Made by a program: the position numbers and the translations under genes. Positions 1-62,477 of a DNA stretch of 62,477 nt are shown here, piece by piece. The stretch lies in the NCBI GenBank assembly GCA_947627615.1, contig CANQWS010000017.1:1-62477 (forward strand), given 5' to 3'. The notes beneath the pieces were generated by a model. That model was not told where the DNA came from. It did no database searches and saw only the letters and a program-made list of their open reading frames with translations. Numbering within the stretch: the first letter of the stretch is position 1; each line of letters starts with the position of its first letter. This DNA comes from an uncultured Muribaculaceae bacterium. Its GTDB lineage: Bacteria > Bacteroidota > Bacteroidia > Bacteroidales > Muribaculaceae.

Positions 1-120
1 GGGACTTTTGCAAATTTAATCAACTGAAAATTAAATGTTTAACAGCATAATTTCAATTTTTGTCATCTACTAAAATCAGCCGTTCTCCTGACAACGATTC
101 CGGCTTCGGCCCAGAGAGCC

Positions 121-840
121 TTGTACGTACTCTCGCAGGGAACCGGAATAGGCCGTCAGAGTCTTATCCCGTTTGACTATGGCTCTCAGTTCGAGCCGGA
201 CCTCCTGCGGGCCACGTGGGACAATGACGAACACATTATTGCCGCCGGCTTCACATTCCACGGACTCCAGATTGCCACAGCCCGCCACGAATCATGGGGC
301 AACCAGAAATACAATATCTCTCAGGAATACCCCGCCGAATTCATGGCCGACATGAACCGCAAGGGTTACACAATCACCGAACTGGCTTCCGATGGCCTCA
401 ACTGGCTTGCCATAGCCACGGAGGTCTACCCCGCCCGGCCGCAGCTTTTCTTCTCATTCAACGACCCCGCGTCCGACGATGACCGCGCCCGCCTTGAACT
501 CCAGATAAAAGAACTTGCCGATGCCGGATATTTCATCACCGACGCCGTCTGTGCCGGCGACGTGTGGAGCATTGTGACCACCTACAACCCCGACATAGTG
601 GAGCAGATCTACTCCTTCCCGGTTGCGGCTCAGGACATCTCGGACTATTTCATGAAGAACCAGACATCGGGCTTCCGCGTGAGCGCTGCCGACTATGGTC
701 CCGGCCACTATTTCTGCGTGATGACCAAAACCAAATCCCGCCCTAAGGCTCAGGCCATTCTGCCCGGAGTGGAGAACCCCAACCAGGTCATGGACCAGTA
801 CTGGGGAATGAAATTCAGCATCACCCACATCGGACACTGA
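121..840 (+). CDS. Secreted DUF7477-like protein, 5' end unclear
   Basis: The translation has repeated blocks of the type YVLSQGTG and WLAIATEVY that resemble DUF7477 repeats of Bacteroidales secreted proteins; function is unknown. The first plausible codon is TTG at 121, but the frame stays open upstream to 43 and reads as a signal peptide ending ASAQ (LLKSAVLLTTIPASAQ). That stretch has no ATG. An ATG at 35 begins a hydrophobic peptide (MFNSIISIFVIY) in the next frame, which stops at 71-73. A single-frame slip between them would give a normal signal peptide. The gene is therefore either frameshifted in its signal sequence or uses a non-ATG start. The body looks intact to the TGA at 838-840. 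Confidence 0.6.
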   Translation: MYVLSQGTGIGRQSLIPFDYGSQFEPDLLRATWDNDEHIIAAGFTFHGLQIATARHESWGNQKYNISQEYPAEFMADMNRKGYTITELASDGLNWLAIATEVYPARPQLFFSFNDPASDDDRARLELQIKELADAGYFITDAVCAGDVWSIVTTYNPDIVEQIYSFPVAAQDISDYFMKNQTSGFRVSAADYGPGHYFCVMTKTKSRPKAQAILPGVENPNQVMDQYWGMKFSITHIGH

Positions 841-862
841 TCTATTTCAAGGCCATCTGAAA

Positions 863-879
863 TAATTTTGCTAATTTTG
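863..879 (+). promoter_or_regulatory. Two tandem -7 boxes upstream of guaA
   Basis: Two perfect copies of TAATTTTG (863-870 and 872-879) fit the Bacteroidetes -7 consensus TAnnTTTG. They lie 28-45 nt upstream of the guaA ATG. Which of the two is used cannot be decided by eye. Confidence 0.55.
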
Positions 880-907
880 CAACAGGAATAAACCACTTCA
901 ACTATAT

Positions 908-2428
908 ATGGAAAAAGTTATAATACTCGATTTCGGTTCGCAGACCACCCAGCTCATCGGCCGGCGTGTACGTGAACTGAACACTTATTGCGAGATTCTG
1001 CCTTACAATAAGATGCCGTTCGATGACCCTTCGGTCATAGGAGTGATTCTTTCGGGTTCACCCTTCTCCGTCTATGACAGCAAGGCTTTCCGCATGGAGC
1101 TTGACCGTCTCCGCGGCCGCTGGCCCGTTCTCGGAATCTGCTATGGCGCCCAGTTCATGGCCCGCACCTACGGTGGCTCCGTTGAGCCTGCCGATTCGCG
1201 CGAATACGGACGCACACTTCTCTCCGAAGTCAACGACGCCGACCCTCTGATGCGTTGCATAGCTCCGGGTGCACAGGTGTGGATGAGCCACGGCGACACC
1301 ATCACCTCTCTTCCCGAGGACTTCGACATCATCGCCTCTACCGACCAGGTTCCCATCGCAGCTTTCCGCGCACGCGACGAGAAAATGTGGGGCGTTCAGT
1401 TCCACCCCGAAGTCTACCACACCAAGTGCGGCACACAGTTGCTCCGCAACTTCGTGGTTGACATCTGCGGTTCCCGCCAGTCATGGAGCGCCGCATCGTT
1501 CATCGAATCAACAGTTAAGGACCTCAAGGAAAAGCTCGGCGATGACAAGGTGGTGCTCGGCCTGAGCGGCGGCGTGGATTCATCGGTGGCTGCCGTGCTG
1601 CTCAACAAAGCCATCGGCAAGAACCTCACATGCATATTCGTTGACCACGGCATGCTCCGCAAAAACGAGTTCGCTGACGTGATGCGCGATTACGAAGGCC
1701 TCGGCCTCAACGTGATAGGCGTTGATGCCTCGGCCAAATTCTTCGCCGATCTCAAAGGCGTGACCGAACCGGAAAAGAAACGCAAAATCATAGGACGCGA
1801 TTTCATCGAGGTCTTCGACGAGGAAGCCCACAAACTGACCGATGTGAAATGGCTCGGTCAGGGTACAATCTATCCTGACTGCATTGAATCGCTGTCAATC
1901 ACCGGAACCACTATCAAGAGCCACCATAATGTGGGCGGTCTCCCCGAAAAGATGAATCTCCGCCTCTGCGAACCCCTCCGCCTCCTGTTCAAGGACGAGG
2001 TGCGTGCCGTAGGTCGCGAGCTCGGCATGCCGGAGCGTCTTATTTCACGCCACCCCTTCCCCGGTCCCGGACTGGCCGTCCGAATCCTTGGCGACATCAC
2101 CCCCGAAAAAGTGGCGGTGCTTCAGGAAGCCGACCACATATTCATCCAGGGACTCCGTGACTGGAATCTCTACGACCAGGTATGGCAGGCCGGCGTGATC
2201 CTCCTGCCGGTACAGAGCGTAGGCGTTATGGGCGATGAACGCACCTACGAACGCGCCGTGGCCCTCAGAGCCGTGACCTCGACCGACGCCATGACAGCTG
2301 ACTGGGCCCGTCTGCCCTACGATTTCCTTGCAGAGGTTTCCAACAAAATCATCAACAAAGTCCGTGGCGTGAACCGCGTGACCTACGACATTTCCTCAAA
2401 ACCGCCGGCAACAATCGAGTGGGAATAA
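908..2428 (+). CDS. guaA: GMP synthase (glutamine-hydrolysing)
   Basis: Cytosolic enzyme that aminates XMP to GMP with glutamine and ATP, the last step of guanine nucleotide synthesis. The 506-residue product has the full-length two-part layout. The N-terminal class I glutamine amidotransferase carries the nucleophile in GICYGAQ (Cys78). The ATP pyrophosphatase domain has the P-loop GLSGGVDSS near residue 220, and the C-terminal dimerisation domain ends in the conserved KPPATIEWE. Start ATG 908 follows two tandem -7 boxes, and a strong hairpin follows the stop, so it looks monocistronic. Confidence 0.98.
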
Positions 2429-2439
2429 CCGTCCCGCGG

Positions 2440-2506
2440 AAAAAGCGACCCCTTACCGATGGCGGCTGTCAGCGCTTACGAGCTGAACGGCCGTCATCGC
2501 TTTTTT
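2440..2506 (+). terminator. Rho-independent terminator after guaA
   Basis: AAAAAGCGA (2440-2448) pairs with TCGCTTTTTT (2497-2506), and an inner pairing of GATGGCGGC (2458-2466) with GCCGTCATC adds stem. It ends in six T. The outer A/T tracts make it able to work in both directions. Confidence 0.75.
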
Positions 2507-2540
2507 AGAGTAAGGGCATTGTCAATCAAAGAAAAAGACG

Positions 2541-2548
2541 TAAATTTG
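2541..2548 (+). promoter_or_regulatory. -7 box of the ileS operon
   Basis: TAAATTTG matches TAnnTTTG, directly after the guaA terminator. It predicts a leader of roughly 80 nt before the ileS ATG at 2633. Confidence 0.55.
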
Positions 2549-2632
2549 CACTTTGAAAAATCATAGGCTTTCCGGAGCCTGTGACTTTTCAGTCATCAAC
2601 AAGTAAATCAGCGCAAAACATCATTCAGTCAA

Positions 2633-5600
2633 ATGAAAAAGTTTAACGTCTACGATAAATTCAACCTTTCCGCGGTCAACAAGGATGTCCTTGCCGACTG
2701 GGAGAAACAGGGTCTCTTTGAGAAAAGTCTGACAGAACGCGAAGGGTGTCCTTCGTTCGTGTTTTTTGAAGGTCCTCCTTCGGCCAACGGCAAGCCGGGC
2801 ATTCACCATGTGATGGCCCGCACCATCAAGGATATTTTCTGCCGCTACAAGACCATGCGCGGCTTCCATGTGAAACGCCGCGCCGGATGGGACACCCACG
2901 GACTCCCGGTGGAACTTGGTGTGGAAAAGACTCTTGGAATAACCAAAGAGGACATCGGAAAGAAAATTTCCGTGGACGATTACAACGCCGCCTGCCGCCG
3001 CGAGGTGATGAAGTTTACCAAGGAGTGGGAATCCCTCACCTCCATGATGGGCTACTGGGTGGATATGGAGAACGCATATATCACCTACGACAACCGCTAC
3101 ATTGAATCCGTGTGGTGGTTGCTGCGCCAGATTTATGACAAGGGTCTGCTCTACAAGGGTTATACCATCCAGCCCTACTCACCTGCCGCCGGTACCGGCC
3201 TCAGCTCCCACGAGCTGAATCAGGAAGGCTGCTACCGCGATGTAAAGGACACCACATGCGTGGCCCAGTTCGAGCTGACCGACGCTCCCGAAGTCATGAA
3301 AGGCTGGGGCAAGGCCTGCATGCTCGCATGGACAACCACCCCGTGGACACTGCCCTCGAACACCGCTCTGGCCGTCGGTCCGGAGATACCCTACTGCGTT
3401 GTCCGCACCTACAACCCCTACAGCGGCAACAAAGTCACTGTGGTTGTGGCCGAGGCCCTTCTGGACTCGCTGTTCAACCCCAAAGCCAAGGACCTGGCTC
3501 TCGAGGACTATGAAAAAGGCAACAAGCTGATTCCCTATCAGGTGGTTGCCACCCTCAAAGGCTCGGAACTCACCGGACTTCAGTACAAACAGCTCATTCC
3601 GTGGGTCAACCCCGGCGAGGGTGCCTTCCGCGTGATACCCGCCGATTATGTGACCACCGACGACGGTACAGGCATTGTCCACATCGCCGGCACTTTCGGC
3701 GCCGACGACCTCCGTGTGTCAAAGCTCAACAATATCCCGCCCCTGCACCTGATTGACCGCGACGGCAACATCCGCCCCATGGTCGACCTCAAGGGCCGCT
3801 TCTACATGCTCGATGATCTCGACCCGAAATTTGTGGAGGAAATGGTCAATGTGGAGGCTTATACCCCCTGGCAGGGCAAATTCGTCAAAAACGCCTACGA
3901 CCCGGCGAAGACCGACAAGGACGAGACCCTCGATGTGGAAATCTGTATGTGGCTCAAACAGCATGACAGCGTGTTCAAAATCGAGAAACACGTCCACAGC
4001 TATCCCCACTGCTGGCGCACGGACAAGCCCGTGCTATACTACCCGCTCGACAGCTGGTTCATCCGCTCCACAGCCGTCCGCGAACGCCTGATGGACCTCA
4101 ACCGCTCAATCAAGTGGAAACCGCAGTCAACCGGCTCGGGCCGCTTCGGCAAATGGCTTGAGAACCTTCAGGACTGGAATCTCTCGCGCAGCCGCTACTG
4201 GGGCACACCGCTCCCGATATGGCGCACCGATGCCGGCGACGAAGAACTCTGCATCGATTCCGTGCAGACGCTCTATGACGAAATCGAAAAATCCGTGGCC
4301 GCCGGAGTCATGAAATCCAATCCGTTCAAGGACAAGGGATTCGTTCCGGGCGATTACTCAAAAACCAACTATGAGAAAATAGACCTCCACCGCCCCTACG
4401 TGGACGATATAGTGCTTGTCAGCGCAAGCGGCAAACCCATGCACCGCGAACTGGACCTCATTGACGTGTGGTTCGATTCCGGAGCCATGCCCTTCGCCCA
4501 GAACCACTATCCTTTCGAAAACAGGGAGGGTGTGGAGTCAGGCGAGCTCTTCCCGGCCGATTTCATAGCCGAGGGCGTTGACCAGACCCGCGGATGGTTC
4601 TTCACGCTCCATGCCATAGCCGGCATGGTCAAGGATTCGGTGGCCTACAAGGCCGTCATATCCAACGGACTTGTCCTTGACAAGAACGGCGACAAGATGT
4701 CCAAGCGCAAAGGCAACGCCGTGGATCCCTTCGGCGCCATAGAGGAATTCGGCTCCGACCCCCTGCGCTGGTACATGATATCCAACTCATCGCCCTGGGA
4801 CAACCTCAAGTTCGACCCCGCGGGTGTCCGTGAGGTAAGCCGCAAATTCTTCGCCACCCTCCACAACACCTACTCTTTCTTCGCCCTCTATGCCAATGTC
4901 GACGGATTCGATCCCGAGGCGCCTCAGGTACCCGTTGCCGACCGTCCCGAAATAGACCGCTGGATTCTTTCACTGCTCAACACTCTGATAAAATCCGTTG
5001 AGGAAGCCCTTGACGATTATGAGCCCACACGTGCGGCCCGCGCAATCAGCGACTTTGTCAATGACGACCTCTCCAACTGGTATGTGCGTCTCAACCGCAA
5101 ACGTTTCTGGGGTAAAGAGATGGACGCCGACAAGCTTGCCGCCTATCAGACTCTCTACAGCTGTCTGACAACCGTGGCCATGCTCATAGCCCCGATAGCT
5201 CCCTTCTATGCCGACCGTCTCTACACCGACCTTACCCGCAGCGACAAGTCCGTGCATCTGGCTCTTCTCCCCGTGCCTGACGCCGATGTCATAGACCCCG
5301 ACCTCGAACGCCGCATGCGCATAGCCCAGCGCGTCACCTCGATGGTGCTCTCGTTGCGCCGCAAAGCCGAAATCAAGGTGCGCCAGCCGCTGCAGCGCAT
5401 CATGATACCGGCCAACGACGACGCCATGCGCGCCGACCTGCTCTCGGTAGAGCCTCTGATACTTGCCGAGGTCAACGTCAAGGCGCTCGAACTCGTCACC
5501 TCCGAAGCCGGCGTTCTCGTCAAGAAAGTCAAGCCTGACTTCAAGAAACTCGGCCCGAAATTCGGCAAAGCCATGAAACAGGTCGCAGCCATGCTCCAGA

Positions 5601-6049
5601 CCCTTGACCAGAAACAGATAGCCCGTCTCGAAGCCGACGGCAACATCACGGTCAGCGTGTCAGGCAACGATGCGGTGATTGACCTCGCCGATGTGGAAAT
5701 CATTTCCGAGGACATACCCGGATGGCTCGTGGCCAACGAAGGCTCCCTCACCGTGGCTCTCGACATTGAAGTCACCCCCGGGCTTCGCCGCGAGGGCATA
5801 GCCAGAGAAATCGTGAACCGCATCCAGAACATCCGCAAGGACCGCGATTACAACATCACCGACAAAATATCGCTCACGTTCCAGGCCGGAACCGAAGCTG
5901 ACGACGCCATAAACGAATATCGGAACTACATATCCCGTCAGGTTCTTGCCGATGCCCTTGTGCTGGCCCCGATGGCTGACACTGCCGAAGGCGTGGAGAC
6001 CCTTGACATTGACGGACTGAACATTAAGGTCAATATAGCGTTATGCTGA
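2633..6049 (+). CDS. ileS: Isoleucyl-tRNA synthetase, type-2-like, with GIHH signature
   Basis: Class I synthetase that charges tRNA-Ile. At 1138 residues it is longer than the E. coli type. The HIGH signature is swapped: SANGKPGIHHVMAR gives G56-I57-H58-H59 (2798-2809) where HxGH is usual. The KMSKR loop is intact at residues 688-692. The CP1 editing domain is present (TTTPWTLPSN near residue 234; GTGIVH near 345), followed by the anticodon-binding helical region and a long C-terminal extension. GxHH enzymes are known among type-2 IleRS and are associated with extreme mupirocin resistance. First gene of a likely ileS-dksA-like-lspA operon. Confidence 0.97.
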   Translation: MKKFNVYDKFNLSAVNKDVLADWEKQGLFEKSLTEREGCPSFVFFEGPPSANGKPGIHHVMARTIKDIFCRYKTMRGFHVKRRAGWDTHGLPVELGVEKTLGITKEDIGKKISVDDYNAACRREVMKFTKEWESLTSMMGYWVDMENAYITYDNRYIESVWWLLRQIYDKGLLYKGYTIQPYSPAAGTGLSSHELNQEGCYRDVKDTTCVAQFELTDAPEVMKGWGKACMLAWTTTPWTLPSNTALAVGPEIPYCVVRTYNPYSGNKVTVVVAEALLDSLFNPKAKDLALEDYEKGNKLIPYQVVATLKGSELTGLQYKQLIPWVNPGEGAFRVIPADYVTTDDGTGIVHIAGTFGADDLRVSKLNNIPPLHLIDRDGNIRPMVDLKGRFYMLDDLDPKFVEEMVNVEAYTPWQGKFVKNAYDPAKTDKDETLDVEICMWLKQHDSVFKIEKHVHSYPHCWRTDKPVLYYPLDSWFIRSTAVRERLMDLNRSIKWKPQSTGSGRFGKWLENLQDWNLSRSRYWGTPLPIWRTDAGDEELCIDSVQTLYDEIEKSVAAGVMKSNPFKDKGFVPGDYSKTNYEKIDLHRPYVDDIVLVSASGKPMHRELDLIDVWFDSGAMPFAQNHYPFENREGVESGELFPADFIAEGVDQTRGWFFTLHAIAGMVKDSVAYKAVISNGLVLDKNGDKMSKRKGNAVDPFGAIEEFGSDPLRWYMISNSSPWDNLKFDPAGVREVSRKFFATLHNTYSFFALYANVDGFDPEAPQVPVADRPEIDRWILSLLNTLIKSVEEALDDYEPTRAARAISDFVNDDLSNWYVRLNRKRFWGKEMDADKLAAYQTLYSCLTTVAMLIAPIAPFYADRLYTDLTRSDKSVHLALLPVPDADVIDPDLERRMRIAQRVTSMVLSLRRKAEIKVRQPLQRIMIPANDDAMRADLLSVEPLILAEVNVKALELVTSEAGVLVKKVKPDFKKLGPKFGKAMKQVAAMLQTLDQKQIARLEADGNITVSVSGNDAVIDLADVEIISEDIPGWLVANEGSLTVALDIEVTPGLRREGIAREIVNRIQNIRKDRDYNITDKISLTFQAGTEADDAINEYRNYISRQVLADALVLAPMADTAEGVETLDIDGLNIKVNIALC

Positions 6050-6079
6050 AAAACGCATAAACCAGACATCATCAACATT

Positions 6080-6460
6080 ATGGCCGAAAAAAACCGATAT
6101 TCCGATCAGGAACTCCAGGAGTTCAAGGAGCTGATATTGCAGAAGCTTGAAAAAGCCCAGCGCGACTATGATCTCTATCGCGCCTATATCACCAACAGCG
6201 AAGGCAACGACACCGCCGACACTTCTCCCACATTCAAGGTGCTTGAAGAGGGAGCGGTGACCCTCGGCAAGGAGGAAGCCGGACGAATGGCAGAGCGCCA
6301 GATGAAATTCATAAACCATCTCAAGGCCGCACTCGTGCGCATTGAGAACAAAACCTACGGAGTGTGCCGTGTGACAGGCAAGCTAATCCCCAAGGAGCGT
6401 CTGCGCGCCGTGCCCCATGCCACCCTCGCCATCGAGGCCAAGCAGCAGACCGGCCGCTGA
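6080..6460 (+). CDS. TraR/DksA-family protein with a degenerate zinc finger
   Basis: A 126-residue protein with the DksA layout: a coiled-coil-like N-terminal half and a C-terminal finger region. DksA-type proteins bind in the secondary channel of RNA polymerase. The finger reads YGVCRVTGKLIPKERL and then LAIEAK, so only one of the four expected cysteines remains. I recall this cysteine-poor form as usual for Bacteroidetes, so it is probably not decay. It starts 30 nt after ileS and precedes lspA, consistent with co-transcription. Confidence 0.8.
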   Translation: MAEKNRYSDQELQEFKELILQKLEKAQRDYDLYRAYITNSEGNDTADTSPTFKVLEEGAVTLGKEEAGRMAERQMKFINHLKAALVRIENKTYGVCRVTGKLIPKERLRAVPHATLAIEAKQQTGR

Positions 6461-6513
6461 GCCTCCCGCAATGGCCACACCCTCCACTCCCACACTCACC
6501 ACTCAACTCGAGA

Positions 6514-7206
6514 ATGACTAAATCCACAGAAAGCCCGGCTTCAGCCAGCCATATCGCCCACCGGGGACTTCTCGGCGCGGCAATCATAATAGCCGTCATA
6601 ATCCTTGACCAGGTTCTGAAAATCTGGGTCAAGACCAATTTCTATCTCAACGAGGATGTGGAGATAACCTCCTGGTTCCACCTCCACTTCATCGAGAACA
6701 ACGGCATGGCGTTCGGCATGGAACTCGGCCCTAAACTTTTCCTGACCATATTCCGTCTGGTACTCGCAGCCGCCCTTATATGGGCCTTGTGGCGCATAAA
6801 GGACATGCCGCGTATCAAGACCGGATTCCTCGTGTGCCTGTCGCTGATCATAGCGGGGGCCATAGGCAACATAATCGACTGCGTGTTCTACGGCGTGATA
6901 TTCAACAATCCCATGCCCCCCGAGGTGGCACAACTTTTCCCGCCCGACGGAGGCTACGGCACATTGTTCCACGGCCGCGTCGTCGACATGCTCTATTTCC
7001 CGCTCTTCTCCTTCACGTGGCCCGACTGGATGCCCGGAGTGGCAGGTCAGGAATTCCTGTTCTTCCAGCCGGTATTCAACCTTGCCGATGCCGCCATTTC
7101 GTGCGGAATGATCGCGGCGCTCATATTCTATCCCAAGCAACTCACCATACCGTCGGCCGATGAGGATGACAAGGCCGGCACAGCTGACAATGACCAGAAG
7201 AAATAA
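6514..7206 (+). CDS. lspA: Lipoprotein signal peptidase II
   Basis: Inner-membrane aspartic protease that removes signal peptides from prolipoproteins after diacylglyceryl transfer. The 230-residue product has about four membrane segments. The catalytic aspartates are expected in RVVDMLYF and FNLADAAIS, both present, and the N-terminal DQVLKIWVK motif is typical. The start at ATG 6514 (MTKSTESP) is preferred over an upstream in-frame ATG whose extension is basic, proline-rich and overlaps the previous gene. An insertion between the two catalytic regions (PPEVAQLFPPDGG) is common in Bacteroidetes. Confidence 0.95.
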   Translation: MTKSTESPASASHIAHRGLLGAAIIIAVIILDQVLKIWVKTNFYLNEDVEITSWFHLHFIENNGMAFGMELGPKLFLTIFRLVLAAALIWALWRIKDMPRIKTGFLVCLSLIIAGAIGNIIDCVFYGVIFNNPMPPEVAQLFPPDGGYGTLFHGRVVDMLYFPLFSFTWPDWMPGVAGQEFLFFQPVFNLADAAISCGMIAALIFYPKQLTIPSADEDDKAGTADNDQKK

Positions 7207-8218
7207 CGGCATACTGACCGCGCTGCTTGCCATAGTGCTGCTCATGGCATCGGCAGCCTGTTCGAGGCGTCCCTCCGGGGTGATGTCGAAGGAGGACCTG
7301 GCCCAGCTGATGGCCGACATACACACCGGCGAAAGCGTGATTCAGGCCAACTCCCGCAAGTTTCCCGACGACTCCACCAAACGGGCCTTCCTGCAGTCCA
7401 TCTATGCCGCCCACGGCGTGACCCGCGAAGAAGTGGATTCGTCGCTCCGCTGGTACGGCTACAACATTGAGCGCTACATGGAAGTCTATGACCGCACCGT
7501 GGAGATTCTGAAGGACAGGCTTGAGAAAGCTCAGGATCTGGCCGGTTCGTCAGCTGACGGACTTATGGAAATCAACACCGCCATGTCTGGTGACTCCGTT
7601 GACGTCTGGCCGGGCATACGGTGGCGCCGTTTCTCCAAATCCATGCCCAACGACATGATCACATTCCTGCTTCAGTCCGACCAGTACTGGGAACGCGGCG
7701 ACGTCTACACCCTCAGGTCAAAGACTCTTGACAACCGCGGCCCTGTAACCTACACCATCACCGCCGAGTACGGCGACGGACGCATGGAATACGTAACCCG
7801 CACAATGAGCGGCGACGGATGGCATGACCTGCAGCTCGTTCTCGATTCGGCCCGTCAGGCCCAGAAAGTCTATGGCGTAATCAGCTACACCCCCGTCAAC
7901 GGAGAGGTAGCTTTCATCGACTCCATCTCACTGATGCGTACCCGATGGGGCGGACATTACCGCGACCAGCGCCAGAACGTGATAAAATTCGAGAACCGCA
8001 CCAACCGCAGCTCTTCCACTAAGTCAGGTTCCTCGTCCGCTCCTGTTGCTGACCGTCCCGCGGAGCCGCTGAAGATTGACAATTCCCGCCTTGTGAAATT
8101 CTCCGCGCCCGACCTGAAGGATGCCGCACCCGAAAAGGGAGGCAAACTGCAGGAAAAACCGGCCATGATTCCCAAGCCGCCAAAGGGCCCCGTACCTAAA
8201 CCAAGGCAAAGACCATGA
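7190..8218 (+). CDS. DUF4296 lipoprotein
   Basis: Starts at ATG 7190 inside the end of lspA (17-nt overlap). The 342-residue product begins with a lipoprotein signal ending LMASAACS, so it should be lipidated at Cys. The first domain (SKEDLAQLMADIHTGESV and following helices) matches DUF4296, a Bacteroidetes family of unknown function. The middle is beta-rich and the C-terminus is Pro/Lys-rich and probably disordered. Its stop overlaps the next start by ATGA, so it is probably translationally coupled. Confidence 0.85.
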   Translation: MTRRNNGILTALLAIVLLMASAACSRRPSGVMSKEDLAQLMADIHTGESVIQANSRKFPDDSTKRAFLQSIYAAHGVTREEVDSSLRWYGYNIERYMEVYDRTVEILKDRLEKAQDLAGSSADGLMEINTAMSGDSVDVWPGIRWRRFSKSMPNDMITFLLQSDQYWERGDVYTLRSKTLDNRGPVTYTITAEYGDGRMEYVTRTMSGDGWHDLQLVLDSARQAQKVYGVISYTPVNGEVAFIDSISLMRTRWGGHYRDQRQNVIKFENRTNRSSSTKSGSSSAPVADRPAEPLKIDNSRLVKFSAPDLKDAAPEKGGKLQEKPAMIPKPPKGPVPKPRQRP

Positions 8219-8412
8219 CCCGCATAGCAGCCCACAGAATATCGTTCGGCGGCCGGACCTACGCCATGAGCTACATCGAGCTTTCCGATGACGGAACCGT
8301 CAGTGTGCGTCCGCTGACCGGAGAGATTCATTCCACGCGCTTCATTTCCGGACACATTTCCGTCAGTCTCACCGCCCCGGGAACCCTTTCCTGGGAAAAA
8401 ATCGACCGATGA
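8215..8412 (+). CDS. Small conserved-looking protein of unknown function
   Basis: A 65-residue product (MTRIAAHRISFGG...) locked between two ATGA overlaps: its ATG overlaps the stop of the DUF4296 gene and its stop overlaps the U32 gene start. It has no signal peptide or membrane segment and looks like a small beta-rich domain. The coupling on both sides is the main support that it is a real gene. Confidence 0.65.
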   Translation: MTRIAAHRISFGGRTYAMSYIELSDDGTVSVRPLTGEIHSTRFISGHISVSLTAPGTLSWEKIDR

Positions 8413-10262
8413 AACCGTCAAAGCGCAGAATAGAATTGCTTTCACCGGCAAAGAACGCCGACATTGCCATCGAAGCCCTGCGTCATGGCGCCGATGCGGT
8501 GTATCTGGGTGCGCCGTCACACGGGGCCAGAAAAGCCGCGGCAAACAGCATTGCCGACATAGCCCGCGTCATAGACTACGCTCACCGCTTCAGAGCCAGA
8601 GTCTATGTCACACTCAACACTCTTGTCTATTCCGATGAGATCTCGGCGGTGGAACGGCTCATCGGCGAACTCTACCGTATAGGCACCGACGCGCTGATTA
8701 TCCAGGACATGGGCATTCTGCGCATGGACATTCCGCCCATTGCCCTCCACGCCTCAACCCAGACCGACATCCGCACGCCCCGCAAAGCCCTGTTCATGGC
8801 TCAGGCCGGTTTCTCGCAGCTGGTACTCCCACGCGAAATGACGCTCGATGAAATGAAAGCCGTACGCGATGCCGTTCCTGCCGACGTGAGCCTCGAAGCC
8901 TTTGTCCACGGGGCATTGTGCGTCAGCTACAGCGGTGACTGCCAGGCCGGATTCGTCACCGCGGGACGCAGCGCCAACCGCGGGGAGTGTCCGCAGATAT
9001 GCCGTCACTGCTTCAACCTTACGGATGCGTCGGGCAACGTCATAATCCGCGACCGCCATCTTCTGTCGCTGCGTGACCTCAACCGCGCCGGATTCATTCC
9101 GCAGATGCTCGAGGCCGGAATAGACTCCTTCAAAATCGAAGGCCGCCTGAAAGATGCCGCTTACGTCAAAAACGTAACAGCCGCCTACCGCGACATTATT
9201 GACCGCGCCATAGCCGAACGGCCGGAGGAATTCGAGCGCGTCTCCATAGGAAGTTCCGCCTTAGGATTCACCCCCGACCTGAGCGAAAGTTTCAACCGCG
9301 GCTACACGTCATATTTCACCACCGGTTCGCGCCCCAAGGCGCCCATGGCCTCCATGCTGACGCCCAAATGGGCCGGGAAACCGATAGGTACCGTGATCGG
9401 CTGCTCCGGCAAAGCCATCAGAGCAAGGCTCAAAGTCCCTGTGGCCAACGGTGACGGACTCGGATATTTCACCCCCTCGGGCCGTTTCGAGGGCTTCAGG
9501 GTGAACCGCGCGGAAGGCTCCACCCTTTTCCCGGCATCGCCCCAGACACTCCGTCCGGGCACGGAACTTTACCGCAACCACAACAGCCTGTGGGACAACG
9601 CTCTGGCATCCGACACCGCCCGCCGCACCATAACCGTTGACCTCGACCTGCGCCTTACGCCATCCGGAATAGCTCTCGACATCGCCGACCGCTTCGGCAA
9701 CAGCGCTTCGGCCGCCACACAGTTGCCCCGCGAGAACGCACAGAAACCTCAGGCCGAAGCCCGCCTCGCCACACTCTCAAAACTCGGTGACACCGATTTC
9801 TCCGCCGGCGACATAAATGACTCCACGGGCCGTACTTTCATACCGCTATCACGCCTTGCAGCCCTCCGCCGTGAGGCAGCCGACGCACTCGCCGATGCCA
9901 TAGCCGCCACCCATCCCTTTGACCGCCGCCGCAAGGAGGAACCTGCCGCACAATGGCCCGAAGGCACCGGCCTATCCTATCACGACAATGTGGCCAACCC
10001 TCTTGCCGCGAAATTCTACCGCGACCACGGAGTCAGCGAAACCTCCTGCGCGCTCGAGACCTCCGCCCCGGCACCCCGCGAAACCCGCGTCATGACCACC
10101 CGCTACTGTCTGCGGCGCGAAACCGGACACTGCCTTCTCACCCCCGGCGGTCGTGACTGGCCCCGCGAACTGTATCTTGAAAGCGGCCCCGACCGTTTCC
10201 GCCTGGACTTTGACTGCCGCGCCTGCCGCATGCACCTCGTCCACCTCCCCTCAAAGCGGTAA
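8409..10262 (+). CDS. U32 family peptidase-like protein (RNA hydroxylation type)
   Basis: A 617-residue U32 protein. It opens with ELLSPAKNADIAIEALRHGADAVYLGAP and has the signature EAFVHGALCVSYSGDC followed by a cysteine cluster (CPQICRHCF). Characterised relatives with this layout, such as RlhA/YdcP and TrhP, act in 23S rRNA or tRNA hydroxylation rather than proteolysis; the C-terminal half resembles the DUF3656 region of RlhA. A role in RNA modification is an inference from family. Start by ATGA overlap with the preceding small gene. Confidence 0.85.
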   Translation: MKPSKRRIELLSPAKNADIAIEALRHGADAVYLGAPSHGARKAAANSIADIARVIDYAHRFRARVYVTLNTLVYSDEISAVERLIGELYRIGTDALIIQDMGILRMDIPPIALHASTQTDIRTPRKALFMAQAGFSQLVLPREMTLDEMKAVRDAVPADVSLEAFVHGALCVSYSGDCQAGFVTAGRSANRGECPQICRHCFNLTDASGNVIIRDRHLLSLRDLNRAGFIPQMLEAGIDSFKIEGRLKDAAYVKNVTAAYRDIIDRAIAERPEEFERVSIGSSALGFTPDLSESFNRGYTSYFTTGSRPKAPMASMLTPKWAGKPIGTVIGCSGKAIRARLKVPVANGDGLGYFTPSGRFEGFRVNRAEGSTLFPASPQTLRPGTELYRNHNSLWDNALASDTARRTITVDLDLRLTPSGIALDIADRFGNSASAATQLPRENAQKPQAEARLATLSKLGDTDFSAGDINDSTGRTFIPLSRLAALRREAADALADAIAATHPFDRRRKEEPAAQWPEGTGLSYHDNVANPLAAKFYRDHGVSETSCALETSAPAPRETRVMTTRYCLRRETGHCLLTPGGRDWPRELYLESGPDRFRLDFDCRACRMHLVHLPSKR

Positions 10263-10288
10263 CGCAGGCAAAAGGCGGTGAATGTTTT

Positions 10289-10320
10289 TTTGCAAATCTG
10301 CACTCTTTTGACTACATTTG
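10289..10320 (+). promoter_or_regulatory. galE promoter
   Basis: TTTG at 10289-10292 and TACATTTG at 10313-10320 are separated by exactly 20 nt, an ideal Bacteroidetes -33/-7 pair. The galE ATG lies 45 nt downstream. Confidence 0.7.
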
Positions 10321-10364
10321 CAGTAATGAACTCTTTGCCTTGAATTATCATAAATCTCATAACA

Positions 10365-11402
10365 ATGAAAAAAGATAGAATTCTTGTAACAGGCGGCACA
10401 GGCTATATTGGCTCCCACACTGTAGTAGAACTGCAAAACGCAGGTTATCCGGTAGTTATAATCGACAATCTGTCGAACTCCAATATCGATGTCCTTGACG
10501 GCATTGAACGCATCACGGGCATCCGTCCGGACTTCGTTGAAGCGGACTGCACCGATTTCAACGCCCTCAGCAAACTGTTTGCCGATTATCCCGACATTCG
10601 CGGCATCATCAACTTCGCCGCCTCCAAAGCCGTCGGCGAATCTGTTCAGAAACCTATCCTCTATTACCGCAACAACCTCAACACCCTGCTCAACCTGCTT
10701 GACCTCATGGGTCCCCACGGAGTCAAGGGCATAGTGTTCTCTTCATCCTGCACAGTCTACGGCGAACCCGACGTGAACCCCGTGACCGAGCAGTCACCCA
10801 TCAAGAAGGCCACTTCGCCTTACGGCAACACCAAGCAGATTTCCGAGGAAATCATCACTGACGTCATCAACTCCGGCGCGCCCTTCAAGAGTGTGATTCT
10901 CCGCTACTTCAATCCCGTAGGCGCGCATCCCAGCGCCGAAATCGGCGAACTCCCCAACGGAGTGCCCCAGAACCTCATCCCCTACCTGACACAGACAGCG
11001 ATGGGCATCCGCAAGGAACTGAGCGTGTTCGGCGACGATTACAACACCCCCGACGGTTCCTGCATCCGTGACTACATCAACGTGGTTGACCTCGCCAAGG
11101 CCCACGTGATTGCCGTTGAACGCATGCTTGAGGATAAGTCCGAGGACAAAATCGAGATTTTCAACCTCGGCACAGGCCGCGGAACCTCGGTGCTCGAACT
11201 GATCAACACTTTCGAATCGGCAACCGGAGTGAAAGTGCCCCACAAGATTGTGGGACGACGCGAAGGCGACATCGAGAAGGTATGGGCCGACCCCACCTAC
11301 GCCAACGAGGTTCTCGGATGGGTAGCCGATTCCACCCTCGAGGACACCATGCGCTCCGCATGGGCATGGCAGTGCAAGCTCCGCGAACGCGGAATCATGT
11401 GA
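10365..11402 (+). CDS. galE: UDP-glucose 4-epimerase
   Basis: Cytosolic short-chain dehydrogenase-type enzyme interconverting UDP-glucose and UDP-galactose, for the Leloir pathway and surface glycans. The NAD-binding motif TGGTGYIGSH is at the N-terminus. The catalytic triad region has FSSSCTVYG (Ser) and SPYGNTKQ (Tyr and Lys). Length is 345 residues, normal for the family. It has its own promoter and is followed after 38 nt by the DUF4105 gene. Confidence 0.96.
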   Translation: MKKDRILVTGGTGYIGSHTVVELQNAGYPVVIIDNLSNSNIDVLDGIERITGIRPDFVEADCTDFNALSKLFADYPDIRGIINFAASKAVGESVQKPILYYRNNLNTLLNLLDLMGPHGVKGIVFSSSCTVYGEPDVNPVTEQSPIKKATSPYGNTKQISEEIITDVINSGAPFKSVILRYFNPVGAHPSAEIGELPNGVPQNLIPYLTQTAMGIRKELSVFGDDYNTPDGSCIRDYINVVDLAKAHVIAVERMLEDKSEDKIEIFNLGTGRGTSVLELINTFESATGVKVPHKIVGRREGDIEKVWADPTYANEVLGWVADSTLEDTMRSAWAWQCKLRERGIM

Positions 11403-11440
11403 TTGCCGGCCGCCTCACTCCCATTTCTTCACTGACTCTG

Positions 11441-12643
11441 ATGTTTAAATCATACTGCTTGACTCTCATATTCGCCTTGGCTGTCTGTCTGACAGCCAAG
11501 GCTCAACTTTCATTACCGGACTCCTGTCACGGCTCCGGTCCGACGGTCAGTCTGCTGACGGCCGATCCCGGTCCGGAAATCTATCAGCTTGAAGGACACT
11601 CGGGTCTCCGCATCCGTACTGACAGTCTCGACATAGTGGCCAACTGGGGCCTCTTTGACTTCTCTTCGCCCAATTTCGTGTACCGTTTCGTCAAGGGCGA
11701 GACCGATTACTGTCTGGGCATAACCGATTTCAACGATTTCATTTACCAGTACATGGTCAGGGGGCGCCGGGTGACCGAACAGACCCTCAACCTGACCCGC
11801 GGGCAGTCGCTCAGACTCATTGAGCTGGTTCTGACTGCGGCCCGGCCTGAAAACCGCACCTACCGCTACAACTACGTACTTGACAATTGCGCCACGCGTC
11901 CGCTCCGGTTCATAGAAATGGCCACGGGCGATTCCGTACGGTTCGACAGCAAGGCGCAGATAACCGAGGGAACGACCACTTTCCGCAACGTCATGCGGCG
12001 TTTCCATGCCAATTATCCGTGGTATCAGTTCGGAATTGACCTGGCCCTCGGCTCGGGGATAGACTATCCCATCACCGCCAGAGAAGCCGCGTTCGCTCCG
12101 GTGGTCCTCGAAGACCTCGCCTCGTCGGCCACCATCGGCGATTCAATCCCGCTGGTAACCTCCACCCGAATCCTGTCGCCCGGACCTGAAGACGGTCCCA
12201 TCCTGCCCCCCACGCCGTGGTACCTGACGCCTATGGCCGCAATGCTGCTGCTGTTGAGCCTTTCAATAGTCTATTACGTCACCGCCGTGAGCCGGCACAG
12301 GCTCTACCGCGGATGGCAGGCCCTCTTTTTCAGTGTGGCCGGACTGGCCGGATGCATAGTGGCATTCCTTGTGTGTATATCCACCCATGAGGCCACCTCG
12401 CCCAACTGGATAATACTGTGGCTCAACCCGCTGTGTCTGCTGGTGCCGCTTCTTGTATTCTGGCGCAAAGCGCTGAAGGCGGTGCGGATCTATATGATTG
12501 TCAACATTACCATGATTATTCTCTACGGCATAACCTGCGGCTTCGGAACCCAGAGCATAAATCTGGCATTCCTGCCCATGGCGCTTGCCGACATCATAAT
12601 GTCTATCACTTATTTAAGACTCACTCGTGAAAATACTGACTGA
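11441..12643 (+). CDS. DUF4105 (Lnb N-terminal domain) membrane protein
   Basis: A 400-residue protein with a signal peptide (FALAVCLTAKAQ), a periplasmic domain matching DUF4105 (QLEGHSGLRIR, FVKGETDYCLG, NYVLDNCATRPLRF), and about four membrane helices in the last 150 residues. The conserved His and the DNCATR Cys could form an active site, but no reaction is established. The in-frame upstream extension overlapping galE lacks signal-peptide character, so ATG 11441 was chosen. Its 3' end overlaps the next gene by 17 nt. Confidence 0.85.
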   Translation: MFKSYCLTLIFALAVCLTAKAQLSLPDSCHGSGPTVSLLTADPGPEIYQLEGHSGLRIRTDSLDIVANWGLFDFSSPNFVYRFVKGETDYCLGITDFNDFIYQYMVRGRRVTEQTLNLTRGQSLRLIELVLTAARPENRTYRYNYVLDNCATRPLRFIEMATGDSVRFDSKAQITEGTTTFRNVMRRFHANYPWYQFGIDLALGSGIDYPITAREAAFAPVVLEDLASSATIGDSIPLVTSTRILSPGPEDGPILPPTPWYLTPMAAMLLLLSLSIVYYVTAVSRHRLYRGWQALFFSVAGLAGCIVAFLVCISTHEATSPNWIILWLNPLCLLVPLLVFWRKALKAVRIYMIVNITMIILYGITCGFGTQSINLAFLPMALADIIMSITYLRLTRENTD

Positions 12644-14195
12644 TCTCCGCCTGCTGTTCCTGACCGTGTCGGCCATCATTCCGGCCCTGCTGCATGGCGC
12701 CGAAGCCGGCAAGCGTCCGCCTCTGGTGACCGTTATAACCGTCGAAGGACTCTCCGGCGAATACCTGCGCCTGCTTGAACCTCTTTTCGGCCCGGGTGGA
12801 TTTCCAAGACTCGCCGACAACGGCGTTAACGTTGACCGTCTGGACTACGGTCCCGGACTCGACGCCGCGGCTGCCTCGGCCATGCTTTTCACCGGAGCGG
12901 CACCAATGGTCAACGGCATACCCTCGGCCAAAATCTACGACACTACCACCAAACTGCCCCGTTCACCCCTGCATGATCCATCGACCATAGGCAACTTCAC
13001 CGACGAGACCTTTTCGCCTAAAGCGCTGAAAGTCTCCACGCTGGCCGACGAGCTGCGCATTGACACCGACGGACACGGAAGGGCCTACGCCGTGGCACCA
13101 TACAGCCATGAAGCCCTGGCAGGAGCCGGACATGCCGGAAACGGAGCCTACTGGATTAACGACATGACCGCCAACTGGGCGTCGTCGGCCTACTACAAGG
13201 AGATGCCTCTGGCCATCAAGAACCGCAACTACAGCAACAGCCTCGCCTCGCGCCTCGACACCATGCGGTGGACTCCGCTCCTGAATCTGAGCCTCTACCC
13301 CGGTCTCACCATGGACGAATTCATCACCCCGTTCAAAAACACCTATCCGCGCAAAGACATGCAGCGCGTCCGCAGATTCCTCACCTCGCCCAAAGCCAAC
13401 ACCGAAGTCACCGACGTGGCCATTGACCTTGTCAACGAGCTGCAGCTCGGACGGAGCGGCCACACTGACCTGCTCACCGTGAGCTACACCGTGCCATCCG
13501 ACGGTTCAAGAGCCGAAATCATTGACAGTTACGTAAGACTCGACCGTGACCTCGCGCGCCTGCTTGCCGCGCTTGACAAGGCCTCGGGCCCGGGACAGAC
13601 CACGGTGCTTCTCGCCGGTCTGCCTACGGTCAACGGCTCGTCGCCCGACGACAAGAAATGGAACATCCCCTCGGGCCTCTATTCCGTCAAGCGGGCGGTG
13701 TCGCTTCTCAGCATCCAGCTGATGGCCGTGCACGGAAACGGTGACTGGATTCTCGGATACCATGACCGGAATTTCTTCCTGAACCGGCAGCTCATAAAGG
13801 ACCGCGGCCTCAGCCTTCAGGACTTCCGCTCTGAAGTGGCTGACTTCCTCGGCCGCATGGCCGGAATCTCCAACGTCGTCACCATTGATGACATCATTGC
13901 ATCGCGTGCCGGCGAGAACCCTGCGGCGCTCAAACGCAACACCTCGCTGAGCCATGCCGGCGATGTGATAATAGAAGTGAGCCCCGGATGGCAGATCGTT
14001 GACGACGGTTCCGGAAAAGCATCCGGAGTCCAGCGCCACACGGCCGTCGACATACCGGCATTCTTCATCGCGCCCGGCCTCAGGCAGAAAAACGTTCCGG
14101 GAACAGTCGACGCCCGGGCGCTTGTTACCACCCTCTCGCGCATTCTCAACCTGCGGGCTCCCAACGGAGCCTCCGTCCCCTCAATCAGTCTGTAA
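12627..14195 (+). CDS. Alkaline-phosphatase-superfamily (PafA-like) protein lacking metal ligands
   Basis: A 522-residue exported protein (signal peptide ending LLHGAEAG) that follows PafA-type phosphatases along its length: RPPLVTVITVEGL, FTGAAPMVNGI, IIDSYVRLDRDLARLL. Catalytic positions appear lost. The first zinc Asp (VVDQM in PafA) is Glu in TVEGL. No Thr or Ser sits at the nucleophile site, which reads GLDAAAASAM. STDYVGH is replaced by TVPSDGS, and SADHG by LAGLP. It is therefore probably a pseudoenzyme with a binding or scaffold role. It overlaps the DUF4105 gene and is 6 nt from the sulfatase. Confidence 0.75.
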   Translation: MKILTDLRLLFLTVSAIIPALLHGAEAGKRPPLVTVITVEGLSGEYLRLLEPLFGPGGFPRLADNGVNVDRLDYGPGLDAAAASAMLFTGAAPMVNGIPSAKIYDTTTKLPRSPLHDPSTIGNFTDETFSPKALKVSTLADELRIDTDGHGRAYAVAPYSHEALAGAGHAGNGAYWINDMTANWASSAYYKEMPLAIKNRNYSNSLASRLDTMRWTPLLNLSLYPGLTMDEFITPFKNTYPRKDMQRVRRFLTSPKANTEVTDVAIDLVNELQLGRSGHTDLLTVSYTVPSDGSRAEIIDSYVRLDRDLARLLAALDKASGPGQTTVLLAGLPTVNGSSPDDKKWNIPSGLYSVKRAVSLLSIQLMAVHGNGDWILGYHDRNFFLNRQLIKDRGLSLQDFRSEVADFLGRMAGISNVVTIDDIIASRAGENPAALKRNTSLSHAGDVIIEVSPGWQIVDDGSGKASGVQRHTAVDIPAFFIAPGLRQKNVPGTVDARALVTTLSRILNLRAPNGASVPSISL

Positions 14196-14201
14196 ACCGT
14201 C

Positions 14202-15740
14202 ATGAGCCACGCCACTGCTGAAAAATTAGCTCTGCTCGTAGGAGCCTCGTCCACAATTATCGGCTTTCAAGCCTTTGCCGCCGGAAAAACCGGGAAGCCC
14301 AACATAATCTACATCATGTGTGACGACATGGGCTACGGCGACCTCGGCTGCTACGGACAGCCCTACATATCCACTCCACGCATTGACTCACTTGCCCGTG
14401 AAGGCATGCGCTTCACCCAGGCCTATTCCGGAAGCCCTGTAAGCGCCCCGTCAAGAGCCTCTTTCATGACCGGACAGCATTCCGGCCATTGCGAAGTGCG
14501 CGGCAACAAGGAGTACTGGCGGAATGCTCCCGAGGTGACCTACGGCATCAACCGTGACTATGCCGTGGCCGGACAGCACCCCTACGACACAGCCCACATA
14601 ATCCTGCCGGAACTTCTCAAAGCCCACGGCTACACCACCGGCATGTTCGGAAAATGGGCCGGCGGCTACGAAGGCTCCGTCTCGGTGCCGGAGACACGCG
14701 GCATAGACGAATTCTACGGTTACATCTGTCAGTTTCAGGCCCATCTGTACTATCCCAACTTCCTCAACCGTTACAGTCCGCGGCTGGGCGACACGGCGAC
14801 GGTGCGGGTGGTCATGGACCAAAACATACGGTATCCCATGTTCGGACCCGATTACCGCAAACGCACGCAGTACTCGGCCGACATGATTCACCGTCAGGCC
14901 ATGGAATGGCTTGACCGTCAGCAGCCCGACAGACCGTTCTTCGGAATCCTCACCTACACCCTGCCCCATGCCGAACTGTACCAGCCCGAGGACTCGCTGC
15001 TCGCCGGCTATATTGACAAGTTCAGCAACGATCCCCCATGGCCGGGTCAGGAAGGGTCGCGCTACAACGCCACCACCCACACCCATGCCCAGTTCGCGGC
15101 AATGATTTCGCGTCTGGACGCATACGTGGGCCAGGTGCTTGACAAGCTTGACGAGAAAGGGCTGGCCGACAATACAATCGTGATTTTCACCAGTGACAAC
15201 GGCCCTCATGAGGAAGGCGGTGCCGATCCGCAATTCTTTGGCCGCGACGGCAAGCTGCGCGGAATCAAGCGCCAGATTCACGAGGGAGGCATCCGTGTGC
15301 CGTTCATAGTGCGCTGGCCCGGCAAAGTGGCCGCAGGATCCGTCCAGGACATGCCCGTGGCGTTCTACGACATAATGCCCACATTCGCCGACCTCGCCGG
15401 TATAACCGATTTCCCGGAGGCCTATTCCAATCCGGCGCTGAAACCTGACTGGTTCGACGGCATATCGTTCGCGCCCGCCCTGCTCGGCCGCAAGCAGGAA
15501 AAGGTCCATGACTTCCTCTACTGGGAGTTCAACGAGACGGACCAGATAGGAGTCCGACAGGGACCGTGGAAACTTATCGTGAAGAAAGGCAAGCCCCATC
15601 TCTACAATCTCGACTGTGACATCCACGAGGACACTGACCTCGCGCCTTACTACCCCGACAGGGTGAAATCCATGATTGACATCATCTACCGCGAGCATAC
15701 TCCATCGCCTCATTTCCATGTGACACTCCCCTCCCGCTGA
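14202..15740 (+). CDS. S-type sulfatase (S1 family)
   Basis: A 512-residue exported sulfatase. The motif SAPSRASFMTG places the formylglycine precursor at Ser81, so it needs a radical-SAM maturase (anSME), which is not in this window. Metal ligands are visible in MCDDMGYGD near the N-terminus and FTSDNGPHEEGG in the middle. The substrate is probably a sulfated host glycan or mucin sugar, which the sequence alone cannot fix. Just 6 nt separate it from the pseudo-phosphatase. Confidence 0.93.
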   Translation: MSHATAEKLALLVGASSTIIGFQAFAAGKTGKPNIIYIMCDDMGYGDLGCYGQPYISTPRIDSLAREGMRFTQAYSGSPVSAPSRASFMTGQHSGHCEVRGNKEYWRNAPEVTYGINRDYAVAGQHPYDTAHIILPELLKAHGYTTGMFGKWAGGYEGSVSVPETRGIDEFYGYICQFQAHLYYPNFLNRYSPRLGDTATVRVVMDQNIRYPMFGPDYRKRTQYSADMIHRQAMEWLDRQQPDRPFFGILTYTLPHAELYQPEDSLLAGYIDKFSNDPPWPGQEGSRYNATTHTHAQFAAMISRLDAYVGQVLDKLDEKGLADNTIVIFTSDNGPHEEGGADPQFFGRDGKLRGIKRQIHEGGIRVPFIVRWPGKVAAGSVQDMPVAFYDIMPTFADLAGITDFPEAYSNPALKPDWFDGISFAPALLGRKQEKVHDFLYWEFNETDQIGVRQGPWKLIVKKGKPHLYNLDCDIHEDTDLAPYYPDRVKSMIDIIYREHTPSPHFHVTLPSR

Positions 15741-16048
15741 GACCGCGGAATCCGGCAAGCCGAATGCAAGCCGGAGGGCCGTGATTTCATGTCAATTCCC
15801 GACCCAGCGATTGCATTTTGACAAAATTTTAGGATTTATTCACTGGCCGTGAGAACAGAATGCCGATTTTTTTTGCTAAATTTGCGGAAATGCTGAAATA
15901 GTGCATTTTTCATCGTCCGTGCCGCCGCTCTCCTTAAAGGCGGGATTGCGCGACGGTTTCACAGGGTCCGGGCCATGCATCAGTCTATGGCATTGATTCC
16001 GTGGCTACAGGGGCCCGCCTCAGAGCGAAAATAAAAAAAACGACATAA
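15741..16048 (+). other. Intergenic region with recJ promoter and long leader
   Basis: This 308-nt gap holds no gene that I can see. TAAATTTG at 15877-15884 is a good -7 box, giving a leader of about 160 nt before recJ. Within the leader AGGCGGG (15938-15944) can pair with CCCGCCT (16014-16020), closing a region with smaller hairpins. No known riboswitch class was recognised. Confidence 0.45.
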
Positions 16049-17776
16049 ATGACAAGCAAATGGAATTATGCACCCCTCACATACGAAGAGCAAAAATCCG
16101 AGTCACAGTTAGCTAAGGAATTCGCTGACTGCCCGCCTATCAGCCAGTTGCTGGTTGAACGCGGCATTACGTCGCTTGAGGAAGCTGAAAAGTTTTTCCA
16201 CCCTTCGCTCAAGGATTTATACGACCCGTTTTTGATGCCCGACATGGACAAGGCCGTCGGGCGGCTCAACAAAGCTATGGGAAGGAAGGAACGCATCATG
16301 GTGTTCGGCGACTATGATGTGGACGGCACCACAGCGGTGGCTCTGGTGTTCAAATACCTGCGCCAGTATTATTCTAACATTGACTATTACATACCCACCC
16401 GCTACGACGAAGGCTACGGTGTGTCGATGCGGAGCATCGACATGGCCGCCGAGCAGGGGGTGAAGCTCATCATTGTCCTTGACTGTGGAATCAAGGCCAA
16501 CGAGGAAATAGCCTACGCCAAGAGCCTCGGCATTGACTTCATTATCTGCGACCACCATGTGGCCGACGACGAACTGCCGCCGGCCACGGCCATCCTCAAT
16601 CCCAAACTCGAGGGAAGCACCTACCCGTGCCCCCACCTGTCGGGTTGCGGAGTAGGGTTCAAATTCATGCAGGGATTCGCCAAAAGCAACGGCATCCCCA
16701 TGAACGACCTTGAAGGCATGCTTGATCTCGTAGCGGTCAGCATAGCCGCCGACATTGTCCCTATGGTCGACGAGAACCGCATCATGGCCTATCACGGACT
16801 GCGGCGCCTCAACTCCAACCCCAACATGGGGCTTAGAGCCATAATTCGCATCTGCGGGCTTTCCAACCGCGAAATCACCATCAGCGACGTGATTTTCAAG
16901 ATTGGGCCCCGCATCAACGCATCGGGCCGCATGCAGAGCGGAGCCGAGGCCGTGGAGCTTCTCGTGGCCCGCGACGTGGCCGACGCCTACGAGAAAGGCA
17001 AGGCCATTGACCAGTACAACAAGGACCGCAAGGAACTGGACAAACGCATCACCGAGGAAGCCAACGCCATTCTGGAGAAACATGACGAGCTGCACTCTGA
17101 CCGCAAATCCATAGTGATCTACAACAAGGACTGGCACAAGGGCATCATAGGCATTGTGGCCTCACGACTGACGGAGCTGTATTACAAGCCGTCGGTAGTG
17201 CTGACGCTCGCCAACGGCCTCGCCACAGGGTCAAGCCGTTCCGTGCAGGGGTTCGACATATACAAGGCCGTGGATTCCACCCGTGACCTTCTCGAGAACT
17301 TCGGCGGCCACCCCTACGCCGTAGGGCTATCCCTCAAGGAAGAGAACATCCCGGAATTCATCAGCCGGTTCGAGAGCTATGTGGCGGCCAACATCCGGCC
17401 CAACCAGCTTGAGCCGCAGCTCGACATCGACGCCTACATAACATTCTCCGAGATAACCCCCACGTTCATCAACACCCTCCGGCGTTTCAACCCCTTCGGT
17501 CCGGGCAACAACAAGCCCGTGTTCTGCACCCACGGCGTCATGGACTTCGGCACCAGCAAACTCGTGGGCAAGAATCTGGAGCATATCAAGTTCGAACTTG
17601 TGGACGACACCTCCGGCAAAGTGTTCAACGGCATAGCGTTCAACATGGCCGAGCATTTCCCCTACATCCATTCGCAGAAGCCATTTGACATCTGCTATAC
17701 CATCGAGGACAACAAGCACCAGAGCGCCACATCGTCGATTCAGCTGCTCATCAAAAGCATACGCCCGCGCAAATAG
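16049..17776 (+). CDS. recJ: Single-stranded-DNA-specific exonuclease RecJ
   Basis: 5'-3' exonuclease on single-stranded DNA used in recombination and repair. The DHH-family motifs are present: DYDVDG at residues 88-93 and CDHHVAD near 168. The DHHA1 domain with GGHPYAVGLS lies near residue 418, followed by the OB-fold region. Length 575 is normal. It is followed after 20 nt by recQ, its functional partner in the RecF-type pathway, so an operon is likely. Confidence 0.97.
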   Translation: MTSKWNYAPLTYEEQKSESQLAKEFADCPPISQLLVERGITSLEEAEKFFHPSLKDLYDPFLMPDMDKAVGRLNKAMGRKERIMVFGDYDVDGTTAVALVFKYLRQYYSNIDYYIPTRYDEGYGVSMRSIDMAAEQGVKLIIVLDCGIKANEEIAYAKSLGIDFIICDHHVADDELPPATAILNPKLEGSTYPCPHLSGCGVGFKFMQGFAKSNGIPMNDLEGMLDLVAVSIAADIVPMVDENRIMAYHGLRRLNSNPNMGLRAIIRICGLSNREITISDVIFKIGPRINASGRMQSGAEAVELLVARDVADAYEKGKAIDQYNKDRKELDKRITEEANAILEKHDELHSDRKSIVIYNKDWHKGIIGIVASRLTELYYKPSVVLTLANGLATGSSRSVQGFDIYKAVDSTRDLLENFGGHPYAVGLSLKEENIPEFISRFESYVAANIRPNQLEPQLDIDAYITFSEITPTFINTLRRFNPFGPGNNKPVFCTHGVMDFGTSKLVGKNLEHIKFELVDDTSGKVFNGIAFNMAEHFPYIHSQKPFDICYTIEDNKHQSATSSIQLLIKSIRPRK

Positions 17777-17796
17777 ACCGCTCCCCGTCACAGCCT

Positions 17797-19716
17797 ATGA
17801 CTTCAGCCACTCCCCTCTCGATTCTGGAGAAATACTGGGACTATACCTCGTTTCGCGAGATGCAGCTCCCCATCATAGAATCCGTCATGGCCGGTCACGA
17901 CACCCTCGGGCTGCTCCCCACAGGAGGCGGCAAATCCCTGACGTTCCAGATTCCGGCATTGCTCATGCCGGGGCTGACCATCGTGGTGACGCCGCTGATT
18001 TCCCTGATGAAAGACCAGGTTGACAATCTGCGGAGCCACGGCATCCGGGCGTGCGAGATAAACTCCGGTCTGTCAAGGGCCGAACAGAAGCTCGCCATGG
18101 ACCGTTGCCGCCTCGGTAAGGCCAAGCTGCTCTATCTGTCGCCCGAGAAACTCCAGTCCGGGAGCTTCACCGACCAGCTGCGGCAGCTGCAGGTAAGCAT
18201 GATTGTGGTCGACGAGGCCCACTGCATCTCCCAGTGGGGCTATGACTTCCGGCCTTCATATCTGCGCATAGCCGAGCTCCGACGCATGTTCCCCGACGCC
18301 GTGATGCTCGCCCTGACGGCATCGGCCACGCCCGAAGTGAGCCGCGACATCATGGACCGGCTGCAGTTCCGCGGCCGGCAGGTATTCGCCCGCAGCTTCT
18401 CCCGGCCCAATCTGTCATACATAGTACGCCACGCCGACCACAAGCCGGAGATGCTTCTGCGCATCCTCAGGGCCACATCGGGAAGCGCCATTGTCTATGT
18501 CAGGTCACGGAAGCGCACCCGCGAGATCGCCATGATGCTCACGGCCGAAGGCATTCAGGCCGGATACTACCATGCGGGACTTTCGGCCGAGGAAAAAAGC
18601 GAGAAGCAGAACCTGTGGAAATCAGGCAGGATGAGGGTGATTGTGGCCACCAACGCCTTCGGAATGGGAATAGACAAGCCCGACGTGCGCACGGTGGTCC
18701 ACATAGACCCGCCCTCGTCGCTCGAAGAATATTACCAGGAGGCCGGTAGGGCCGGACGCGACGGTCTGCCGTCGTTTGCCGTGATCATAGCCACTCCGGC
18801 CGACAAGGCCACACTTACCCGCCGCCTGAACGAGGCTTTCCCCGACAAGGATTTCATCCGCAAAGTCTACGAACTCGCCGGAAATTTCCTTGAAGTGGCC
18901 GTGGGCGACGGCTACAACCGCATGTACGAGTTCAATTTCCAGCTTTTCTGCGACAGGTTCGGACTCAACCCGCGGACCACGAGAAGCGCGCTGGCGCTGC
19001 TCACCAACGCCGGCTACATAGAATATCTCGATGAAATCACCACCCGCTCCCGCGTGATGATAGTCATGAACAAGCAGGAACTGTACTCGCTCCGTCTTGA
19101 CGATGACCCCGACCGCGTGCTCCAGCTGCTTCTGCGGACCTACACGGGGCTTTTCGCCGATTATGTGAATATTTCCGAGGACCTCATATCGCGACGGCTT
19201 CAGATGTCGGCCGAGCGGGTCTACAAGGCTTTGATTGAACTCGGCCGGCAGCATGCCCTGCACTACGTGCCGCGCAAGGCGTCGCCATATCTGATCTACA
19301 CCACCTCGCGGGAGCTGCCACGCTACGTGCGGCTGCCCCGGTCCGTCTACGAGGACATGCGTGACAGAATGAAGACGAGAATCGACGCCATGAAACGGTT
19401 CATTTTCGCCGACGACGGCTGCCGAGTGGCCTCCATGCTCCGATATTTCGGCGAGGACAGCCCGGAGCCGTGCGGCAAGTGCGACTTCTGCCGTGCGCGG
19501 AAGAGCGCGGCATCGTCCGACGCGAAAGGGCGCCGGCGGCAGGAGGAAGATATGATGTCACAGATTGTAAGAATAGCCGCACAGCCGCGTGACACTTCCA
19601 TTGACTACATTGCCCGACAGCTTTCCGTAAGGCCGGAAACGATTGTTCCGCTTGTGAGGGAACTGATGGACCGCGGTGAGATATGCGTGCGCGCCGGTCT
19701 GGTCACCGTCGGGTGA
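17797..19716 (+). CDS. recQ: ATP-dependent DNA helicase RecQ
   Basis: Superfamily 2 3'-5' helicase that unwinds DNA so RecJ can degrade it. The 639-residue product has Walker A PTGGGKS (residues 41-47), the DEAH box in VVDEAHCISQWGYDFR, motif VI QEAGRAGRDG, a zinc-binding cysteine set (CRVASMLRYFGE...CGKCDFC) and a winged-helix region. No clear HRDC domain is seen at the C-terminus. It converges with the pseudouridine synthase gene, overlapping by 14 nt. Confidence 0.96.
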   Translation: MTSATPLSILEKYWDYTSFREMQLPIIESVMAGHDTLGLLPTGGGKSLTFQIPALLMPGLTIVVTPLISLMKDQVDNLRSHGIRACEINSGLSRAEQKLAMDRCRLGKAKLLYLSPEKLQSGSFTDQLRQLQVSMIVVDEAHCISQWGYDFRPSYLRIAELRRMFPDAVMLALTASATPEVSRDIMDRLQFRGRQVFARSFSRPNLSYIVRHADHKPEMLLRILRATSGSAIVYVRSRKRTREIAMMLTAEGIQAGYYHAGLSAEEKSEKQNLWKSGRMRVIVATNAFGMGIDKPDVRTVVHIDPPSSLEEYYQEAGRAGRDGLPSFAVIIATPADKATLTRRLNEAFPDKDFIRKVYELAGNFLEVAVGDGYNRMYEFNFQLFCDRFGLNPRTTRSALALLTNAGYIEYLDEITTRSRVMIVMNKQELYSLRLDDDPDRVLQLLLRTYTGLFADYVNISEDLISRRLQMSAERVYKALIELGRQHALHYVPRKASPYLIYTTSRELPRYVRLPRSVYEDMRDRMKTRIDAMKRFIFADDGCRVASMLRYFGEDSPEPCGKCDFCRARKSAASSDAKGRRRQEEDMMSQIVRIAAQPRDTSIDYIARQLSVRPETIVPLVRELMDRGEICVRAGLVTVG

Positions 19717-20623
19717 TCGCGATGAATCCTGCGGGGGCCGGTACGGAGAAATCCATTATTTCCTGACGCATCGGATGGATGAACTTCAGGGTGCTTGCAT
19801 GCAGGGCCAGCCGGTGCAACGGCGAGGACTCGGCGCCGTACTTACGGTCTCCCGAAATCGGATGCCCCAGATCTTTCATGTGCACGCGTATCTGGTTCTT
19901 GCGGCCGGTATCGAGATTGAGTTCCACCAGAGAGAATTTTCCGTTGCCCTGCACGGTGCGGTAGCGGGTCACGGCGAGCTGTCCCTCCGAAGGGTCGTCG
20001 GTGGAGTACACCTCATATCTGGAGTTCTCCGCCAGATAGCTTCTGACAGTTCCCTCGGCGGGATCGATCATGCCTTCCACCACGGCAACATACGTGCGGC
20101 TCAGCACCATGTTGTTCCAGTTATGCTGCATGCGCTCCTTGGCCTCCATGCTCTTGGCAAACATCATCAGCCCCGAGGTGTCGCGGTCAAGGCGGTGCAC
20201 GATGAAAATCTTGTTCCTCGGGTCGGACCATTTGACATAGTCACGGAGCAGCGAGTAGGCCGTGCCGTCAGGGGTCTTGTCATTGCCCATGGACAGGAGT
20301 CCGTAGCCCTTGTTGACCACTATTATATCGTTGTCCTCGTAGACAATCTTGAGCCTCCGGTTATAGAACACCTTGAATTCATGGGTGAAATTCACCTTCA
20401 CCGAATCACCGGGATTCAGCTCCACGTCGAACTGCCGGACAGGACGCCCGTTGACGGCCACCTGATTATGGGCGAGATACTGCTTTATCACAGTGCGCTT
20501 GCGGTCAGGCATCGAGGCTATCAGATGGGCCAGAAGCTGCGTGGGTGCGGCAACCGGAAATTCCTTGATTACTTCCGGAGCGAATCCGCCCCGACGAGGT
20601 CTCTGCTGTTTGTTTCGTGGCAT
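19703..20623 (-). CDS. RluA-family pseudouridine synthase
   Basis: RNA-modifying enzyme converting uridine to pseudouridine in rRNA or tRNA. The 306-residue product has an N-terminal S4-like domain (RTVIKQYLAHNQVAVNG) and the catalytic motif HRLDRDTSGL with the nucleophilic Asp. The exact target (RluC, RluD or TruC type) cannot be told by eye. It lies 32 nt downstream of topA on the same strand. Confidence 0.93.
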   Translation of the reverse strand: MPRNKQQRPRRGGFAPEVIKEFPVAAPTQLLAHLIASMPDRKRTVIKQYLAHNQVAVNGRPVRQFDVELNPGDSVKVNFTHEFKVFYNRRLKIVYEDNDIIVVNKGYGLLSMGNDKTPDGTAYSLLRDYVKWSDPRNKIFIVHRLDRDTSGLMMFAKSMEAKERMQHNWNNMVLSRTYVAVVEGMIDPAEGTVRSYLAENSRYEVYSTDDPSEGQLAVTRYRTVQGNGKFSLVELNLDTGRKNQIRVHMKDLGHPISGDRKYGAESSPLHRLALHASTLKFIHPMRQEIMDFSVPAPAGFIAITRR

Positions 20624-20655
20624 CGTGTCTATAACTGAAAGTCCTGTGAAAAAGA

Positions 20656-23007
20656 TTATTTACGTGTGCGCCGGGTTGTGGCGGGGCGGCGCGATGCCGT
20701 CGGGCGACGGGGCTTCGAATCCTGTTCCTCCACAATCTTCATGCAGTCCTTATATGTGAGCGAAGCCGGGTCGGCAATTTCCTTGGGGAGCTTGTAGTTG
20801 GCCTTTTTGTAGCTCAGATAAACGCCGTAACGGCCGTTCAGAATCTGCATCTCCGGATCTTCGGGGAATGTCTTGACCACCTTTTTGCTGTCGGCCTCGC
20901 GCTTGGCATTGATGAGTTCTATGGCCTGCGGGAGCGTTATCTCCATCGGAGAGATTCCCTTGGGTATCGAGACGAACTTGCCGGCATGTTTCACGTAAGG
21001 ACCGAAGCGTCCCACGGCCACCGTCACGTCCTTGTCCTCGTAGGTTCCGAGTTCGCGGGGAAGTTCAAAGAGTTTCAGGGCTTCCTCGAGCGTGATGTCG
21101 AACACGGACTGGTCCTTGCGCAGAGAAGCGAACCGCGGTTTCTCTTCGTCGGTGCTCTCACCAATCTGGACAACCGGACCGAAACGACCAATCTTGACCG
21201 AGACCGGTTTCCCCGATTCGGGATCCACGCCGAGCTGACGTTCGCCCACCTTGTGTTCGAGACGCATGTCGTTAGCCTTCTCCACTTCCGGATGGAACAC
21301 GTCGTAGAACTGTCCTATCTCCCTCTTCCACTGGGCCTTGCCTAAGGCCACGAGGTCGAAACGCTCTTCAAGGTCGGCTGTGAAATTGTAGTTGAGCACG
21401 TTGGGGAAATGCTCGGTCAGGAAATCGTTGACCACCACGCCTATATCCGTAGGCATCAGCTTTCCTTTGTCGGCACCGATGGTGGATGTCGACACCGTAT
21501 CCTTTATCTTGCCTCCGGCAAGCGTCATGGTCAGGAACTTGCGCGATTCGCCCGGGAGGTCGCTCTTGGTCACGTATTCGCGCTGCTGGATGGTCGATAT
21601 TGTAGGCGCGTAGGTCGAGGGACGGCCTATGCCCAGCTCTTCCATTTTCTTCACCAGGGAAGCCTCGGTGTAGCGGGGCGGATGCTGGGTGTAGCGTTCC
21701 GACGCCGTGAGGTCGGAGAGTCCGAGCATGTCGCCTGCTTTCATGGCCGGCAGCATTCCTTCGGGCATCTCCGCCGACACATCGTCGGTGCCCTCGCTGT
21801 AGACACGGAGGAAACCGTCGAACTTTATCACCTCGCCCTGAGCGTTGAAATGCTCCGGCCGCGATGACGGCTGAATGTCTACGGACGTTTTCTCAAACTC
21901 GGCATCGGCCATCTGCGAGGCTATGGTACGTTTCCATATCAGCGCGTAGAGCCGGCGCTCCTGAGCGGTTCCGTCAATGTCATGGCGGTCAATGTAGGTG
22001 GGGCGTATTGCCTCGTGCGCTTCCTGAGCGCCCTTTGATTTAGTGTGATACTGGCGTACTTTGAGATAAATCTCGCCCATCTCTTTCTTCACTTCCTCGG
22101 CTATGGTGTTCAGAGCCAGTTTCGACAGGTTCAGCGAGTCAGTTCGCATATAGGTTATGTGTCCGGCCTCATAGAGGTGCTGGGCCACCATCATGGTCTG
22201 CGACACGGTGAATCCGAGTTTCCGGGCCGCCTCCTGCTGCAGTGTGGAGGTGGTGAACGGCGGTGCCGGCGATTTTTTCACCGGTTTCACTGTGACGTCC
22301 GTCACCTTGAAGTCAGCCTTTGCGCAGTCCTCAAGGAACTTGCGGGCGTCAGCCTCGGTTTCTATACGCTTTGAAAGTTCGGCCTTGACGGTCTGGCCGT
22401 CAGGTGCCATGAAGCGGGCCGTCACACGGAAATAAGGCTCGGACTTGAATCCGCGGATTTCATTCTCACGTTCAACGATGAGCCTTACGGCTACCGACTG
22501 CACTCTTCCGGCCGACAACGCGGGCTTTATCTTCTTCCACAGCACCGGCGACAGCTCGAAGCCCACTATGCGGTCAAGCAGACGGCGGGCCTGCTGCGCG
22601 TCAACCAGATTCAGGTCAATGGCTCGCGGATGCTCTATGGCGCTGAGTATGGCCGGTTTTGTGATCTCATGGAAAACTATTCGGCGCGTGTTCTCCGGAT
22701 TGAGTCCGAGCACCTCATAGAGATGCCATGCTATTGCCTCTCCCTCGCGGTCCTCATCGGAAGCGAGCCACACCATACCGGCGCTGCGCGAGGCTTTTTT
22801 CAGACTGTCAACAATCTCCACCTTATCCGGTGAAATCTCATATTCCGGTTCAAAGGAGTGGTTTCCGCCGATTGAAAAATCCTTCTTGCTCAAATCACGG
22901 ATATGTCCGCAACTCGACATTACCTTATAGTCCTTGCCAAGAAACTTTTCTATGGTTTTGGCCTTGGCCGGAGATTCCACTATAACGAGATTTTTTATTG
23001 AAGCCAT
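20656..23007 (-). CDS. topA: DNA topoisomerase I
   Basis: Type IA topoisomerase relaxing negative supercoils. The 783-residue product opens with the TOPRIM domain (NLVIVESPAKAKTIEKFLG) and has the acidic WLASDEDREGEAIAWHL motif. The catalytic tyrosine sits in ITYMRTDSLNLS. Instead of zinc fingers the C-terminus carries Topo_C-type repeats (VAVGRFGPYVKHAGKFVSI and a second GRYGVYLSYKKANYKL copy) and a basic tail. Start at 23007 (MASIKNLV) is preferred over an in-frame ATG 69 nt upstream that would run into the promoter palindrome. Confidence 0.96.
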   Translation of the reverse strand: MASIKNLVIVESPAKAKTIEKFLGKDYKVMSSCGHIRDLSKKDFSIGGNHSFEPEYEISPDKVEIVDSLKKASRSAGMVWLASDEDREGEAIAWHLYEVLGLNPENTRRIVFHEITKPAILSAIEHPRAIDLNLVDAQQARRLLDRIVGFELSPVLWKKIKPALSAGRVQSVAVRLIVERENEIRGFKSEPYFRVTARFMAPDGQTVKAELSKRIETEADARKFLEDCAKADFKVTDVTVKPVKKSPAPPFTTSTLQQEAARKLGFTVSQTMMVAQHLYEAGHITYMRTDSLNLSKLALNTIAEEVKKEMGEIYLKVRQYHTKSKGAQEAHEAIRPTYIDRHDIDGTAQERRLYALIWKRTIASQMADAEFEKTSVDIQPSSRPEHFNAQGEVIKFDGFLRVYSEGTDDVSAEMPEGMLPAMKAGDMLGLSDLTASERYTQHPPRYTEASLVKKMEELGIGRPSTYAPTISTIQQREYVTKSDLPGESRKFLTMTLAGGKIKDTVSTSTIGADKGKLMPTDIGVVVNDFLTEHFPNVLNYNFTADLEERFDLVALGKAQWKREIGQFYDVFHPEVEKANDMRLEHKVGERQLGVDPESGKPVSVKIGRFGPVVQIGESTDEEKPRFASLRKDQSVFDITLEEALKLFELPRELGTYEDKDVTVAVGRFGPYVKHAGKFVSIPKGISPMEITLPQAIELINAKREADSKKVVKTFPEDPEMQILNGRYGVYLSYKKANYKLPKEIADPASLTYKDCMKIVEEQDSKPRRPTASRRPATTRRTRK

Positions 23008-23063
23008 GCTTAGATGAGTGCGTTTTATACAAAAAAACTGGCCCCGGAAAGGGCTGAAATCAG

Positions 23064-23114
23064 ATATCGGCGACAAAATTAGGAAAAGTTATTCAAAATT
23101 TATGTCGCCGATAT
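23064..23114. promoter_or_regulatory. 11-bp inverted repeat flanking the topA promoter
   Basis: ATATCGGCGAC (23064-23074) and GTCGCCGATAT (23104-23114) are perfect inverted arms 29 nt apart. On the minus strand the spacer plus arm edge contains TAATTTTG (complement of 23073-23080), a perfect -7 box directed at topA. The arms thus bracket the promoter, like paired operator half-sites. A long-stem RNA hairpin is the alternative. Confidence 0.5.
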
Positions 23115-23219
23115 GATTTTTTTATCTTTTTAGCATATATAAGGTGTATATCGGGCGCAGACCACCCCTCTTATCTGCGAGTGATTCCCTATAAGGTAGG
23201 TGGGAAAGGTAGGATGGAA

Positions 23220-23273
23220 TTGGTCCTGTTGGGCCTATTGGACCTATTTCTCCCACTATTCCCATTATTCCCA
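23220..23273 (+). repeat. Six degenerate 9-bp tandem repeats
   Basis: Units TTGGTCCTG, TTGGGCCTA, TTGGACCTA, TTTCTCCCA, CTATTCCCA and TTATTCCCA run head to tail upstream of the orphan gene at 23335. Read on the minus strand the 9-bp period gives a short Gly-X-Y-like peptide (GEIGPIGPTGP), which I regard as a by-product. Confidence 0.65.
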
Positions 23274-23321
23274 CCCCTCTCATTTTTAGCTTTTCGCACT
23301 CAGACCCCGTCTCCGCCGTCG

Positions 23322-23329
23322 TACCTTTG
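23322..23329 (+). promoter_or_regulatory. -7 box abutting the start codon at 23335
   Basis: TACCTTTG is a perfect TAnnTTTG box ending 5 nt before the ATG, so the transcript is predicted to be leaderless or nearly so. Confidence 0.6.
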
Positions 23330-23334
23330 CTTCC

Positions 23335-24102
23335 ATGAGACGCACAGCACTGATAAAGACCCCATCGCGCTACCACGCCGACCGCCGCGACCATGCCGCG
23401 CAGTTCGAGCGCTGGCTGGGCTACTCGCTCCACCCCGACGCCCGCCGCGCCGTGGCCATCCTGGAGCGTCAGCGTGCCCGCCGTCAGCCCCAGCGCCTCT
23501 ACGTCTGCGACCGCGACGCCTCGCGTGGCGTCATGCAACGCGCATTGGCTTCCTACGTCCGCTGGCTCGCAATGGTCGTCCGCCCCGAGACGGCATTTTA
23601 TGTCGTGGGCCGCAACCGTGATCAGGTCAAGAGGCTCATCACCAAGGCCGACATCAGGCGGCTCCCCGATCCCAAGTATCAGCCGATACTCGGCACCGCC
23701 CGAAGTCCGGAATACTGCCGCGGGCTGAACTTCGGCATGGCCCTGCTGCTTGACAGTGATGCCTATCCCCGCCGCGGCCGCCATCTGAAACGAGTGTGGA
23801 GCTCGGTCTGCCCATGTATTTCCCCCATGGCCGGCACATTGGCCGTTATCCACGGCACCTACCGTCCGCGCACACGTGTCAACCACTTCACGAGCGAAGT
23901 GCGCCGGCTTCGCGGACCCGACCGTGCCGACGGCCTCGGACCACCACCGTGGCCCGTGCTGATGCCCGAAGACCCGCCAGAGCCGAGAGAGGCCGACGGC
24001 TTCGACATCACCGAAATCACCCTCAGCGACAATCCCCACGGGTCTCCACAGGCAAGAGAGCCACTCGAGACCCATCAATCTGATTCAAGAGCTTTGCTCT
24101 AA
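23335..24102 (+). CDS. Orphan Arg-rich protein, faintly terminase-like
   Basis: A 255-residue, very arginine-rich protein with no signal peptide. Parts are arranged like the ATPase half of a phage large terminase: RLYVCDRDASRGVMQRALAS could be a degenerate Walker A region, AFYVVGRNRDQVKRL resembles the following strand and helix, and LNFGMALLLDSDAYP sits where Walker B is expected, followed by AGTLAVIHGTYRP. No intact Walker A (GxxxxGKS/T) is present and no phage genes are nearby, so enzymatic activity is doubtful. This resemblance is by eye only. Codon use is strongly GC-biased. It has its own promoter and no co-directional partner. Confidence 0.6.
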   Translation: MRRTALIKTPSRYHADRRDHAAQFERWLGYSLHPDARRAVAILERQRARRQPQRLYVCDRDASRGVMQRALASYVRWLAMVVRPETAFYVVGRNRDQVKRLITKADIRRLPDPKYQPILGTARSPEYCRGLNFGMALLLDSDAYPRRGRHLKRVWSSVCPCISPMAGTLAVIHGTYRPRTRVNHFTSEVRRLRGPDRADGLGPPPWPVLMPEDPPEPREADGFDITEITLSDNPHGSPQAREPLETHQSDSRALL

Positions 24103-24245
24103 TATGCGGCGCCATGGCCGCGCGGTCCGAAAGCCCGAATCATGGCGAGAGAACATTGACATTTTGGAAACCCACTAGCCGGTAGGACTGGCTGCTTCAG
24201 CTACCATATTCCCGGACGATTACCCCGGTTGTCCGGAGACGAAAA

Positions 24246-24280
24246 TCCCCCGGAGGCCTGTGGGTAGGTCCGGGGGAAAA
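24246..24280 (-). terminator. Terminator of the GH130 transcript
   Basis: TCCCCCGGA (24246-24254) and TCCGGGGGA (24269-24277) form a perfect 9-bp stem. Read on the minus strand it is followed by a short T-rich run (TTTTC). It lies 29 nt beyond the GH130 stop. Confidence 0.7.
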
Positions 24281-24308
24281 GACGTTATCGTAGGGATTAG
24301 AACCGGCG

Positions 24309-25316
24309 TCAGACAATAGAGTTACGCTTGGTCCATTCTATGATTTCGGGGATATATCCGAAAGCGAGGCCTGTAACGGTGTCGGCGCAGCCATAGTAAA
24401 CGGCTATGCGGCCGGTCTCGGGATCATGAAGCGCGGCACAGGGGAATGTCACGTTGGGCACATCTCCGGTCAGTTCATAAATCTCGCGGGGCGAAATAAG
24501 ATAGGGACCCGAACGGGCAAGAACCTTCCAGGGTTTCTCGCGGTCAAGAAGGGCCGAGCCGAAAGCGTAGACGTAACCGTTGCACGAACGGAGCACTCCG
24601 TGATAGAGCAGCAGCCAGCCTTCGGATGTCTCGATAGGTATGGGACCGGCGCCTATCTTCATGCACTGCCATGCGCTTACCTCGAATGCGGCGGGCGACA
24701 TCACGTGGCGGTGACGACCCCAGAATTCCATGTCAGGCGATTCGCTGTAGAAGATATCGCCGAAAGGAGTGTGGCCGGTATCGCTCGGACGCGAGAGCAT
24801 GGCGAAATTGCCGTTGATCTTGCGGGGGAACATGACACCGTTGCGGTTGTAGGGAAGGAATGCGTTCTCGAGCTGATGGAAAGTCTCGAAGTCCGTGGTC
24901 CATGCGGCACCGATTGTGGGGCCGTGGTATCCGTTACACCAGGTCACATAATATTTGTCGTCGATTTTGGCCACGCGGGGGTCATAGCCGTAGACCCACT
25001 CGCTGATTTCCTCATTGCCGCCGGTCACGGTTATATCGGCCTCGTCGATGTCCCATTTGAAGCCATCGACAGAGAAGCCGGCATGCAGACGCATACGGCG
25101 GTTGGTGTCGTCAACACGGAACACACCGGCATAGTTGTACTTCCCTTTCTTGAACGGAACTACTGCCGAGTTAAACACCGAGTTGGAGGTGGAGAGAATA
25201 TCGCGGGGTATTACCGGGTTGGCCGAATAGCGCCAGAGCACATCCTTGCACCCTTCCGGACGGTCTTCCCAAGGCATGTCGGGAAGAGGCTGCCCTATGA
25301 TTTCAAGTTCTTTCAT
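24309..25316 (-). CDS. GH130 family mannoside phosphorylase-like protein
   Basis: A 335-residue five-bladed-propeller enzyme of family GH130, which uses phosphate to split beta-mannosidic bonds. [27 protein letters not shown] carries the catalytic Asp of the family. Others visible: [11 protein letters not shown] near the N-terminus and [23 protein letters not shown] at the C-terminus. The acceptor (glucose, mannose or GlcNAc) cannot be assigned; the form resembles enzymes acting on mannosyl-GlcNAc or mannosyl-glucose. No signal peptide, so cytosolic, which fits the adjacent importer. Confidence 0.9.
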
Positions 25317-25393
25317 TATTGGTTCTGATAGTAAATGGTTTTGGTTATGTTAATCTATAGAGTCTTAACCCTCGACGGGGACCGTTGGTTCAA

Positions 25394-26761
25394 TCAGAAC
25401 TGCGAATCTTCCTCACCTTTGACCGCAGTGTCTATTGTTTCCGTAACGCCGGCCTCCTTGTCGGAGTGGGCGAACGGTATGAACCATGCGAGGATGAAAG
25501 CCGGAACAGAGACCACGAGGGCTATGATGAAGAAGAGTTCATAGCCTGTCTGCTCGCAGATCCATCCGGAAATCATGCCCGGAAGCATCACGCCGAGGTT
25601 CATTATGGCCGACGCGAATGCGTAGTGGGCCATTGAATGCTTGCCCGGAGCCACCTGCTGCATCATGAACATCGTGAGCCCTACGAATCCGAAGCCGTAG
25701 CAGAAGTATTCGGCTACAAGGCCCGAGCCCACAACCACAAGATTCTGCGGCTGGAACACCGAGAACAGGAAGTAGATGACGAAGGGAACGTTGAATATGC
25801 ACACGAGCGTGAAAAGCACCTTGCGCAGACCGAAGTGAGCTATGAAATAGCCTCCCAGAATCGAGCCTACGATGAACGCCACGGTGCCGAACACTCCGTA
25901 AAGTGTTCCCATGGCCTCGTTGCTCAGGGCGATTCCGCCTTCCGAGAGCGGAGCCTGCAGGAATATGGGCACCATCTTCATGGCGAATCCTTCGGTCAGG
26001 CGATAACATACGATGAACAGGATATAGATCCAGATATATTTTTTTCTGAAGAAGTCAACCAGCACGCGGTACATCTCGTTCATGGACTCCGAGAAGTTCT
26101 TGGGTTTCCCGACGTTTGACTGGGTGGAACCAGGCAGCCTGAAGAAGTGGTAGATAGAAAGTCCCACGAGAATCAGACCTATGAGGCCCATGATTATCAT
26201 CCAGGCATAGAACGGTGCACGCTCCGGCGAATTTTCCCTGAATGTGGTCATCAGCATTCCCGCAAGCCAGACGAGGCCGCCGTTGGCGAGCACCTTGGCC
26301 AGATTGTAGAATGCTCCCTGCCAGCCAATGAAGCGTGACTGGGTGGTCTTGTCGAGCGCCGTCAGATACACTCCGTCAGTTGCTATGTCATGGGTGGCGC
26401 CTGAGATGGCTATGACTCCCATCACGGCCACTACCCAGCTGAAGAAATCGGGCAGAGGCAGCAGGAAAGCGATGAGCGCGAAACAGAATCCCGAGATGGC
26501 CTGCGTGGCCACCACGAAATTCTTCTTTGTCCAGTAAATCTCAAGCAACGGACTCCAGAGGAACTTCAGAGTGTAAGGAAGGGTGAGCAGCGATGTCCAG
26601 AACGCAATCTGGACCTTGTCGACGCCCAGGTTATTGAACATGATCACCGATACCAGATTAAGGGCAACGAAGGGCAGGCCCATAGCGAAATAGACCGACG
26701 GGACCCATGACAGGGGCGAGAGCTTCTTGGCTGCCGGTGCAGAGGCTAATGACTTGGACAT
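25394..26761 (-). CDS. MFS transporter, probable mannoside importer
   Basis: A 455-residue inner-membrane protein with about twelve membrane helices (SVYFAMGLPFVALNLVSVIMF as the first). The fold resembles AmpG/SLC45-type members of the major facilitator superfamily. It lies upstream of the GH130 gene with a 77-nt gap on the same strand, so the pair probably imports a mannose-containing disaccharide and phosphorolyses it in the cytosol. Substrate is inferred from context only. Confidence 0.9.
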   Translation of the reverse strand: MSKSLASAPAAKKLSPLSWVPSVYFAMGLPFVALNLVSVIMFNNLGVDKVQIAFWTSLLTLPYTLKFLWSPLLEIYWTKKNFVVATQAISGFCFALIAFLLPLPDFFSWVVAVMGVIAISGATHDIATDGVYLTALDKTTQSRFIGWQGAFYNLAKVLANGGLVWLAGMLMTTFRENSPERAPFYAWMIIMGLIGLILVGLSIYHFFRLPGSTQSNVGKPKNFSESMNEMYRVLVDFFRKKYIWIYILFIVCYRLTEGFAMKMVPIFLQAPLSEGGIALSNEAMGTLYGVFGTVAFIVGSILGGYFIAHFGLRKVLFTLVCIFNVPFVIYFLFSVFQPQNLVVVGSGLVAEYFCYGFGFVGLTMFMMQQVAPGKHSMAHYAFASAIMNLGVMLPGMISGWICEQTGYELFFIIALVVSVPAFILAWFIPFAHSDKEAGVTETIDTAVKGEEDSQF

Positions 26762-26816
26762 AGAATTATTTGGACTGTTTTGATGGTGGAATTAAGGTGA
26801 GAGGATTAAATAAAAG

Positions 26817-26888
26817 TACCCCGGAGCAGAATCGAACTGCTATCTAAGGTTTAGGAAACCTCTATTCTATCCGTTGAACTACCGGGGC
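26817..26888 (-). tRNA. tRNA-Arg (anticodon CCT)
   Basis: The minus strand folds as a complete 72-nt cloverleaf without encoded CCA: acceptor GCCCCGG with CCGGGGT, D arm GTTC/GAAT, anticodon stem GAGGT/ACCTT with loop TTCCTAA (anticodon CCT, reading AGG), and T arm AGCAG/CTGCT with TTCGATT loop. Discriminator base is A. Confidence 0.95.
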
Positions 26889-26994
26889 GTTTTAGCTTGG
26901 CAAATTTAGCAATAAATACTGAATCCCAAAACAGATTTGCCTATTTAATCCCATTTATTGTTGATTTGCGCTCTAAAAATATTAACTTTGTAGC

Positions 26995-27828
26995 ATGTTA
27001 CAAGGCAAACTTGACAATGACCTGATAAGCCAGTCCGAACTCTGGAGACTGGTGCTGATGCTGGATGAAGGCGCCCTCCACGTGGCGCTCTACCCGCCTG
27101 TGGCCCGCGAGGAAATAATCTGGCGGACATTCCCGCTCGATTCGGCCGCGCCTGACAGGCTGCGCGCCCTCGAGGACATCATCTACGACAATCCGCTGCT
27201 CCTTAACGATTTCAGGCGCGTTGACTGCATCATCGATTCTCCGAACCACGTTCTTGTCCCGGAACTGACCGAGCCGGAGCTGTTTCCGCTGCTCATGTCG
27301 GCGACCGGCACAGCGGAGGACCCGGAGGAAACAGTGGCTTTTCCGGTTGCCGAAAACGCCTTGCTACTGCAGGAACTCGAGCCGGACACCACGGCCTTCC
27401 TGCGCCGCACATTCTTCAACATACAGTTCCACGCACGCACTCCCGTCCTCGCCCGCTATCTCATATCCCACTCCGGCGGGCTGAAGCCGTCACGGGCCAT
27501 AGTCCTCATGGGCGACAACCGCCTGACATTCATGGCCATCCGTGACAACCGGCTGCTTGCGGCCAACAATTTCAAGTTCAGGTCACGCACGGATGCCGCT
27601 TATTATGTACTCTCGGCCATGAATTCCGTGGGCTTCGACCCGGCCGACCAGAACGTGGACCTGGCCATACACGGCGAATCGCTCACGGCCGATGACACTC
27701 TGGCCGGTACGCTGAGGCCATACGTCAGAAACATCCGCGCCGTGCCGTTTCCCACGCTGCGTTACCGCGTGTCACGCTCAACTCTTTTGATTCCCTTCCC
27801 CCTATTGGTTCTCCCTATATGCGAATAA
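26995..27828 (+). CDS. DUF3822 family protein
   Basis: A 277-residue cytosolic protein matching the Bacteroidetes family DUF3822, thought to have an actin-like ATPase fold by analogy with two repeated lobes; its role is unknown. Typical stretches are SELWRLVLMLDEGALHVALY and TFFNIQFHARTPVLARYL. The promoter box TAACTTTG (26983-26990) ends 4 nt before the ATG, so the message is probably leaderless. It overlaps rsmD by 10 nt, the usual arrangement in the phylum. Confidence 0.85.
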   Translation: MLQGKLDNDLISQSELWRLVLMLDEGALHVALYPPVAREEIIWRTFPLDSAAPDRLRALEDIIYDNPLLLNDFRRVDCIIDSPNHVLVPELTEPELFPLLMSATGTAEDPEETVAFPVAENALLLQELEPDTTAFLRRTFFNIQFHARTPVLARYLISHSGGLKPSRAIVLMGDNRLTFMAIRDNRLLAANNFKFRSRTDAAYYVLSAMNSVGFDPADQNVDLAIHGESLTADDTLAGTLRPYVRNIRAVPFPTLRYRVSRSTLLIPFPLLVLPICE

Positions 27829-28367
27829 TCCGAGGCAAATACGGACGCCGGCGCTTCGACGTCCCCCGCAACATCACGGCAAGACCCACAACGGATTTTG
27901 CCCGCGAGAACATATTCAACATCATCGAGAACATGACCGACATTGAGAGCATCGAGGCCCTCGACCTGTTTGCCGGCACCGGTGCCATAACCCTGGAACT
28001 GCTCTCGAGAGGCGCCGCCCGGGTGACGGCCGTGGAAAAAGCCGCCACACAGTACCGGTTCATCGCCAAGACGGCACAGACTCTCGGCGAGACAAACCTC
28101 CGGCTCATAAAAGGCGACGTTTTCCGGTTCATTGCCTCGGCTCCGCAAGGCAGCTTCGATTTCGTGTTCGCCGATCCGCCATACGACCTTCCCGAGTTCG
28201 ACGAAGTGCCCCGCAAAGTGCTCGCTTCCGGAATCATCCGTCCCGGCGGCATCTTCATCCTGGAACACTCCGGCAAAAGGGACTATAGCGGTCTCCCCAA
28301 CTTTTCCCGTCACGTGGCCTACGGAAGCGTGAATTTCTCCATTTTCCGGATTCCCGACGCTCAGTAA
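27819..28367 (+). CDS. rsmD: 16S rRNA (guanine966-N2)-methyltransferase
   Basis: SAM-dependent enzyme methylating G966 of 16S rRNA. The 182-residue product shows the N-terminal MRIIRGKYGRRRF, the SAM-binding DLFAGTGAITLELLSRGA and the catalytic FADPPYDLP (N/DPPY motif). The start ATG lies within the end of the DUF3822 gene. Confidence 0.95.
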   Translation: MRIIRGKYGRRRFDVPRNITARPTTDFARENIFNIIENMTDIESIEALDLFAGTGAITLELLSRGAARVTAVEKAATQYRFIAKTAQTLGETNLRLIKGDVFRFIASAPQGSFDFVFADPPYDLPEFDEVPRKVLASGIIRPGGIFILEHSGKRDYSGLPNFSRHVAYGSVNFSIFRIPDAQ

Positions 28368-28477
28368 ACCACGACCGGTAAAGACACACCGATAAAAATC
28401 ACAGGCAATAACTTGCCGGACTAAATAATTAGTTATATATTTGCCCAATCATTACTCACCTCAGTGGATTCTCTGCT

Positions 28478-29089
28478 ATGAAACATCTCCTGCTACTCCT
28501 GTTCTCTCTCCTGATTCCGGCAATATCGGTCTCGGCACTCCCGCCCCGTCATGACGAAAACCGCATCCATGGCCGATGCCACCATGACGAGTACGAGCCC
28601 TACCTGATTGGAAATCACGATGTGTTTTTTGAAGGGCGGCTCATAAAGGGCGCCAACGCCATGACCTTCAAGATACTCTCCGACGGATATGCCCGCGATG
28701 CATGGAACGTCTACTTCTACGGCGAGAAAATTCAGGGCGCCAACTCCGATTCATTCAAAGTGCTGGGATTCGGCTATGCCAAAGACGCATGGACGGTCTA
28801 TTATCTCGGTGCAAAGCTGCAGGGTGCCAACTCCGATTCATTCCGCAGCCTCGGCGACTGGTATGCCCGCGACGCATGGACCGTATGGTTCAACGGCGAG
28901 AAAATACAGGGCGCGAACGCCGATTCGTTCAGGGTGCTCGGAAAAGGATATGCACGCGACGCGTGGACTGTCTATTATGACGGGGTGAAGATTCCCGGAG
29001 CCGTTCCGGATTCTTTTCAGGTGCTTCGCGGCGGTTATGCCAAGGATGCATGGAGCACATACTATTGCGGAAAGAAAATCGGAAACTGA
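28478..29089 (+). CDS. Secreted DKNYY-type repeat protein
   Basis: A 203-residue exported protein (signal peptide LLLLFSLLIPAISVSA). After a short linker it is made of 29-residue repeats of the type YARDAWTVYYxGxKIxGANxDSF, four full units with partial copies at each end. This pattern matches the DKNYY family, whose function is unknown; the regular Tyr/Trp suggests a solenoid binding surface. TATATTTG at 28436-28443 is a likely -7 box. The next gene begins 9 nt downstream. Confidence 0.8.
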   Translation: MKHLLLLLFSLLIPAISVSALPPRHDENRIHGRCHHDEYEPYLIGNHDVFFEGRLIKGANAMTFKILSDGYARDAWNVYFYGEKIQGANSDSFKVLGFGYAKDAWTVYYLGAKLQGANSDSFRSLGDWYARDAWTVWFNGEKIQGANADSFRVLGKGYARDAWTVYYDGVKIPGAVPDSFQVLRGGYAKDAWSTYYCGKKIGN

Positions 29090-29098
29090 CCAAAAGCT

Positions 29099-30034
29099 AT
29101 GAACAGACATATCATATCAGCATTCTCCATAATCGCGCTTATCGCCGCGGCCCTGACCGGCTGCAACGGCGACATATTTGTCGACGGCGAAGAACTGCCT
29201 GAGGAAACGGGAAAAATAATTGAAGGTGACCACGGCCACTTCTCTCTGGCGCTATCACGGAAAGAGCTGAAGAAAGTCATCATAGAGCACACAGCCGAAG
29301 ATGCGGAATACTTCAGATATTACGGCGAGGAAAGTCGTCCCGTTCCGCCCGACTGCCCGGCTTCGGAGTTGCGCCAGATAGATTTCGAAAACGGCCTGCA
29401 GATGTTTACGCTCTCGCTCAGCGGCGACATACTCGATTTCAGAAGCTATTACAACTGCTCCGGTCGGGACAACTCGGTGACTGTGCGTCTGGAGTTTGAC
29501 TACGGGGTGAAATACATCTACATAGTCATCCTGCCCGGCAAACAGCTGGAGCCGATATTCACGGACTACGACAGCGGTTCCAAGTTTGACGTGACCGACA
29601 ATTTCGACCGGGTGACACGAACCATCTCATACACCAATGACGGCCCCATTCCCCAGACCGTCTACGTGCAGCCCTACATCAATGCCAGGGCACAGTCACA
29701 GGTCATGCCTGACGAAAGCTGGGCCAAGGGAATCAGCCTTGACATGCCTCTCATCTCCTACTTTGACGGCCACTGGGGCCTGATGGAATCAGCCGACGTC
29801 CATCTGGGCTCGGTCTACCTGCCGCCGGTATGGGAAAAGGACTTGAAAGTAAAAATCGAGATACCGGCCAACTCGTCGGTACGGATTGTCAGCACGGTGA
29901 ATTATTCGCAGGCCACAGGCCGCGGAAAAATCCTGATGCGCAACCCTTCGGCCGATACGAATTTCGATCTCCCCTTCACATCAACCACAATTTATCCCGT
30001 AAGCTATGATATCCGGATTGAAGACGCTGAATAG
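29099..30034 (+). CDS. Lipoprotein of unknown function
   Basis: A 311-residue product with a lipoprotein signal ending ALTGCNGD; Asp lies at +3 after the lipidated Cys. The remainder is predicted beta-rich and acidic, with no family I recognise. Its 3' end overlaps the PagL-like gene by 29 nt, so the two are probably expressed together. Confidence 0.75.
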   Translation: MNRHIISAFSIIALIAAALTGCNGDIFVDGEELPEETGKIIEGDHGHFSLALSRKELKKVIIEHTAEDAEYFRYYGEESRPVPPDCPASELRQIDFENGLQMFTLSLSGDILDFRSYYNCSGRDNSVTVRLEFDYGVKYIYIVILPGKQLEPIFTDYDSGSKFDVTDNFDRVTRTISYTNDGPIPQTVYVQPYINARAQSQVMPDESWAKGISLDMPLISYFDGHWGLMESADVHLGSVYLPPVWEKDLKVKIEIPANSSVRIVSTVNYSQATGRGKILMRNPSADTNFDLPFTSTTIYPVSYDIRIEDAE

Positions 30035-31217
30035 ACGGGCATGCATCATCGCCCTGACAATTGCGGGCTGCCTCGGCCTGACCGCGGCGGAGACCGACAC
30101 CATTCCGTCGGGATTCGCCCGCAACCCCCGGTGGAGCATCGGTGCCGAAGCCACGCCGGCCCACGTGTTTGCCACAAACGGTTTTTTCCGCGGCTGGAAT
30201 CCCGATGAGAAGAAAATCAACAGCAGTTTCAGCGGCGGTCTCAGGGCCGGCTTCAGCTTCAGCCCCGAAAGCCGCGAGGGGATTCTCTATCCCGGAACGT
30301 ATCAGGGCCTGGGCGTTGACATCCACCGCTTCTTTTCGGGAAAGCCGCTCGGCTCGCCGGTATCCGTCTTCGTCTATCAGGAAGCGCCCGTGGCTGAATT
30401 TTCCGACCGTCTCTGGCTGGGCTACGAGTGGAAATTCGGCGCCGCCATGGGATGGCGCCACCTCACCGGGCAGGATGCCATTGACTACACCGTTCCGGTC
30501 AGCACCTCCGTCACCGCCCGCATGTCAATGGCTCTGAAACTCCACTACAGACTCTCCGACCGCTGGAGCCTGTCGGCCGGCGTGGAGGCCACCCACTTCT
30601 CCAACGGAAACACCAGTCTGCCCAACAACGGCGTCAACACCCTGGGGGCAGCCGTGGGACTCGCCTACACAATCAACCCCATGCCTCAGCGCCCCGTCTC
30701 ACGCCCCGCGCTTGAAGCCGAGGCCGACAGAGGACGGTGGTTCTACGACATAGTGGCCTACGGCGCCTGGCGCCGGCGCATAGTTACCGTGACCGATGCC
30801 CCTACGCTTTGTCCCGGGAAATTCGGTGTGGCCGGATTCCAATTCTCGCCCATGCGTCAGTTCAACCGCATGTTTGCTGCCGGAGCCGCCCTCGACCTTC
30901 AGTTTGACGAGAGCGCCGGACTGGCCCCCTACTGGGTTGAAGGCACCTATCAGGACGGTATAAAGTTCCGCCGGCCCCCCTTCGGCAAACAGATAAGCGC
31001 CGGACTGTCGGCCCACGCCGAGCTGATAATGCCCATATTCGCCCTCAACGCCGGCATAGGCTATGACTTCATAACCCCCAAGGGCGACAAGAGCTTCTAT
31101 CAGTCACTGACGTTGAAGACCTTCGTGACACGTAAGGTGTTTCTCAACGTAGGCTACCGTCTGGGCAATTTCAAGGACCCCCAGAACCTGATGCTCGGTC
31201 TTGGAGTCCGTCTCTGA
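30006..31217 (+). CDS. PagL-like acyloxyacyl hydrolase
   Basis: A 403-residue outer-membrane beta-barrel-like protein with a signal peptide (IIALTIAGCLGLTAAE). The stretch VEATHFSNGNTSLPNNGVNTLG carries the His-x-Ser pair of PagL lipid A 3-O-deacylases, so it may trim lipid A acyl chains. It is longer than classical PagL because of a second barrel-like C-terminal half (residues about 240-403), as often in Bacteroidetes. The start inside the previous gene is supported by the signal peptide. Confidence 0.75.
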   Translation: MISGLKTLNRRACIIALTIAGCLGLTAAETDTIPSGFARNPRWSIGAEATPAHVFATNGFFRGWNPDEKKINSSFSGGLRAGFSFSPESREGILYPGTYQGLGVDIHRFFSGKPLGSPVSVFVYQEAPVAEFSDRLWLGYEWKFGAAMGWRHLTGQDAIDYTVPVSTSVTARMSMALKLHYRLSDRWSLSAGVEATHFSNGNTSLPNNGVNTLGAAVGLAYTINPMPQRPVSRPALEAEADRGRWFYDIVAYGAWRRRIVTVTDAPTLCPGKFGVAGFQFSPMRQFNRMFAAGAALDLQFDESAGLAPYWVEGTYQDGIKFRRPPFGKQISAGLSAHAELIMPIFALNAGIGYDFITPKGDKSFYQSLTLKTFVTRKVFLNVGYRLGNFKDPQNLMLGLGVRL

Positions 31218-31245
31218 CATCATCCACCCCTTAGATCATACCGTT

Positions 31246-31797
31246 ATGAAACAGAAACTTATTTCAGCTATTGCACTGCTGTTGTTGTGTCCCCTGTCCG
31301 TTTTGGCATCGACGGACAATCATAGCGAGACCGAGGAAATACCGCAGATCGGTGACTATGAGTACTTTTTCAGATTCCTCCCCATGGTAGCCTCGCAGAT
31401 CAATGAATCATTAGCGCAGCAGGTGTTGTCAGACCCCGCGGAGATAAACACCCGGCTCACCGCCGCCATAGGTGTGATTTCGCCGTTCAGGAACGATCAG
31501 ATAAAATCCGAGAAATTTGACCGGAACGGGACAACGGTCTATGTTTGGACCTATCCCGAACCCACCGAATGCCCCATACCCCTGTATGCTGCTTTTGTCC
31601 CGTCAGGCCAGGCCTTCAAGGTCTACTTCCTCGAACGGTCAATAATGACTCCCTGGGTGGTGGGAAGCTCCGACGTCAACGGCAATCACGCAAGCTACAA
31701 CTTCTTCGAGCAGACACCGTCGGCCGAAGAGTTTGCCTCAAACGTCATTGAAATCGAGAAAAAATCCGTGGAACCCTCGGCCGAATCGGCCAATTAA
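31246..31797 (+). CDS. Secreted protein of unknown function
   Basis: A 183-residue product with a signal peptide (ISAIALLLLCPLSVLA). An upstream in-frame GTG-type extension overlaps the PagL-like gene and lacks signal features, so ATG 31246 was chosen. The mature part contains FDRNGTTVYVWTYPEP and an acidic C-terminal tail. No family recognised. Confidence 0.7.
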   Translation: MKQKLISAIALLLLCPLSVLASTDNHSETEEIPQIGDYEYFFRFLPMVASQINESLAQQVLSDPAEINTRLTAAIGVISPFRNDQIKSEKFDRNGTTVYVWTYPEPTECPIPLYAAFVPSGQAFKVYFLERSIMTPWVVGSSDVNGNHASYNFFEQTPSAEEFASNVIEIEKKSVEPSAESAN

Positions 31798-31835
31798 GAC
31801 CCCGTTCCGGCCGCCCGGATAAAGCCGCCCCTTGA

Positions 31836-31867
31836 TTTGCATATCTCGGAACAATTGACTATATTTG
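31836..31867 (+). promoter_or_regulatory. Promoter of the XRE regulator
   Basis: TTTG (31836-31839) and TATATTTG (31860-31867) are separated by exactly 20 nt, an ideal Bacteroidetes promoter. The ATG follows at 31889. Confidence 0.65.
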
Positions 31868-31888
31868 TATCATAATATTAGCAGTATT

Positions 31889-32188
31889 ATGGCTCAGGAT
31901 AGCAATAGTGACAATTTGTTGACACTATTGGAAGGCTTCACGCTGGACAATGCCGACGACATAGCCCGGGAGGTCGCGGAGAATTTCCGCCGGCGTCGGG
32001 TGGAGAAAAACATCACCCGGAAGCGAGTTGCCGAGCTGTCGGGCGTGCCGCTGTCAACCGTGGCTCGCTTCGAGCAGAAAGGGCTCATAGCGTTCGAATC
32101 GCTCATCAGGCTGGCTATGACTCTGGGCTATACGGCGGAAGTGTGCAACTCGGCATCCAGTTCATACCCACTTTTGCAACCGTCATGA
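31889..32188 (+). CDS. XRE-family helix-turn-helix regulator
   Basis: A 99-residue DNA-binding protein. The HTH is RRRVEKNITRKRVAELSGVPLSTVARFEQKG, in which VAELSG and PLSTVARFE form the two helices. The form is like HipB or other antitoxin-type regulators, but no toxin gene is next to it; the following transcription unit is the methionine operon. Whether it regulates that operon is unknown. Start ATG 31889 is chosen over a TTG at 31865 that overlaps the -7 box. Confidence 0.8.
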   Translation: MAQDSNSDNLLTLLEGFTLDNADDIAREVAENFRRRRVEKNITRKRVAELSGVPLSTVARFEQKGLIAFESLIRLAMTLGYTAEVCNSASSSYPLLQPS

Positions 32189-32253
32189 AATAGTTTCGGG
32201 GAAATTTAAGCCAAATTTCGGAGCGGGGATGATGGTATTTTAATATTTTTCAT

Positions 32254-32443
32254 TATTTTTGCAGCAAATATCACCCAGATGGATTTCACCGGCTCCAACA
32301 TAGCATTCCGTGACCACGTCATGACGGCAAACGACATGATGATGCAGATGTGCATGCGCCAGCCTTCAAGCCGGGGGTGATCAATTGCCTTGTAATTTCA
32401 TCAACTTTCAACCAGCCGGCTTCCATCAAAGAAACCGGTTTTT
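32254..32443 (+). promoter_or_regulatory. Methionine attenuator: promoter, leader and alternative hairpins
   Basis: TATTTTTG at 32254-32261 is the -7 box. Four complementary segments follow. Segment 1 is CCGGCT (32289-32294). Segment 2 is AAGCCGG (32368-32374), at the end of the leader ORF. Segment 3 is GCCGGCTT (32415-32422). Segment 4 is CCGGT (32435-32439), leading into TTTTT (32439-32443). 1:2 pairs over 6 bp, 2:3 over 7 bp (antiterminator), and 3:4 over 5 bp plus CTT/AAG (terminator). A ribosome stalled at the Met cluster would just leave segment 2 free for 2:3 pairing. Confidence 0.65.
32279..32380 (+). CDS. Met-rich leader peptide of the methionine operon
   Basis: A 33-codon ORF starting about 12 nt after the predicted transcript start. 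Seven of 33 codons are Met (positions 1, 15, 20, 21, 22, 24 and 26), with the cluster MMMQMCM just before the attenuator stem. The peptide ends at TGA 32378-32380, next to segment 2. This is the expected design of a translation-sensing leader for methionine supply. No Shine-Dalgarno site, as usual here. Confidence 0.65.
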   Translation: MDFTGSNIAFRDHVMTANDMMMQMCMRQPSSRG

Positions 32444-32457
32444 AACTTTTCTATATT

Positions 32458-33747
32458 ATGGATTTCAGCAAACTGCACTTCCAGACACGTCAGATTCATG
32501 CAGGCCTCAACGCCCACGAGCCCACAGGCTCCCGCGGAATGGCCATCTACCCCACAGCAGCCTACAGGTTCCAGTCATGCGACCACGCCGCGAATCTTTT
32601 CAACCTTTCCGAAGCCGGAAACATATACACCCGTCTGCAGAACCCCACCACCACGGCCTACGAGGAACGTGTGGCCGCGCTCTACGGCGGCGTAGGAGCC
32701 GTGGCCACATCCTCGGGCATGTCGGCCATTCTCGTGGCCGTGACATCTCTGGCCTCGGAGGGCGACAACATTGTGGCCGGCTCGTTTCTCTACGGCGGCA
32801 CCTACAACCTGTTCCGCCAGACCCTGTGCCGTCTCGGAATAGAAATCCGCATCTGCCGGACGGAGGATCCGGAAGAGTTCCGCTCCCTGATCGACGACCG
32901 CACAAGAGCCGTCTACGTGGAAAGCATGGGCAACCCCACATGTGCCGTGCTCGACATGGAAACACTGGCCGGAATAGCCCACGAAGCGGGTGTGCCGTTC
33001 ATCGTGGACAACACTTTCGGCGCCGGAGGCTATCTCTGCAACCCCTTTGACTGGGGCGCCGACATAATAGTGGACTCGGCCACGAAGTGGATCAACGGCC
33101 ACGGCACGGCCATGGGCGGCATCATCGTCGACAGCGGCCGCTTCGACTGGTCCAACGGCAAATTCCCCCAGATCGACGGACCGTCGGAAGGTTACCACGG
33201 ACTCAACTTACGCGAGGCGTTCGGCAATCAGGCGTTCATAGTGAAATGCCGCGTTGACGGGCTGAGAGACTTAGGCACATGCCCGTCGGCTTTCGATTCC
33301 TATCTGATGATGCTCGGTTTGGAGACCCTGTCGCTGCGCGTGCGGCACCAGGCCGAGGCGACCCGCCGGCTGGCCGAGGCCCTGCGCGACGACCCGAGGG
33401 TGAAGCGGGTGAGCTACGTGGGATTCGACGACAACCCCTACCACCGCCATGTGGAGAAATACTTCCGCCACGGAGGCTCATGCGTGTTCACTGTGGAGCT
33501 GAAAGGCTCGCTGGAGACAACCGTGAAATTCGTGGAGGCACTCGAACTCGCCGCCCACATGACCATGATAGGCGATTCCATCACGGTGGTGACGCATCCG
33601 GCATCGACGACCCACAAGCAGCTCTCGGAGGACGACATGGCCACGGCCGGCGTGACCCCCACACTGCTCCGCATATCCATGGGACTGGAGGACGTGGAAG
33701 ACATAATAGCTGACTTCCGTCAGGCCCTTGACAAAGCAAATATCTGA
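32458..33747 (+). CDS. metY: O-acetylhomoserine sulfhydrylase
   Basis: PLP enzyme that makes homocysteine from O-acetylhomoserine and sulfide, the direct sulfhydrylation route to methionine. The 429-residue product has the Cys/Met-metabolism fold. The PLP lysine is Lys210 in DSATKWINGHG, and the cofactor region VATSSGMSAILVAV is present. It is the first structural gene after the Met leader and is followed 5 nt later by metX. Confidence 0.94.
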   Translation: MDFSKLHFQTRQIHAGLNAHEPTGSRGMAIYPTAAYRFQSCDHAANLFNLSEAGNIYTRLQNPTTTAYEERVAALYGGVGAVATSSGMSAILVAVTSLASEGDNIVAGSFLYGGTYNLFRQTLCRLGIEIRICRTEDPEEFRSLIDDRTRAVYVESMGNPTCAVLDMETLAGIAHEAGVPFIVDNTFGAGGYLCNPFDWGADIIVDSATKWINGHGTAMGGIIVDSGRFDWSNGKFPQIDGPSEGYHGLNLREAFGNQAFIVKCRVDGLRDLGTCPSAFDSYLMMLGLETLSLRVRHQAEATRRLAEALRDDPRVKRVSYVGFDDNPYHRHVEKYFRHGGSCVFTVELKGSLETTVKFVEALELAAHMTMIGDSITVVTHPASTTHKQLSEDDMATAGVTPTLLRISMGLEDVEDIIADFRQALDKANI

Positions 33748-33752
33748 AAACG

Positions 33753-34778
33753 ATGCAGACCTACCGTCACGACACACCGCTCAGACTCGAGCTGGGCGGC
33801 GAGCTGCAGGGCCTTGAGATTGCCTATCATACATTCGGGCGCCTCAACCGGCGGCGCGACAATGTGGTGTGGGTGTGCCACGCCCTGACGGCCAACAGCG
33901 ATGTGGCCGACTGGTGGCCCCATACGGTGGAGGCCGGATGTTTTCTGGATCCGTCGCGCTGGTTTGTGGTGTGCGGAAACATCATCGGCTCGCACTACGG
34001 TTCCACGGGACCGCTGTCGGTGAACCCGGCGACCGGAGAACCGTACTACGGCGATTTCCCCAAGATAACCATCCGCGACATGGTCAACGCCCACAAGATT
34101 CTGGCCGAAGCTCTCGGCATAGGCCGCATCCACGCGCTCGTGGGCAGCTCCGTGGGCGGCTTTCAGGCCGTGGAGTGGGCCGTGGACGAACCGGAGCGTT
34201 TTGACCGGCTCATCCTGATAGCCACGGCCGCCAAGGCCTCGCCGTGGGCCATAGCCATCGACGAGACCCAACGCATGGCCATAGAGGCCGATTCAACCTA
34301 CGGCGAACCGCGCCCCGACGCCGGCATGGCCGGTCTGGCGGCGGCACGCGCCATAGGGCTGCTCACCTATCGCGGCGGCGAAGGCTACAACATCACGCAG
34401 CAGGAACTCCCTACGGGCGACCACGGCACAATCCTGCCGCGCGAAAGCCACCGCCCATGCTCCTACCAGCAGCATCAGGGCAAAAAACTGTGCGAACGCT
34501 ACAACGCCTATTCCTACATGACCATCCTCGACGCCTTCGACACCCACGATGCCGGACGCGGACGCGGCGGCCTCGAAAAAGCGCTTTCAGGCATAAAAGC
34601 CGGGACTATGACCATAGGCATAACCACCGACATGATTTTCCCGCCGGAATCCATGCGTCGGCTGTGCGGGATGATTCCCGGCGCCGTCTACCAGGAGATA
34701 GAATCGGATTTCGGGCATGACGGATTTCTCGTGGAGCATCAGAAACTCAATGACATACTTAACAAATTTCTCGTATGA
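33753..34778 (+). CDS. metX: Homoserine O-acetyltransferase
   Basis: Alpha/beta-hydrolase enzyme that acetylates homoserine with acetyl-CoA, supplying the MetY substrate. The nucleophile sits in LVGSSVGGFQAVEWA, and the Asp and His of the triad are in TTDMIFPPE and DFGHDGFLVEH. Length 341 is normal. MetX and MetA can both use either succinyl- or acetyl-CoA in different lineages; acetyl is favoured by the neighbouring metY. It overlaps hom by ATGA. Confidence 0.94.
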   Translation: MQTYRHDTPLRLELGGELQGLEIAYHTFGRLNRRRDNVVWVCHALTANSDVADWWPHTVEAGCFLDPSRWFVVCGNIIGSHYGSTGPLSVNPATGEPYYGDFPKITIRDMVNAHKILAEALGIGRIHALVGSSVGGFQAVEWAVDEPERFDRLILIATAAKASPWAIAIDETQRMAIEADSTYGEPRPDAGMAGLAAARAIGLLTYRGGEGYNITQQELPTGDHGTILPRESHRPCSYQQHQGKKLCERYNAYSYMTILDAFDTHDAGRGRGGLEKALSGIKAGTMTIGITTDMIFPPESMRRLCGMIPGAVYQEIESDFGHDGFLVEHQKLNDILNKFLV

Positions 34779-35986
34779 ACAGAATCAACATAGGCCTCTT
34801 CGGATTCGGCGTAGTGGGCCAGGGCATATATAAAGTAATAAACCGGGCCACCAACGCCCACGCGGTCATAAGCCGGATATGCGTCCGCGATGTCAACAAA
34901 CCGCGCGAGCTGGCGGTTGACCCTTCGCTGCTCACCGATGACGCGGACCGCATTCTGGACGACCGCAACATAAACCTGATTGTGGAGGTGGTGGACGATG
35001 CCGAAGCCTCCTACCGCATAGTCACCTCCGCCCTGCGGCGCGGCATACCGGTGGTCTCGGGCAACAAGGCTATGATAGCCCGCCATCTTCCCGAGCTGAT
35101 TGAACTGCAGCGCGAATATGACACAGCCCTGCTCTACGACGCCTCGTCATGCGGGTCAATCCCGGTCATCCGCAACCTCGAGGAATACTATGACAATGAC
35201 CTGCTTCTTGAGGTGAAGGGCATTCTCAACGGGTCGTCGAACTACATACTCTCGCGGGTGTTTGACCACGACGAGGACTATCAGTCGGCACTCCGGCGCG
35301 CCCAGCAGCTCGGATTCGCCGAGAGCGACCCTTCATTTGACATCGAGGGCTACGATTCGCTGTTCAAGCTGATAATCATCACTGTGCACGCGCTGGGTGT
35401 GTACGTGGAGCCGGAAAGGATATTCACCTACGGAATCACGGCGCTGTCGGATTTCGACATCCGTTACGCCCGCGAGAAACGGATGAAGATAAAACTCGTG
35501 GCTCAGGTGGTGAAAGTGTCCGACGACCAGTTCACCATGTTCGTGATGCCGGAGTTCGTCAGCCCGTCGAGATACATCTACAGTGTCGACGACGAGTACA
35601 ACGGCGTGGTAATACGCGGCGAATGCTACGACCGCCAGTTCATGTTCGGCAAAGGAGCCGGCAGCCTGCCCACGGCATCGTCTATTCTCAGCGACGTCAT
35701 GGCCCGGCGCCACGGCTACCGCTATGAATACAAGAAAATGGAATATGTGAACCGCCCGGACTACACCACCGACGTAACGCTCGAAATCTATCTGCGTTAC
35801 CCCGACAAGGAATTCCTTGACCGCATCCCGTTCATTAGCATCGGCGAGATGTTCCAGTCAGCCGAAGCCAATTATGTGAAAGGCACCATCAGGCTGAAGG
35901 ACCTTATAGACGTAAGGCCGCTGCTTGACAATCCGGAGGTGTTCGTGTGCAACGTGCCCCGGTTCTTCCTCGAACTGGACGACTGA
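34775..35986 (+). CDS. hom: Homoserine dehydrogenase
   Basis: NAD(P)-dependent enzyme reducing aspartate semialdehyde to homoserine, the shared precursor of methionine and threonine. The nucleotide-binding motif GLFGFGVVGQG is N-terminal, and the catalytic KGILNGSSNYILS and DIEGYDSLFK are intact. At 403 residues there is no fused aspartokinase and no obvious C-terminal ACT domain. ATGA overlap with metX couples it to the methionine operon. Confidence 0.94.
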   Translation: MNRINIGLFGFGVVGQGIYKVINRATNAHAVISRICVRDVNKPRELAVDPSLLTDDADRILDDRNINLIVEVVDDAEASYRIVTSALRRGIPVVSGNKAMIARHLPELIELQREYDTALLYDASSCGSIPVIRNLEEYYDNDLLLEVKGILNGSSNYILSRVFDHDEDYQSALRRAQQLGFAESDPSFDIEGYDSLFKLIIITVHALGVYVEPERIFTYGITALSDFDIRYAREKRMKIKLVAQVVKVSDDQFTMFVMPEFVSPSRYIYSVDDEYNGVVIRGECYDRQFMFGKGAGSLPTASSILSDVMARRHGYRYEYKKMEYVNRPDYTTDVTLEIYLRYPDKEFLDRIPFISIGEMFQSAEANYVKGTIRLKDLIDVRPLLDNPEVFVCNVPRFFLELDD

Positions 35987-36014
35987 CAGCCGGATAACGA
36001 TAACTTAGCAAAGC

Positions 36015-36040
36015 GAAGCGGGCCCTTGCGGGTCCGCTTC
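36015..36040 (+). terminator. Terminator of the methionine operon
   Basis: GAAGCGGGCCC (36015-36025) pairs with GGGTCCGCTTC (36030-36040) with a TTGC loop. The T-tract after it is weak, so efficiency is uncertain. Confidence 0.6.
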
Positions 36041-36073
36041 AGTGTCTTATTATTCAATCAGTATTCCTCTGAA

Positions 36074-36397
36074 TCAATCGTCGTCATCGTCGTGGTGATG
36101 GTGACGGTGCTTGTAATATTTCCTGTAGTTCTTGTAGGTCTCCTTGCGATATTTCTCGTAAGCCTTACGCTGCTTCTTGTAGTACTTGCGGGCCTTCTTG
36201 TCGTAATGACGGTGGTGAGGCCGCGGGCGGTAATGGTGGTGATGGGGTGGAGGCGGCGGAAGGAAATATCCCGGGTAGGAGTTGACTGACATTGAAACAC
36301 CGTCAGTCCCTATTGAGAATGAAAAGCCGGTATCGGCTACTGCTGTCGATGTCGCTCCGAGCAACGCTATGACAAATATCGTAATAAATTTTTTCAT
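36074..36397 (-). CDS. Small secreted His/Tyr/Lys-rich protein
   Basis: A 107-residue protein with a clear signal peptide (FVIALLGATSTAVA). The mature part starts as a short ordinary sequence (GFSFSIGTDGVSMSV), then turns into low complexity: PPPPPHHHHYRPRPHHRHY, a Lys/Tyr-rich helix of KxYxK spacing, and a tail of HRHHHH plus five Asp. Metal binding (zinc, copper or nickel) is plausible from composition but unproven. It converges with hom across the shared hairpin. Confidence 0.75.
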   Translation of the reverse strand: MKKFITIFVIALLGATSTAVADTGFSFSIGTDGVSMSVNSYPGYFLPPPPPHHHHYRPRPHHRHYDKKARKYYKKQRKAYEKYRKETYKNYRKYYKHRHHHHDDDDD

Positions 36398-36561
36398 GAC
36401 CGTAGGTGTTTTAATAGTTATAAATTTAAGATAAGGGATGATTTCTCATCGTATTATAATGACAACCGTTTTGACGAAAGGTTTGACAGAGCAAGTCAAA
36501 AAAGCACCAAACGCACCAAAAAATCCGACATTTTCACCAAATTCACGACCTTTCTGACACT

Positions 36562-36596
36562 CCGGAGCCCCATTTTGCCGTCCGAGGGGAATCCGG
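36562..36596 (-). terminator. Possible terminator of the GNAT/SCP2 gene
   Basis: CCGGAGCCCC (36562-36571) pairs with GGGGAATCCGG (36586-36596) with a small internal bulge, just past the stop of the minus-strand gene. On the minus strand a T-rich tract appears only further on. Confidence 0.4.
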
Positions 36597-36598
36597 CA

Positions 36599-37663
36599 TC
36601 AGTGGAGCATGAGGGATATGTGGGTGCGTTCCGACGGGAATCTCAGCATCTCCCCTGTGGCGCGGGAACTGAACACAATGCGGGTCAGGACTTCAATGGT
36701 CACGTCAAAATCAAGCGACCCGCGATAGCCGTCGTCAATCCGGCACGAGCCTCCGCCCACAATAAAGATGTGATTATTGTCATCAATGAGCGGGTCCGAG
36801 ACTCTGACGGCTGATTTCCATGCCGGATTGGCCGCGGCAAGTACGCCGAGACACATCAGCGGATTGACCAGCCGGCCCATGCCCCGCGGATAGAGATGAC
36901 GCCCCGTGCCGTCGGTCGCCGGCGCGAGCACGGTGAACTGCCGGTCAGGGAATGATTCCCTCAGCGCCCTCAGGGCCGCGGTCCGGGCATCCTCGTCAAT
37001 GCCGAGCAATTCATTGACCTGAACGAAACGGTCGCGGTCAACGGCCCACGCCATGCCGGCCACCGGCACACCCTCGCGCCCCACGGCCACAAACTTCCCG
37101 CCTTTTCTGAAACTGAGGTCGTCCATTATGTTCAGGAAATCACGGTGGGAATGGATAACGCCTCCGGGACGCGCAAGCTCATACCGCTCAAACGAATCAA
37201 ACACCTCCGGCGCATACAGGTCATCGACCGGATGATATTTCTCCACCACCGGAAACGGGTGAAACGAGGTGAAGCACTGACGGTCCGCCAGATAGACGGT
37301 GGAGAAGCCGAAACGGTCAAAATAGCTGTAGAGCCAGTCATGGGCCGGAATCAGGGCACACATCATTGACCCGCGCTCACGCGAAATTTCTATTGCCTGA
37401 CAGACGAGCGAAGTCATGTAGCCCTTTCCGCGGCTGCGCCGGGCCGTTGACGCACCGCACAGATAACTGAGCGGGACACGCTGCCCGGCCATGGTCATGT
37501 CAAACCGGACCATCTGCAGACTGCTTTCAATGCGCCCGTCGTCATTGGTGACCGTCATGACATCCTCATCATGATAGACACGCGAGAAATACATGTCGGC
37601 ATACTCCGGCGAATCGCCGAAACACTCAATCCACAGTCGTCTGATATTATCTTTCTTGCTCAT
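36599..37663 (-). CDS. GNAT N-acetyltransferase (Eis-like architecture)
   Basis: A 354-residue protein with an N-terminal GNAT domain; the acetyl-CoA loop is in STARRSRGKGYMTSLVCQAIE (the R/Q-x-x-G-x-G/A motif reads RRSRGKGY). A second, GNAT-like lobe and a C-terminal SCP2-like domain resemble Eis-type acetyltransferases. The substrate is unknown. An in-frame start 93 nt upstream would run through the terminator hairpin of the next gene, so ATG 37663 (MSKKDNIRR) is preferred. Confidence 0.8.
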   Translation of the reverse strand: MSKKDNIRRLWIECFGDSPEYADMYFSRVYHDEDVMTVTNDDGRIESSLQMVRFDMTMAGQRVPLSYLCGASTARRSRGKGYMTSLVCQAIEISRERGSMMCALIPAHDWLYSYFDRFGFSTVYLADRQCFTSFHPFPVVEKYHPVDDLYAPEVFDSFERYELARPGGVIHSHRDFLNIMDDLSFRKGGKFVAVGREGVPVAGMAWAVDRDRFVQVNELLGIDEDARTAALRALRESFPDRQFTVLAPATDGTGRHLYPRGMGRLVNPLMCLGVLAAANPAWKSAVRVSDPLIDDNNHIFIVGGGSCRIDDGYRGSLDFDVTIEVLTRIVFSSRATGEMLRFPSERTHISLMLH

Positions 37664-37718
37664 GTTATAATAACATCCGGTGACAACCAAGGTTCTCTGA
37701 TGCGGACACAAAACATAG

Positions 37719-37767
37719 CCGGCAGGAAAACGGCCATCCCATAGCGGGGGCTGCATTTTCCTGCCGG
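37719..37767 (-). terminator. Terminator after the sulfatase gene
   Basis: CCGGCAGGAAAA (37719-37730) and TTTTCCTGCCGG (37756-37767) are perfect 12-bp arms, 25 nt downstream of the sulfatase stop on the minus strand. The A/T ends of the arms allow function in both directions. Confidence 0.7.
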
Positions 37768-37791
37768 TTAAAAATTCAGTCAGAAGAGCTG

Positions 37792-39372
37792 TCAGGGCAA
37801 GGCGTCGATAGCTTTCAGGGCGGAGTTGTTGCGGTCTCTGACATCCTTTATTATCATCTCCATCCGCTGCACCACGGCGGGATAGGACTTGGCAACGTTA
37901 TTGCGCTCGCCGGTGTCATCAACCTTGAAGAGCTGCGGTTCCTTGGTCAGACCGGTCTCTATTTCAGTTCCCCAGGGAACTATGGCGGGACCGTCGCTGG
38001 GCACTATGTATTTCCACTCGGGGGTGAGAAGCGACAAGGTATTGTCGTAGGCTTGTTCCATCACCCAGGGACGCGGAGCAAGGCTCTTGCCGAGGAAGCA
38101 GTCAAGACGGTTGTAGCTGTCGGGGGCCGCGCCGCGGGGTATGCGGGCGTCAATCATCGAAGCCAGAGAGGCAAGCAGGTCAATGTGCGATGACAATGCC
38201 TCGTCGACCTGACCGGACTGTGTGTTGCCGGGCCAGCGGACAATGAACGGGACTCTGGTGCCGCCCTCGTAGGCGCTGTACTTTCCGCCGCGCAGTCCGC
38301 CCGTGGGCGAATGGCCGTTGAGCAGTTCCTTGGCTCGGTCCTCGTAGCCGTCGTCGACAACCGGACCGTTGTCACTCGTCAGAATCACAAGTGTGTTGTC
38401 GGACAGGCCGAGACGGTCGAGTTCTTCAAGCACGCGTCCCACCGACCAGTCGAACTGGGCTATTGCATCGCCACGGTGTCCCATATTTGTCTTTCCGCGG
38501 AAACGCTCGTGGGGGAAACGGGGCACATGCACGTCGTTGGTGGCGAAATAGAGGAAGAAAGGCTCGTCGGCATGATTGCGGATGAAACGCACGGCATGCT
38601 CGGTAATTGAATCGGCGATATTCTCGTCTTTCCAGAGCGCCTTGCCTCCACCGCGCATGAATCCTATACGCGAGATGCCGTTGACTATGGACATATCGTG
38701 TCCGTGGCTCGGACGCAGGTTTGTCAGGAGTTCGGGGTTGTCCTTGCCGGTAGGTTCTCCCGGGAAATTTCTGTCATATCTGACTTCAATGGGTGCCGAG
38801 GGGTCATAATTGGCCACTTTGCCGTTCTCGATGAACACGCAGGGTACACGGTCGGCCGTGGCCGCCATGATATAGGAGTAATCGAAGCCGAGATCGCCGA
38901 GCGCAGCGGGCAGCGGGGCGTTCCAGTCCTGCTCGCCGGTCTTGTCTCCGAGACCGAGGTGCCATTTGCCCACGGCGGCGGTGGCATAACCGGCGCTTTT
39001 GAACGCATCGGCCATGGTGTACTGCTCGGGGCGGATTATCATTCCGGCGTTGCCGGGAGCGATTTCCGTATCCTTTCGGCGCCATGCGTATTCGCCGGTC
39101 AGCATGGAGTATCTCGAAGGAGTGCTGGTGGCGGCGGTGGCATGGCAGTTGGTGAACCTCACGCCCTGAGAGGCGAGGGCATCCACATTGGATGTGGTCA
39201 CATTCTTAGCTCCGTAACAGCTCAAATCGCCATAACCGAGGTCATCGGCAAGGATAATCACCACATTGGGCTTCTCCTTAGGTCTTTCGGCTACACCCTG
39301 AGCGGAGGCAGAGGCTACCGCCACGCCGGCCGCTCCGAGCGTCATTGCCTTTAAAGTCAGATTTTTAGGCAT
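37792..39372 (-). CDS. S-type sulfatase (S1 family)
   Basis: A 526-residue exported sulfatase (signal peptide VAVASASAQG). The motif STPSRYSMLTG marks Ser83 as the formylglycine precursor, and metal-binding ILADDLGYGD and LTSDNGPVVDDGYEDR are intact. The substrate is likely a sulfated glycan and cannot be assigned. It is not closely similar to the sulfatase at 14202. It follows glyA by 22 nt, an odd pairing that may be only read-through. Confidence 0.92.
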   Translation of the reverse strand: MPKNLTLKAMTLGAAGVAVASASAQGVAERPKEKPNVVIILADDLGYGDLSCYGAKNVTTSNVDALASQGVRFTNCHATAATSTPSRYSMLTGEYAWRRKDTEIAPGNAGMIIRPEQYTMADAFKSAGYATAAVGKWHLGLGDKTGEQDWNAPLPAALGDLGFDYSYIMAATADRVPCVFIENGKVANYDPSAPIEVRYDRNFPGEPTGKDNPELLTNLRPSHGHDMSIVNGISRIGFMRGGGKALWKDENIADSITEHAVRFIRNHADEPFFLYFATNDVHVPRFPHERFRGKTNMGHRGDAIAQFDWSVGRVLEELDRLGLSDNTLVILTSDNGPVVDDGYEDRAKELLNGHSPTGGLRGGKYSAYEGGTRVPFIVRWPGNTQSGQVDEALSSHIDLLASLASMIDARIPRGAAPDSYNRLDCFLGKSLAPRPWVMEQAYDNTLSLLTPEWKYIVPSDGPAIVPWGTEIETGLTKEPQLFKVDDTGERNNVAKSYPAVVQRMEMIIKDVRDRNNSALKAIDALP

Positions 39373-39394
39373 AGATTTATATAGATTTATATTG

Positions 39395-40675
39395 TTAGTA
39401 TGCGAACATGGGGTAGGCCTCCATGATGGAGTTGACCTTGGCCTTCACGCTTGCTATCACGGAGGCGTCCTCCGGCGATGACAGCACAGTGTCAATCAGG
39501 TCCACGATAACCTCCATGAGGCTCTCGTTGGCGCCGCGTGTGGTGATGGCGGGAGTGCCGAGGCGTATACCCGAGGTCTGGAACGGCGAGCGGGAATCAA
39601 ACGGAACCATGTTCTTGTTGGCGGTTATGTCTGACTCCACGAGAACGCGTTCGGCCACCTTACCGGTGAGTTCGGGGAATTTTGTGCGGAGGTCAATCAG
39701 GAGGCAGTGGTTGTCAGTGCCGTCCGAAATCACCTTGTAGCCGCGTTCCATCATGGCCTTTGCCATAACGGCGGCATTTTTCTTGACCTGCATCTGATAC
39801 TCGCGGAACGCGGGCTGGAGTGCCTCGTGGAAAGCCACAGCCTTGGCGGCGATCACATGCTCGAGCGGACCGCCCTGTACGCCGGGGAACACCGCAGAGT
39901 TGAGAAGAGCCGACATCATGCGCACTTCACCTTTGGGAGTGGTTTTGCCCCAGGGGTTGGGGAAATCCTTGCCCATCAGGATGATACCGCCACGCGGGCC
40001 GCGGAGGGTCTTGTGGGTGGTCGAAGTCACGATGTGGGCGTATTTCACGGGGTTATCGAGCAGGCCGGCAGCAATCAGACCGGCGGGGTGAGCCATGTCG
40101 ACCATGAAGATGGCACCAATCTCGTCAGCCAGACGACGCATGCGGGCATAGTCCCATTCACGGGAATAGGCGCTCGCGCCACCTATGATGAGGCGGGGAC
40201 GCTCGCGGCGGGCCACTTCCTCCATCTGCTCGTAGTCAACCAGTCCGGTTTCGGCATCCACGTTGTACTCCAGAGCCTGGAACATCAGTCCGGAGAAATT
40301 GACGGGGCTTCCGTGTGACAGATGTCCGCCATGTGACAGGTTGAGTCCGAGGAATTTATCGCCGGGGTTCAGGCAAGCCATGAACACGGCCATATTGGCC
40401 TGGGCGCCCGAATGGGGCTGCACATTGGCATATTCGGCGTTGAAAAGTTTCTTAACACGGTCTATGGCAAGCTGCTCAACCTGGTCAACCACCTGGCAAC
40501 CGCCATAGTAGCGATGGCCGGGATAGCCCTCGGCATATTTGTTGGTCAGGCAGGAGCCCATGGCACGCATCACGTCATCGCTAACGAAGTTCTCGGAAGC
40601 AATCAGTTCGATGCCTTTTTTCTGGCGCTGATACTCTTTGTCAATCAGTTGGAAGATTTCATTGTCATGTTGCAT
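39395..40675 (-). CDS. glyA: Serine hydroxymethyltransferase
   Basis: PLP enzyme interconverting serine and glycine while loading one-carbon units on tetrahydrofolate. The 426-residue product has the signature [16 protein letters not shown] with the PLP Lys, plus [16 protein letters not shown] and [15 protein letters not shown]. It lies 25 nt after the flavin reductase gene on the same strand. Confidence 0.97.
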
Positions 40676-40700
40676 AGCGTAATACCTTAGAATTGTTATT

Positions 40701-41282
40701 TTATTTTGGATTGTTTGATTTCTTTTTCTTCATCACGGTCCAGCCGAAACGCCCCAGAGCGTCGCCATGACCGAAATACTGACCGTGGGCATAGTTCAGG
40801 AGTCCGGCACGGTCAAGCCTGAAAGCTCCGGTTTCGGGGTCCAGAAGGGCCTCGTCGGCCAGGACATTGACAACTTCGGCAAGAAACATGTCGTGGCTGC
40901 CGAGCTTCAGAATCCGCTTCACCCGGCATTCGATGCTGACAGGCGATTCCGCCACGGACGGGCAGCATACGGCCACTCCCGGTTCAGGAGTCAGGCCTGT
41001 TTCGGCCCATTTGTCGTAGTCACGCCCCGAACGCACTCCGCACCAGTCCGTGGCTCCAGCCATGGCCTCGGTGGTCAGGTTTATGGTGAATTCCATATTG
41101 TCACGCACCAGCGGATAGGAATAGCGTTCAGGTCTCAGCGAAATGTAGCACATTGCCGGATCCGTGCACACGGTCCCGGTCCAGGCTACGGTTATGAGAT
41201 TGGAACGCTCGGAATTTCCACAGCTCACCAATACCGCCGGCAGCGGATAGATCATGGTTCCCGGTTTCCACTGTTGCTTCAT
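40701..41282 (-). CDS. Flavin reductase family protein
   Basis: A 193-residue FMN-binding split-barrel protein of the flavin reductase/DIM6 family. Typical stretches are [20 protein letters not shown] and NMEFTINL near the FMN site. Partner unknown; Bacteroidetes often carry several. It lies between pyrI (40 nt) and glyA (25 nt). Confidence 0.88.
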
Positions 41283-41322
41283 TGCTCTCGGAGATGACTG
41301 GAAAGGGGTCTGTAAAAAACAA

Positions 41323-41784
41323 TCAGTCGATTATGGCGTCACCGGCTTTCACCGTGTGGCCGCAATAATGGCAGCGGATGGTCACATTGTCACGGTCGGT
41401 CACCCAGAAACGGGTGCGCATAGGCTCATTGTTGGTGATGCACTTGGGGTTGCCGCAGCGCACTATGCCCACTATCTCGTCAGGCAGAGCAACGGGACGC
41501 TTCTCCACCACCTCATAGTCACGGATTATGTTGATTTTAGCGTGAGGTGCAATGAGGGCTATTCTGTTGAGCACATCCTCGGGAAATTCCACATCGGCCA
41601 CCTTGATGATTCCTTTGGTGCCGAGATGCCGGCTCGAAAGGTTATTGCCGATGGTGACGTTGTTGGTCATCTTTTCAATGCCCAGTATGCGCACTGCCTG
41701 GAAAAGGGCACCGCAGGGCACGCGGTCAATCACTGTACCGTTGCGGAGAGCCGCCACGGCGAGTTCCTTCTTGTTCTGTGTCAT
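41323..41784 (-). CDS. pyrI: Aspartate carbamoyltransferase regulatory chain
   Basis: The 153-residue regulatory subunit that binds nucleotides and holds the ATCase dodecamer together. The N-terminal allosteric half is followed by the zinc domain with C-x4-C (CGNPKC) and C-x2-C (CHYCG). It overlaps pyrB by ATGA, giving translational coupling in a fixed ratio. Confidence 0.96.
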
Positions 41785-42713
41785 GATTCAGCCTCCTTGT
41801 AAATATCTATGCCGAGGGCCTTGCAGATAATGGCCTGGCGTGCGAAAAGTCCGTTACGTGCCTGTTCGAAATAATAAGCCTTGGGGTTGTCATCGACATC
41901 CCGGTCAATCTCGTTGACGCGGGGCAGCGGATGAAGCACCCTCAGATTGGGTTTGGTGTCCTCAAGCATGTCATTGCGCAGAGTATAGAGGTTCTTGACG
42001 CGCTCGTACTCCATGATGTCAGAGAACCGCTCGCGCTGCACGCGAGTCATGTAAAGGATATCGGTATCGGCAAGCACTTCGGCGTCGAACTCGGTATGTT
42101 CGGTGTAACGTATGCCGTTGGCGTCGCAGAAATCGCGGTATTCCTTAGGCATTCTCAACTCGTCACATGCCACAAAGCGGAATGTGGGGTTGAAATATCT
42201 CAGAGCCATAAGCAGGGAGTGGACCGTGCGGCCGTATTTGAGGTCCCCGACCATGGTGATGGTGAGGTTTTCGAGCGTTCCCTGAGTCTTGTAGATCGAG
42301 TAGAGGTCAAGCATGGTCTGCGAGGGATGCTGATTGGCTCCGTCGCCGGCATTTATCACCGGAGTCTCGGTGACTTCCGTGGCATAGCGCGCGGCGCCCT
42401 CGAGATAGTGGCGCATGATTATCAGGTCCACATAGTTGCTGACCATTTTGATGGTATCCTTGAGGGTCTCGCCCTTGGAAGAACTTGTGGTTGAAGCATC
42501 CGAGAAACCGATTATTCGGCCACCGAGACGGTTCACTGCGGTTTCAAAACTGAGACGGGTGCGGGTAGAGGGTTCAAAAAAAAGAGTCGCCACAACCTTT
42601 CCGTCCAGGATTTTATGGTTGGGGTGCTCTTCAAAAAAACGTGCCCGCTCGATAAGGTCGAGAATCTCGTCGCGCGAGATGTCGTCGATTGAAACGAGGC
42701 TGTTGGTATTCAT
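41781..42713 (-). CDS. pyrB: Aspartate carbamoyltransferase catalytic chain
   Basis: Catalyses the committed step of pyrimidine synthesis from carbamoyl phosphate and aspartate. The 310-residue product has the carbamoyl phosphate site [13 protein letters not shown] and the [10 protein letters not shown] loop. The -7 box TAAATTTG lies on the minus strand (complement of 42742-42749), about 29 nt upstream. Operon order pyrB-pyrI is standard. carB, in the same pathway, lies separately at 52009. Confidence 0.97.
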
Positions 42714-42833
42714 AACTCTTACCGTGTAATGATTGTGTCGGCAAATTTACGCAAAAATCATGAGACTTCAGCCGCTGCGGCAATAAAAAATCAGGCCCTG
42801 ACCGAGGTTATTGCCAGATTGGCATTTTTTTGT

Positions 42834-42841
42834 TAGTTTTG
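42834..42841 (+). promoter_or_regulatory. -7 box of the MptE-like gene
   Basis: TAGTTTTG, with TTG at 42811-42813 exactly 20 nt upstream. The box ends 10 nt before the ATG, so the leader is only a few nucleotides. It is divergent from the pyrB promoter. Confidence 0.6.
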
Positions 42842-42851
42842 CATCCGTAAT

Positions 42852-43694
42852 ATGGCAGCAGCAGATTCTACATCAAGCTTTTTCAGCCGGTTGGGCTCTT
42901 CACTCAAGAGTCTGGTCAAGATGGCCTTGCAGTCACGCCGGCCCACCGTGCGTCCCGTCGCCGCCCCCGGCGAGCGGCTGATAATTATGGGCAACGGCCC
43001 GTCGCTTGCCGACACCATTCGCGATTGTCAGGAATCGCTGGCCGGGAACCGGCTGCTGGCCGTCAATTTCGCAGCCAATGCCGATGAGTTCTACCGTCTC
43101 CGGCCTGACTACTTCGTGATGGTTGACTCGGGACTGTTCACTCTGCTTGACCATCCCAACATAAAGCTGCTCTGGAACAATCTTGCAACCCGCATAGACT
43201 GGCCCATGACGCTGCTTGTGCCCGTCAAAGCAAAGATTCCGGTGACTCTTCCGGCCAACATCGGCGTGCAGCGGTTCAATCCGGTTGGCGTGGAGGGTTT
43301 CGCATGGCTCGAGAATCTGGCCTACAGATCCGGCGCCGGTATGCCGAGGCCCCGCAATGTGCTCATTCCGTCGATAATGCTCGGAATGATGCTGGGATAC
43401 AAGGAAATCTACCTGACAGGCGCCGACCACGGTTGGACAAAAACGCTTGACGTGACCGACGACAATCTGGTGGTCAGCATTCAGCCGCATTTCTACAAGG
43501 ACAATGAAGCCGAGGCCCAGCGCGTTGCCTCCGTCTACAAGGACATACGCCTGCATCAGCTCATGTACAGTTTCTATGTGGCCTTCCGCTCCTACTTCAC
43601 CGTGCGCCGCTACGCCGAATATCGTGGAGTCAGAATCTTCAACTCCACCCCCGGCAGCTTCATCGATGCCTTCGAGCGGCGTCCGCTCCCTTGA
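42852..43694 (+). CDS. MptE-like/DUF115 domain protein
   Basis: A 280-residue cytosolic protein with the conserved LIIMGNGPSLADTI nucleotide-site-like loop and YLTGADHGW. These match the MptE-like Rossmann domain (DUF115), found in glycan-biosynthesis and flagellin-glycosylation proteins as well as archaeal pterin kinases. A role in surface polysaccharide synthesis is likely but inferred. No adjacent glycan genes support it here. Confidence 0.75.
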   Translation: MAAADSTSSFFSRLGSSLKSLVKMALQSRRPTVRPVAAPGERLIIMGNGPSLADTIRDCQESLAGNRLLAVNFAANADEFYRLRPDYFVMVDSGLFTLLDHPNIKLLWNNLATRIDWPMTLLVPVKAKIPVTLPANIGVQRFNPVGVEGFAWLENLAYRSGAGMPRPRNVLIPSIMLGMMLGYKEIYLTGADHGWTKTLDVTDDNLVVSIQPHFYKDNEAEAQRVASVYKDIRLHQLMYSFYVAFRSYFTVRRYAEYRGVRIFNSTPGSFIDAFERRPLP

Positions 43695-43736
43695 CCATCA
43701 CAACATCTTCACATCTCCATCAATAAGCCCACACTC

Positions 43737-44303
43737 ATGTCAGAAAAATCCCTCATATCCGGAACCCGCCGGCTCTGTCTGCTCTTATTGCTGTCTGCGG
43801 TCATGACCGCTGTGGCCGACGACCGTAAGCTTTTCTATCTCAAAGGTCCGGTCAAAACGGCCACATTCGATGCCGTCATCTCTTTCCAGTCATTTCCCGC
43901 GAACGAACCTGTCACCCGCTCATTTTCAGAAGACGGCACCTTGCTGCCTAACGACGAACTGGGAGAGATGACCGTGACACGCGAAGAGGATTCCGTCACT
44001 TTCAGATATGAATCATGGAAAGGAAACCACCAGGAGACCTTTCGTATCACACCTGAAGGTTATCTTAGGGGATTCACAGGCAAGTCCGAGGACCTCGAGT
44101 ACGAATACACCCTGTCAACGGGAAACGGCGACCTTGACCTTGAGACCATCATCGTGACCTCGCCGACGGGAAACAAGACCTACTCCGCGGCCGTCTACAA
44201 GGTAATCGAACGCGACAAATACGGCAACTGGACGCGCCGGACGGCAAAGATCAACAGATCCTACATCAGGGAAGAGACCTGCAAAATCACCTATTACGAG
44301 TGA
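43737..44303 (+). CDS. Secreted protein with an RHS/YD-like tail
   Basis: A 188-residue product with a signal peptide (LLLLLSAVMTAVA). The end (VIERDKYGNWTRRTAK and KITYYE) resembles single YD-type beta strands seen in Bacteroidetes exported proteins. No function known. It follows the MptE-like gene by 42 nt. Confidence 0.65.
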   Translation: MSEKSLISGTRRLCLLLLLSAVMTAVADDRKLFYLKGPVKTATFDAVISFQSFPANEPVTRSFSEDGTLLPNDELGEMTVTREEDSVTFRYESWKGNHQETFRITPEGYLRGFTGKSEDLEYEYTLSTGNGDLDLETIIVTSPTGNKTYSAAVYKVIERDKYGNWTRRTAKINRSYIREETCKITYYE

Positions 44304-44406
44304 CCTGCCCTTCAGAATCGGTCCTCTGAGCAACCGCACCTCACGAAAAAAGGCAGTTCCATTTAATTTAAATGGCCCTTACAATCTTATTGTCGTCAAT
44401 TATGCG

Positions 44407-44414
44407 TAACTTTG
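44407..44414 (+). promoter_or_regulatory. -7 box of the DUF3791-DUF3990 module
   Basis: TAACTTTG fits TAnnTTTG and gives a leader of about 90 nt before the ATG at 44512. The 44304-44511 gap holds nothing else that I can support. Confidence 0.5.
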
Positions 44415-44511
44415 CGTTATCCTGCACTTGAATGAACAATAATTCAGTCAATGCGGATAAAGATTAATCAGACAATCCGGCAGAGTACACCAACTTATAA
44501 CATTCAACTCC

Positions 44512-44763
44512 ATGGAAACCTGGAACCAACTTTCAGATACTGAAATCAAAATGGGATTCGTTGCCTCATGCATAGAGAGCGCTGCAGAACGTATCGGTTG
44601 CCGATATGAGGAAATGCTTGACAGGATGGAGGCAGTTGGATTGATTGACAATTATATATATCCCCATTACGACGCCCTTCACACTGAAGACAGAATCAAT
44701 CTGACCGACAACATAATCGAAACACTTAACCGCTGGGAATCAAACAAAACACGTAAGGCATGA
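44512..44763 (+). CDS. DUF3791 family small protein
   Basis: An 83-residue protein with the DUF3791 pattern: FVASCIESAAERIGCRYEEM followed by DNYIYPHYDALHTEDR and a C-terminal helix. Members are usually found beside DUF3990 genes. By genetic linkage it could be an antitoxin or partner. It overlaps the DUF3990 gene by ATGA. Confidence 0.75.
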   Translation: METWNQLSDTEIKMGFVASCIESAAERIGCRYEEMLDRMEAVGLIDNYIYPHYDALHTEDRINLTDNIIETLNRWESNKTRKA

Positions 44764-45260
44764 AGGATAAGATAGAAATATACCATGCGTCTACGGAAAC
44801 AATCATGAAGCCATTATGCGGCATAGGACGTAAGAACCTTGACTTCGGCCCAGGGTTCTATATGACCGATGTCTACGATCAGGCTGTGATGTGGGCTACC
44901 CGTCGCGCATCCGAACGACAGTTGCCTGCAATACTTAATGTATACCTGCTTGACCGCGACAAAATGTTTAAGGAAGCTCGCATCAAGGTTTTTGAAGACT
45001 ATGATAAAGAATGGCTCAACTTCATTGTATCGTGCAGAAAGGGCGAGCACGTGTGGGAAGAGTATGACTATATTGAAGGCGGAGTGGCAAACGATCGCGT
45101 GATTGACACCGTCAATCTATATATCAACGGCCTGATATCAGAAGAAGGAGCCATCAGACGATTACGTTATCTCAGACCGAACAACCAGATTTGTATCCTG
45201 AATCAGGACATACTTGACAGATATCTTGAGTTTAATGAATCAATTAAATTGTCAGACTGA
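44760..45260 (+). CDS. DUF3990 protein (ADP-ribosyltransferase-like)
   Basis: A 166-residue protein with the DUF3990 hallmark IYHASTETIMKPLC followed by NLDFGPGFYMTDVYDQAVMWA, resembling the first strand and the GFY motif of diphtheria-type ADP-ribosyltransferase folds. A catalytic Glu cannot be assigned with confidence by eye. The compact three-gene arrangement, with DUF3791 proteins on both sides, is suggestive of a toxin and its partners, but toxicity is inferred. It shares its last base with the next start. Confidence 0.75.
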   Translation: MKDKIEIYHASTETIMKPLCGIGRKNLDFGPGFYMTDVYDQAVMWATRRASERQLPAILNVYLLDRDKMFKEARIKVFEDYDKEWLNFIVSCRKGEHVWEEYDYIEGGVANDRVIDTVNLYINGLISEEGAIRRLRYLRPNNQICILNQDILDRYLEFNESIKLSD

Positions 45261-45517
45261 TGGATAATTACAGCAAGGAAGTACTGGATATACTCAGATG
45301 GAGCCGAATGGGAGTCATTGCCTGCCGCATTGCAGAACTGCTCGGCATTTCTCCGCTTCAGGCTCTTAAGAATTTCTATCGCAGCGCCACATGCCGACGG
45401 TTTCAGGACCGCAGCACAGGGCTGTACGTCCAAAGTGACTACTACATCGCCGATGACTACATTCTGGAACTCCAGAACATGGAGCTAAAAAAAGAACACG
45501 GCAACCGCCTCGATTAA
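45260..45517 (+). CDS. Second DUF3791-like small protein
   Basis: An 85-residue protein that starts on the last base of the DUF3990 gene. ACRIAELLGISPLQALKNFY and LYVQSDYYIADDYILELQ match a DUF3791-like subgroup different from the copy at 44512. A terminator follows after 10 nt, closing the three-gene unit. Confidence 0.7.
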   Translation: MDNYSKEVLDILRWSRMGVIACRIAELLGISPLQALKNFYRSATCRRFQDRSTGLYVQSDYYIADDYILELQNMELKKEHGNRLD

Positions 45518-45527
45518 GGCGCCGGCA

Positions 45528-45554
45528 AAATCGTCCGCAGGTTGCGGACGATTT
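45528..45554. terminator. Terminator after the DUF3990 module
   Basis: AAATCGTCCGCA (45528-45539) and TGCGGACGATTT (45543-45554) form a perfect 12-bp stem with a GGT loop. Its A/T flanks suit both strands, so it can also terminate the convergent pseudogene. Confidence 0.8.
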
Positions 45555-45596
45555 CAGACATACAAATTTTCTACAGGATGTAGATAGCTTACATTT

Positions 45597-46020
45597 TTAT
45601 AGGGATAAATGCAGTATCGGATAAGGACGACCTGCTTCGTCAGTTTCATCGCGTGATATTACACGGAATCCTTTCGCTTTGTAGAAATTCAATGCCGAGG
45701 GATTCTGCTCGTTTACATCAACCTTTATCGCACCTCGTTGTTTTGCAAATTCCATTAACGCAGTCCCATAGCCCTGACTGCGACGGTCGCTGTCAATAAA
45801 TAGCATTTCTATTGCGTCAGGACTCAATCCGATGAATCCGGCGTACACCCCTTTGTCAGCAATGGCATAGAGATCAACAAATAGTCAGGAATCAAAGCAG
45901 CCTTTATCCCACTGAAATCTTCTTCTTTCAGAAAATCATGCGTAGCCATTACATTACCGAACGCTCCCATATCCCGGCGAGCGTCTCATAATCTTCTTCG
46001 GTGCATCGTGCTATTTCCAC
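45597..46020 (-). pseudogene. GNAT acetyltransferase broken by frameshifts
   Basis: Three fragments in different frames rebuild one GNAT protein: VEIARCTEEDYETLAGIWER (from a GTG at 46020), MATHDFLKEEDFSGIKAALI, and YAGFIGLSPDAIEML plus the acetyl-CoA loop RRSQGYGTAL. The first break is a 5-bp tandem duplication, CATTACATTA at 45947-45956; one copy would restore SVMATHDFL. The second is a small deletion near 45886. TATTTTTG on the minus strand (complement of 46025-46032) is an intact promoter ending 4 nt from the GTG. Function in life: small-molecule acetylation, substrate unknown. Confidence 0.85.
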
Positions 46021-46099
46021 ATTACAAAAATAGTGATTTTTCACGGGATTTCAGTGCCCAATAGCCCGCAATCTGTCAGAAATTTCGTCCGACAAAAGG

Positions 46100-46118
46100 G
46101 AGCTGAGAAAATTGAGAA
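46100..46118. repeat. 19-bp direct repeat, left copy
   Basis: GAGCTGAGAAAATTGAGAA occurs here and again, without mismatch, at 47292-47310. The two copies bracket the DUF1016 gene and its promoter. Confidence 0.8.
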
Positions 46119-46133
46119 TTGGAAAATAATGTA

Positions 46134-46141
46134 TAATTTTG
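46134..46141 (+). promoter_or_regulatory. -7 box of the DUF1016 gene
   Basis: TAATTTTG ends 4 nt before ATG 46146, so a leaderless message is expected from that start. Confidence 0.55.
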
Positions 46142-46145
46142 TATT

Positions 46146-47237
46146 ATGAGACAGGATTTGACACTCTCTCAGAATAAAGAGTACCGTAGCTGAGTTACGG
46201 AACTCAAGCAGCGGTACCTGGCCGCTCGTCTTAAAGCCTCCGTAGATGCCAACCGCACATTGTTGGAATACTATTGGAGCGTTGGACGAGACATCGCCGA
46301 CAAACAGTATGCCAACACTTATGGCTCCAAATTTTATGAGACGTTGAGCCGTGATTTGAGATTGGAAATGCCCGGAGAGAAAGGCTTTTCTCAGAGAAAT
46401 CTTAGAAATATGTATGACTTTTATTATACATATAGTCAGACTATTGAGATTTTGCAGCAGGCTGCTGCAAAATCTTCCTCGTTAAATCGTCGGCAGAGTG
46501 CTGACGATTTACTAAAAGAAATCTTCTCCATTCCGTGGGATCATCAATGCAGAATCGTATCCAAATGTAAGAAGAATCCGGACAAGGCTCTCTTCTTTGT
46601 CCACAAGGTTATAGAAAATGGCTGGGGACGCGATGTGTTGCTGAATTTCCTCGGCACTGACTTATATGAGCGTCAGGCGAAAGCCATCACCAATTTCAGC
46701 AAAACGCTTCCGGCACTTCAAAGTGATCTTGCCCAGCAGACCACCAAAGATCCATACCTGTTCGATTTCCTTACGATGACGGAGAACTATAACGAGCGTG
46801 AACTTGAAGACGCTCTTGTCGCCAACGTGACTAAATTTCTTGTTGAACTGGGTACCGGATTCGCTTACATGGGAAGACAGTATCGTTTGCAGGTAGGCGA
46901 AAAAGAAATCTTCATCGACCTTCTGTTTTACAATACCCGTATACACGCCTATTGTTGCGTAGAATTGAAAACGGGCTCATTCGAGGCATCCCACCTCGGG
47001 CAGTTAGGTTTATATGTCACGGCTGTCAATCATCAGCTGAAGACGGAATACGACAATCCTACTATCGGGCTGTTGATATGCAAGGATAAGGACAACATCG
47101 AGGCTCAATATTCATTAGAGGCATACAATCTTCCTCTTGGAATATCTCAATACGAGCTGTCCAAACTTATTCCCAAAGAGATAAAAAGTTCCCTGCCATC
47201 CATAGAGCAGATAGAATCAACGCTGGAAAAATTATAG
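46146..47237 (+). pseudogene. DUF1016/YhcG PDDEXK nuclease gene with in-frame TGA
   Basis: From ATG 46146 the frame reads MRQDLTLSQNKEYRS, then TGA (46191-46193), then VTELKQRYLAARLKASVDAN and a complete DUF1016 protein to 47237. In relatives the stop position is usually Trp (EW-x-ELK type), so TGG to TGA is the simplest explanation. A 10-bp near-perfect hairpin (46179-46205) has the TGA in its loop. The nuclease core (GTGFAYMGRQYRLQVGEKEIFIDLLFYN ... CCVELKTG, with D and E-x-K) is intact. An N-truncated protein could start at TTG 46260. YhcG proteins are nucleases linked to phage and plasmid loci. Confidence 0.75.
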
Positions 47238-47291
47238 GAGAACAGCAAGGAATGGCATCTTTCCCCACCTGCCTTCGAGAGTTCATTGCAT

Positions 47292-47310
47292 GAGCTGAGA
47301 AAATTGAGAA
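47292..47310. repeat. 19-bp direct repeat, right copy
   Basis: Identical to 46100-46118, 54 nt after the DUF1016 stop. The distance between copies is 1192 nt, the size of the putative inserted unit. Confidence 0.8.
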
Positions 47311-47356
47311 GCGCATTCTTTCGGGAGAAAAATTTGCGAGTTTAAAATAAAAGCCG

Positions 47357-47364
47357 TAACTTTG
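47357..47364 (+). promoter_or_regulatory. greA -7 box
   Basis: TAACTTTG, giving a leader of about 113 nt to the greA ATG. The rest of 47311-47481 shows no gene. Confidence 0.5.
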
Positions 47365-47481
47365 TAAACGCTAACATAACACCGAAATAAACGGTCAACC
47401 GATGGAATCTCAGTCAGAACTGGCAGTGGGATTTCTAAATTTTTTGCTCTGTAATATCAACATTAAAATCACACATACACC

Positions 47482-47952
47482 ATGCCCATCACTTACATGA
47501 CAAAGGAAGGCTACAAAAAGAAAATGGAAGAAATAGCCTACCTCGAATCAGTCAAACGACCTGAAATCTCTCGTGCCATAGCCGAAGCCCGCGACAAAGG
47601 CGACCTGTCGGAAAACTCTGAATACGATGCAGCCAAGGAAGCCCAGGGTATGCTGGAAATGAAGATTGCCCAGCTCAAAGACCTTGTGGCAAGCTGCCGC
47701 ATTATCGATGAAAGCAACCTCAACAACGAGGAAGTGCAGATTCTCAACATTGTCACAATAAAGAATGTGGCCAACGGAATGCAGATGACCTACACCATAG
47801 TGGCTGACTCCGAAGCCAACCTGAAAGAAAAGAAAATCGGTTCCAGCACTCCCATTGCCCAGGGCCTCATAGGCCACAAGCTCGGCGAAGTAGTTGAGAT
47901 CAAAGTGCCTGCCGGAATGATGAAATTCGAAATAGTCAAGATTGAATATTAA
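47482..47952 (+). CDS. greA: Transcription elongation factor GreA
   Basis: Binds the secondary channel of RNA polymerase and stimulates cleavage of backtracked RNA. The 156-residue product has the N-terminal coiled coil (TKEGYKKKMEEIAYLE ... GDLSENSEYDAAKEAQ, with the acidic tip) and the C-terminal FKBP-like domain (GLIGHKLGEVVEIKVPAG). It is followed 2 nt later by the HIT gene. Confidence 0.97.
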   Translation: MPITYMTKEGYKKKMEEIAYLESVKRPEISRAIAEARDKGDLSENSEYDAAKEAQGMLEMKIAQLKDLVASCRIIDESNLNNEEVQILNIVTIKNVANGMQMTYTIVADSEANLKEKKIGSSTPIAQGLIGHKLGEVVEIKVPAGMMKFEIVKIEY

Positions 47953-47954
47953 TT

Positions 47955-48344
47955 ATGGCATCCGTTTTCTCCATGATTGTCGCAGGCGAGATTCCCTGCT
48001 ACAAGGTGGCCGAAGATGACAAACATCTGGCTTTTCTTGACATAAATCCGGTTGCTCCGGGCCACACTCTGGTCATTCCCAAGAAAGAGATAAACTATCT
48101 CTTTGACATGGACGACCAGGAATATCTGTCGCTAGAACTCTTTGCCAAGCGCGTGGCCGAGGCCATGGACCGCGCACTCCCCTGCAAGCGTGTAGCCGAA
48201 GCCGTGATAGGCCTCGAAGTGCCTCACGCCCATATCCATCTGGTGCCCATCAACACCGAAGGCGACCTGAATTTCTCGCACAAGCTCTCGCTTCCCGGCG
48301 AGGAAATGGAATCGATAGCAGCAGCCATCGCTGCCGAGTTCTGA
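47955..48344 (+). CDS. HIT family hydrolase
   Basis: A 129-residue histidine-triad protein; the triad is HAHIHLVPI near residue 95. HIT proteins hydrolyse nucleotide phosphoramidates or dinucleoside polyphosphates. ILDINPVAPGHTLVIPK-like sequence (DINPVAPGHTLVIPKKE) is diagnostic. Two nt separate it from greA. Confidence 0.93.
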   Translation: MASVFSMIVAGEIPCYKVAEDDKHLAFLDINPVAPGHTLVIPKKEINYLFDMDDQEYLSLELFAKRVAEAMDRALPCKRVAEAVIGLEVPHAHIHLVPINTEGDLNFSHKLSLPGEEMESIAAAIAAEF

Positions 48345-48376
48345 GCTGAAACCAATCGCCGCAGGGAAGCAGCGCC

Positions 48377-49438
48377 ATGAGTAAAGTCCACTGGTTCAAC
48401 CCCGAGAATGACCTTGCTTTAGCCGCAGACCTGTCGAACTATACACCGCCACGCCCTGCCGCAGCCCTGCGCCGCGCCGGAGCGTGGCTTCCTTCTTTAT
48501 GGGCCGCGCCCGATGACATGGTGCTTGTCACGGACAGCGACATGCCGATACCTGCCGGCGATTACACCCCCGCTCCATGGGGCTGGAGCCAGTACACCCG
48601 TACTGTGTTTCTGCACCAGGGTGCAAATCCCGGACTCATGCCCTCGGAAGAGCAAATCAGCCGAATCAGACAACTCAGCCATAGACGCTCCGCCGCCAAG
48701 GTGCTCCGGCTGTGCGGCACTCCGGAACGGTTCATTCCCATAGAAGCCACCGACACAGACTCGGCCATAAAAGCCATCAGGGATATGGACGGGGACGCCA
48801 TAGTGAAACTGCCGTGGTCATGCAGCGGACGCGGAATCATGGCAACACGGGCCATGCCTCACCGACGGCTCCGGGACACTGTAGAGGGAATGATCAGGCG
48901 TCAGGGAAGTGTGATGATCGAACCACGCTATGAACGGTTAAAGGATTTCGCCACATTATACTATCTGTCAGACGGCAAGGCCGAATACCGGGGGCTGTCA
49001 GTGTTTGCCACAGACCGGTCCGGCAATTACACCGGCAACATAATAGCACCTCAGAGCGAGCTTTGGTCGCTTCCGGGCATTGACCTGACTCCTTACATAG
49101 AGTCACTTACTCCTGCCCTGACGGAGGTGTTCGGGCATGACTACACCGGATGGGCCGGAGTGGACATGCTGAGCTACCGTACCGAACGTGGCGCCATAGC
49201 CGTTGCTCCGTGCATTGAGGTCAACCTGCGGATGACAATGGGAATAGCGGCCCTCCTTGCCGAAAAATCCGGACGCGTTCCATGGCGAAAAGCCCTGCTG
49301 CGTGTGGCTCTTGCCGGAGAGGTCCTGCCCCACGAAGCCCTCGCATTTTCCATCGAGCCTCCCGCACCAGATCTCCCTCTTTCCGCCCCGGTTATCACCA
49401 TCACCCCGGAATCACCACGGAAGCCAACAACACCCTAA
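48377..49438 (+). CDS. ATP-grasp-like protein of unknown function
   Basis: A 353-residue cytosolic protein. The start VHWFNPENDLALAADLSNYTPP is highly characteristic of a Bacteroidetes family. Features read as an ATP-grasp fold: AIVKLPWSCSGRGIM as the ATP-binding loop, VMIEPRYERLKDF, and the metal site in IEVNLRMTMG. The ligated substrates are unknown. The gene is 32 nt downstream of the HIT gene. Confidence 0.7.
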   Translation: MSKVHWFNPENDLALAADLSNYTPPRPAAALRRAGAWLPSLWAAPDDMVLVTDSDMPIPAGDYTPAPWGWSQYTRTVFLHQGANPGLMPSEEQISRIRQLSHRRSAAKVLRLCGTPERFIPIEATDTDSAIKAIRDMDGDAIVKLPWSCSGRGIMATRAMPHRRLRDTVEGMIRRQGSVMIEPRYERLKDFATLYYLSDGKAEYRGLSVFATDRSGNYTGNIIAPQSELWSLPGIDLTPYIESLTPALTEVFGHDYTGWAGVDMLSYRTERGAIAVAPCIEVNLRMTMGIAALLAEKSGRVPWRKALLRVALAGEVLPHEALAFSIEPPAPDLPLSAPVITITPESPRKPTTP

Positions 49439-49495
49439 CAACCACCATATTACATAAGTAAAATAAGGCATTTGTTTTAAGGCGGCAAAAGTTTC

Positions 49496-49531
49496 TTGTG
49501 TTTTTGAACGATTTCACTTTGTGTTTTTGAA
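49496..49531. repeat. Short tandem repeat between convergent genes
   Basis: TTGTGTTTTTGAA occurs at 49496-49508 and 49519-49531 (23-nt period) between the ATP-grasp and maf genes. No function assigned. Confidence 0.5.
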
Positions 49532-49564
49532 AAAGGAGTGGATTCAGGAGTCAAAGTGATACGG

Positions 49565-50152
49565 TCAGAATCGGCGAAGAAGACCGTAGAGCACGTGAAG
49601 CGGGAGCCCCATCACATTATAGAAACTGCCTTCGATGCCCTTGATTCCAACGGCGCCAATCCATTCCTGAATGCCGTAAGCACCCGCCTTGTCAAGAGGC
49701 CGGTAACGCTCCACATATTCGGCTATCTCTTCAGCCGACAGGTCCGCGAAAACCACTCTTGTAGCGACGCTCTCCGACAGCATACGTCCGGAAGCCGCTA
49801 CCGCCACTCCGGTCACCACCGTGTGACTCTTGCCGGAGAGCATTGACAGCATCCGGCACGCATCGGCCTCATCGGCCGGTTTCCCGAGGACCTGACCGTC
49901 ACATATCACAACGGTATCGGCCGTGATGACGAGCTCGTCGGGAGCCATCAGCGGCAGGTAAGCCTCGCATTTCTTTGCAGCTATATATCCCGGCACCTCC
50001 ATGGCATCAAGCTCCGCTGGATAACTTTCATCAATATCCTTCAGCGGCCGCACTTCAAAATCCAGATCGAGCATGGCAAGCAGCTCCCGGCGCCGTGGCG
50101 AAGCACTCGCGAGCACAATGCGGTAACGGTCAAGTGATTCAAGAGCCCTCAT
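49565..50152 (-). CDS. maf: Maf family nucleotide pyrophosphatase
   Basis: House-cleaning enzyme that hydrolyses non-canonical nucleoside triphosphates (dTTP/UTP type or m7GTP). Motifs: LASASPRRRELL at the N-terminus, ITADTVVICDGQVLGKP, and YGIQEWIGAVGIKGIEGSFYNVMGLP. ATG 50152 gives a normal N-terminus of 195 residues; ATG 50161, overlapping the kdsC stop, is possible. Confidence 0.93.
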   Translation of the reverse strand: MRALESLDRYRIVLASASPRRRELLAMLDLDFEVRPLKDIDESYPAELDAMEVPGYIAAKKCEAYLPLMAPDELVITADTVVICDGQVLGKPADEADACRMLSMLSGKSHTVVTGVAVAASGRMLSESVATRVVFADLSAEEIAEYVERYRPLDKAGAYGIQEWIGAVGIKGIEGSFYNVMGLPLHVLYGLLRRF

Positions 50153-50154
50153 AG

Positions 50155-50679
50155 TCACCATCCGAAAGCTTTTCCGCCGGCCATCCACAGCTCCTTGGCC
50201 CGGAGTATCTGTTCAAGCAGGTCGCGGGCCACGCCGTAGCCGCCGCTCACGGGGGATATGTAGGTGGCTATGTTTTTTATATCATCGCACGCATCAGCCG
50301 GAGCCACACTGAGTCCCGCCGCACGCATGCACTGGTAATCAGGCACATCGTCGCCCACAAACGCCACTTCACCGGCATCAAGGCCATTCCGGTCCATCCA
50401 TGAACGGAAGCACTCTATTTTCTCCGACACGCCCATGAATATATCCGTTATTCCGAGACCACGGTAGCGCACATCAACGCCTTTTGACCGGCCGCCGGTG
50501 ATTATGGTAATCTTAAGGCCGGTCTTCACGGCATACTGCAAGGCATATCCGTCCTTGATGTTTACCATACGCAGAGGTTCACCGTCGGCGGAGGTGGGAA
50601 TGGTTGAAGGCGACAGCACGCCGTCAACGTCAAACGCCACGCCACGTATTTTTTTCAGGTCGTAGGCAATAGAGCTCAT
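50155..50679 (-). CDS. kdsC: KdsC-type HAD phosphatase
   Basis: A 174-residue C0-type HAD phosphatase; it removes phosphate from Kdo-8-phosphate in LPS core synthesis or acts on a related nonulosonate. Motif I is VAFDVDGVLS; ITGGRSKGVDVRYRGLGI and GDDVPDYQCM follow. It overlaps the DUF2520 gene by ATGA. The exact substrate is not proved by sequence. Confidence 0.88.
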   Translation of the reverse strand: MSSIAYDLKKIRGVAFDVDGVLSPSTIPTSADGEPLRMVNIKDGYALQYAVKTGLKITIITGGRSKGVDVRYRGLGITDIFMGVSEKIECFRSWMDRNGLDAGEVAFVGDDVPDYQCMRAAGLSVAPADACDDIKNIATYISPVSGGYGVARDLLEQILRAKELWMAGGKAFGW

Positions 50680-51461
50680 TTATCGTAGTATTTTAGGATT
50701 GAGTCTGAGATTGTTCTGTAGAGGGCAGCTTCGTCAGGCTGCAGCAACGACGCATGTTTATCGATAACGCCACGGTCACCTCTGACCGCAGGACCGGTCT
50801 GAGCCTCGGCGGGGCGCATCTTCATGGCCTTTGACATGGTTTCCCGGAGCAAAGGATAGAGCACCGTGAGGTCCGTGCCTGTCTCGCGGCGCAGTATGTC
50901 GTCGGCTATGGCCCAGAGATGGTTCGTGAAATTGCAGGCGAACACAGCCGCGGCATGCATGCGGCAGCGTGTAGTGCCATCGGCATGATGCACCTTCGGA
51001 CTAATGGTCCGGGCCAGGGAAACGACAAGTTCCTCGTCGGCCTTATCCGCCGCCTCGACAAATATCGGCACTTCGGCAATATCCACCTCCACGCCTTTGG
51101 AAAAAGTCTGCAACGGATAGAACACCCCGTAACGGCCGGAGAGCGGACTCAGCGCCGAAGCCGGCACACCCCCCGACGTATGCAGCCACAGGGCCTCGGT
51201 CACAGGTGTCAGTTCCGAGGCCAGAGCGGCGATGGCATCGTCCTTTACAGCCATCAGATATAAATCGGCATCGGCAGGAATCGCCTTCTTGTCGCTTACC
51301 GCCACAGCCGATTTCAGTTTCGAGGCCAGAGCGGCAGCATGTCCGGGCGTGGGGCTGTAGACGGCAACGGTTTCTATGGCTCCGGCATTCTCAAGCGCAG
51401 GAGCGAGAGCCGAAGCCACATTGCCGGAACCTATGATGACAGCGCGCAACGGTCCGTTCAT
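50676..51461 (-). CDS. Rossmann-fold DUF2520 protein
   Basis: A 261-residue NADP-binding-like oxidoreductase: AVIIGSGNVASALAPALENAG is the dinucleotide site, and the C-terminal DUF2520 domain has CRMHAAAVFACNFTNHLW. Function unknown; related to pyrroline-carboxylate reductase-like folds. The start at 51461 overlaps the nitroreductase stop by ATGA and is preferred to an ATG 15 nt upstream. Confidence 0.88.
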   Translation of the reverse strand: MNGPLRAVIIGSGNVASALAPALENAGAIETVAVYSPTPGHAAALASKLKSAVAVSDKKAIPADADLYLMAVKDDAIAALASELTPVTEALWLHTSGGVPASALSPLSGRYGVFYPLQTFSKGVEVDIAEVPIFVEAADKADEELVVSLARTISPKVHHADGTTRCRMHAAAVFACNFTNHLWAIADDILRRETGTDLTVLYPLLRETMSKAMKMRPAEAQTGPAVRGDRGVIDKHASLLQPDEAALYRTISDSILKYYDK

Positions 51462-51997
51462 TCGCGGTTGCTCCATTTACCTACATGGACGCGCTCCCAG
51501 AGCAGTTTGGAAGTATCAACAGGCTTGCGCACCTCGTCCTTATGTCCGAAAGTCATTATGCACAGCACCGGAAGCTCTCCCGGCATTCCGAGCAGTTCCT
51601 GAACATATTCCTCAGAAGGAATATCGGAGGCCGTGAAACGTCCTCTGACCTGAATCCAGCAGGAGCCGAGGCCAAGGTCTTCGGCCTGAAGCTGCATGTA
51701 GGCTGCCGCTATTGAAGCGTCCTCGACCCAGGGGTCGCTCAGCTCCGGATTGCCGGCAACGACAATGGCCAGACGGCAGCGGCCCACGGGAGCCGCGCCC
51801 GCCGGCTTGCATTCGGCCAGACGCGTAAGCATTTCGGGGTCCTCCACGCATATAAACTGCCATGAACGGCTGCTCTTCGATGTGGGGGCCAACAGTGCGG
51901 CCTCAAGAATGAGCCTTACATCCTCGGAGCTGATAGGCTCCGAGGTGTAACGGCGTATGCTGTGACGGCGTACCGCCAGTTCGTGAAAACTCTCCAT
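51458..51997 (-). CDS. Nitroreductase family protein
   Basis: A 179-residue FMN-dependent oxidoreductase. The N-terminal RRHSIRRYTSEPIS binds FMN phosphate and DLGLGSCWIQVRG is the usual second motif. Physiological substrate unknown. It starts 12 nt after the carB stop, and the run carB-nitroreductase-DUF2520-kdsC-maf is co-directional with tight overlaps. Confidence 0.92.
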   Translation of the reverse strand: MESFHELAVRRHSIRRYTSEPISSEDVRLILEAALLAPTSKSSRSWQFICVEDPEMLTRLAECKPAGAAPVGRCRLAIVVAGNPELSDPWVEDASIAAAYMQLQAEDLGLGSCWIQVRGRFTASDIPSEEYVQELLGMPGELPVLCIMTFGHKDEVRKPVDTSKLLWERVHVGKWSNRE

Positions 51998-52008
51998 GGT
52001 CAGCGAGA

Positions 52009-55000
52009 TTATTTATAGTCCTGCCAGGGGGTGATTCCGATAGTCTCGACCGGCTTGGCAAGGAACGCCCTGACGAAAGCCGATGCGAGACGGGCGTTGG
52101 TCATCAGGGGTATGTTGTGGTCAACAGCTCCGCGGCGTATGCGGTATCCGTTGGTAAGTTCGCGTTTGGTGTGGTTCTTGGGGATGTTTATGATGAAATC
52201 CACCTTGTGCTGCGAAATCAGGTCAAGCACATTATTCTCTGCGCCTTCCTCGTCGGGCCATCCCACAGGCTGGGCCTCTATGCCGTTCTCGTTAAGGAAA
52301 CGGGCGGTACCTTCGGTGGCGTAGATTTTGAATCCGCCCTCGTCAAGCAGACGGCATGCCTCAAGCATGTCAACCTTACCGCGGACATCGCCCGAGCTGA
52401 CAAGCACGGCTTCCTTGGGAGGCGTGATGCCGACGGCAAGCATGGAGGTCAGAAGAGCCTCGTCGAAATCCTTGCCGATGCAGCCGACCTCGCCGGTCGA
52501 TGACATGTCGACACCCAGAACCGGGTCAGCCTTGTGCAATCGTCCGAAGCTGAACTGCGAGGCCTTGACGCCGATATAATCGATGTCGAAAGTGGAGGTA
52601 TCCACCTTGCCTACGTTCTCGCCGAGCATGATGCGTGTGGCTGTCTCGATAAAGTTTTTCTTGAGTACCTTGCTCACGAACGGGAACGAACGTGATGCGC
52701 GGAGGTTGCACTCGATCACCTTCACATCGTTGTTTTTGGCGAGATACTGTATGTTGAAGGGGCCGGAAATGTTCAGCTCCTTGGCTATGCGTGCCGAGAT
52801 GCGCTTGATGCGGCGGGCGGTAGCCATGTATATTTTCTGTGCGGGGAACACGAGAGTGGCGTCGCCGGAGTGAACGCCGGCAAATTCCACATGCTCCGAT
52901 ATGGCATATTCCACCACGCGTCCGTTCTGGGCCACGGCATCGAACTCTATTTCCTTGGCGTTCTGGAGGAATTCCGTAACAACCACAGGATATTCCTTTG
53001 ACACCTTGGCAGCCATGCCGAGGAAGCGGTGCATCTGCTCATAATCGTAGCAAACGTTCATTGCCGCGCCTGAAAGCACGTAACTCGGTCTGATCAGTAC
53101 GGGGAATCCTATCTCGCGGACGAACTGGTCGATTTCCTCGGTTGTGGTGACTTCCTTCCATCTGGGCTGGTCAATGCCGAGCTGGTCAAGCATGGCCGAG
53201 AATTTATGACGGTTCTCCGCACGGTCAATGGAAACGGGCGAGGTTCCGAGCACAGCCACATCGGCGCGATAGAGCTTCATGGCCAGATTGTTGGGAATCT
53301 GACCGCCCACGCTGACAATCACGCCGTGAGGACGTTCCAGATCAATGATGTCCATCACGCGCTCGAAACTGAGCTCGTCGAAGTACAGACGGTCACACAT
53401 GTCGTAATCCGTCGATACGGTCTCGGGGTTATAGTTGATCATCACGGCCTCATATCCGAGTTTGCGGCATGTCGAGGCGGCATTGACCGAACACCAGTCA
53501 AACTCAACGGAGCTGCCTATGCGGTAGGCGCCTGAACCGAGGGTCACCACGCTGTTGGTGGGCAGGCCGGTATAGTGGCGCGCTTTGGAGGCGTCTCCGT
53601 AAGTGACATAGAGATAGTTGGTGCGGTCAGGATGTTCTGAGGCCACGGTGTTTATGCGGCATACCTTGGGCAACACGCCGAGTTCCTTGCGACGAGCACG
53701 CACGAGGTTGCTCTCCTTCTCCATGTTGCCCGAGGGATTTTCAACAAGACGCGCGATCTGGAAATCGGAGAATCCGAGACGCTTGGCCTCGGCCATGGTC
53801 TCGGCATCGATCTCGCCTATCGACCCGAATCCTTTGAGGCGGTGTGCGTAGTCAACGATGTTGGCCAGACGGCTCACGAACCAGCGGTCGATCTTTGTCA
53901 GGTCAACTATGCGGTCAATGTCGTAGCCGGCCTCAAGGGCAGCGGCAATGGCGAAGATGCGCATGTCGGTGGGATGCGAGAGCGCCTTGTCAAGGTCATC
54001 GAAAGCTATGTCGTTATTGCCCACGAATCCGTGCATTCCCTGGCCTATCATGCGGAGGCCTTTCTGTATGATTTCCTCGAAGCTTTTTCCAATGGACATT
54101 ATCTCGCCCACGGATTTCATTGACGAACCGATTTCACGGTCAACGCCTACGAATTTGGTGAGGTCCCAGCGAGGTATCTTGACAATCATATAGTCCACCT
54201 CAGGAGCCTTTGCTGCGGAATTGGGAGTGCCTTTCTCGCCAATCTGGTCAAGGTTGTAGCCGAGAGCCAGTTTTGCGGCCACGAAAGCGAGCGGATAGCC
54301 TGAGGCTTTCGATGCCAGAGCCGACGAACGGCTCAGACGGGCATTTATCTCAATGATTCGGTAGTCATTGGTTTCGGCATTGAACGCATACTGGATGTTG
54401 CACTCGCCCACAATGCCTATGTGGCGGACCACCTTGCGCGCAATTTCTTCAAGAAGTTTTATCTGGTCGTCGGAGAGCGAAACGATAGGCGCAACGACGA
54501 TTGACTCGCCGGTGTGGATTCCGAGCGGGTCGAAATTCTCCATAGGCACCACGGTGAAGCAAAGGTCGCTTGCATCGCGGATCACCTCGAACTCTATCTC
54601 TTTCCAGCCCTTGAGCGATTCCTCTACGAGAATCTGCGATGAGAATGCAAGAGCGCTTTCACAATGCTTGCGGAGTTCGGGCTCGTCAGTGCAGATTCCG
54701 GAACCGAGGCCGCCGAGCGCGTATGCCGAGCGGACCATAACCGGATAACCGATACGTGATGCCACCCTTACGGCATCCTCCACCGTTTCCACGGCTTCCG
54801 ACACCGGTGTCTTCACCTTTATTTCATCGAGTTTCTTCACAAAAAGGTCACGGTCCTCGGTGATCATTATAGCTTCCACCGATGTGCCGAGCACCTTCAC
54901 GCCGTAGCGTTCAAGCGTTCCGTCGAGATAAAGCTGGGTTCCGCAGTTAAGCGCCGTCTGACCTCCAAATGCAAGCAGGATTCCGTCAGGACGTTCTTTC

Positions 55001-55218
55001 TTGATTACCTCTTCAACGAAGAAAGGCGTGATAGGCAGGAAATAAACCCTGTCGGCCACGCCTTCCGAGGTCTGTATCGTTGCGATGTTGGGGTTAATCA
55101 GCACCGTTGAGATGCCTTCCTCACGCATGGCTTTCAGTGCCTGCGAACCACTGTAGTCAAACTCGCCGGCTTGTCCGATTTTGAGGGCGCCGGAGCCCAA
55201 GAGCAGTACTTTTTTCAT
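52009..55218 (-). CDS. carB: Carbamoyl phosphate synthase large subunit
   Basis: Makes carbamoyl phosphate from ammonia (supplied by the small subunit), bicarbonate and ATP for pyrimidines and arginine. The 1069-residue product has two ATP-grasp halves (LLLGSGALKIGQAGEFDYSG and VTLGSGAYRIGSSVEFDWCS) and a C-terminal MGS-like allosteric domain. Start 55218 (MKKVLLLGSG) is the conserved N-terminus; the longer frame lacks support. carA is not adjacent, which is unusual, and is not in this window. Confidence 0.96.
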   Translation of the reverse strand: MKKVLLLGSGALKIGQAGEFDYSGSQALKAMREEGISTVLINPNIATIQTSEGVADRVYFLPITPFFVEEVIKKERPDGILLAFGGQTALNCGTQLYLDGTLERYGVKVLGTSVEAIMITEDRDLFVKKLDEIKVKTPVSEAVETVEDAVRVASRIGYPVMVRSAYALGGLGSGICTDEPELRKHCESALAFSSQILVEESLKGWKEIEFEVIRDASDLCFTVVPMENFDPLGIHTGESIVVAPIVSLSDDQIKLLEEIARKVVRHIGIVGECNIQYAFNAETNDYRIIEINARLSRSSALASKASGYPLAFVAAKLALGYNLDQIGEKGTPNSAAKAPEVDYMIVKIPRWDLTKFVGVDREIGSSMKSVGEIMSIGKSFEEIIQKGLRMIGQGMHGFVGNNDIAFDDLDKALSHPTDMRIFAIAAALEAGYDIDRIVDLTKIDRWFVSRLANIVDYAHRLKGFGSIGEIDAETMAEAKRLGFSDFQIARLVENPSGNMEKESNLVRARRKELGVLPKVCRINTVASEHPDRTNYLYVTYGDASKARHYTGLPTNSVVTLGSGAYRIGSSVEFDWCSVNAASTCRKLGYEAVMINYNPETVSTDYDMCDRLYFDELSFERVMDIIDLERPHGVIVSVGGQIPNNLAMKLYRADVAVLGTSPVSIDRAENRHKFSAMLDQLGIDQPRWKEVTTTEEIDQFVREIGFPVLIRPSYVLSGAAMNVCYDYEQMHRFLGMAAKVSKEYPVVVTEFLQNAKEIEFDAVAQNGRVVEYAISEHVEFAGVHSGDATLVFPAQKIYMATARRIKRISARIAKELNISGPFNIQYLAKNNDVKVIECNLRASRSFPFVSKVLKKNFIETATRIMLGENVGKVDTSTFDIDYIGVKASQFSFGRLHKADPVLGVDMSSTGEVGCIGKDFDEALLTSMLAVGITPPKEAVLVSSGDVRGKVDMLEACRLLDEGGFKIYATEGTARFLNENGIEAQPVGWPDEEGAENNVLDLISQHKVDFIINIPKNHTKRELTNGYRIRRGAVDHNIPLMTNARLASAFVRAFLAKPVETIGITPWQDYK

Positions 55219-55519
55219 TGTTGTAAACAAAGTGGAAATCTTTGACTGCAAATTTACAACAAATCCTCTAATCCCGCCAAACATCCCCCATGAAATTTGT
55301 CCGGTCACCCGTTGCGTTTTATGGCTCTTGAATATCTCAACTGCGAAAGGTGGCATTAATGACGGTACAATAATTCTGCTGATATTGACAGTTTCCCCCA
55401 AATTCGCCATGAGCCTACGGCAGGCTCAACAGCGTTGACCTCGGCAGCGAGCCTATTGCTAATCTCGCCGAAAAAACTCAGATATGACTGAGAAATACCG
55501 CCGTGAGGCCATCGGCACT
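55219..55519. other. Intergenic region upstream of carB
   Basis: About 300 nt with no gene I can support. A small hairpin GAGCCT/AGGCTC (55411-55427) is the only structure noted; the T-tract after it is absent on either strand. Confidence 0.4.
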
Positions 55520-55693
55520 TTATTCAATACCGAGAAGGAGGTCGAATATTACCCAAGCGATTATGGCTGCTGCTAAAATCACGACGAAGTTGCACAAAGG
55601 TTTCGACTTGATAATTTGGAACTTATCGCAAATCCATGACAGAAGAACGGCTATCAATCCTATTGTCACATATACATACCAGTGGGCTATCAT
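55520..55693 (-). CDS. Small two-helix membrane protein
   Basis: A 57-residue ORF on the minus strand with two hydrophobic segments: VYVTIGLIAVLLSWICDKF and NFVVILAAAIIAWVIFDLLL, joined by a basic turn (IIKSKPLC). Hydrophobicity and length are unlikely by chance but there is no recognised family. No clear -7 box was found upstream. It could also be the remnant of a larger gene. Confidence 0.5.
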   Translation of the reverse strand: MIAHWYVYVTIGLIAVLLSWICDKFQIIKSKPLCNFVVILAAAIIAWVIFDLLLGIE

Positions 55694-55881
55694 AACGAAT
55701 TGTATTTGAAGTATTTTTCTTATTAGACGCGAATTCAGCCAAATCGTTACAGATGGCCGACAAAAAATTTTTTTAACATGGCCTCTCGTTGGTTATTAGC
55801 GGATGGGCAGAAAGGGCGGTATCTGAGGCGGGTAATTTGTTTCGGACTTGATTTTTTGGCGGCTGCGTAACAATCCGCGCG

Positions 55882-55889
55882 ATTTTTTG
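55882..55889 (+). promoter_or_regulatory. -7 box of the Y-family polymerase gene
   Basis: TAATTTTG (55882-55889) fits TAnnTTTG and ends 24 nt before the ATG at 55914. No LexA-like palindrome was recognised in the region. Confidence 0.5.
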
Positions 55890-55913
55890 CTTAATTTTGC
55901 AGGACAAGACAGG

Positions 55914-57413
55914 ATGCCTGCTATGGAAAAAGACGCCCGGAGTTGCTATATAGCCATTGACCTGAAAAGCTTCTATGCTTCGGTGGAGTGTGTTGAGCGC
56001 GGACTGGACCCGCTCGACACCAATCTTGTAGTGGCCGATGACGAACGCACTTCGAAGACAATCTGCCTTGCGGTCTCGCCCTCGCTGAAATCCTACGGCA
56101 TAGGTGGACGGGCAAGACTTTTCGAGGTGGAAAGCAGGATGCGGGATGTGAACCGGAGCCGGGGCCGTGCCGGCAGTTCCGTCTCGGCCAAAGAACTCGC
56201 CTCACGTCCCGACCTTCAGGCCGACTACATTGTGGCAAAGCCAAGAATGGCCCACTACATAACCTACAGCACCCGGATTTATGAGATATATCTCCGCTTC
56301 ATAGCGCCTGAGGACATCCATGTCTATTCGGTTGATGAGGTGTTCATAGATGTGACTTCCTATCTCCGGACCTACGGCCTCACGCCACACGAACTTGCCA
56401 TGAAGATGATTCGCGAAGTGCTGGACGAGACCGGCATAACGGCCACGGCCGGAATCGGCACGAATCTGTATCTGTGCAAGGTGGCCATGGATATAGTGGC
56501 AAAAAAGATGCCGCCCGATGCCGACGGGGTGAGAATCGCCGAACTTGACGAGATGAGTTACCGCAGACTGCTGTGGGACCACCGCCCCCTGACCGATTTC
56601 TGGCGCGTTGGGCGCGGAATCAGCCGGCGTCTCGAACCGTACGGCATAGTGACCATGGGCGACATTGCGCAGTGCTCGCTCCGCAATGAGAATCTGCTCT
56701 ACCGGCTCATGGGCGTCAACGCCGAACTTCTCATAGACCATGCGTGGGGATGGGAGCCGGTGACAATGGCCCAGGTCAAGGCCTACCGGCCGGCCACACG
56801 CTCCCTGTGCAGCGGACAGGTTCTGCAGAAGCCCTACACAGCCGCGATGGCATCGACAGTGGCTATGGAGATGGCCGAGGGCGTGGCTCTGGACCTGCTT
56901 GACAAACGCATGGCCACGGACCAGATAGTACTCGAGGTGGGCTACGACACCGAAAGCCTCACCCGGCCGGAGATCCGCGACCGGTACACAGGCCGCATAA
57001 CAAAAGACCGCTACGGACGTCTGGTACCGTTTCACGCCCACGGCACGGCCAACCTCGACACCCCGACATCATCGGTAAGCGAGATAACAGAGGCGGTTAC
57101 GGGACTTTTCGACCGCATAGTCAATCCCATACTGCTCATCAGGAGACTGACAATTTCCGTGAACCGCATAGTTCCGGAATCGGAAATACGCGCCCCCAAG
57201 GCTGTACAGCTCGACCTTTTCTCCGATTACGAGGCTGTGGCGGCCGAATACCAACGCCGGCGCGAGTCAAAAGCCAAAGAGCGCCGGCTTCAGGAAACGG
57301 TGCTCAGAATCAAAAAGGCGTTTGGCAAAAACTCCATACTCCGCGGGCTGAATTTCGCGGAAGGAGCCACGCAACGCAACCGCAACCGCCAGATAGGAGG
57401 ACACCATGAATAA
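55914..57413 (+). CDS. Y-family translesion DNA polymerase (UvrX/UmuC-like)
   Basis: A 499-residue lesion-bypass polymerase. The palm carboxylates are in IAIDLKSFYASVE and YSVDEVFID. The length and C-terminal tail resemble Firmicutes UvrX/YqjW polymerases more than DinB. It overlaps a YolD-like gene, the arrangement typical of Firmicutes mobile elements. An in-frame extension upstream to 55848 lies over the promoter, so ATG 55914 was chosen. It can copy damaged DNA with low fidelity. Confidence 0.9.
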   Translation: MPAMEKDARSCYIAIDLKSFYASVECVERGLDPLDTNLVVADDERTSKTICLAVSPSLKSYGIGGRARLFEVESRMRDVNRSRGRAGSSVSAKELASRPDLQADYIVAKPRMAHYITYSTRIYEIYLRFIAPEDIHVYSVDEVFIDVTSYLRTYGLTPHELAMKMIREVLDETGITATAGIGTNLYLCKVAMDIVAKKMPPDADGVRIAELDEMSYRRLLWDHRPLTDFWRVGRGISRRLEPYGIVTMGDIAQCSLRNENLLYRLMGVNAELLIDHAWGWEPVTMAQVKAYRPATRSLCSGQVLQKPYTAAMASTVAMEMAEGVALDLLDKRMATDQIVLEVGYDTESLTRPEIRDRYTGRITKDRYGRLVPFHAHGTANLDTPTSSVSEITEAVTGLFDRIVNPILLIRRLTISVNRIVPESEIRAPKAVQLDLFSDYEAVAAEYQRRRESKAKERRLQETVLRIKKAFGKNSILRGLNFAEGATQRNRNRQIGGHHE

Positions 57414-57612
57414 GTATGACGACATAATAGATTTGCCTCACCACGTCTCGGCAACAAGAAAACCGATGACGGCCGAAGCCCGTGCGGCGCAGTTTTCCTC
57501 GTTCGCCGCCCTCAACGGCCATCAGGACGCCATTGACCACAGCGCAAAGGAACACTCCCATTCCGAGGATTTCCATGACGAAGACCCCACGATGCCCGAC
57601 ATCCCGATGTAG
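57406..57612 (+). CDS. YolD-like protein
   Basis: A 68-residue product starting inside the end of the polymerase gene. YDDIIDLPHHVSATRKPM and AARAAQFSSFAAL-type sequence (ARAAQFSSFAALNGHQDAI) match YolD-like proteins, small partners of Y-family polymerases in Firmicutes. The tail is His/Asp-rich (KEHSHSEDFHDEDP). Confidence 0.85.
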   Translation: MNKYDDIIDLPHHVSATRKPMTAEARAAQFSSFAALNGHQDAIDHSAKEHSHSEDFHDEDPTMPDIPM

Positions 57613-57645
57613 ACCCTTTTTAAACAACTTTTTAATTTCAAATAT

Positions 57646-58353
57646 ATGCGTAAAATAATAGCAATCACCATGGCAGCAATTGCCGGAACCGTCTTCAGCC
57701 CCGAAGCCGAGGCTCTGAAACCTGACTGGGCACAGTTTGACCGCTATGCCAAAGCCAACACCGAACTTATATCCCAACCCGACAACGGCCGCAGGGTTGT
57801 GTTCTTCGGAAACTCAATCACTGACAACTGGGCATCACGCCGCCCGGAATTCTTCGCCTCGCACGGCTACACCGGACGCGGCATAGGCGGACAGTCCACC
57901 TATCAGTTCCTTGCCCGATTCCGCGAGGACGTGGTCAACCTGCATCCGGCCATAGTGGTGATCAACGCCGCCACAAACGACATAGCCGAAAACACGCATC
58001 GCTACAACGAGGACCGCACATTCGGCAACATCTGTTCAATGGTTGAGATAGCCCGGGCCAACGGCATAGATGTGATCCTGACCACTACCCTGCCCGCCGG
58101 CCATTTCGGATGGAATCCCGAAATCAAGGACGGTCCCGAGAAAATAACAAGACTTAACGAACGCCTCAAAAAATATGCCGCCGACAACGGCCTGACGTTT
58201 GTGGACTACTACAGCAAGCTGCTGGACCCCGACGGACGCAGCCTCAACAAAAACTTCACAGGCGACGGCGTACACCCCAACAACGACTGCTATCAGGTGA
58301 TGGAGTCAATCATCACCCCTGTCATAGAGCAGAAACTCAGCAAAAAGAAATAA
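57646..58353 (+). CDS. Secreted SGNH/GDSL hydrolase
   Basis: A 235-residue exported hydrolase (signal peptide ITMAAIAGTVFSPEAEA). The catalytic Ser block is VVFFGNSITDNW, with Gly in RGIGGQST, Asn in INAATNDI and His in DGVHPNNDCY, the four blocks of SGNH enzymes. Probable esterase acting on acylated glycans or lipids; substrate unknown. A strong terminator follows. Confidence 0.92.
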   Translation: MRKIIAITMAAIAGTVFSPEAEALKPDWAQFDRYAKANTELISQPDNGRRVVFFGNSITDNWASRRPEFFASHGYTGRGIGGQSTYQFLARFREDVVNLHPAIVVINAATNDIAENTHRYNEDRTFGNICSMVEIARANGIDVILTTTLPAGHFGWNPEIKDGPEKITRLNERLKKYAADNGLTFVDYYSKLLDPDGRSLNKNFTGDGVHPNNDCYQVMESIITPVIEQKLSKKK

Positions 58354-58379
58354 CGGGCGATTACCCGTAAATTCCCCGT

Positions 58380-58420
58380 AACCTCCGCCTGCACCGACCG
58401 CATGGCGGAGGTTGTATTTT
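58380..58420 (+). terminator. Terminator after the SGNH hydrolase gene
   Basis: AACCTCCGCC (58380-58389) pairs perfectly with GGCGGAGGTT (58404-58413), followed by GTATTTT. Confidence 0.8.
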
Positions 58421-58558
58421 CCATGTATGTGATACGGTCAAATCTGTTTTTAGGGCCGAATCCGATGGCCGTAATTCACAAACGTCACTCAAGGACATAG
58501 CCATGTCTCGCAAAGAGACTACTTTTACTGCCGGAACCAATCACAACATTACCTGACC

Positions 58559-58800
58559 ATGAATATTCTCAGATATTTCGCCGGCACGGTGTCATTCGGC
58601 TGGGAGCGGCCTCTCACCGTTAACGGCGAAACCGTCAGCCTCAAAGGTGATTACAGATATGACAATCCCTACTGCCAGGCTCCTTTCGGCTCCGACACAA
58701 TCATAATCAGATACAACGGCATGACTTACGACATCACCAAAAAAATGACGTGCATGCCCCCGACTGGCCAATGCTTAACGAACAGCCGCTGCCATCCTGA
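58559..58800 (+). pseudogene. Small gene with a frameshift in an A7 tract
   Basis: The frame from ATG 58559 reads MNILRYFAGTVSFGWERPLT and on to MTYDITKK, where seven A (58739-58745) occur. In the current frame it runs on to 58894 as unlikely sequence through a terminator. With one more A it would end DVHAPDWPMLNEQPLPS at TGA 58798-58800, exactly at the terminator stem. The second reading is more protein-like. It may be a pseudogene or be rescued by slippage. Function unknown. Confidence 0.5.
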
Positions 58801-58830
58801 ACCGGACTCAGGGTGGCAGTTGCTTTATTT
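58789..58830 (+). terminator. Terminator of the A7 gene
   Basis: CTGCCATCCTGA (58789-58800) pairs with TCAGGGTGGCAG (58808-58819), one G-U pair, followed by the T-rich TTGCTTTATTT. It separates this unit from the PadR operon. Confidence 0.75.
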
Positions 58831-58876
58831 GCAGCCTATTAAAACAAGCCGTCAAAAAAATATCCATATTTTTATA

Positions 58877-58917
58877 GTACTATGTATTGCATAGTACACA
58901 AATTATACATACCTTTG
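58877..58917 (+). promoter_or_regulatory. Palindromic operator and promoter of the padR-pspC operon
   Basis: GTACTATG (58877-58884) and CATAGTAC (58890-58897) are perfect 8-bp inverted arms around TATTG. They lie 12 nt upstream of the -7 box TACCTTTG (58910-58917), where a PadR dimer could block RNA polymerase; autoregulation is the usual mode of the family. Confidence 0.7.
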
Positions 58918-58946
58918 CAGCATGAATCATAATCTTCCCATACATT

Positions 58947-59270
58947 ATGAATGTAGATAACGCAAAATCACAGATGAGGAAAGGAATGCTCGAATATTGC
59001 GTCATGCTTCTGTTGCGCAAAGAGGCATGCTATGCAAGTTCCATCATTTCCCGTCTGAAGGAGGCCGAGCTGATTGTGGTGGAAGGGACATTGTACCCTC
59101 TTCTGACACGTCTCAAAAACGACGGGCTATTAAGCTACCAATGGCAGGAGTCCACGCAAGGACCTCCCCGCAAGTATTACTCTCTGACCGAAAAAGGTCA
59201 TGAGTTCCTGTCACAGCTCGATGCCGCATGGAATGAACTTGTGACCACCGTATCACTCATCAAAAACTGA
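58947..59270 (+). CDS. PadR family transcriptional regulator
   Basis: A 107-residue winged-helix regulator: MLEYCVMLLLRKEACYASSII, EGTLYPLLTRLKNDGLLSY and GPPRKYYSLTEKGHEFL are the classic PadR helices and wing. It likely binds the palindrome upstream. The effector is unknown. It is followed 17 nt later by the PspC-domain gene, a Bacteroidetes pairing. Confidence 0.92.
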   Translation: MNVDNAKSQMRKGMLEYCVMLLLRKEACYASSIISRLKEAELIVVEGTLYPLLTRLKNDGLLSYQWQESTQGPPRKYYSLTEKGHEFLSQLDAAWNELVTTVSLIKN

Positions 59271-59287
59271 CTCTAAAACTATCCGCA

Positions 59288-60943
59288 ATGAAGAAAAACA
59301 TAACAGTCAACATGTTCGGGGTCCTCTACCCGATTGACGAAGATGCCTACAGGCTGCTTGAGGATTATGTGAACAACATGCGTAGCTATTTCTCGAATCA
59401 GACCGGTGGTTCCGAGATAGCCGACGACATTGAAAGCCGCGTGGCCGAACTGATGGCTGAACTCAGCGGCCCGGAATCAGGCATAATCACCATAGAGCAT
59501 GTTCAGGAAATAATAGGCCGCATAGGCAATCCGGAAGAAATTGATACGGTCGGAGCCAATGTGCCCTCTAAGGCCGAAGCGGAAATCCCCGGACAGGAAG
59601 AATCCGCGACATCTGAGGATGTGCGTCCCCGCAAAAAACTGTTCCGCGACATGGACCATAAGATGCTGGGCGGCGTCATAGCCGGTCTCGGATGCTACCT
59701 GGGTGTCAATCCCCTATGGCTGCGCATAGCCACCGTACTACTCGCATGGCCGTCGTTCGGCATTGCCATTCTCGCATATATAATATGCTGGTGCGTGATT
59801 CCGCCGGCAACCACTCCGGCCGAACGCCTTGAAATGAAAGGAGAGCCGGTGAATCTGACAAGTCTGCGTGACGAGTTCCTGAAATCCGAGAAAATAAGAC
59901 CCACTCTGAAAAGCGGTGAGCGCTTCCTTAACGGCATACTCCGGTTTATATGTTCGGTCTTCAAGGTTGTTCTCATCGGTCTGGGCATTGCTGTTCTGAC
60001 CGGATGTGCGGTTGTGCTGGTAATTGCCTTTATAGGTCTTTGCTTCCTCTTGTTCGCACCGTCGGGAGAATACTCCGAAGTCTGCGGAAATTTCTGCGGA
60101 ATAATACCCCTCGGAAGCATCATCCCGATGTGGCTTGTATGGTTCAACTGCCTGAGTCTCATAGCCATGCTGTCGGCTATGCTTTATCTTGGCGTGCAGC
60201 TCATTCTGAAATCCGTTTCAAAGCCCCATCATCTCAACCGCCGGACGGTGATGGTGAGCCTCGCCGTTCTTCTCCTTGCCGCCGTGGGTTATACCGGAAG
60301 CTGGATACGCATCTACCCATACATACGCCAGCATGACTCCGAAATGAGGGAACACTTCAGAGAAATTGACCGGCAGAACGCCTCCGAATCCGCCGAGAAA
60401 AACCGCAGTCTGCTCACCGAAGACGGTTGGCGCATTGTCGAGGCCCGGAATCTCGACAACCAGTATCTCGGTAACGGAGAACATTACTCGGGCAACAGAC
60501 ATCGCACATACATTGAGGGAATAAGCCGTGACGGCTCGATGGTCTACGAGGTTGTACGCAACATGAAAGTAGCTCCGGGGAAATACACCCTTGAAGCGAT
60601 AGCACGCACGGACGGCACCGGCTGCGAGATATTTGCCGTGAACGGCTCCGGAAAAAGATCAAGCGCGGCCGTACCTGTGTGCGGACGACATGGCGGAAAC
60701 ATCTGGGCCGACGCATGCGCGTCTCTTAAGGCCGATACTGCTGTAATTGCCGACAAAGAAAGGCTCAAAAAAATCGCGGGAACTCATGACAAAAAAGGCT
60801 ACGGATGGTCAACCGTCAGAGTGACCGGCATTGAAGTCGGGCCTGACAGCACGCTGACCTACGGTGTGACAAACCAAAGTCCGAACACTTTGTGGGACGG
60901 CACACGGTTTTCCGCCACCACATTCAGCCTCACCAGAGAATAA
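59288..60943 (+). CDS. PspC-domain inner-membrane protein
   Basis: A 551-residue membrane protein. Residues 1-100 form an acidic domain (SEIADDIESRVAELMAEL) with the GRIGNPEEID end. A PspC domain follows from about 114 (KKLFRDMDHKMLGGVIAGLG), and then several further membrane helices and a soluble C-terminal half. PspC proteins sense or buffer envelope stress in the phage-shock response. Under probable PadR control. Confidence 0.9.
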   Translation: MKKNITVNMFGVLYPIDEDAYRLLEDYVNNMRSYFSNQTGGSEIADDIESRVAELMAELSGPESGIITIEHVQEIIGRIGNPEEIDTVGANVPSKAEAEIPGQEESATSEDVRPRKKLFRDMDHKMLGGVIAGLGCYLGVNPLWLRIATVLLAWPSFGIAILAYIICWCVIPPATTPAERLEMKGEPVNLTSLRDEFLKSEKIRPTLKSGERFLNGILRFICSVFKVVLIGLGIAVLTGCAVVLVIAFIGLCFLLFAPSGEYSEVCGNFCGIIPLGSIIPMWLVWFNCLSLIAMLSAMLYLGVQLILKSVSKPHHLNRRTVMVSLAVLLLAAVGYTGSWIRIYPYIRQHDSEMREHFREIDRQNASESAEKNRSLLTEDGWRIVEARNLDNQYLGNGEHYSGNRHRTYIEGISRDGSMVYEVVRNMKVAPGKYTLEAIARTDGTGCEIFAVNGSGKRSSAAVPVCGRHGGNIWADACASLKADTAVIADKERLKKIAGTHDKKGYGWSTVRVTGIEVGPDSTLTYGVTNQSPNTLWDGTRFSATTFSLTRE

Positions 60944-60969
60944 CAGCTTCCAATACCGATAGATATCCT

Positions 60970-61003
60970 CGGCGACATCCTTTTTTCATACAGGATGCCG
61001 CCG
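60970..61003 (+). terminator. Hairpin after the PspC gene
   Basis: CGGCGACATCCT (60970-60981) pairs with AGGATGCCGCCG (60992-61003) at 11 of 12 positions. No T-tract follows on the plus strand, so it is either a weak terminator or a transcript stabiliser. Confidence 0.45.
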
Positions 61004-61072
61004 AAATCACAATCTGACAGCGACAGCTGACTTAAGCATAAATGCAGTTCTGATTTGCGTGTTGTATTTTCA

Positions 61073-61365
61073 TCAGAGTTCAAAACTGATTTTTAATTTT
61101 CCACCCAGGCCTCGCTCAACTATGTCGAATAATGTTCGGAGTGTGATGTTTTCTCCGTCATTTTCCACTTTGGATATGTAGGTGCGTTTCTTGTCGATAC
61201 GCTCGGCAAGTTGTTCCTGCGTCATGTTTAATTTCTCACGGGCAGTTCGTATCTTGAATCCGATACGGGCGCTTCCAACTCGTTTTCAAGCCTGTCGCGT
61301 TCAGGAGTTCCCACCTCACCGTAGTATTTGGTCTTGATCTGGTCGAGAATCTGTATATTTTTCAT
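61073..61365 (-). pseudogene. Frameshifted HigA-type antitoxin
   Basis: From ATG 61365 the frame reads MKNIQILDQIKTKYYGEVGT and on to LENELEA, then shifts. The other frame continues GFKIRTAREKLNMTQEQLAE and KKRTYISKVENDG, an XRE helix-turn-helix, to TGA 61073. Removing CC from GCGCCCGT, at the shift point, would restore EARIGFKIR. The pieces are HigA-like, the antitoxin that binds HigB toxin and DNA. Confidence 0.75.
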
Positions 61366-61470
61366 TGTGCTTCGTTTTTGTCGTTAAAGTAATCGTTCAT
61401 TATTCTTACAGCCCGGTCAATCTCTTTCGGTGGAGTCTTCTGTGTTTTCTTTTGAAACCCGCTCGGACCT
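61362..61470 (-). pseudogene. HigB-type toxin, 3' remnant
   Basis: Only the end remains: GFQKKTQKTPPKEIDRAVRI and MNDYFNDKNEAQ, typical of the C-terminus of HigB/RelE mRNA interferases. Its stop overlaps the antitoxin ATG by ATGA, the usual toxin-first order. The 5' two-thirds are missing, and the upstream lipoprotein gene begins close by. Confidence 0.65.
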
Positions 61471-61479
61471 TCTATTCTA

Positions 61480-62181
61480 TTATATATTCTGATTTGCAGT
61501 ATTTCTTCGAGCTTCGTCAAGAATTTGCTTCTTTTTCAACTCTTGCTTTTTATTTATATCTGAAATATGTTGCTGACGCAAAGAATCATCTACATACATG
61601 ATTTGAAGTTTACCTGTGTAAAGTATTTTAGCATTATCAGGATGTAATGTTTCTGTTTCAAAGCTGACAGTCACTTTTTGCTTGCCTTTTCGCCATGTGT
61701 ATTCTCTACAACTTGTGGAAGAGTTCGGATTATAGTCACGACAAGGTGGTTCAAAACCGTACTTTTCTTTGTATGTAAGAGCAACGTTCAAAAAAGTACC
61801 CATTAATCGATGTGGATAGTCATATCCGCTGTCAAGTGAAGACAAAACAATTGATTCAACACTGTCATTATATTCATTTATCTTACCTCTGAAACCTGTA
61901 ACACCTCCATCCTGCAAATAAAAATTATGTTGGAATTCTATTACCGAGTCTCCATTCAGCTCTCTTATTTCAACCTGAGTAAAGTCCGAATCGGTAAGGA
62001 CAATTATTCTTGCGTCATCGAATTTCATTCCAACTCCCACGGAATCAAATTGCAAACAATTCTCAGGCAAGCTGATATTTGAACGAGCCATAGACAAATT
62101 CTCCTGTGCTGATTCATTATTTTTGGTTGCGCACGATGCGATTATAAGAGCAATCGATATAAAATATATTAAGTTCTTCAT
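61480..62181 (-). CDS. Lipoprotein of unknown function
   Basis: A 233-residue product with a lipoprotein signal (IYFISIALIIASCATKN). ATG 62181 gives the signal; an upstream in-frame ATG does not. The mature part ends in a Lys/Gln-rich helix. No family recognised. AT-rich codon use sets it apart from most of the window and hints at recent acquisition. Confidence 0.7.
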   Translation of the reverse strand: MKNLIYFISIALIIASCATKNNESAQENLSMARSNISLPENCLQFDSVGVGMKFDDARIIVLTDSDFTQVEIRELNGDSVIEFQHNFYLQDGGVTGFRGKINEYNDSVESIVLSSLDSGYDYPHRLMGTFLNVALTYKEKYGFEPPCRDYNPNSSTSCREYTWRKGKQKVTVSFETETLHPDNAKILYTGKLQIMYVDDSLRQQHISDINKKQELKKKQILDEARRNTANQNI

Positions 62182-62316
62182 AATTGAATGTTTTTTTTGC
62201 AAATTTAATAAATATCCTCCAAAAATTTCTTTATATAAATTCAACAGATCTACATTTTAATCCTCAATGCGCATTCCTGCAACTTTTGGACGTAGATTTC
62301 CTTTATCACACTTAGA

Positions 62317-62477
62317 TTAAGCACATGACAAAAATTTGAACACATCGAATTTCGGCTTGTAGAGCGGTCTTAGAAGAACGTTTGCGATTTCTTCCAGACC
62401 ATACTTGATTATTGATTTGGCTCTCTTGCCGTGTTTCAATATTCTGATAGCTTTTACATTGATATCCTTATGTTCAC
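62317..62477 (-). mobile_element. IS4-family transposase, 3' end only
   Basis: The last 52 codons of an open frame entering from the right edge: KAIRILKHGKRAKSIIKYGL and KPKFDVFKFLSCA, then TAA. This matches the C-terminus of IS4-family transposases of Bacteroidales. The rest of the element lies beyond the window, so completeness is unknown. Terminal repeats could not be found in the 62182-62316 gap. Confidence 0.75.

Follow-up and report, generated by a model that had tools for sequence, protein, structure and literature searches.

A methionine-rich leader ORF upstream of metY, metX and hom in gut Muribaculaceae: a predicted peptide-leader transcription attenuator

The stretch of DNA analysed here (the window) comprises 62,477 nt of contig CANQWS010000017.1 from an uncultured Muribaculaceae bacterium (assembly GCA_947627615.1). 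Its forward strand carries metY, a metX-like homoserine acyltransferase gene and hom in close succession and, upstream of them, a short ORF with the sequence elements listed in Table 1. A Met-rich ORF of 33 codons, seven of them for Met, had been reported at this place in a first-pass annotation, and it is confirmed here; its translation is MDFTGSNIAFRDHVMTANDMMMQMCMRQPSSRG, the C-terminal end before the stop codon being MMMQMCMRQPSSRG. Its Met codons are clustered: across the 62 kb, position 32336 is the one place with at least five in-frame ATG in eight codons, and one of 60 dinucleotide-shuffled versions of the full window had such a cluster. Segment 2, inside the ORF, is complementary to segment 3, which is in turn the 5' part of a terminator hairpin closed by segment 4; all of them sit, within one base, where the first reading of the sequence had placed them. 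Further upstream, positions 31865–32188 encode a small helix-turn-helix protein (HTH_3, with a HipB-like match far under the cut-off), and this ORF stops about 90 nt upstream of the leader ORF.

Table 1. Features of the metY leader region and of the downstream genes in the window
Feature	Position	Strand	Remarks
–7 promoter box TATTTTTG	32254..32261	+	fits TAnnTTTG, presumed Bacteroidetes type
Leader ORF	32279..32380	+	33 codons plus TGA, 7 Met codons
Candidate segment 1 (CCGGCT)	32289..32294	+	named in the first-pass annotation; poorly supported as a conserved part
Putative Met sensing cluster MMMQMCM	32336..32356	+	last Met codon 32354–32356, 24 nt before stop
Segment 2 (AAGCCGG), antiterminator 5' arm	32368..32374	+	inside the ORF, just upstream of the stop; pairs with segment 3
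Leader stop codon TGA	32378..32380	+	a ribosome here would cover segment 2
Intrinsic terminator	32415..32443	+	hairpin 32415–32439 plus T-run 32439–32443; stem –8.1 kcal/mol
Segment 3 (CCGGCTT)	32416..32422	+	common to antiterminator and terminator
metY, O-acetylhomoserine aminocarboxypropyltransferase	32458..33747	+	TIGR01326 559 bits, cutoff 495
metX-like homoserine acyltransferase	33753..34778	+	best hit TIGR01392 335.9 bits, under cutoff 500
hom, homoserine dehydrogenase	34775..35986	+	NF004976 296 bits, cutoff 205; PF00742

Loci comparable to that of the window were collected by a search of genome contigs, in which the best 80 of 511 metY loci were kept. With the window included, and after removal from the row counts of L003 and L004, which duplicate L006 and L024, and of L005, a 45% paralogue, this gave 81 metY rows representing 79 different proteins: 36 with a Met leader and a terminator (class A, to which the window belongs), 12 with a class B leader (see below) and 33 with none, two of these last having less than 250 nt of upstream sequence. 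In a tree of MetY, all class A rows fall within one well-supported set (100/98) of 50 rows, the other 14 of which have no leader. The metY genes without a Met leader include those of L028, L036, L046, L047, L048, L058–L060, L063, L148, L150 and others, and at several no-leader loci metY apparently lies close behind another ORF, so that regulation would differ within the group.

The promoter expected before the leader is present in the window and appears to be of the Bacteroidetes type, since the box TATTTTTG fits TAnnTTTG, which we take to be the consensus of the –7 box in this phylum; the transcript is predicted to start at about 32267–32270. The same type of box was found in 31 of the 35 class A loci whose upstream sequence is long enough, a number to be compared with the 3.2 (sd 1.8) expected from shuffles. 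A strict sigma-70 promoter scan found no promoter for the leader, as is to be expected in a member of the Bacteroidetes.

A Met-rich ORF occupies the same place in all 36 class A loci, the window included, and its Met codons are held in a precise register with respect to the end of the ORF. Of the 36 loci, 33 have an ATG exactly 24 nt upstream of the stop codon (three lack it), 33 have one 30 nt upstream and 30 have one 42 nt upstream. Over the last 60 nt of the class A leaders the three frames contain 208, 4 and 2 ATG, a distribution that is partly by construction, as in-frame Met was a criterion in choosing the loci; the 24-nt register, unlike this frame count, is not built in by that choice. 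By contrast, what precedes the Met cluster in the leader differs among class A loci in length as well as in sequence (11 to 64 aa for the whole ORF when counted from the first possible start codon, both 11-aa cases being at contig edges), a pattern that speaks for a sensor that is translated rather than for a conserved aptamer. Besides the three class A leaders that lack the 24-nt register, the stop codon is lost in at least two further leaders of the wider set: in L110 and L105 the usual stop codon is missing and the ORF continues several codons beyond segment 2, and these two leaders may be damaged or differently tuned.

The composition of the leader end also bears on which amino acid would be sensed. 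Cys codons make up 8.9% of the last 16 codons, vs 1.2% of the upstream leader part and 1.65% of MetY proteins; at least one is present in the last 16 codons of 29 of the 36 class A leaders and at least two in 16 of them, and the window itself has MCM. It could therefore be asked whether the leader senses cysteine as well as methionine, the more so as the enzymes of the TIGR01326 MetY model are named for the use of O-acetylserine too. We regard such joint sensing as rather unlikely, because Met outnumbers Cys about fourfold and is the residue that holds a fixed register, because seven of the 36 class A leaders have no Cys at all and because TGC could be kept for the sake of the RNA sequence. 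The Cys codons among the last 16 class A codons (32330–32377 in the window) often adjoin Met codons, as in MCM and MCMC.

Both the Met cluster, with its fixed register to the stop codon (33/36 at 24 nt), and the complementarity between segments, on which the first-pass annotation had built its proposal, are kept in relatives, and antiterminator (2:3) and terminator (3:4) alike show compensatory changes. This was assessed in a MAFFT alignment (A1) of 31 of the 36 class A loci, which omits L015, L019, L045 and L053, where the stop or the register differs, and L038, a near copy of L031. In the 2:3 helix, 77.3% of the cells are paired vs 70.8% after shuffling, eight of the 11 pairs are changed on both sides (a number reached by 8 of 500 shuffles) and the covariation is 0.222 vs 0.134 (reached by 0 of 500 shuffles); when the partner is slid along the alignment, pairing is at most 50.9%. 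The 3:4 helix is 89.1% paired vs 74.8% in shuffles, with a covariation of 0.462 vs 0.210, and nine of the 11 pairs of the terminator hairpin are changed on both sides somewhere among the 31 loci. An alignment-free comparison points the same way: the 2:3 duplex formed within a locus has a mean of –16.9 vs –13.7 (sd 0.40) for segments of different loci (0 of 10,000 permutations, n = 36), and the 3:4 duplex a mean of –20.6 vs –13.1, the shuffled and cross-locus controls for both helices being such that they leave shared ancestry in. Relatives appear to keep the same switch, as judged from these pairings, in spite of the changed letters.

The position of the Met cluster relative to segment 2 was considered in silico in 32 of the 36 class A loci (without L015, L019, L045 and L053). 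Counted from the first base of the codon in the A site, the leading edge of the ribosome was set at +12 nt, the value assumed for E. coli. A ribosome that stalls at the last Met codon has its edge just short of segment 2, and a 2:3 helix of at least 5 bp is then possible in all 32 loci as long as segment 4 has not been synthesized. With the stall one, two or three codons further on, it is possible in 31, 14 and 0 loci, respectively, while the mean number of 2:3 pairs falls from 8.3 at the last Met codon to 6.7, 4.0 and 0.6. The last Met codon is thus within about one codon of the last workable stall position, and this would account for the constant distance to the stop codon. A ribosome placed at that stop codon lets 3:4 form in every one of the 32 loci. 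At equilibrium, with segment 4 present and the ribosome stalled, the minimum-energy fold retains 2:3 in only five of the 32 loci (in the window 3:4 is favoured over 2:3 by 1.4 kcal/mol), so that antitermination must be kinetic, that is, depend on the order of synthesis. Classical attenuators are likewise assumed to act by the order of synthesis.

The leader ORF, the Met cluster in fixed register, the covarying 2:3 and 3:4 helices and the association with the methionine pathway, all of them read directly from the sequence, point to what is very probably a ribosome-mediated peptide-leader transcription attenuator, predicted to read charged Met-tRNA and to control metY-metX-hom. When methionine is ample, the ribosome would reach the stop codon and cover segment 2, segment 3 would pair with segment 4 and transcription would end at about 32443. 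When methionine is scarce, the ribosome would stall in the MMMQMCM cluster with segment 2 just past its leading edge, and segment 2, being free, would pair with segment 3 and let the RNA polymerase read into metY.

The first-pass annotation had likened the element to the trp/his type of attenuator, with four segments. The Met leader, the antiterminator (2:3) and the terminator (3:4) of that design stand, while segment 1, the presumed protector of segment 2, is poorly supported as a conserved part, although its sequence is present in the window. In the window, the 1:2 pairing is unremarkable, being equalled by 13% of shuffled 5' regions, and among the 30 of 36 class A loci covered by this test it has a value of –12.1 within loci vs –11.1 across loci (10 of 5000), yet just four of the 30 loci beat shuffles at the 5% level. 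Folding without a ribosome, in 28 of the 36 loci (without L015, L019, L045, L053 and those lacking the promoter box), favours 2:3 in 21 loci and an upstream pairing of segment 2 in three; the window itself is undecided, with 2:3 at 0.51 and the upstream pairing at 0.02. With no clearly conserved segment 1 to compete for segment 2, an untranslated leader should also read through in most loci, and by this folding the switch looks default-ON, closed only by translation of the leader to its stop codon. Such an arrangement suits methionine, because methionine starvation should also slow initiation.

The distribution of the element was followed with a covariance model (R1) built from metY leaders only. 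At E ≤ 1e-150, metY is present in 33 of 297 evenly sampled genomes of the window's family, counting that of the window, and in 26 of these it is preceded by a Met leader (25 class A, one class B); the seven others have no Met leader by eye, one of them having only a short upstream stretch. In the same 297 genomes R1 gave 31 matches at E ≤ 2.2e-7, 30 of which precede genes of the Cys/Met pathway: metY in 26 cases (one cut by a contig end), metX-hom in three and a PLP enzyme of Cys/Met metabolism in one (L110). The three metX-hom operons have no metY in front, and their metX and hom are 64–69% and 76–79% identical, respectively, to those of the window, the hom of two of them being only partly in view; a further metX-hom case, L124, was matched at E 1.8e-5. 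As the matches lie before metX-hom operons too, the element seems to follow the methionine pathway, and not just the upstream DNA of one gene. The remaining one of the 31 matches, at 2.2e-7 (L115, same as L129), proved to be an ordinary terminator. With Met-rich defined as 4 Met in 9 residues, none of the nine weaker family matches examined (L125–L128 and L130–L134) shows a Met-rich ORF with a long ORF behind it. Across the order, R1 matched 13 of 393 genomes at E ≤ 5e-5; two belong to the window's family, and the 11 hits outside it (1.9e-6 to 4.7e-5) were set aside as ordinary terminators. MetY at E ≤ 1e-170 was found in two of these 393 genomes, both in the window's family.

It may be asked whether the switch is still functional in the window, where the stem of the terminator, the weakest among the class A loci, has an interruption; because of this interruption, a strict terminator scan called no terminator at the window leader. 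The leader could then be a relic, in which the terminator has decayed and regulation has been lost, with the relatives' leaders still regulating. We hold this to be quite improbable, given that the window keeps all registers, the 2:3 pairing (intact over 7 bp) and five T after the hairpin, and that its leader scores 69 bits in R1 (E 4e-15), the sole match under E 0.2 in the window genome.

RNA control of methionine genes is well known from the SAM-I (RF00162) and SAM-II (RF00521) riboswitches. Such control being common for methionine genes, and some partly conserved letters being found directly 3' of the leader stop codon, a ligand-binding riboswitch, for SAM or another ligand, with an expression platform overlapping a Met-rich ORF by chance, would be conceivable, but it is hardly credible in view of the in-frame Met register, the little room that the variable region upstream of the Met cluster leaves for a shared aptamer, and the Rfam searches. 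In the window and in 20 of the loci, these gave at gathering score only tRNA genes away from the leader, with no SAM-I or SAM-II match at the leader itself, and at relaxed E values only two eukaryotic snoRNA models, far under their cut-offs, in 32200–32480. The statement in the first-pass annotation that methionine genes in this phylum are usually linked to SAM riboswitches did not hold for the window's family, in which RF00162 was found in 0 of 119 genomes, vs 3 of 14 control genomes. SAM_alpha (SAM-II, RF00521) was likewise found in 0 of 119 family genomes, a search that says little, since none of its 14 controls was matched.

The attenuator reading has to be seen against the systems already known. 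The mechanisms usually considered for methionine control in bacteria are SAM riboswitches, Met T-boxes and repressors. With the classical attenuators of the trp, his, leu, phe and thr operons the window leader shares a short ORF rich in codons for the end product, an arm common to antiterminator and terminator, and an operon for the same amino acid; it differs from them in reading Met, in having the antiterminator arm within the last codons of the ORF, in the lack of a clearly conserved protector helix and in having no Rfam match. No terminator-type Met attenuator was found in the literature searched, the comparative survey of Lopatovskaya (2010) lying outside that coverage. The nearest case is metL of Streptomyces lividans, for which a Met-dependent leader peptide, in which Met and Cys alternate (CMCRRMC), has been proposed upstream of metNIQ; according to the accessible part of that report, it differs from the present leader in belonging to the Actinobacteria, in preceding an uptake operon and in having a leaderless transcript, and its authors describe no typical Rho-independent terminator (PMC8079986). 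For methionine operons of Actinobacteria, the accessible text of another study states that there are no conserved RNA structures (PMC1262725). In the phylum of the window, leader-peptide attenuation has been proposed upstream of amino-acid operons of Flavobacterium psychrophilum, that is, the same proposed mechanism, with the amino acids not named and methionine unmentioned in the part of the paper at hand (PMC9723704), and short ORFs in long 5' UTRs of Bacteroides thetaiotaomicron have been likened to leader peptides in the portion of the work consulted (PMC7366714). The Bacteroid-trp RNA (RF01692), described in the text available as a predicted cis-regulatory RNA of Bacteroidetes and associated by its name with an amino-acid pathway, is alike in these respects (PMC2864571); it has no match in the window genome at E ≤ 10.

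A gut bacterium, it appears, gauges its methionine supply by means of a ribosome that reads a Met-rich leader in front of its methionine genes. If this is true, a conserved attenuator reading Met-tRNA in a gut family would add an amino acid to the list of those sensed by peptide leaders, and methionine synthesis in these bacteria would be predicted to be switched by the methionine that surrounds them. It would also raise the question of how a translation-based sensor can work when its signal is the initiator amino acid, and the apparently missing protector helix suggests an answer.

Class B leaders, found upstream of metY in 12 loci (L041, L056, L057, L061, L072 and L074–L080), add a second type of Met leader. 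Ten of the loci come from MAGs named Alistipes, one from Rikenellaceae and one from Muribaculaceae. They have a Met-rich ORF ending in MRMCR and a 22-nt segment, ATGCGAATGTGCCGNTAGGCAC, that is exact in 11 of the 12 loci and carries one inserted base in L079. The stop codon begins in the loop of a 5-bp hairpin, with its last base in the stem, and a second hairpin follows downstream, in which six of seven pairs show double changes among 10 sequences (alignment A2, 10 of the 12 loci, without L078, a near copy of L076, and L079 with its inserted base). No intrinsic terminator with a U-run is evident in class B, and its control mechanism, as far as the sequences indicate, probably differs from that of class A. 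Taken with class B, the apparently missing protector helix of class A possibly marks a new variant of attenuation. We would tentatively go further and propose a default-ON class that does without a protector because methionine is also the initiator, in which both stalled elongation and failed initiation would lead to read-through and complete translation alone would close the switch, together with class B as a second, undescribed mode of reading a Met leader; this combined proposal is put forward with somewhat less than even confidence. The class B pattern occurs in 0 of 247 genomes of a broad sample of the order. Within the window's own family it is present in one genome, G286, and in the genus of G286 in one of 91 genomes, at the known metY locus.
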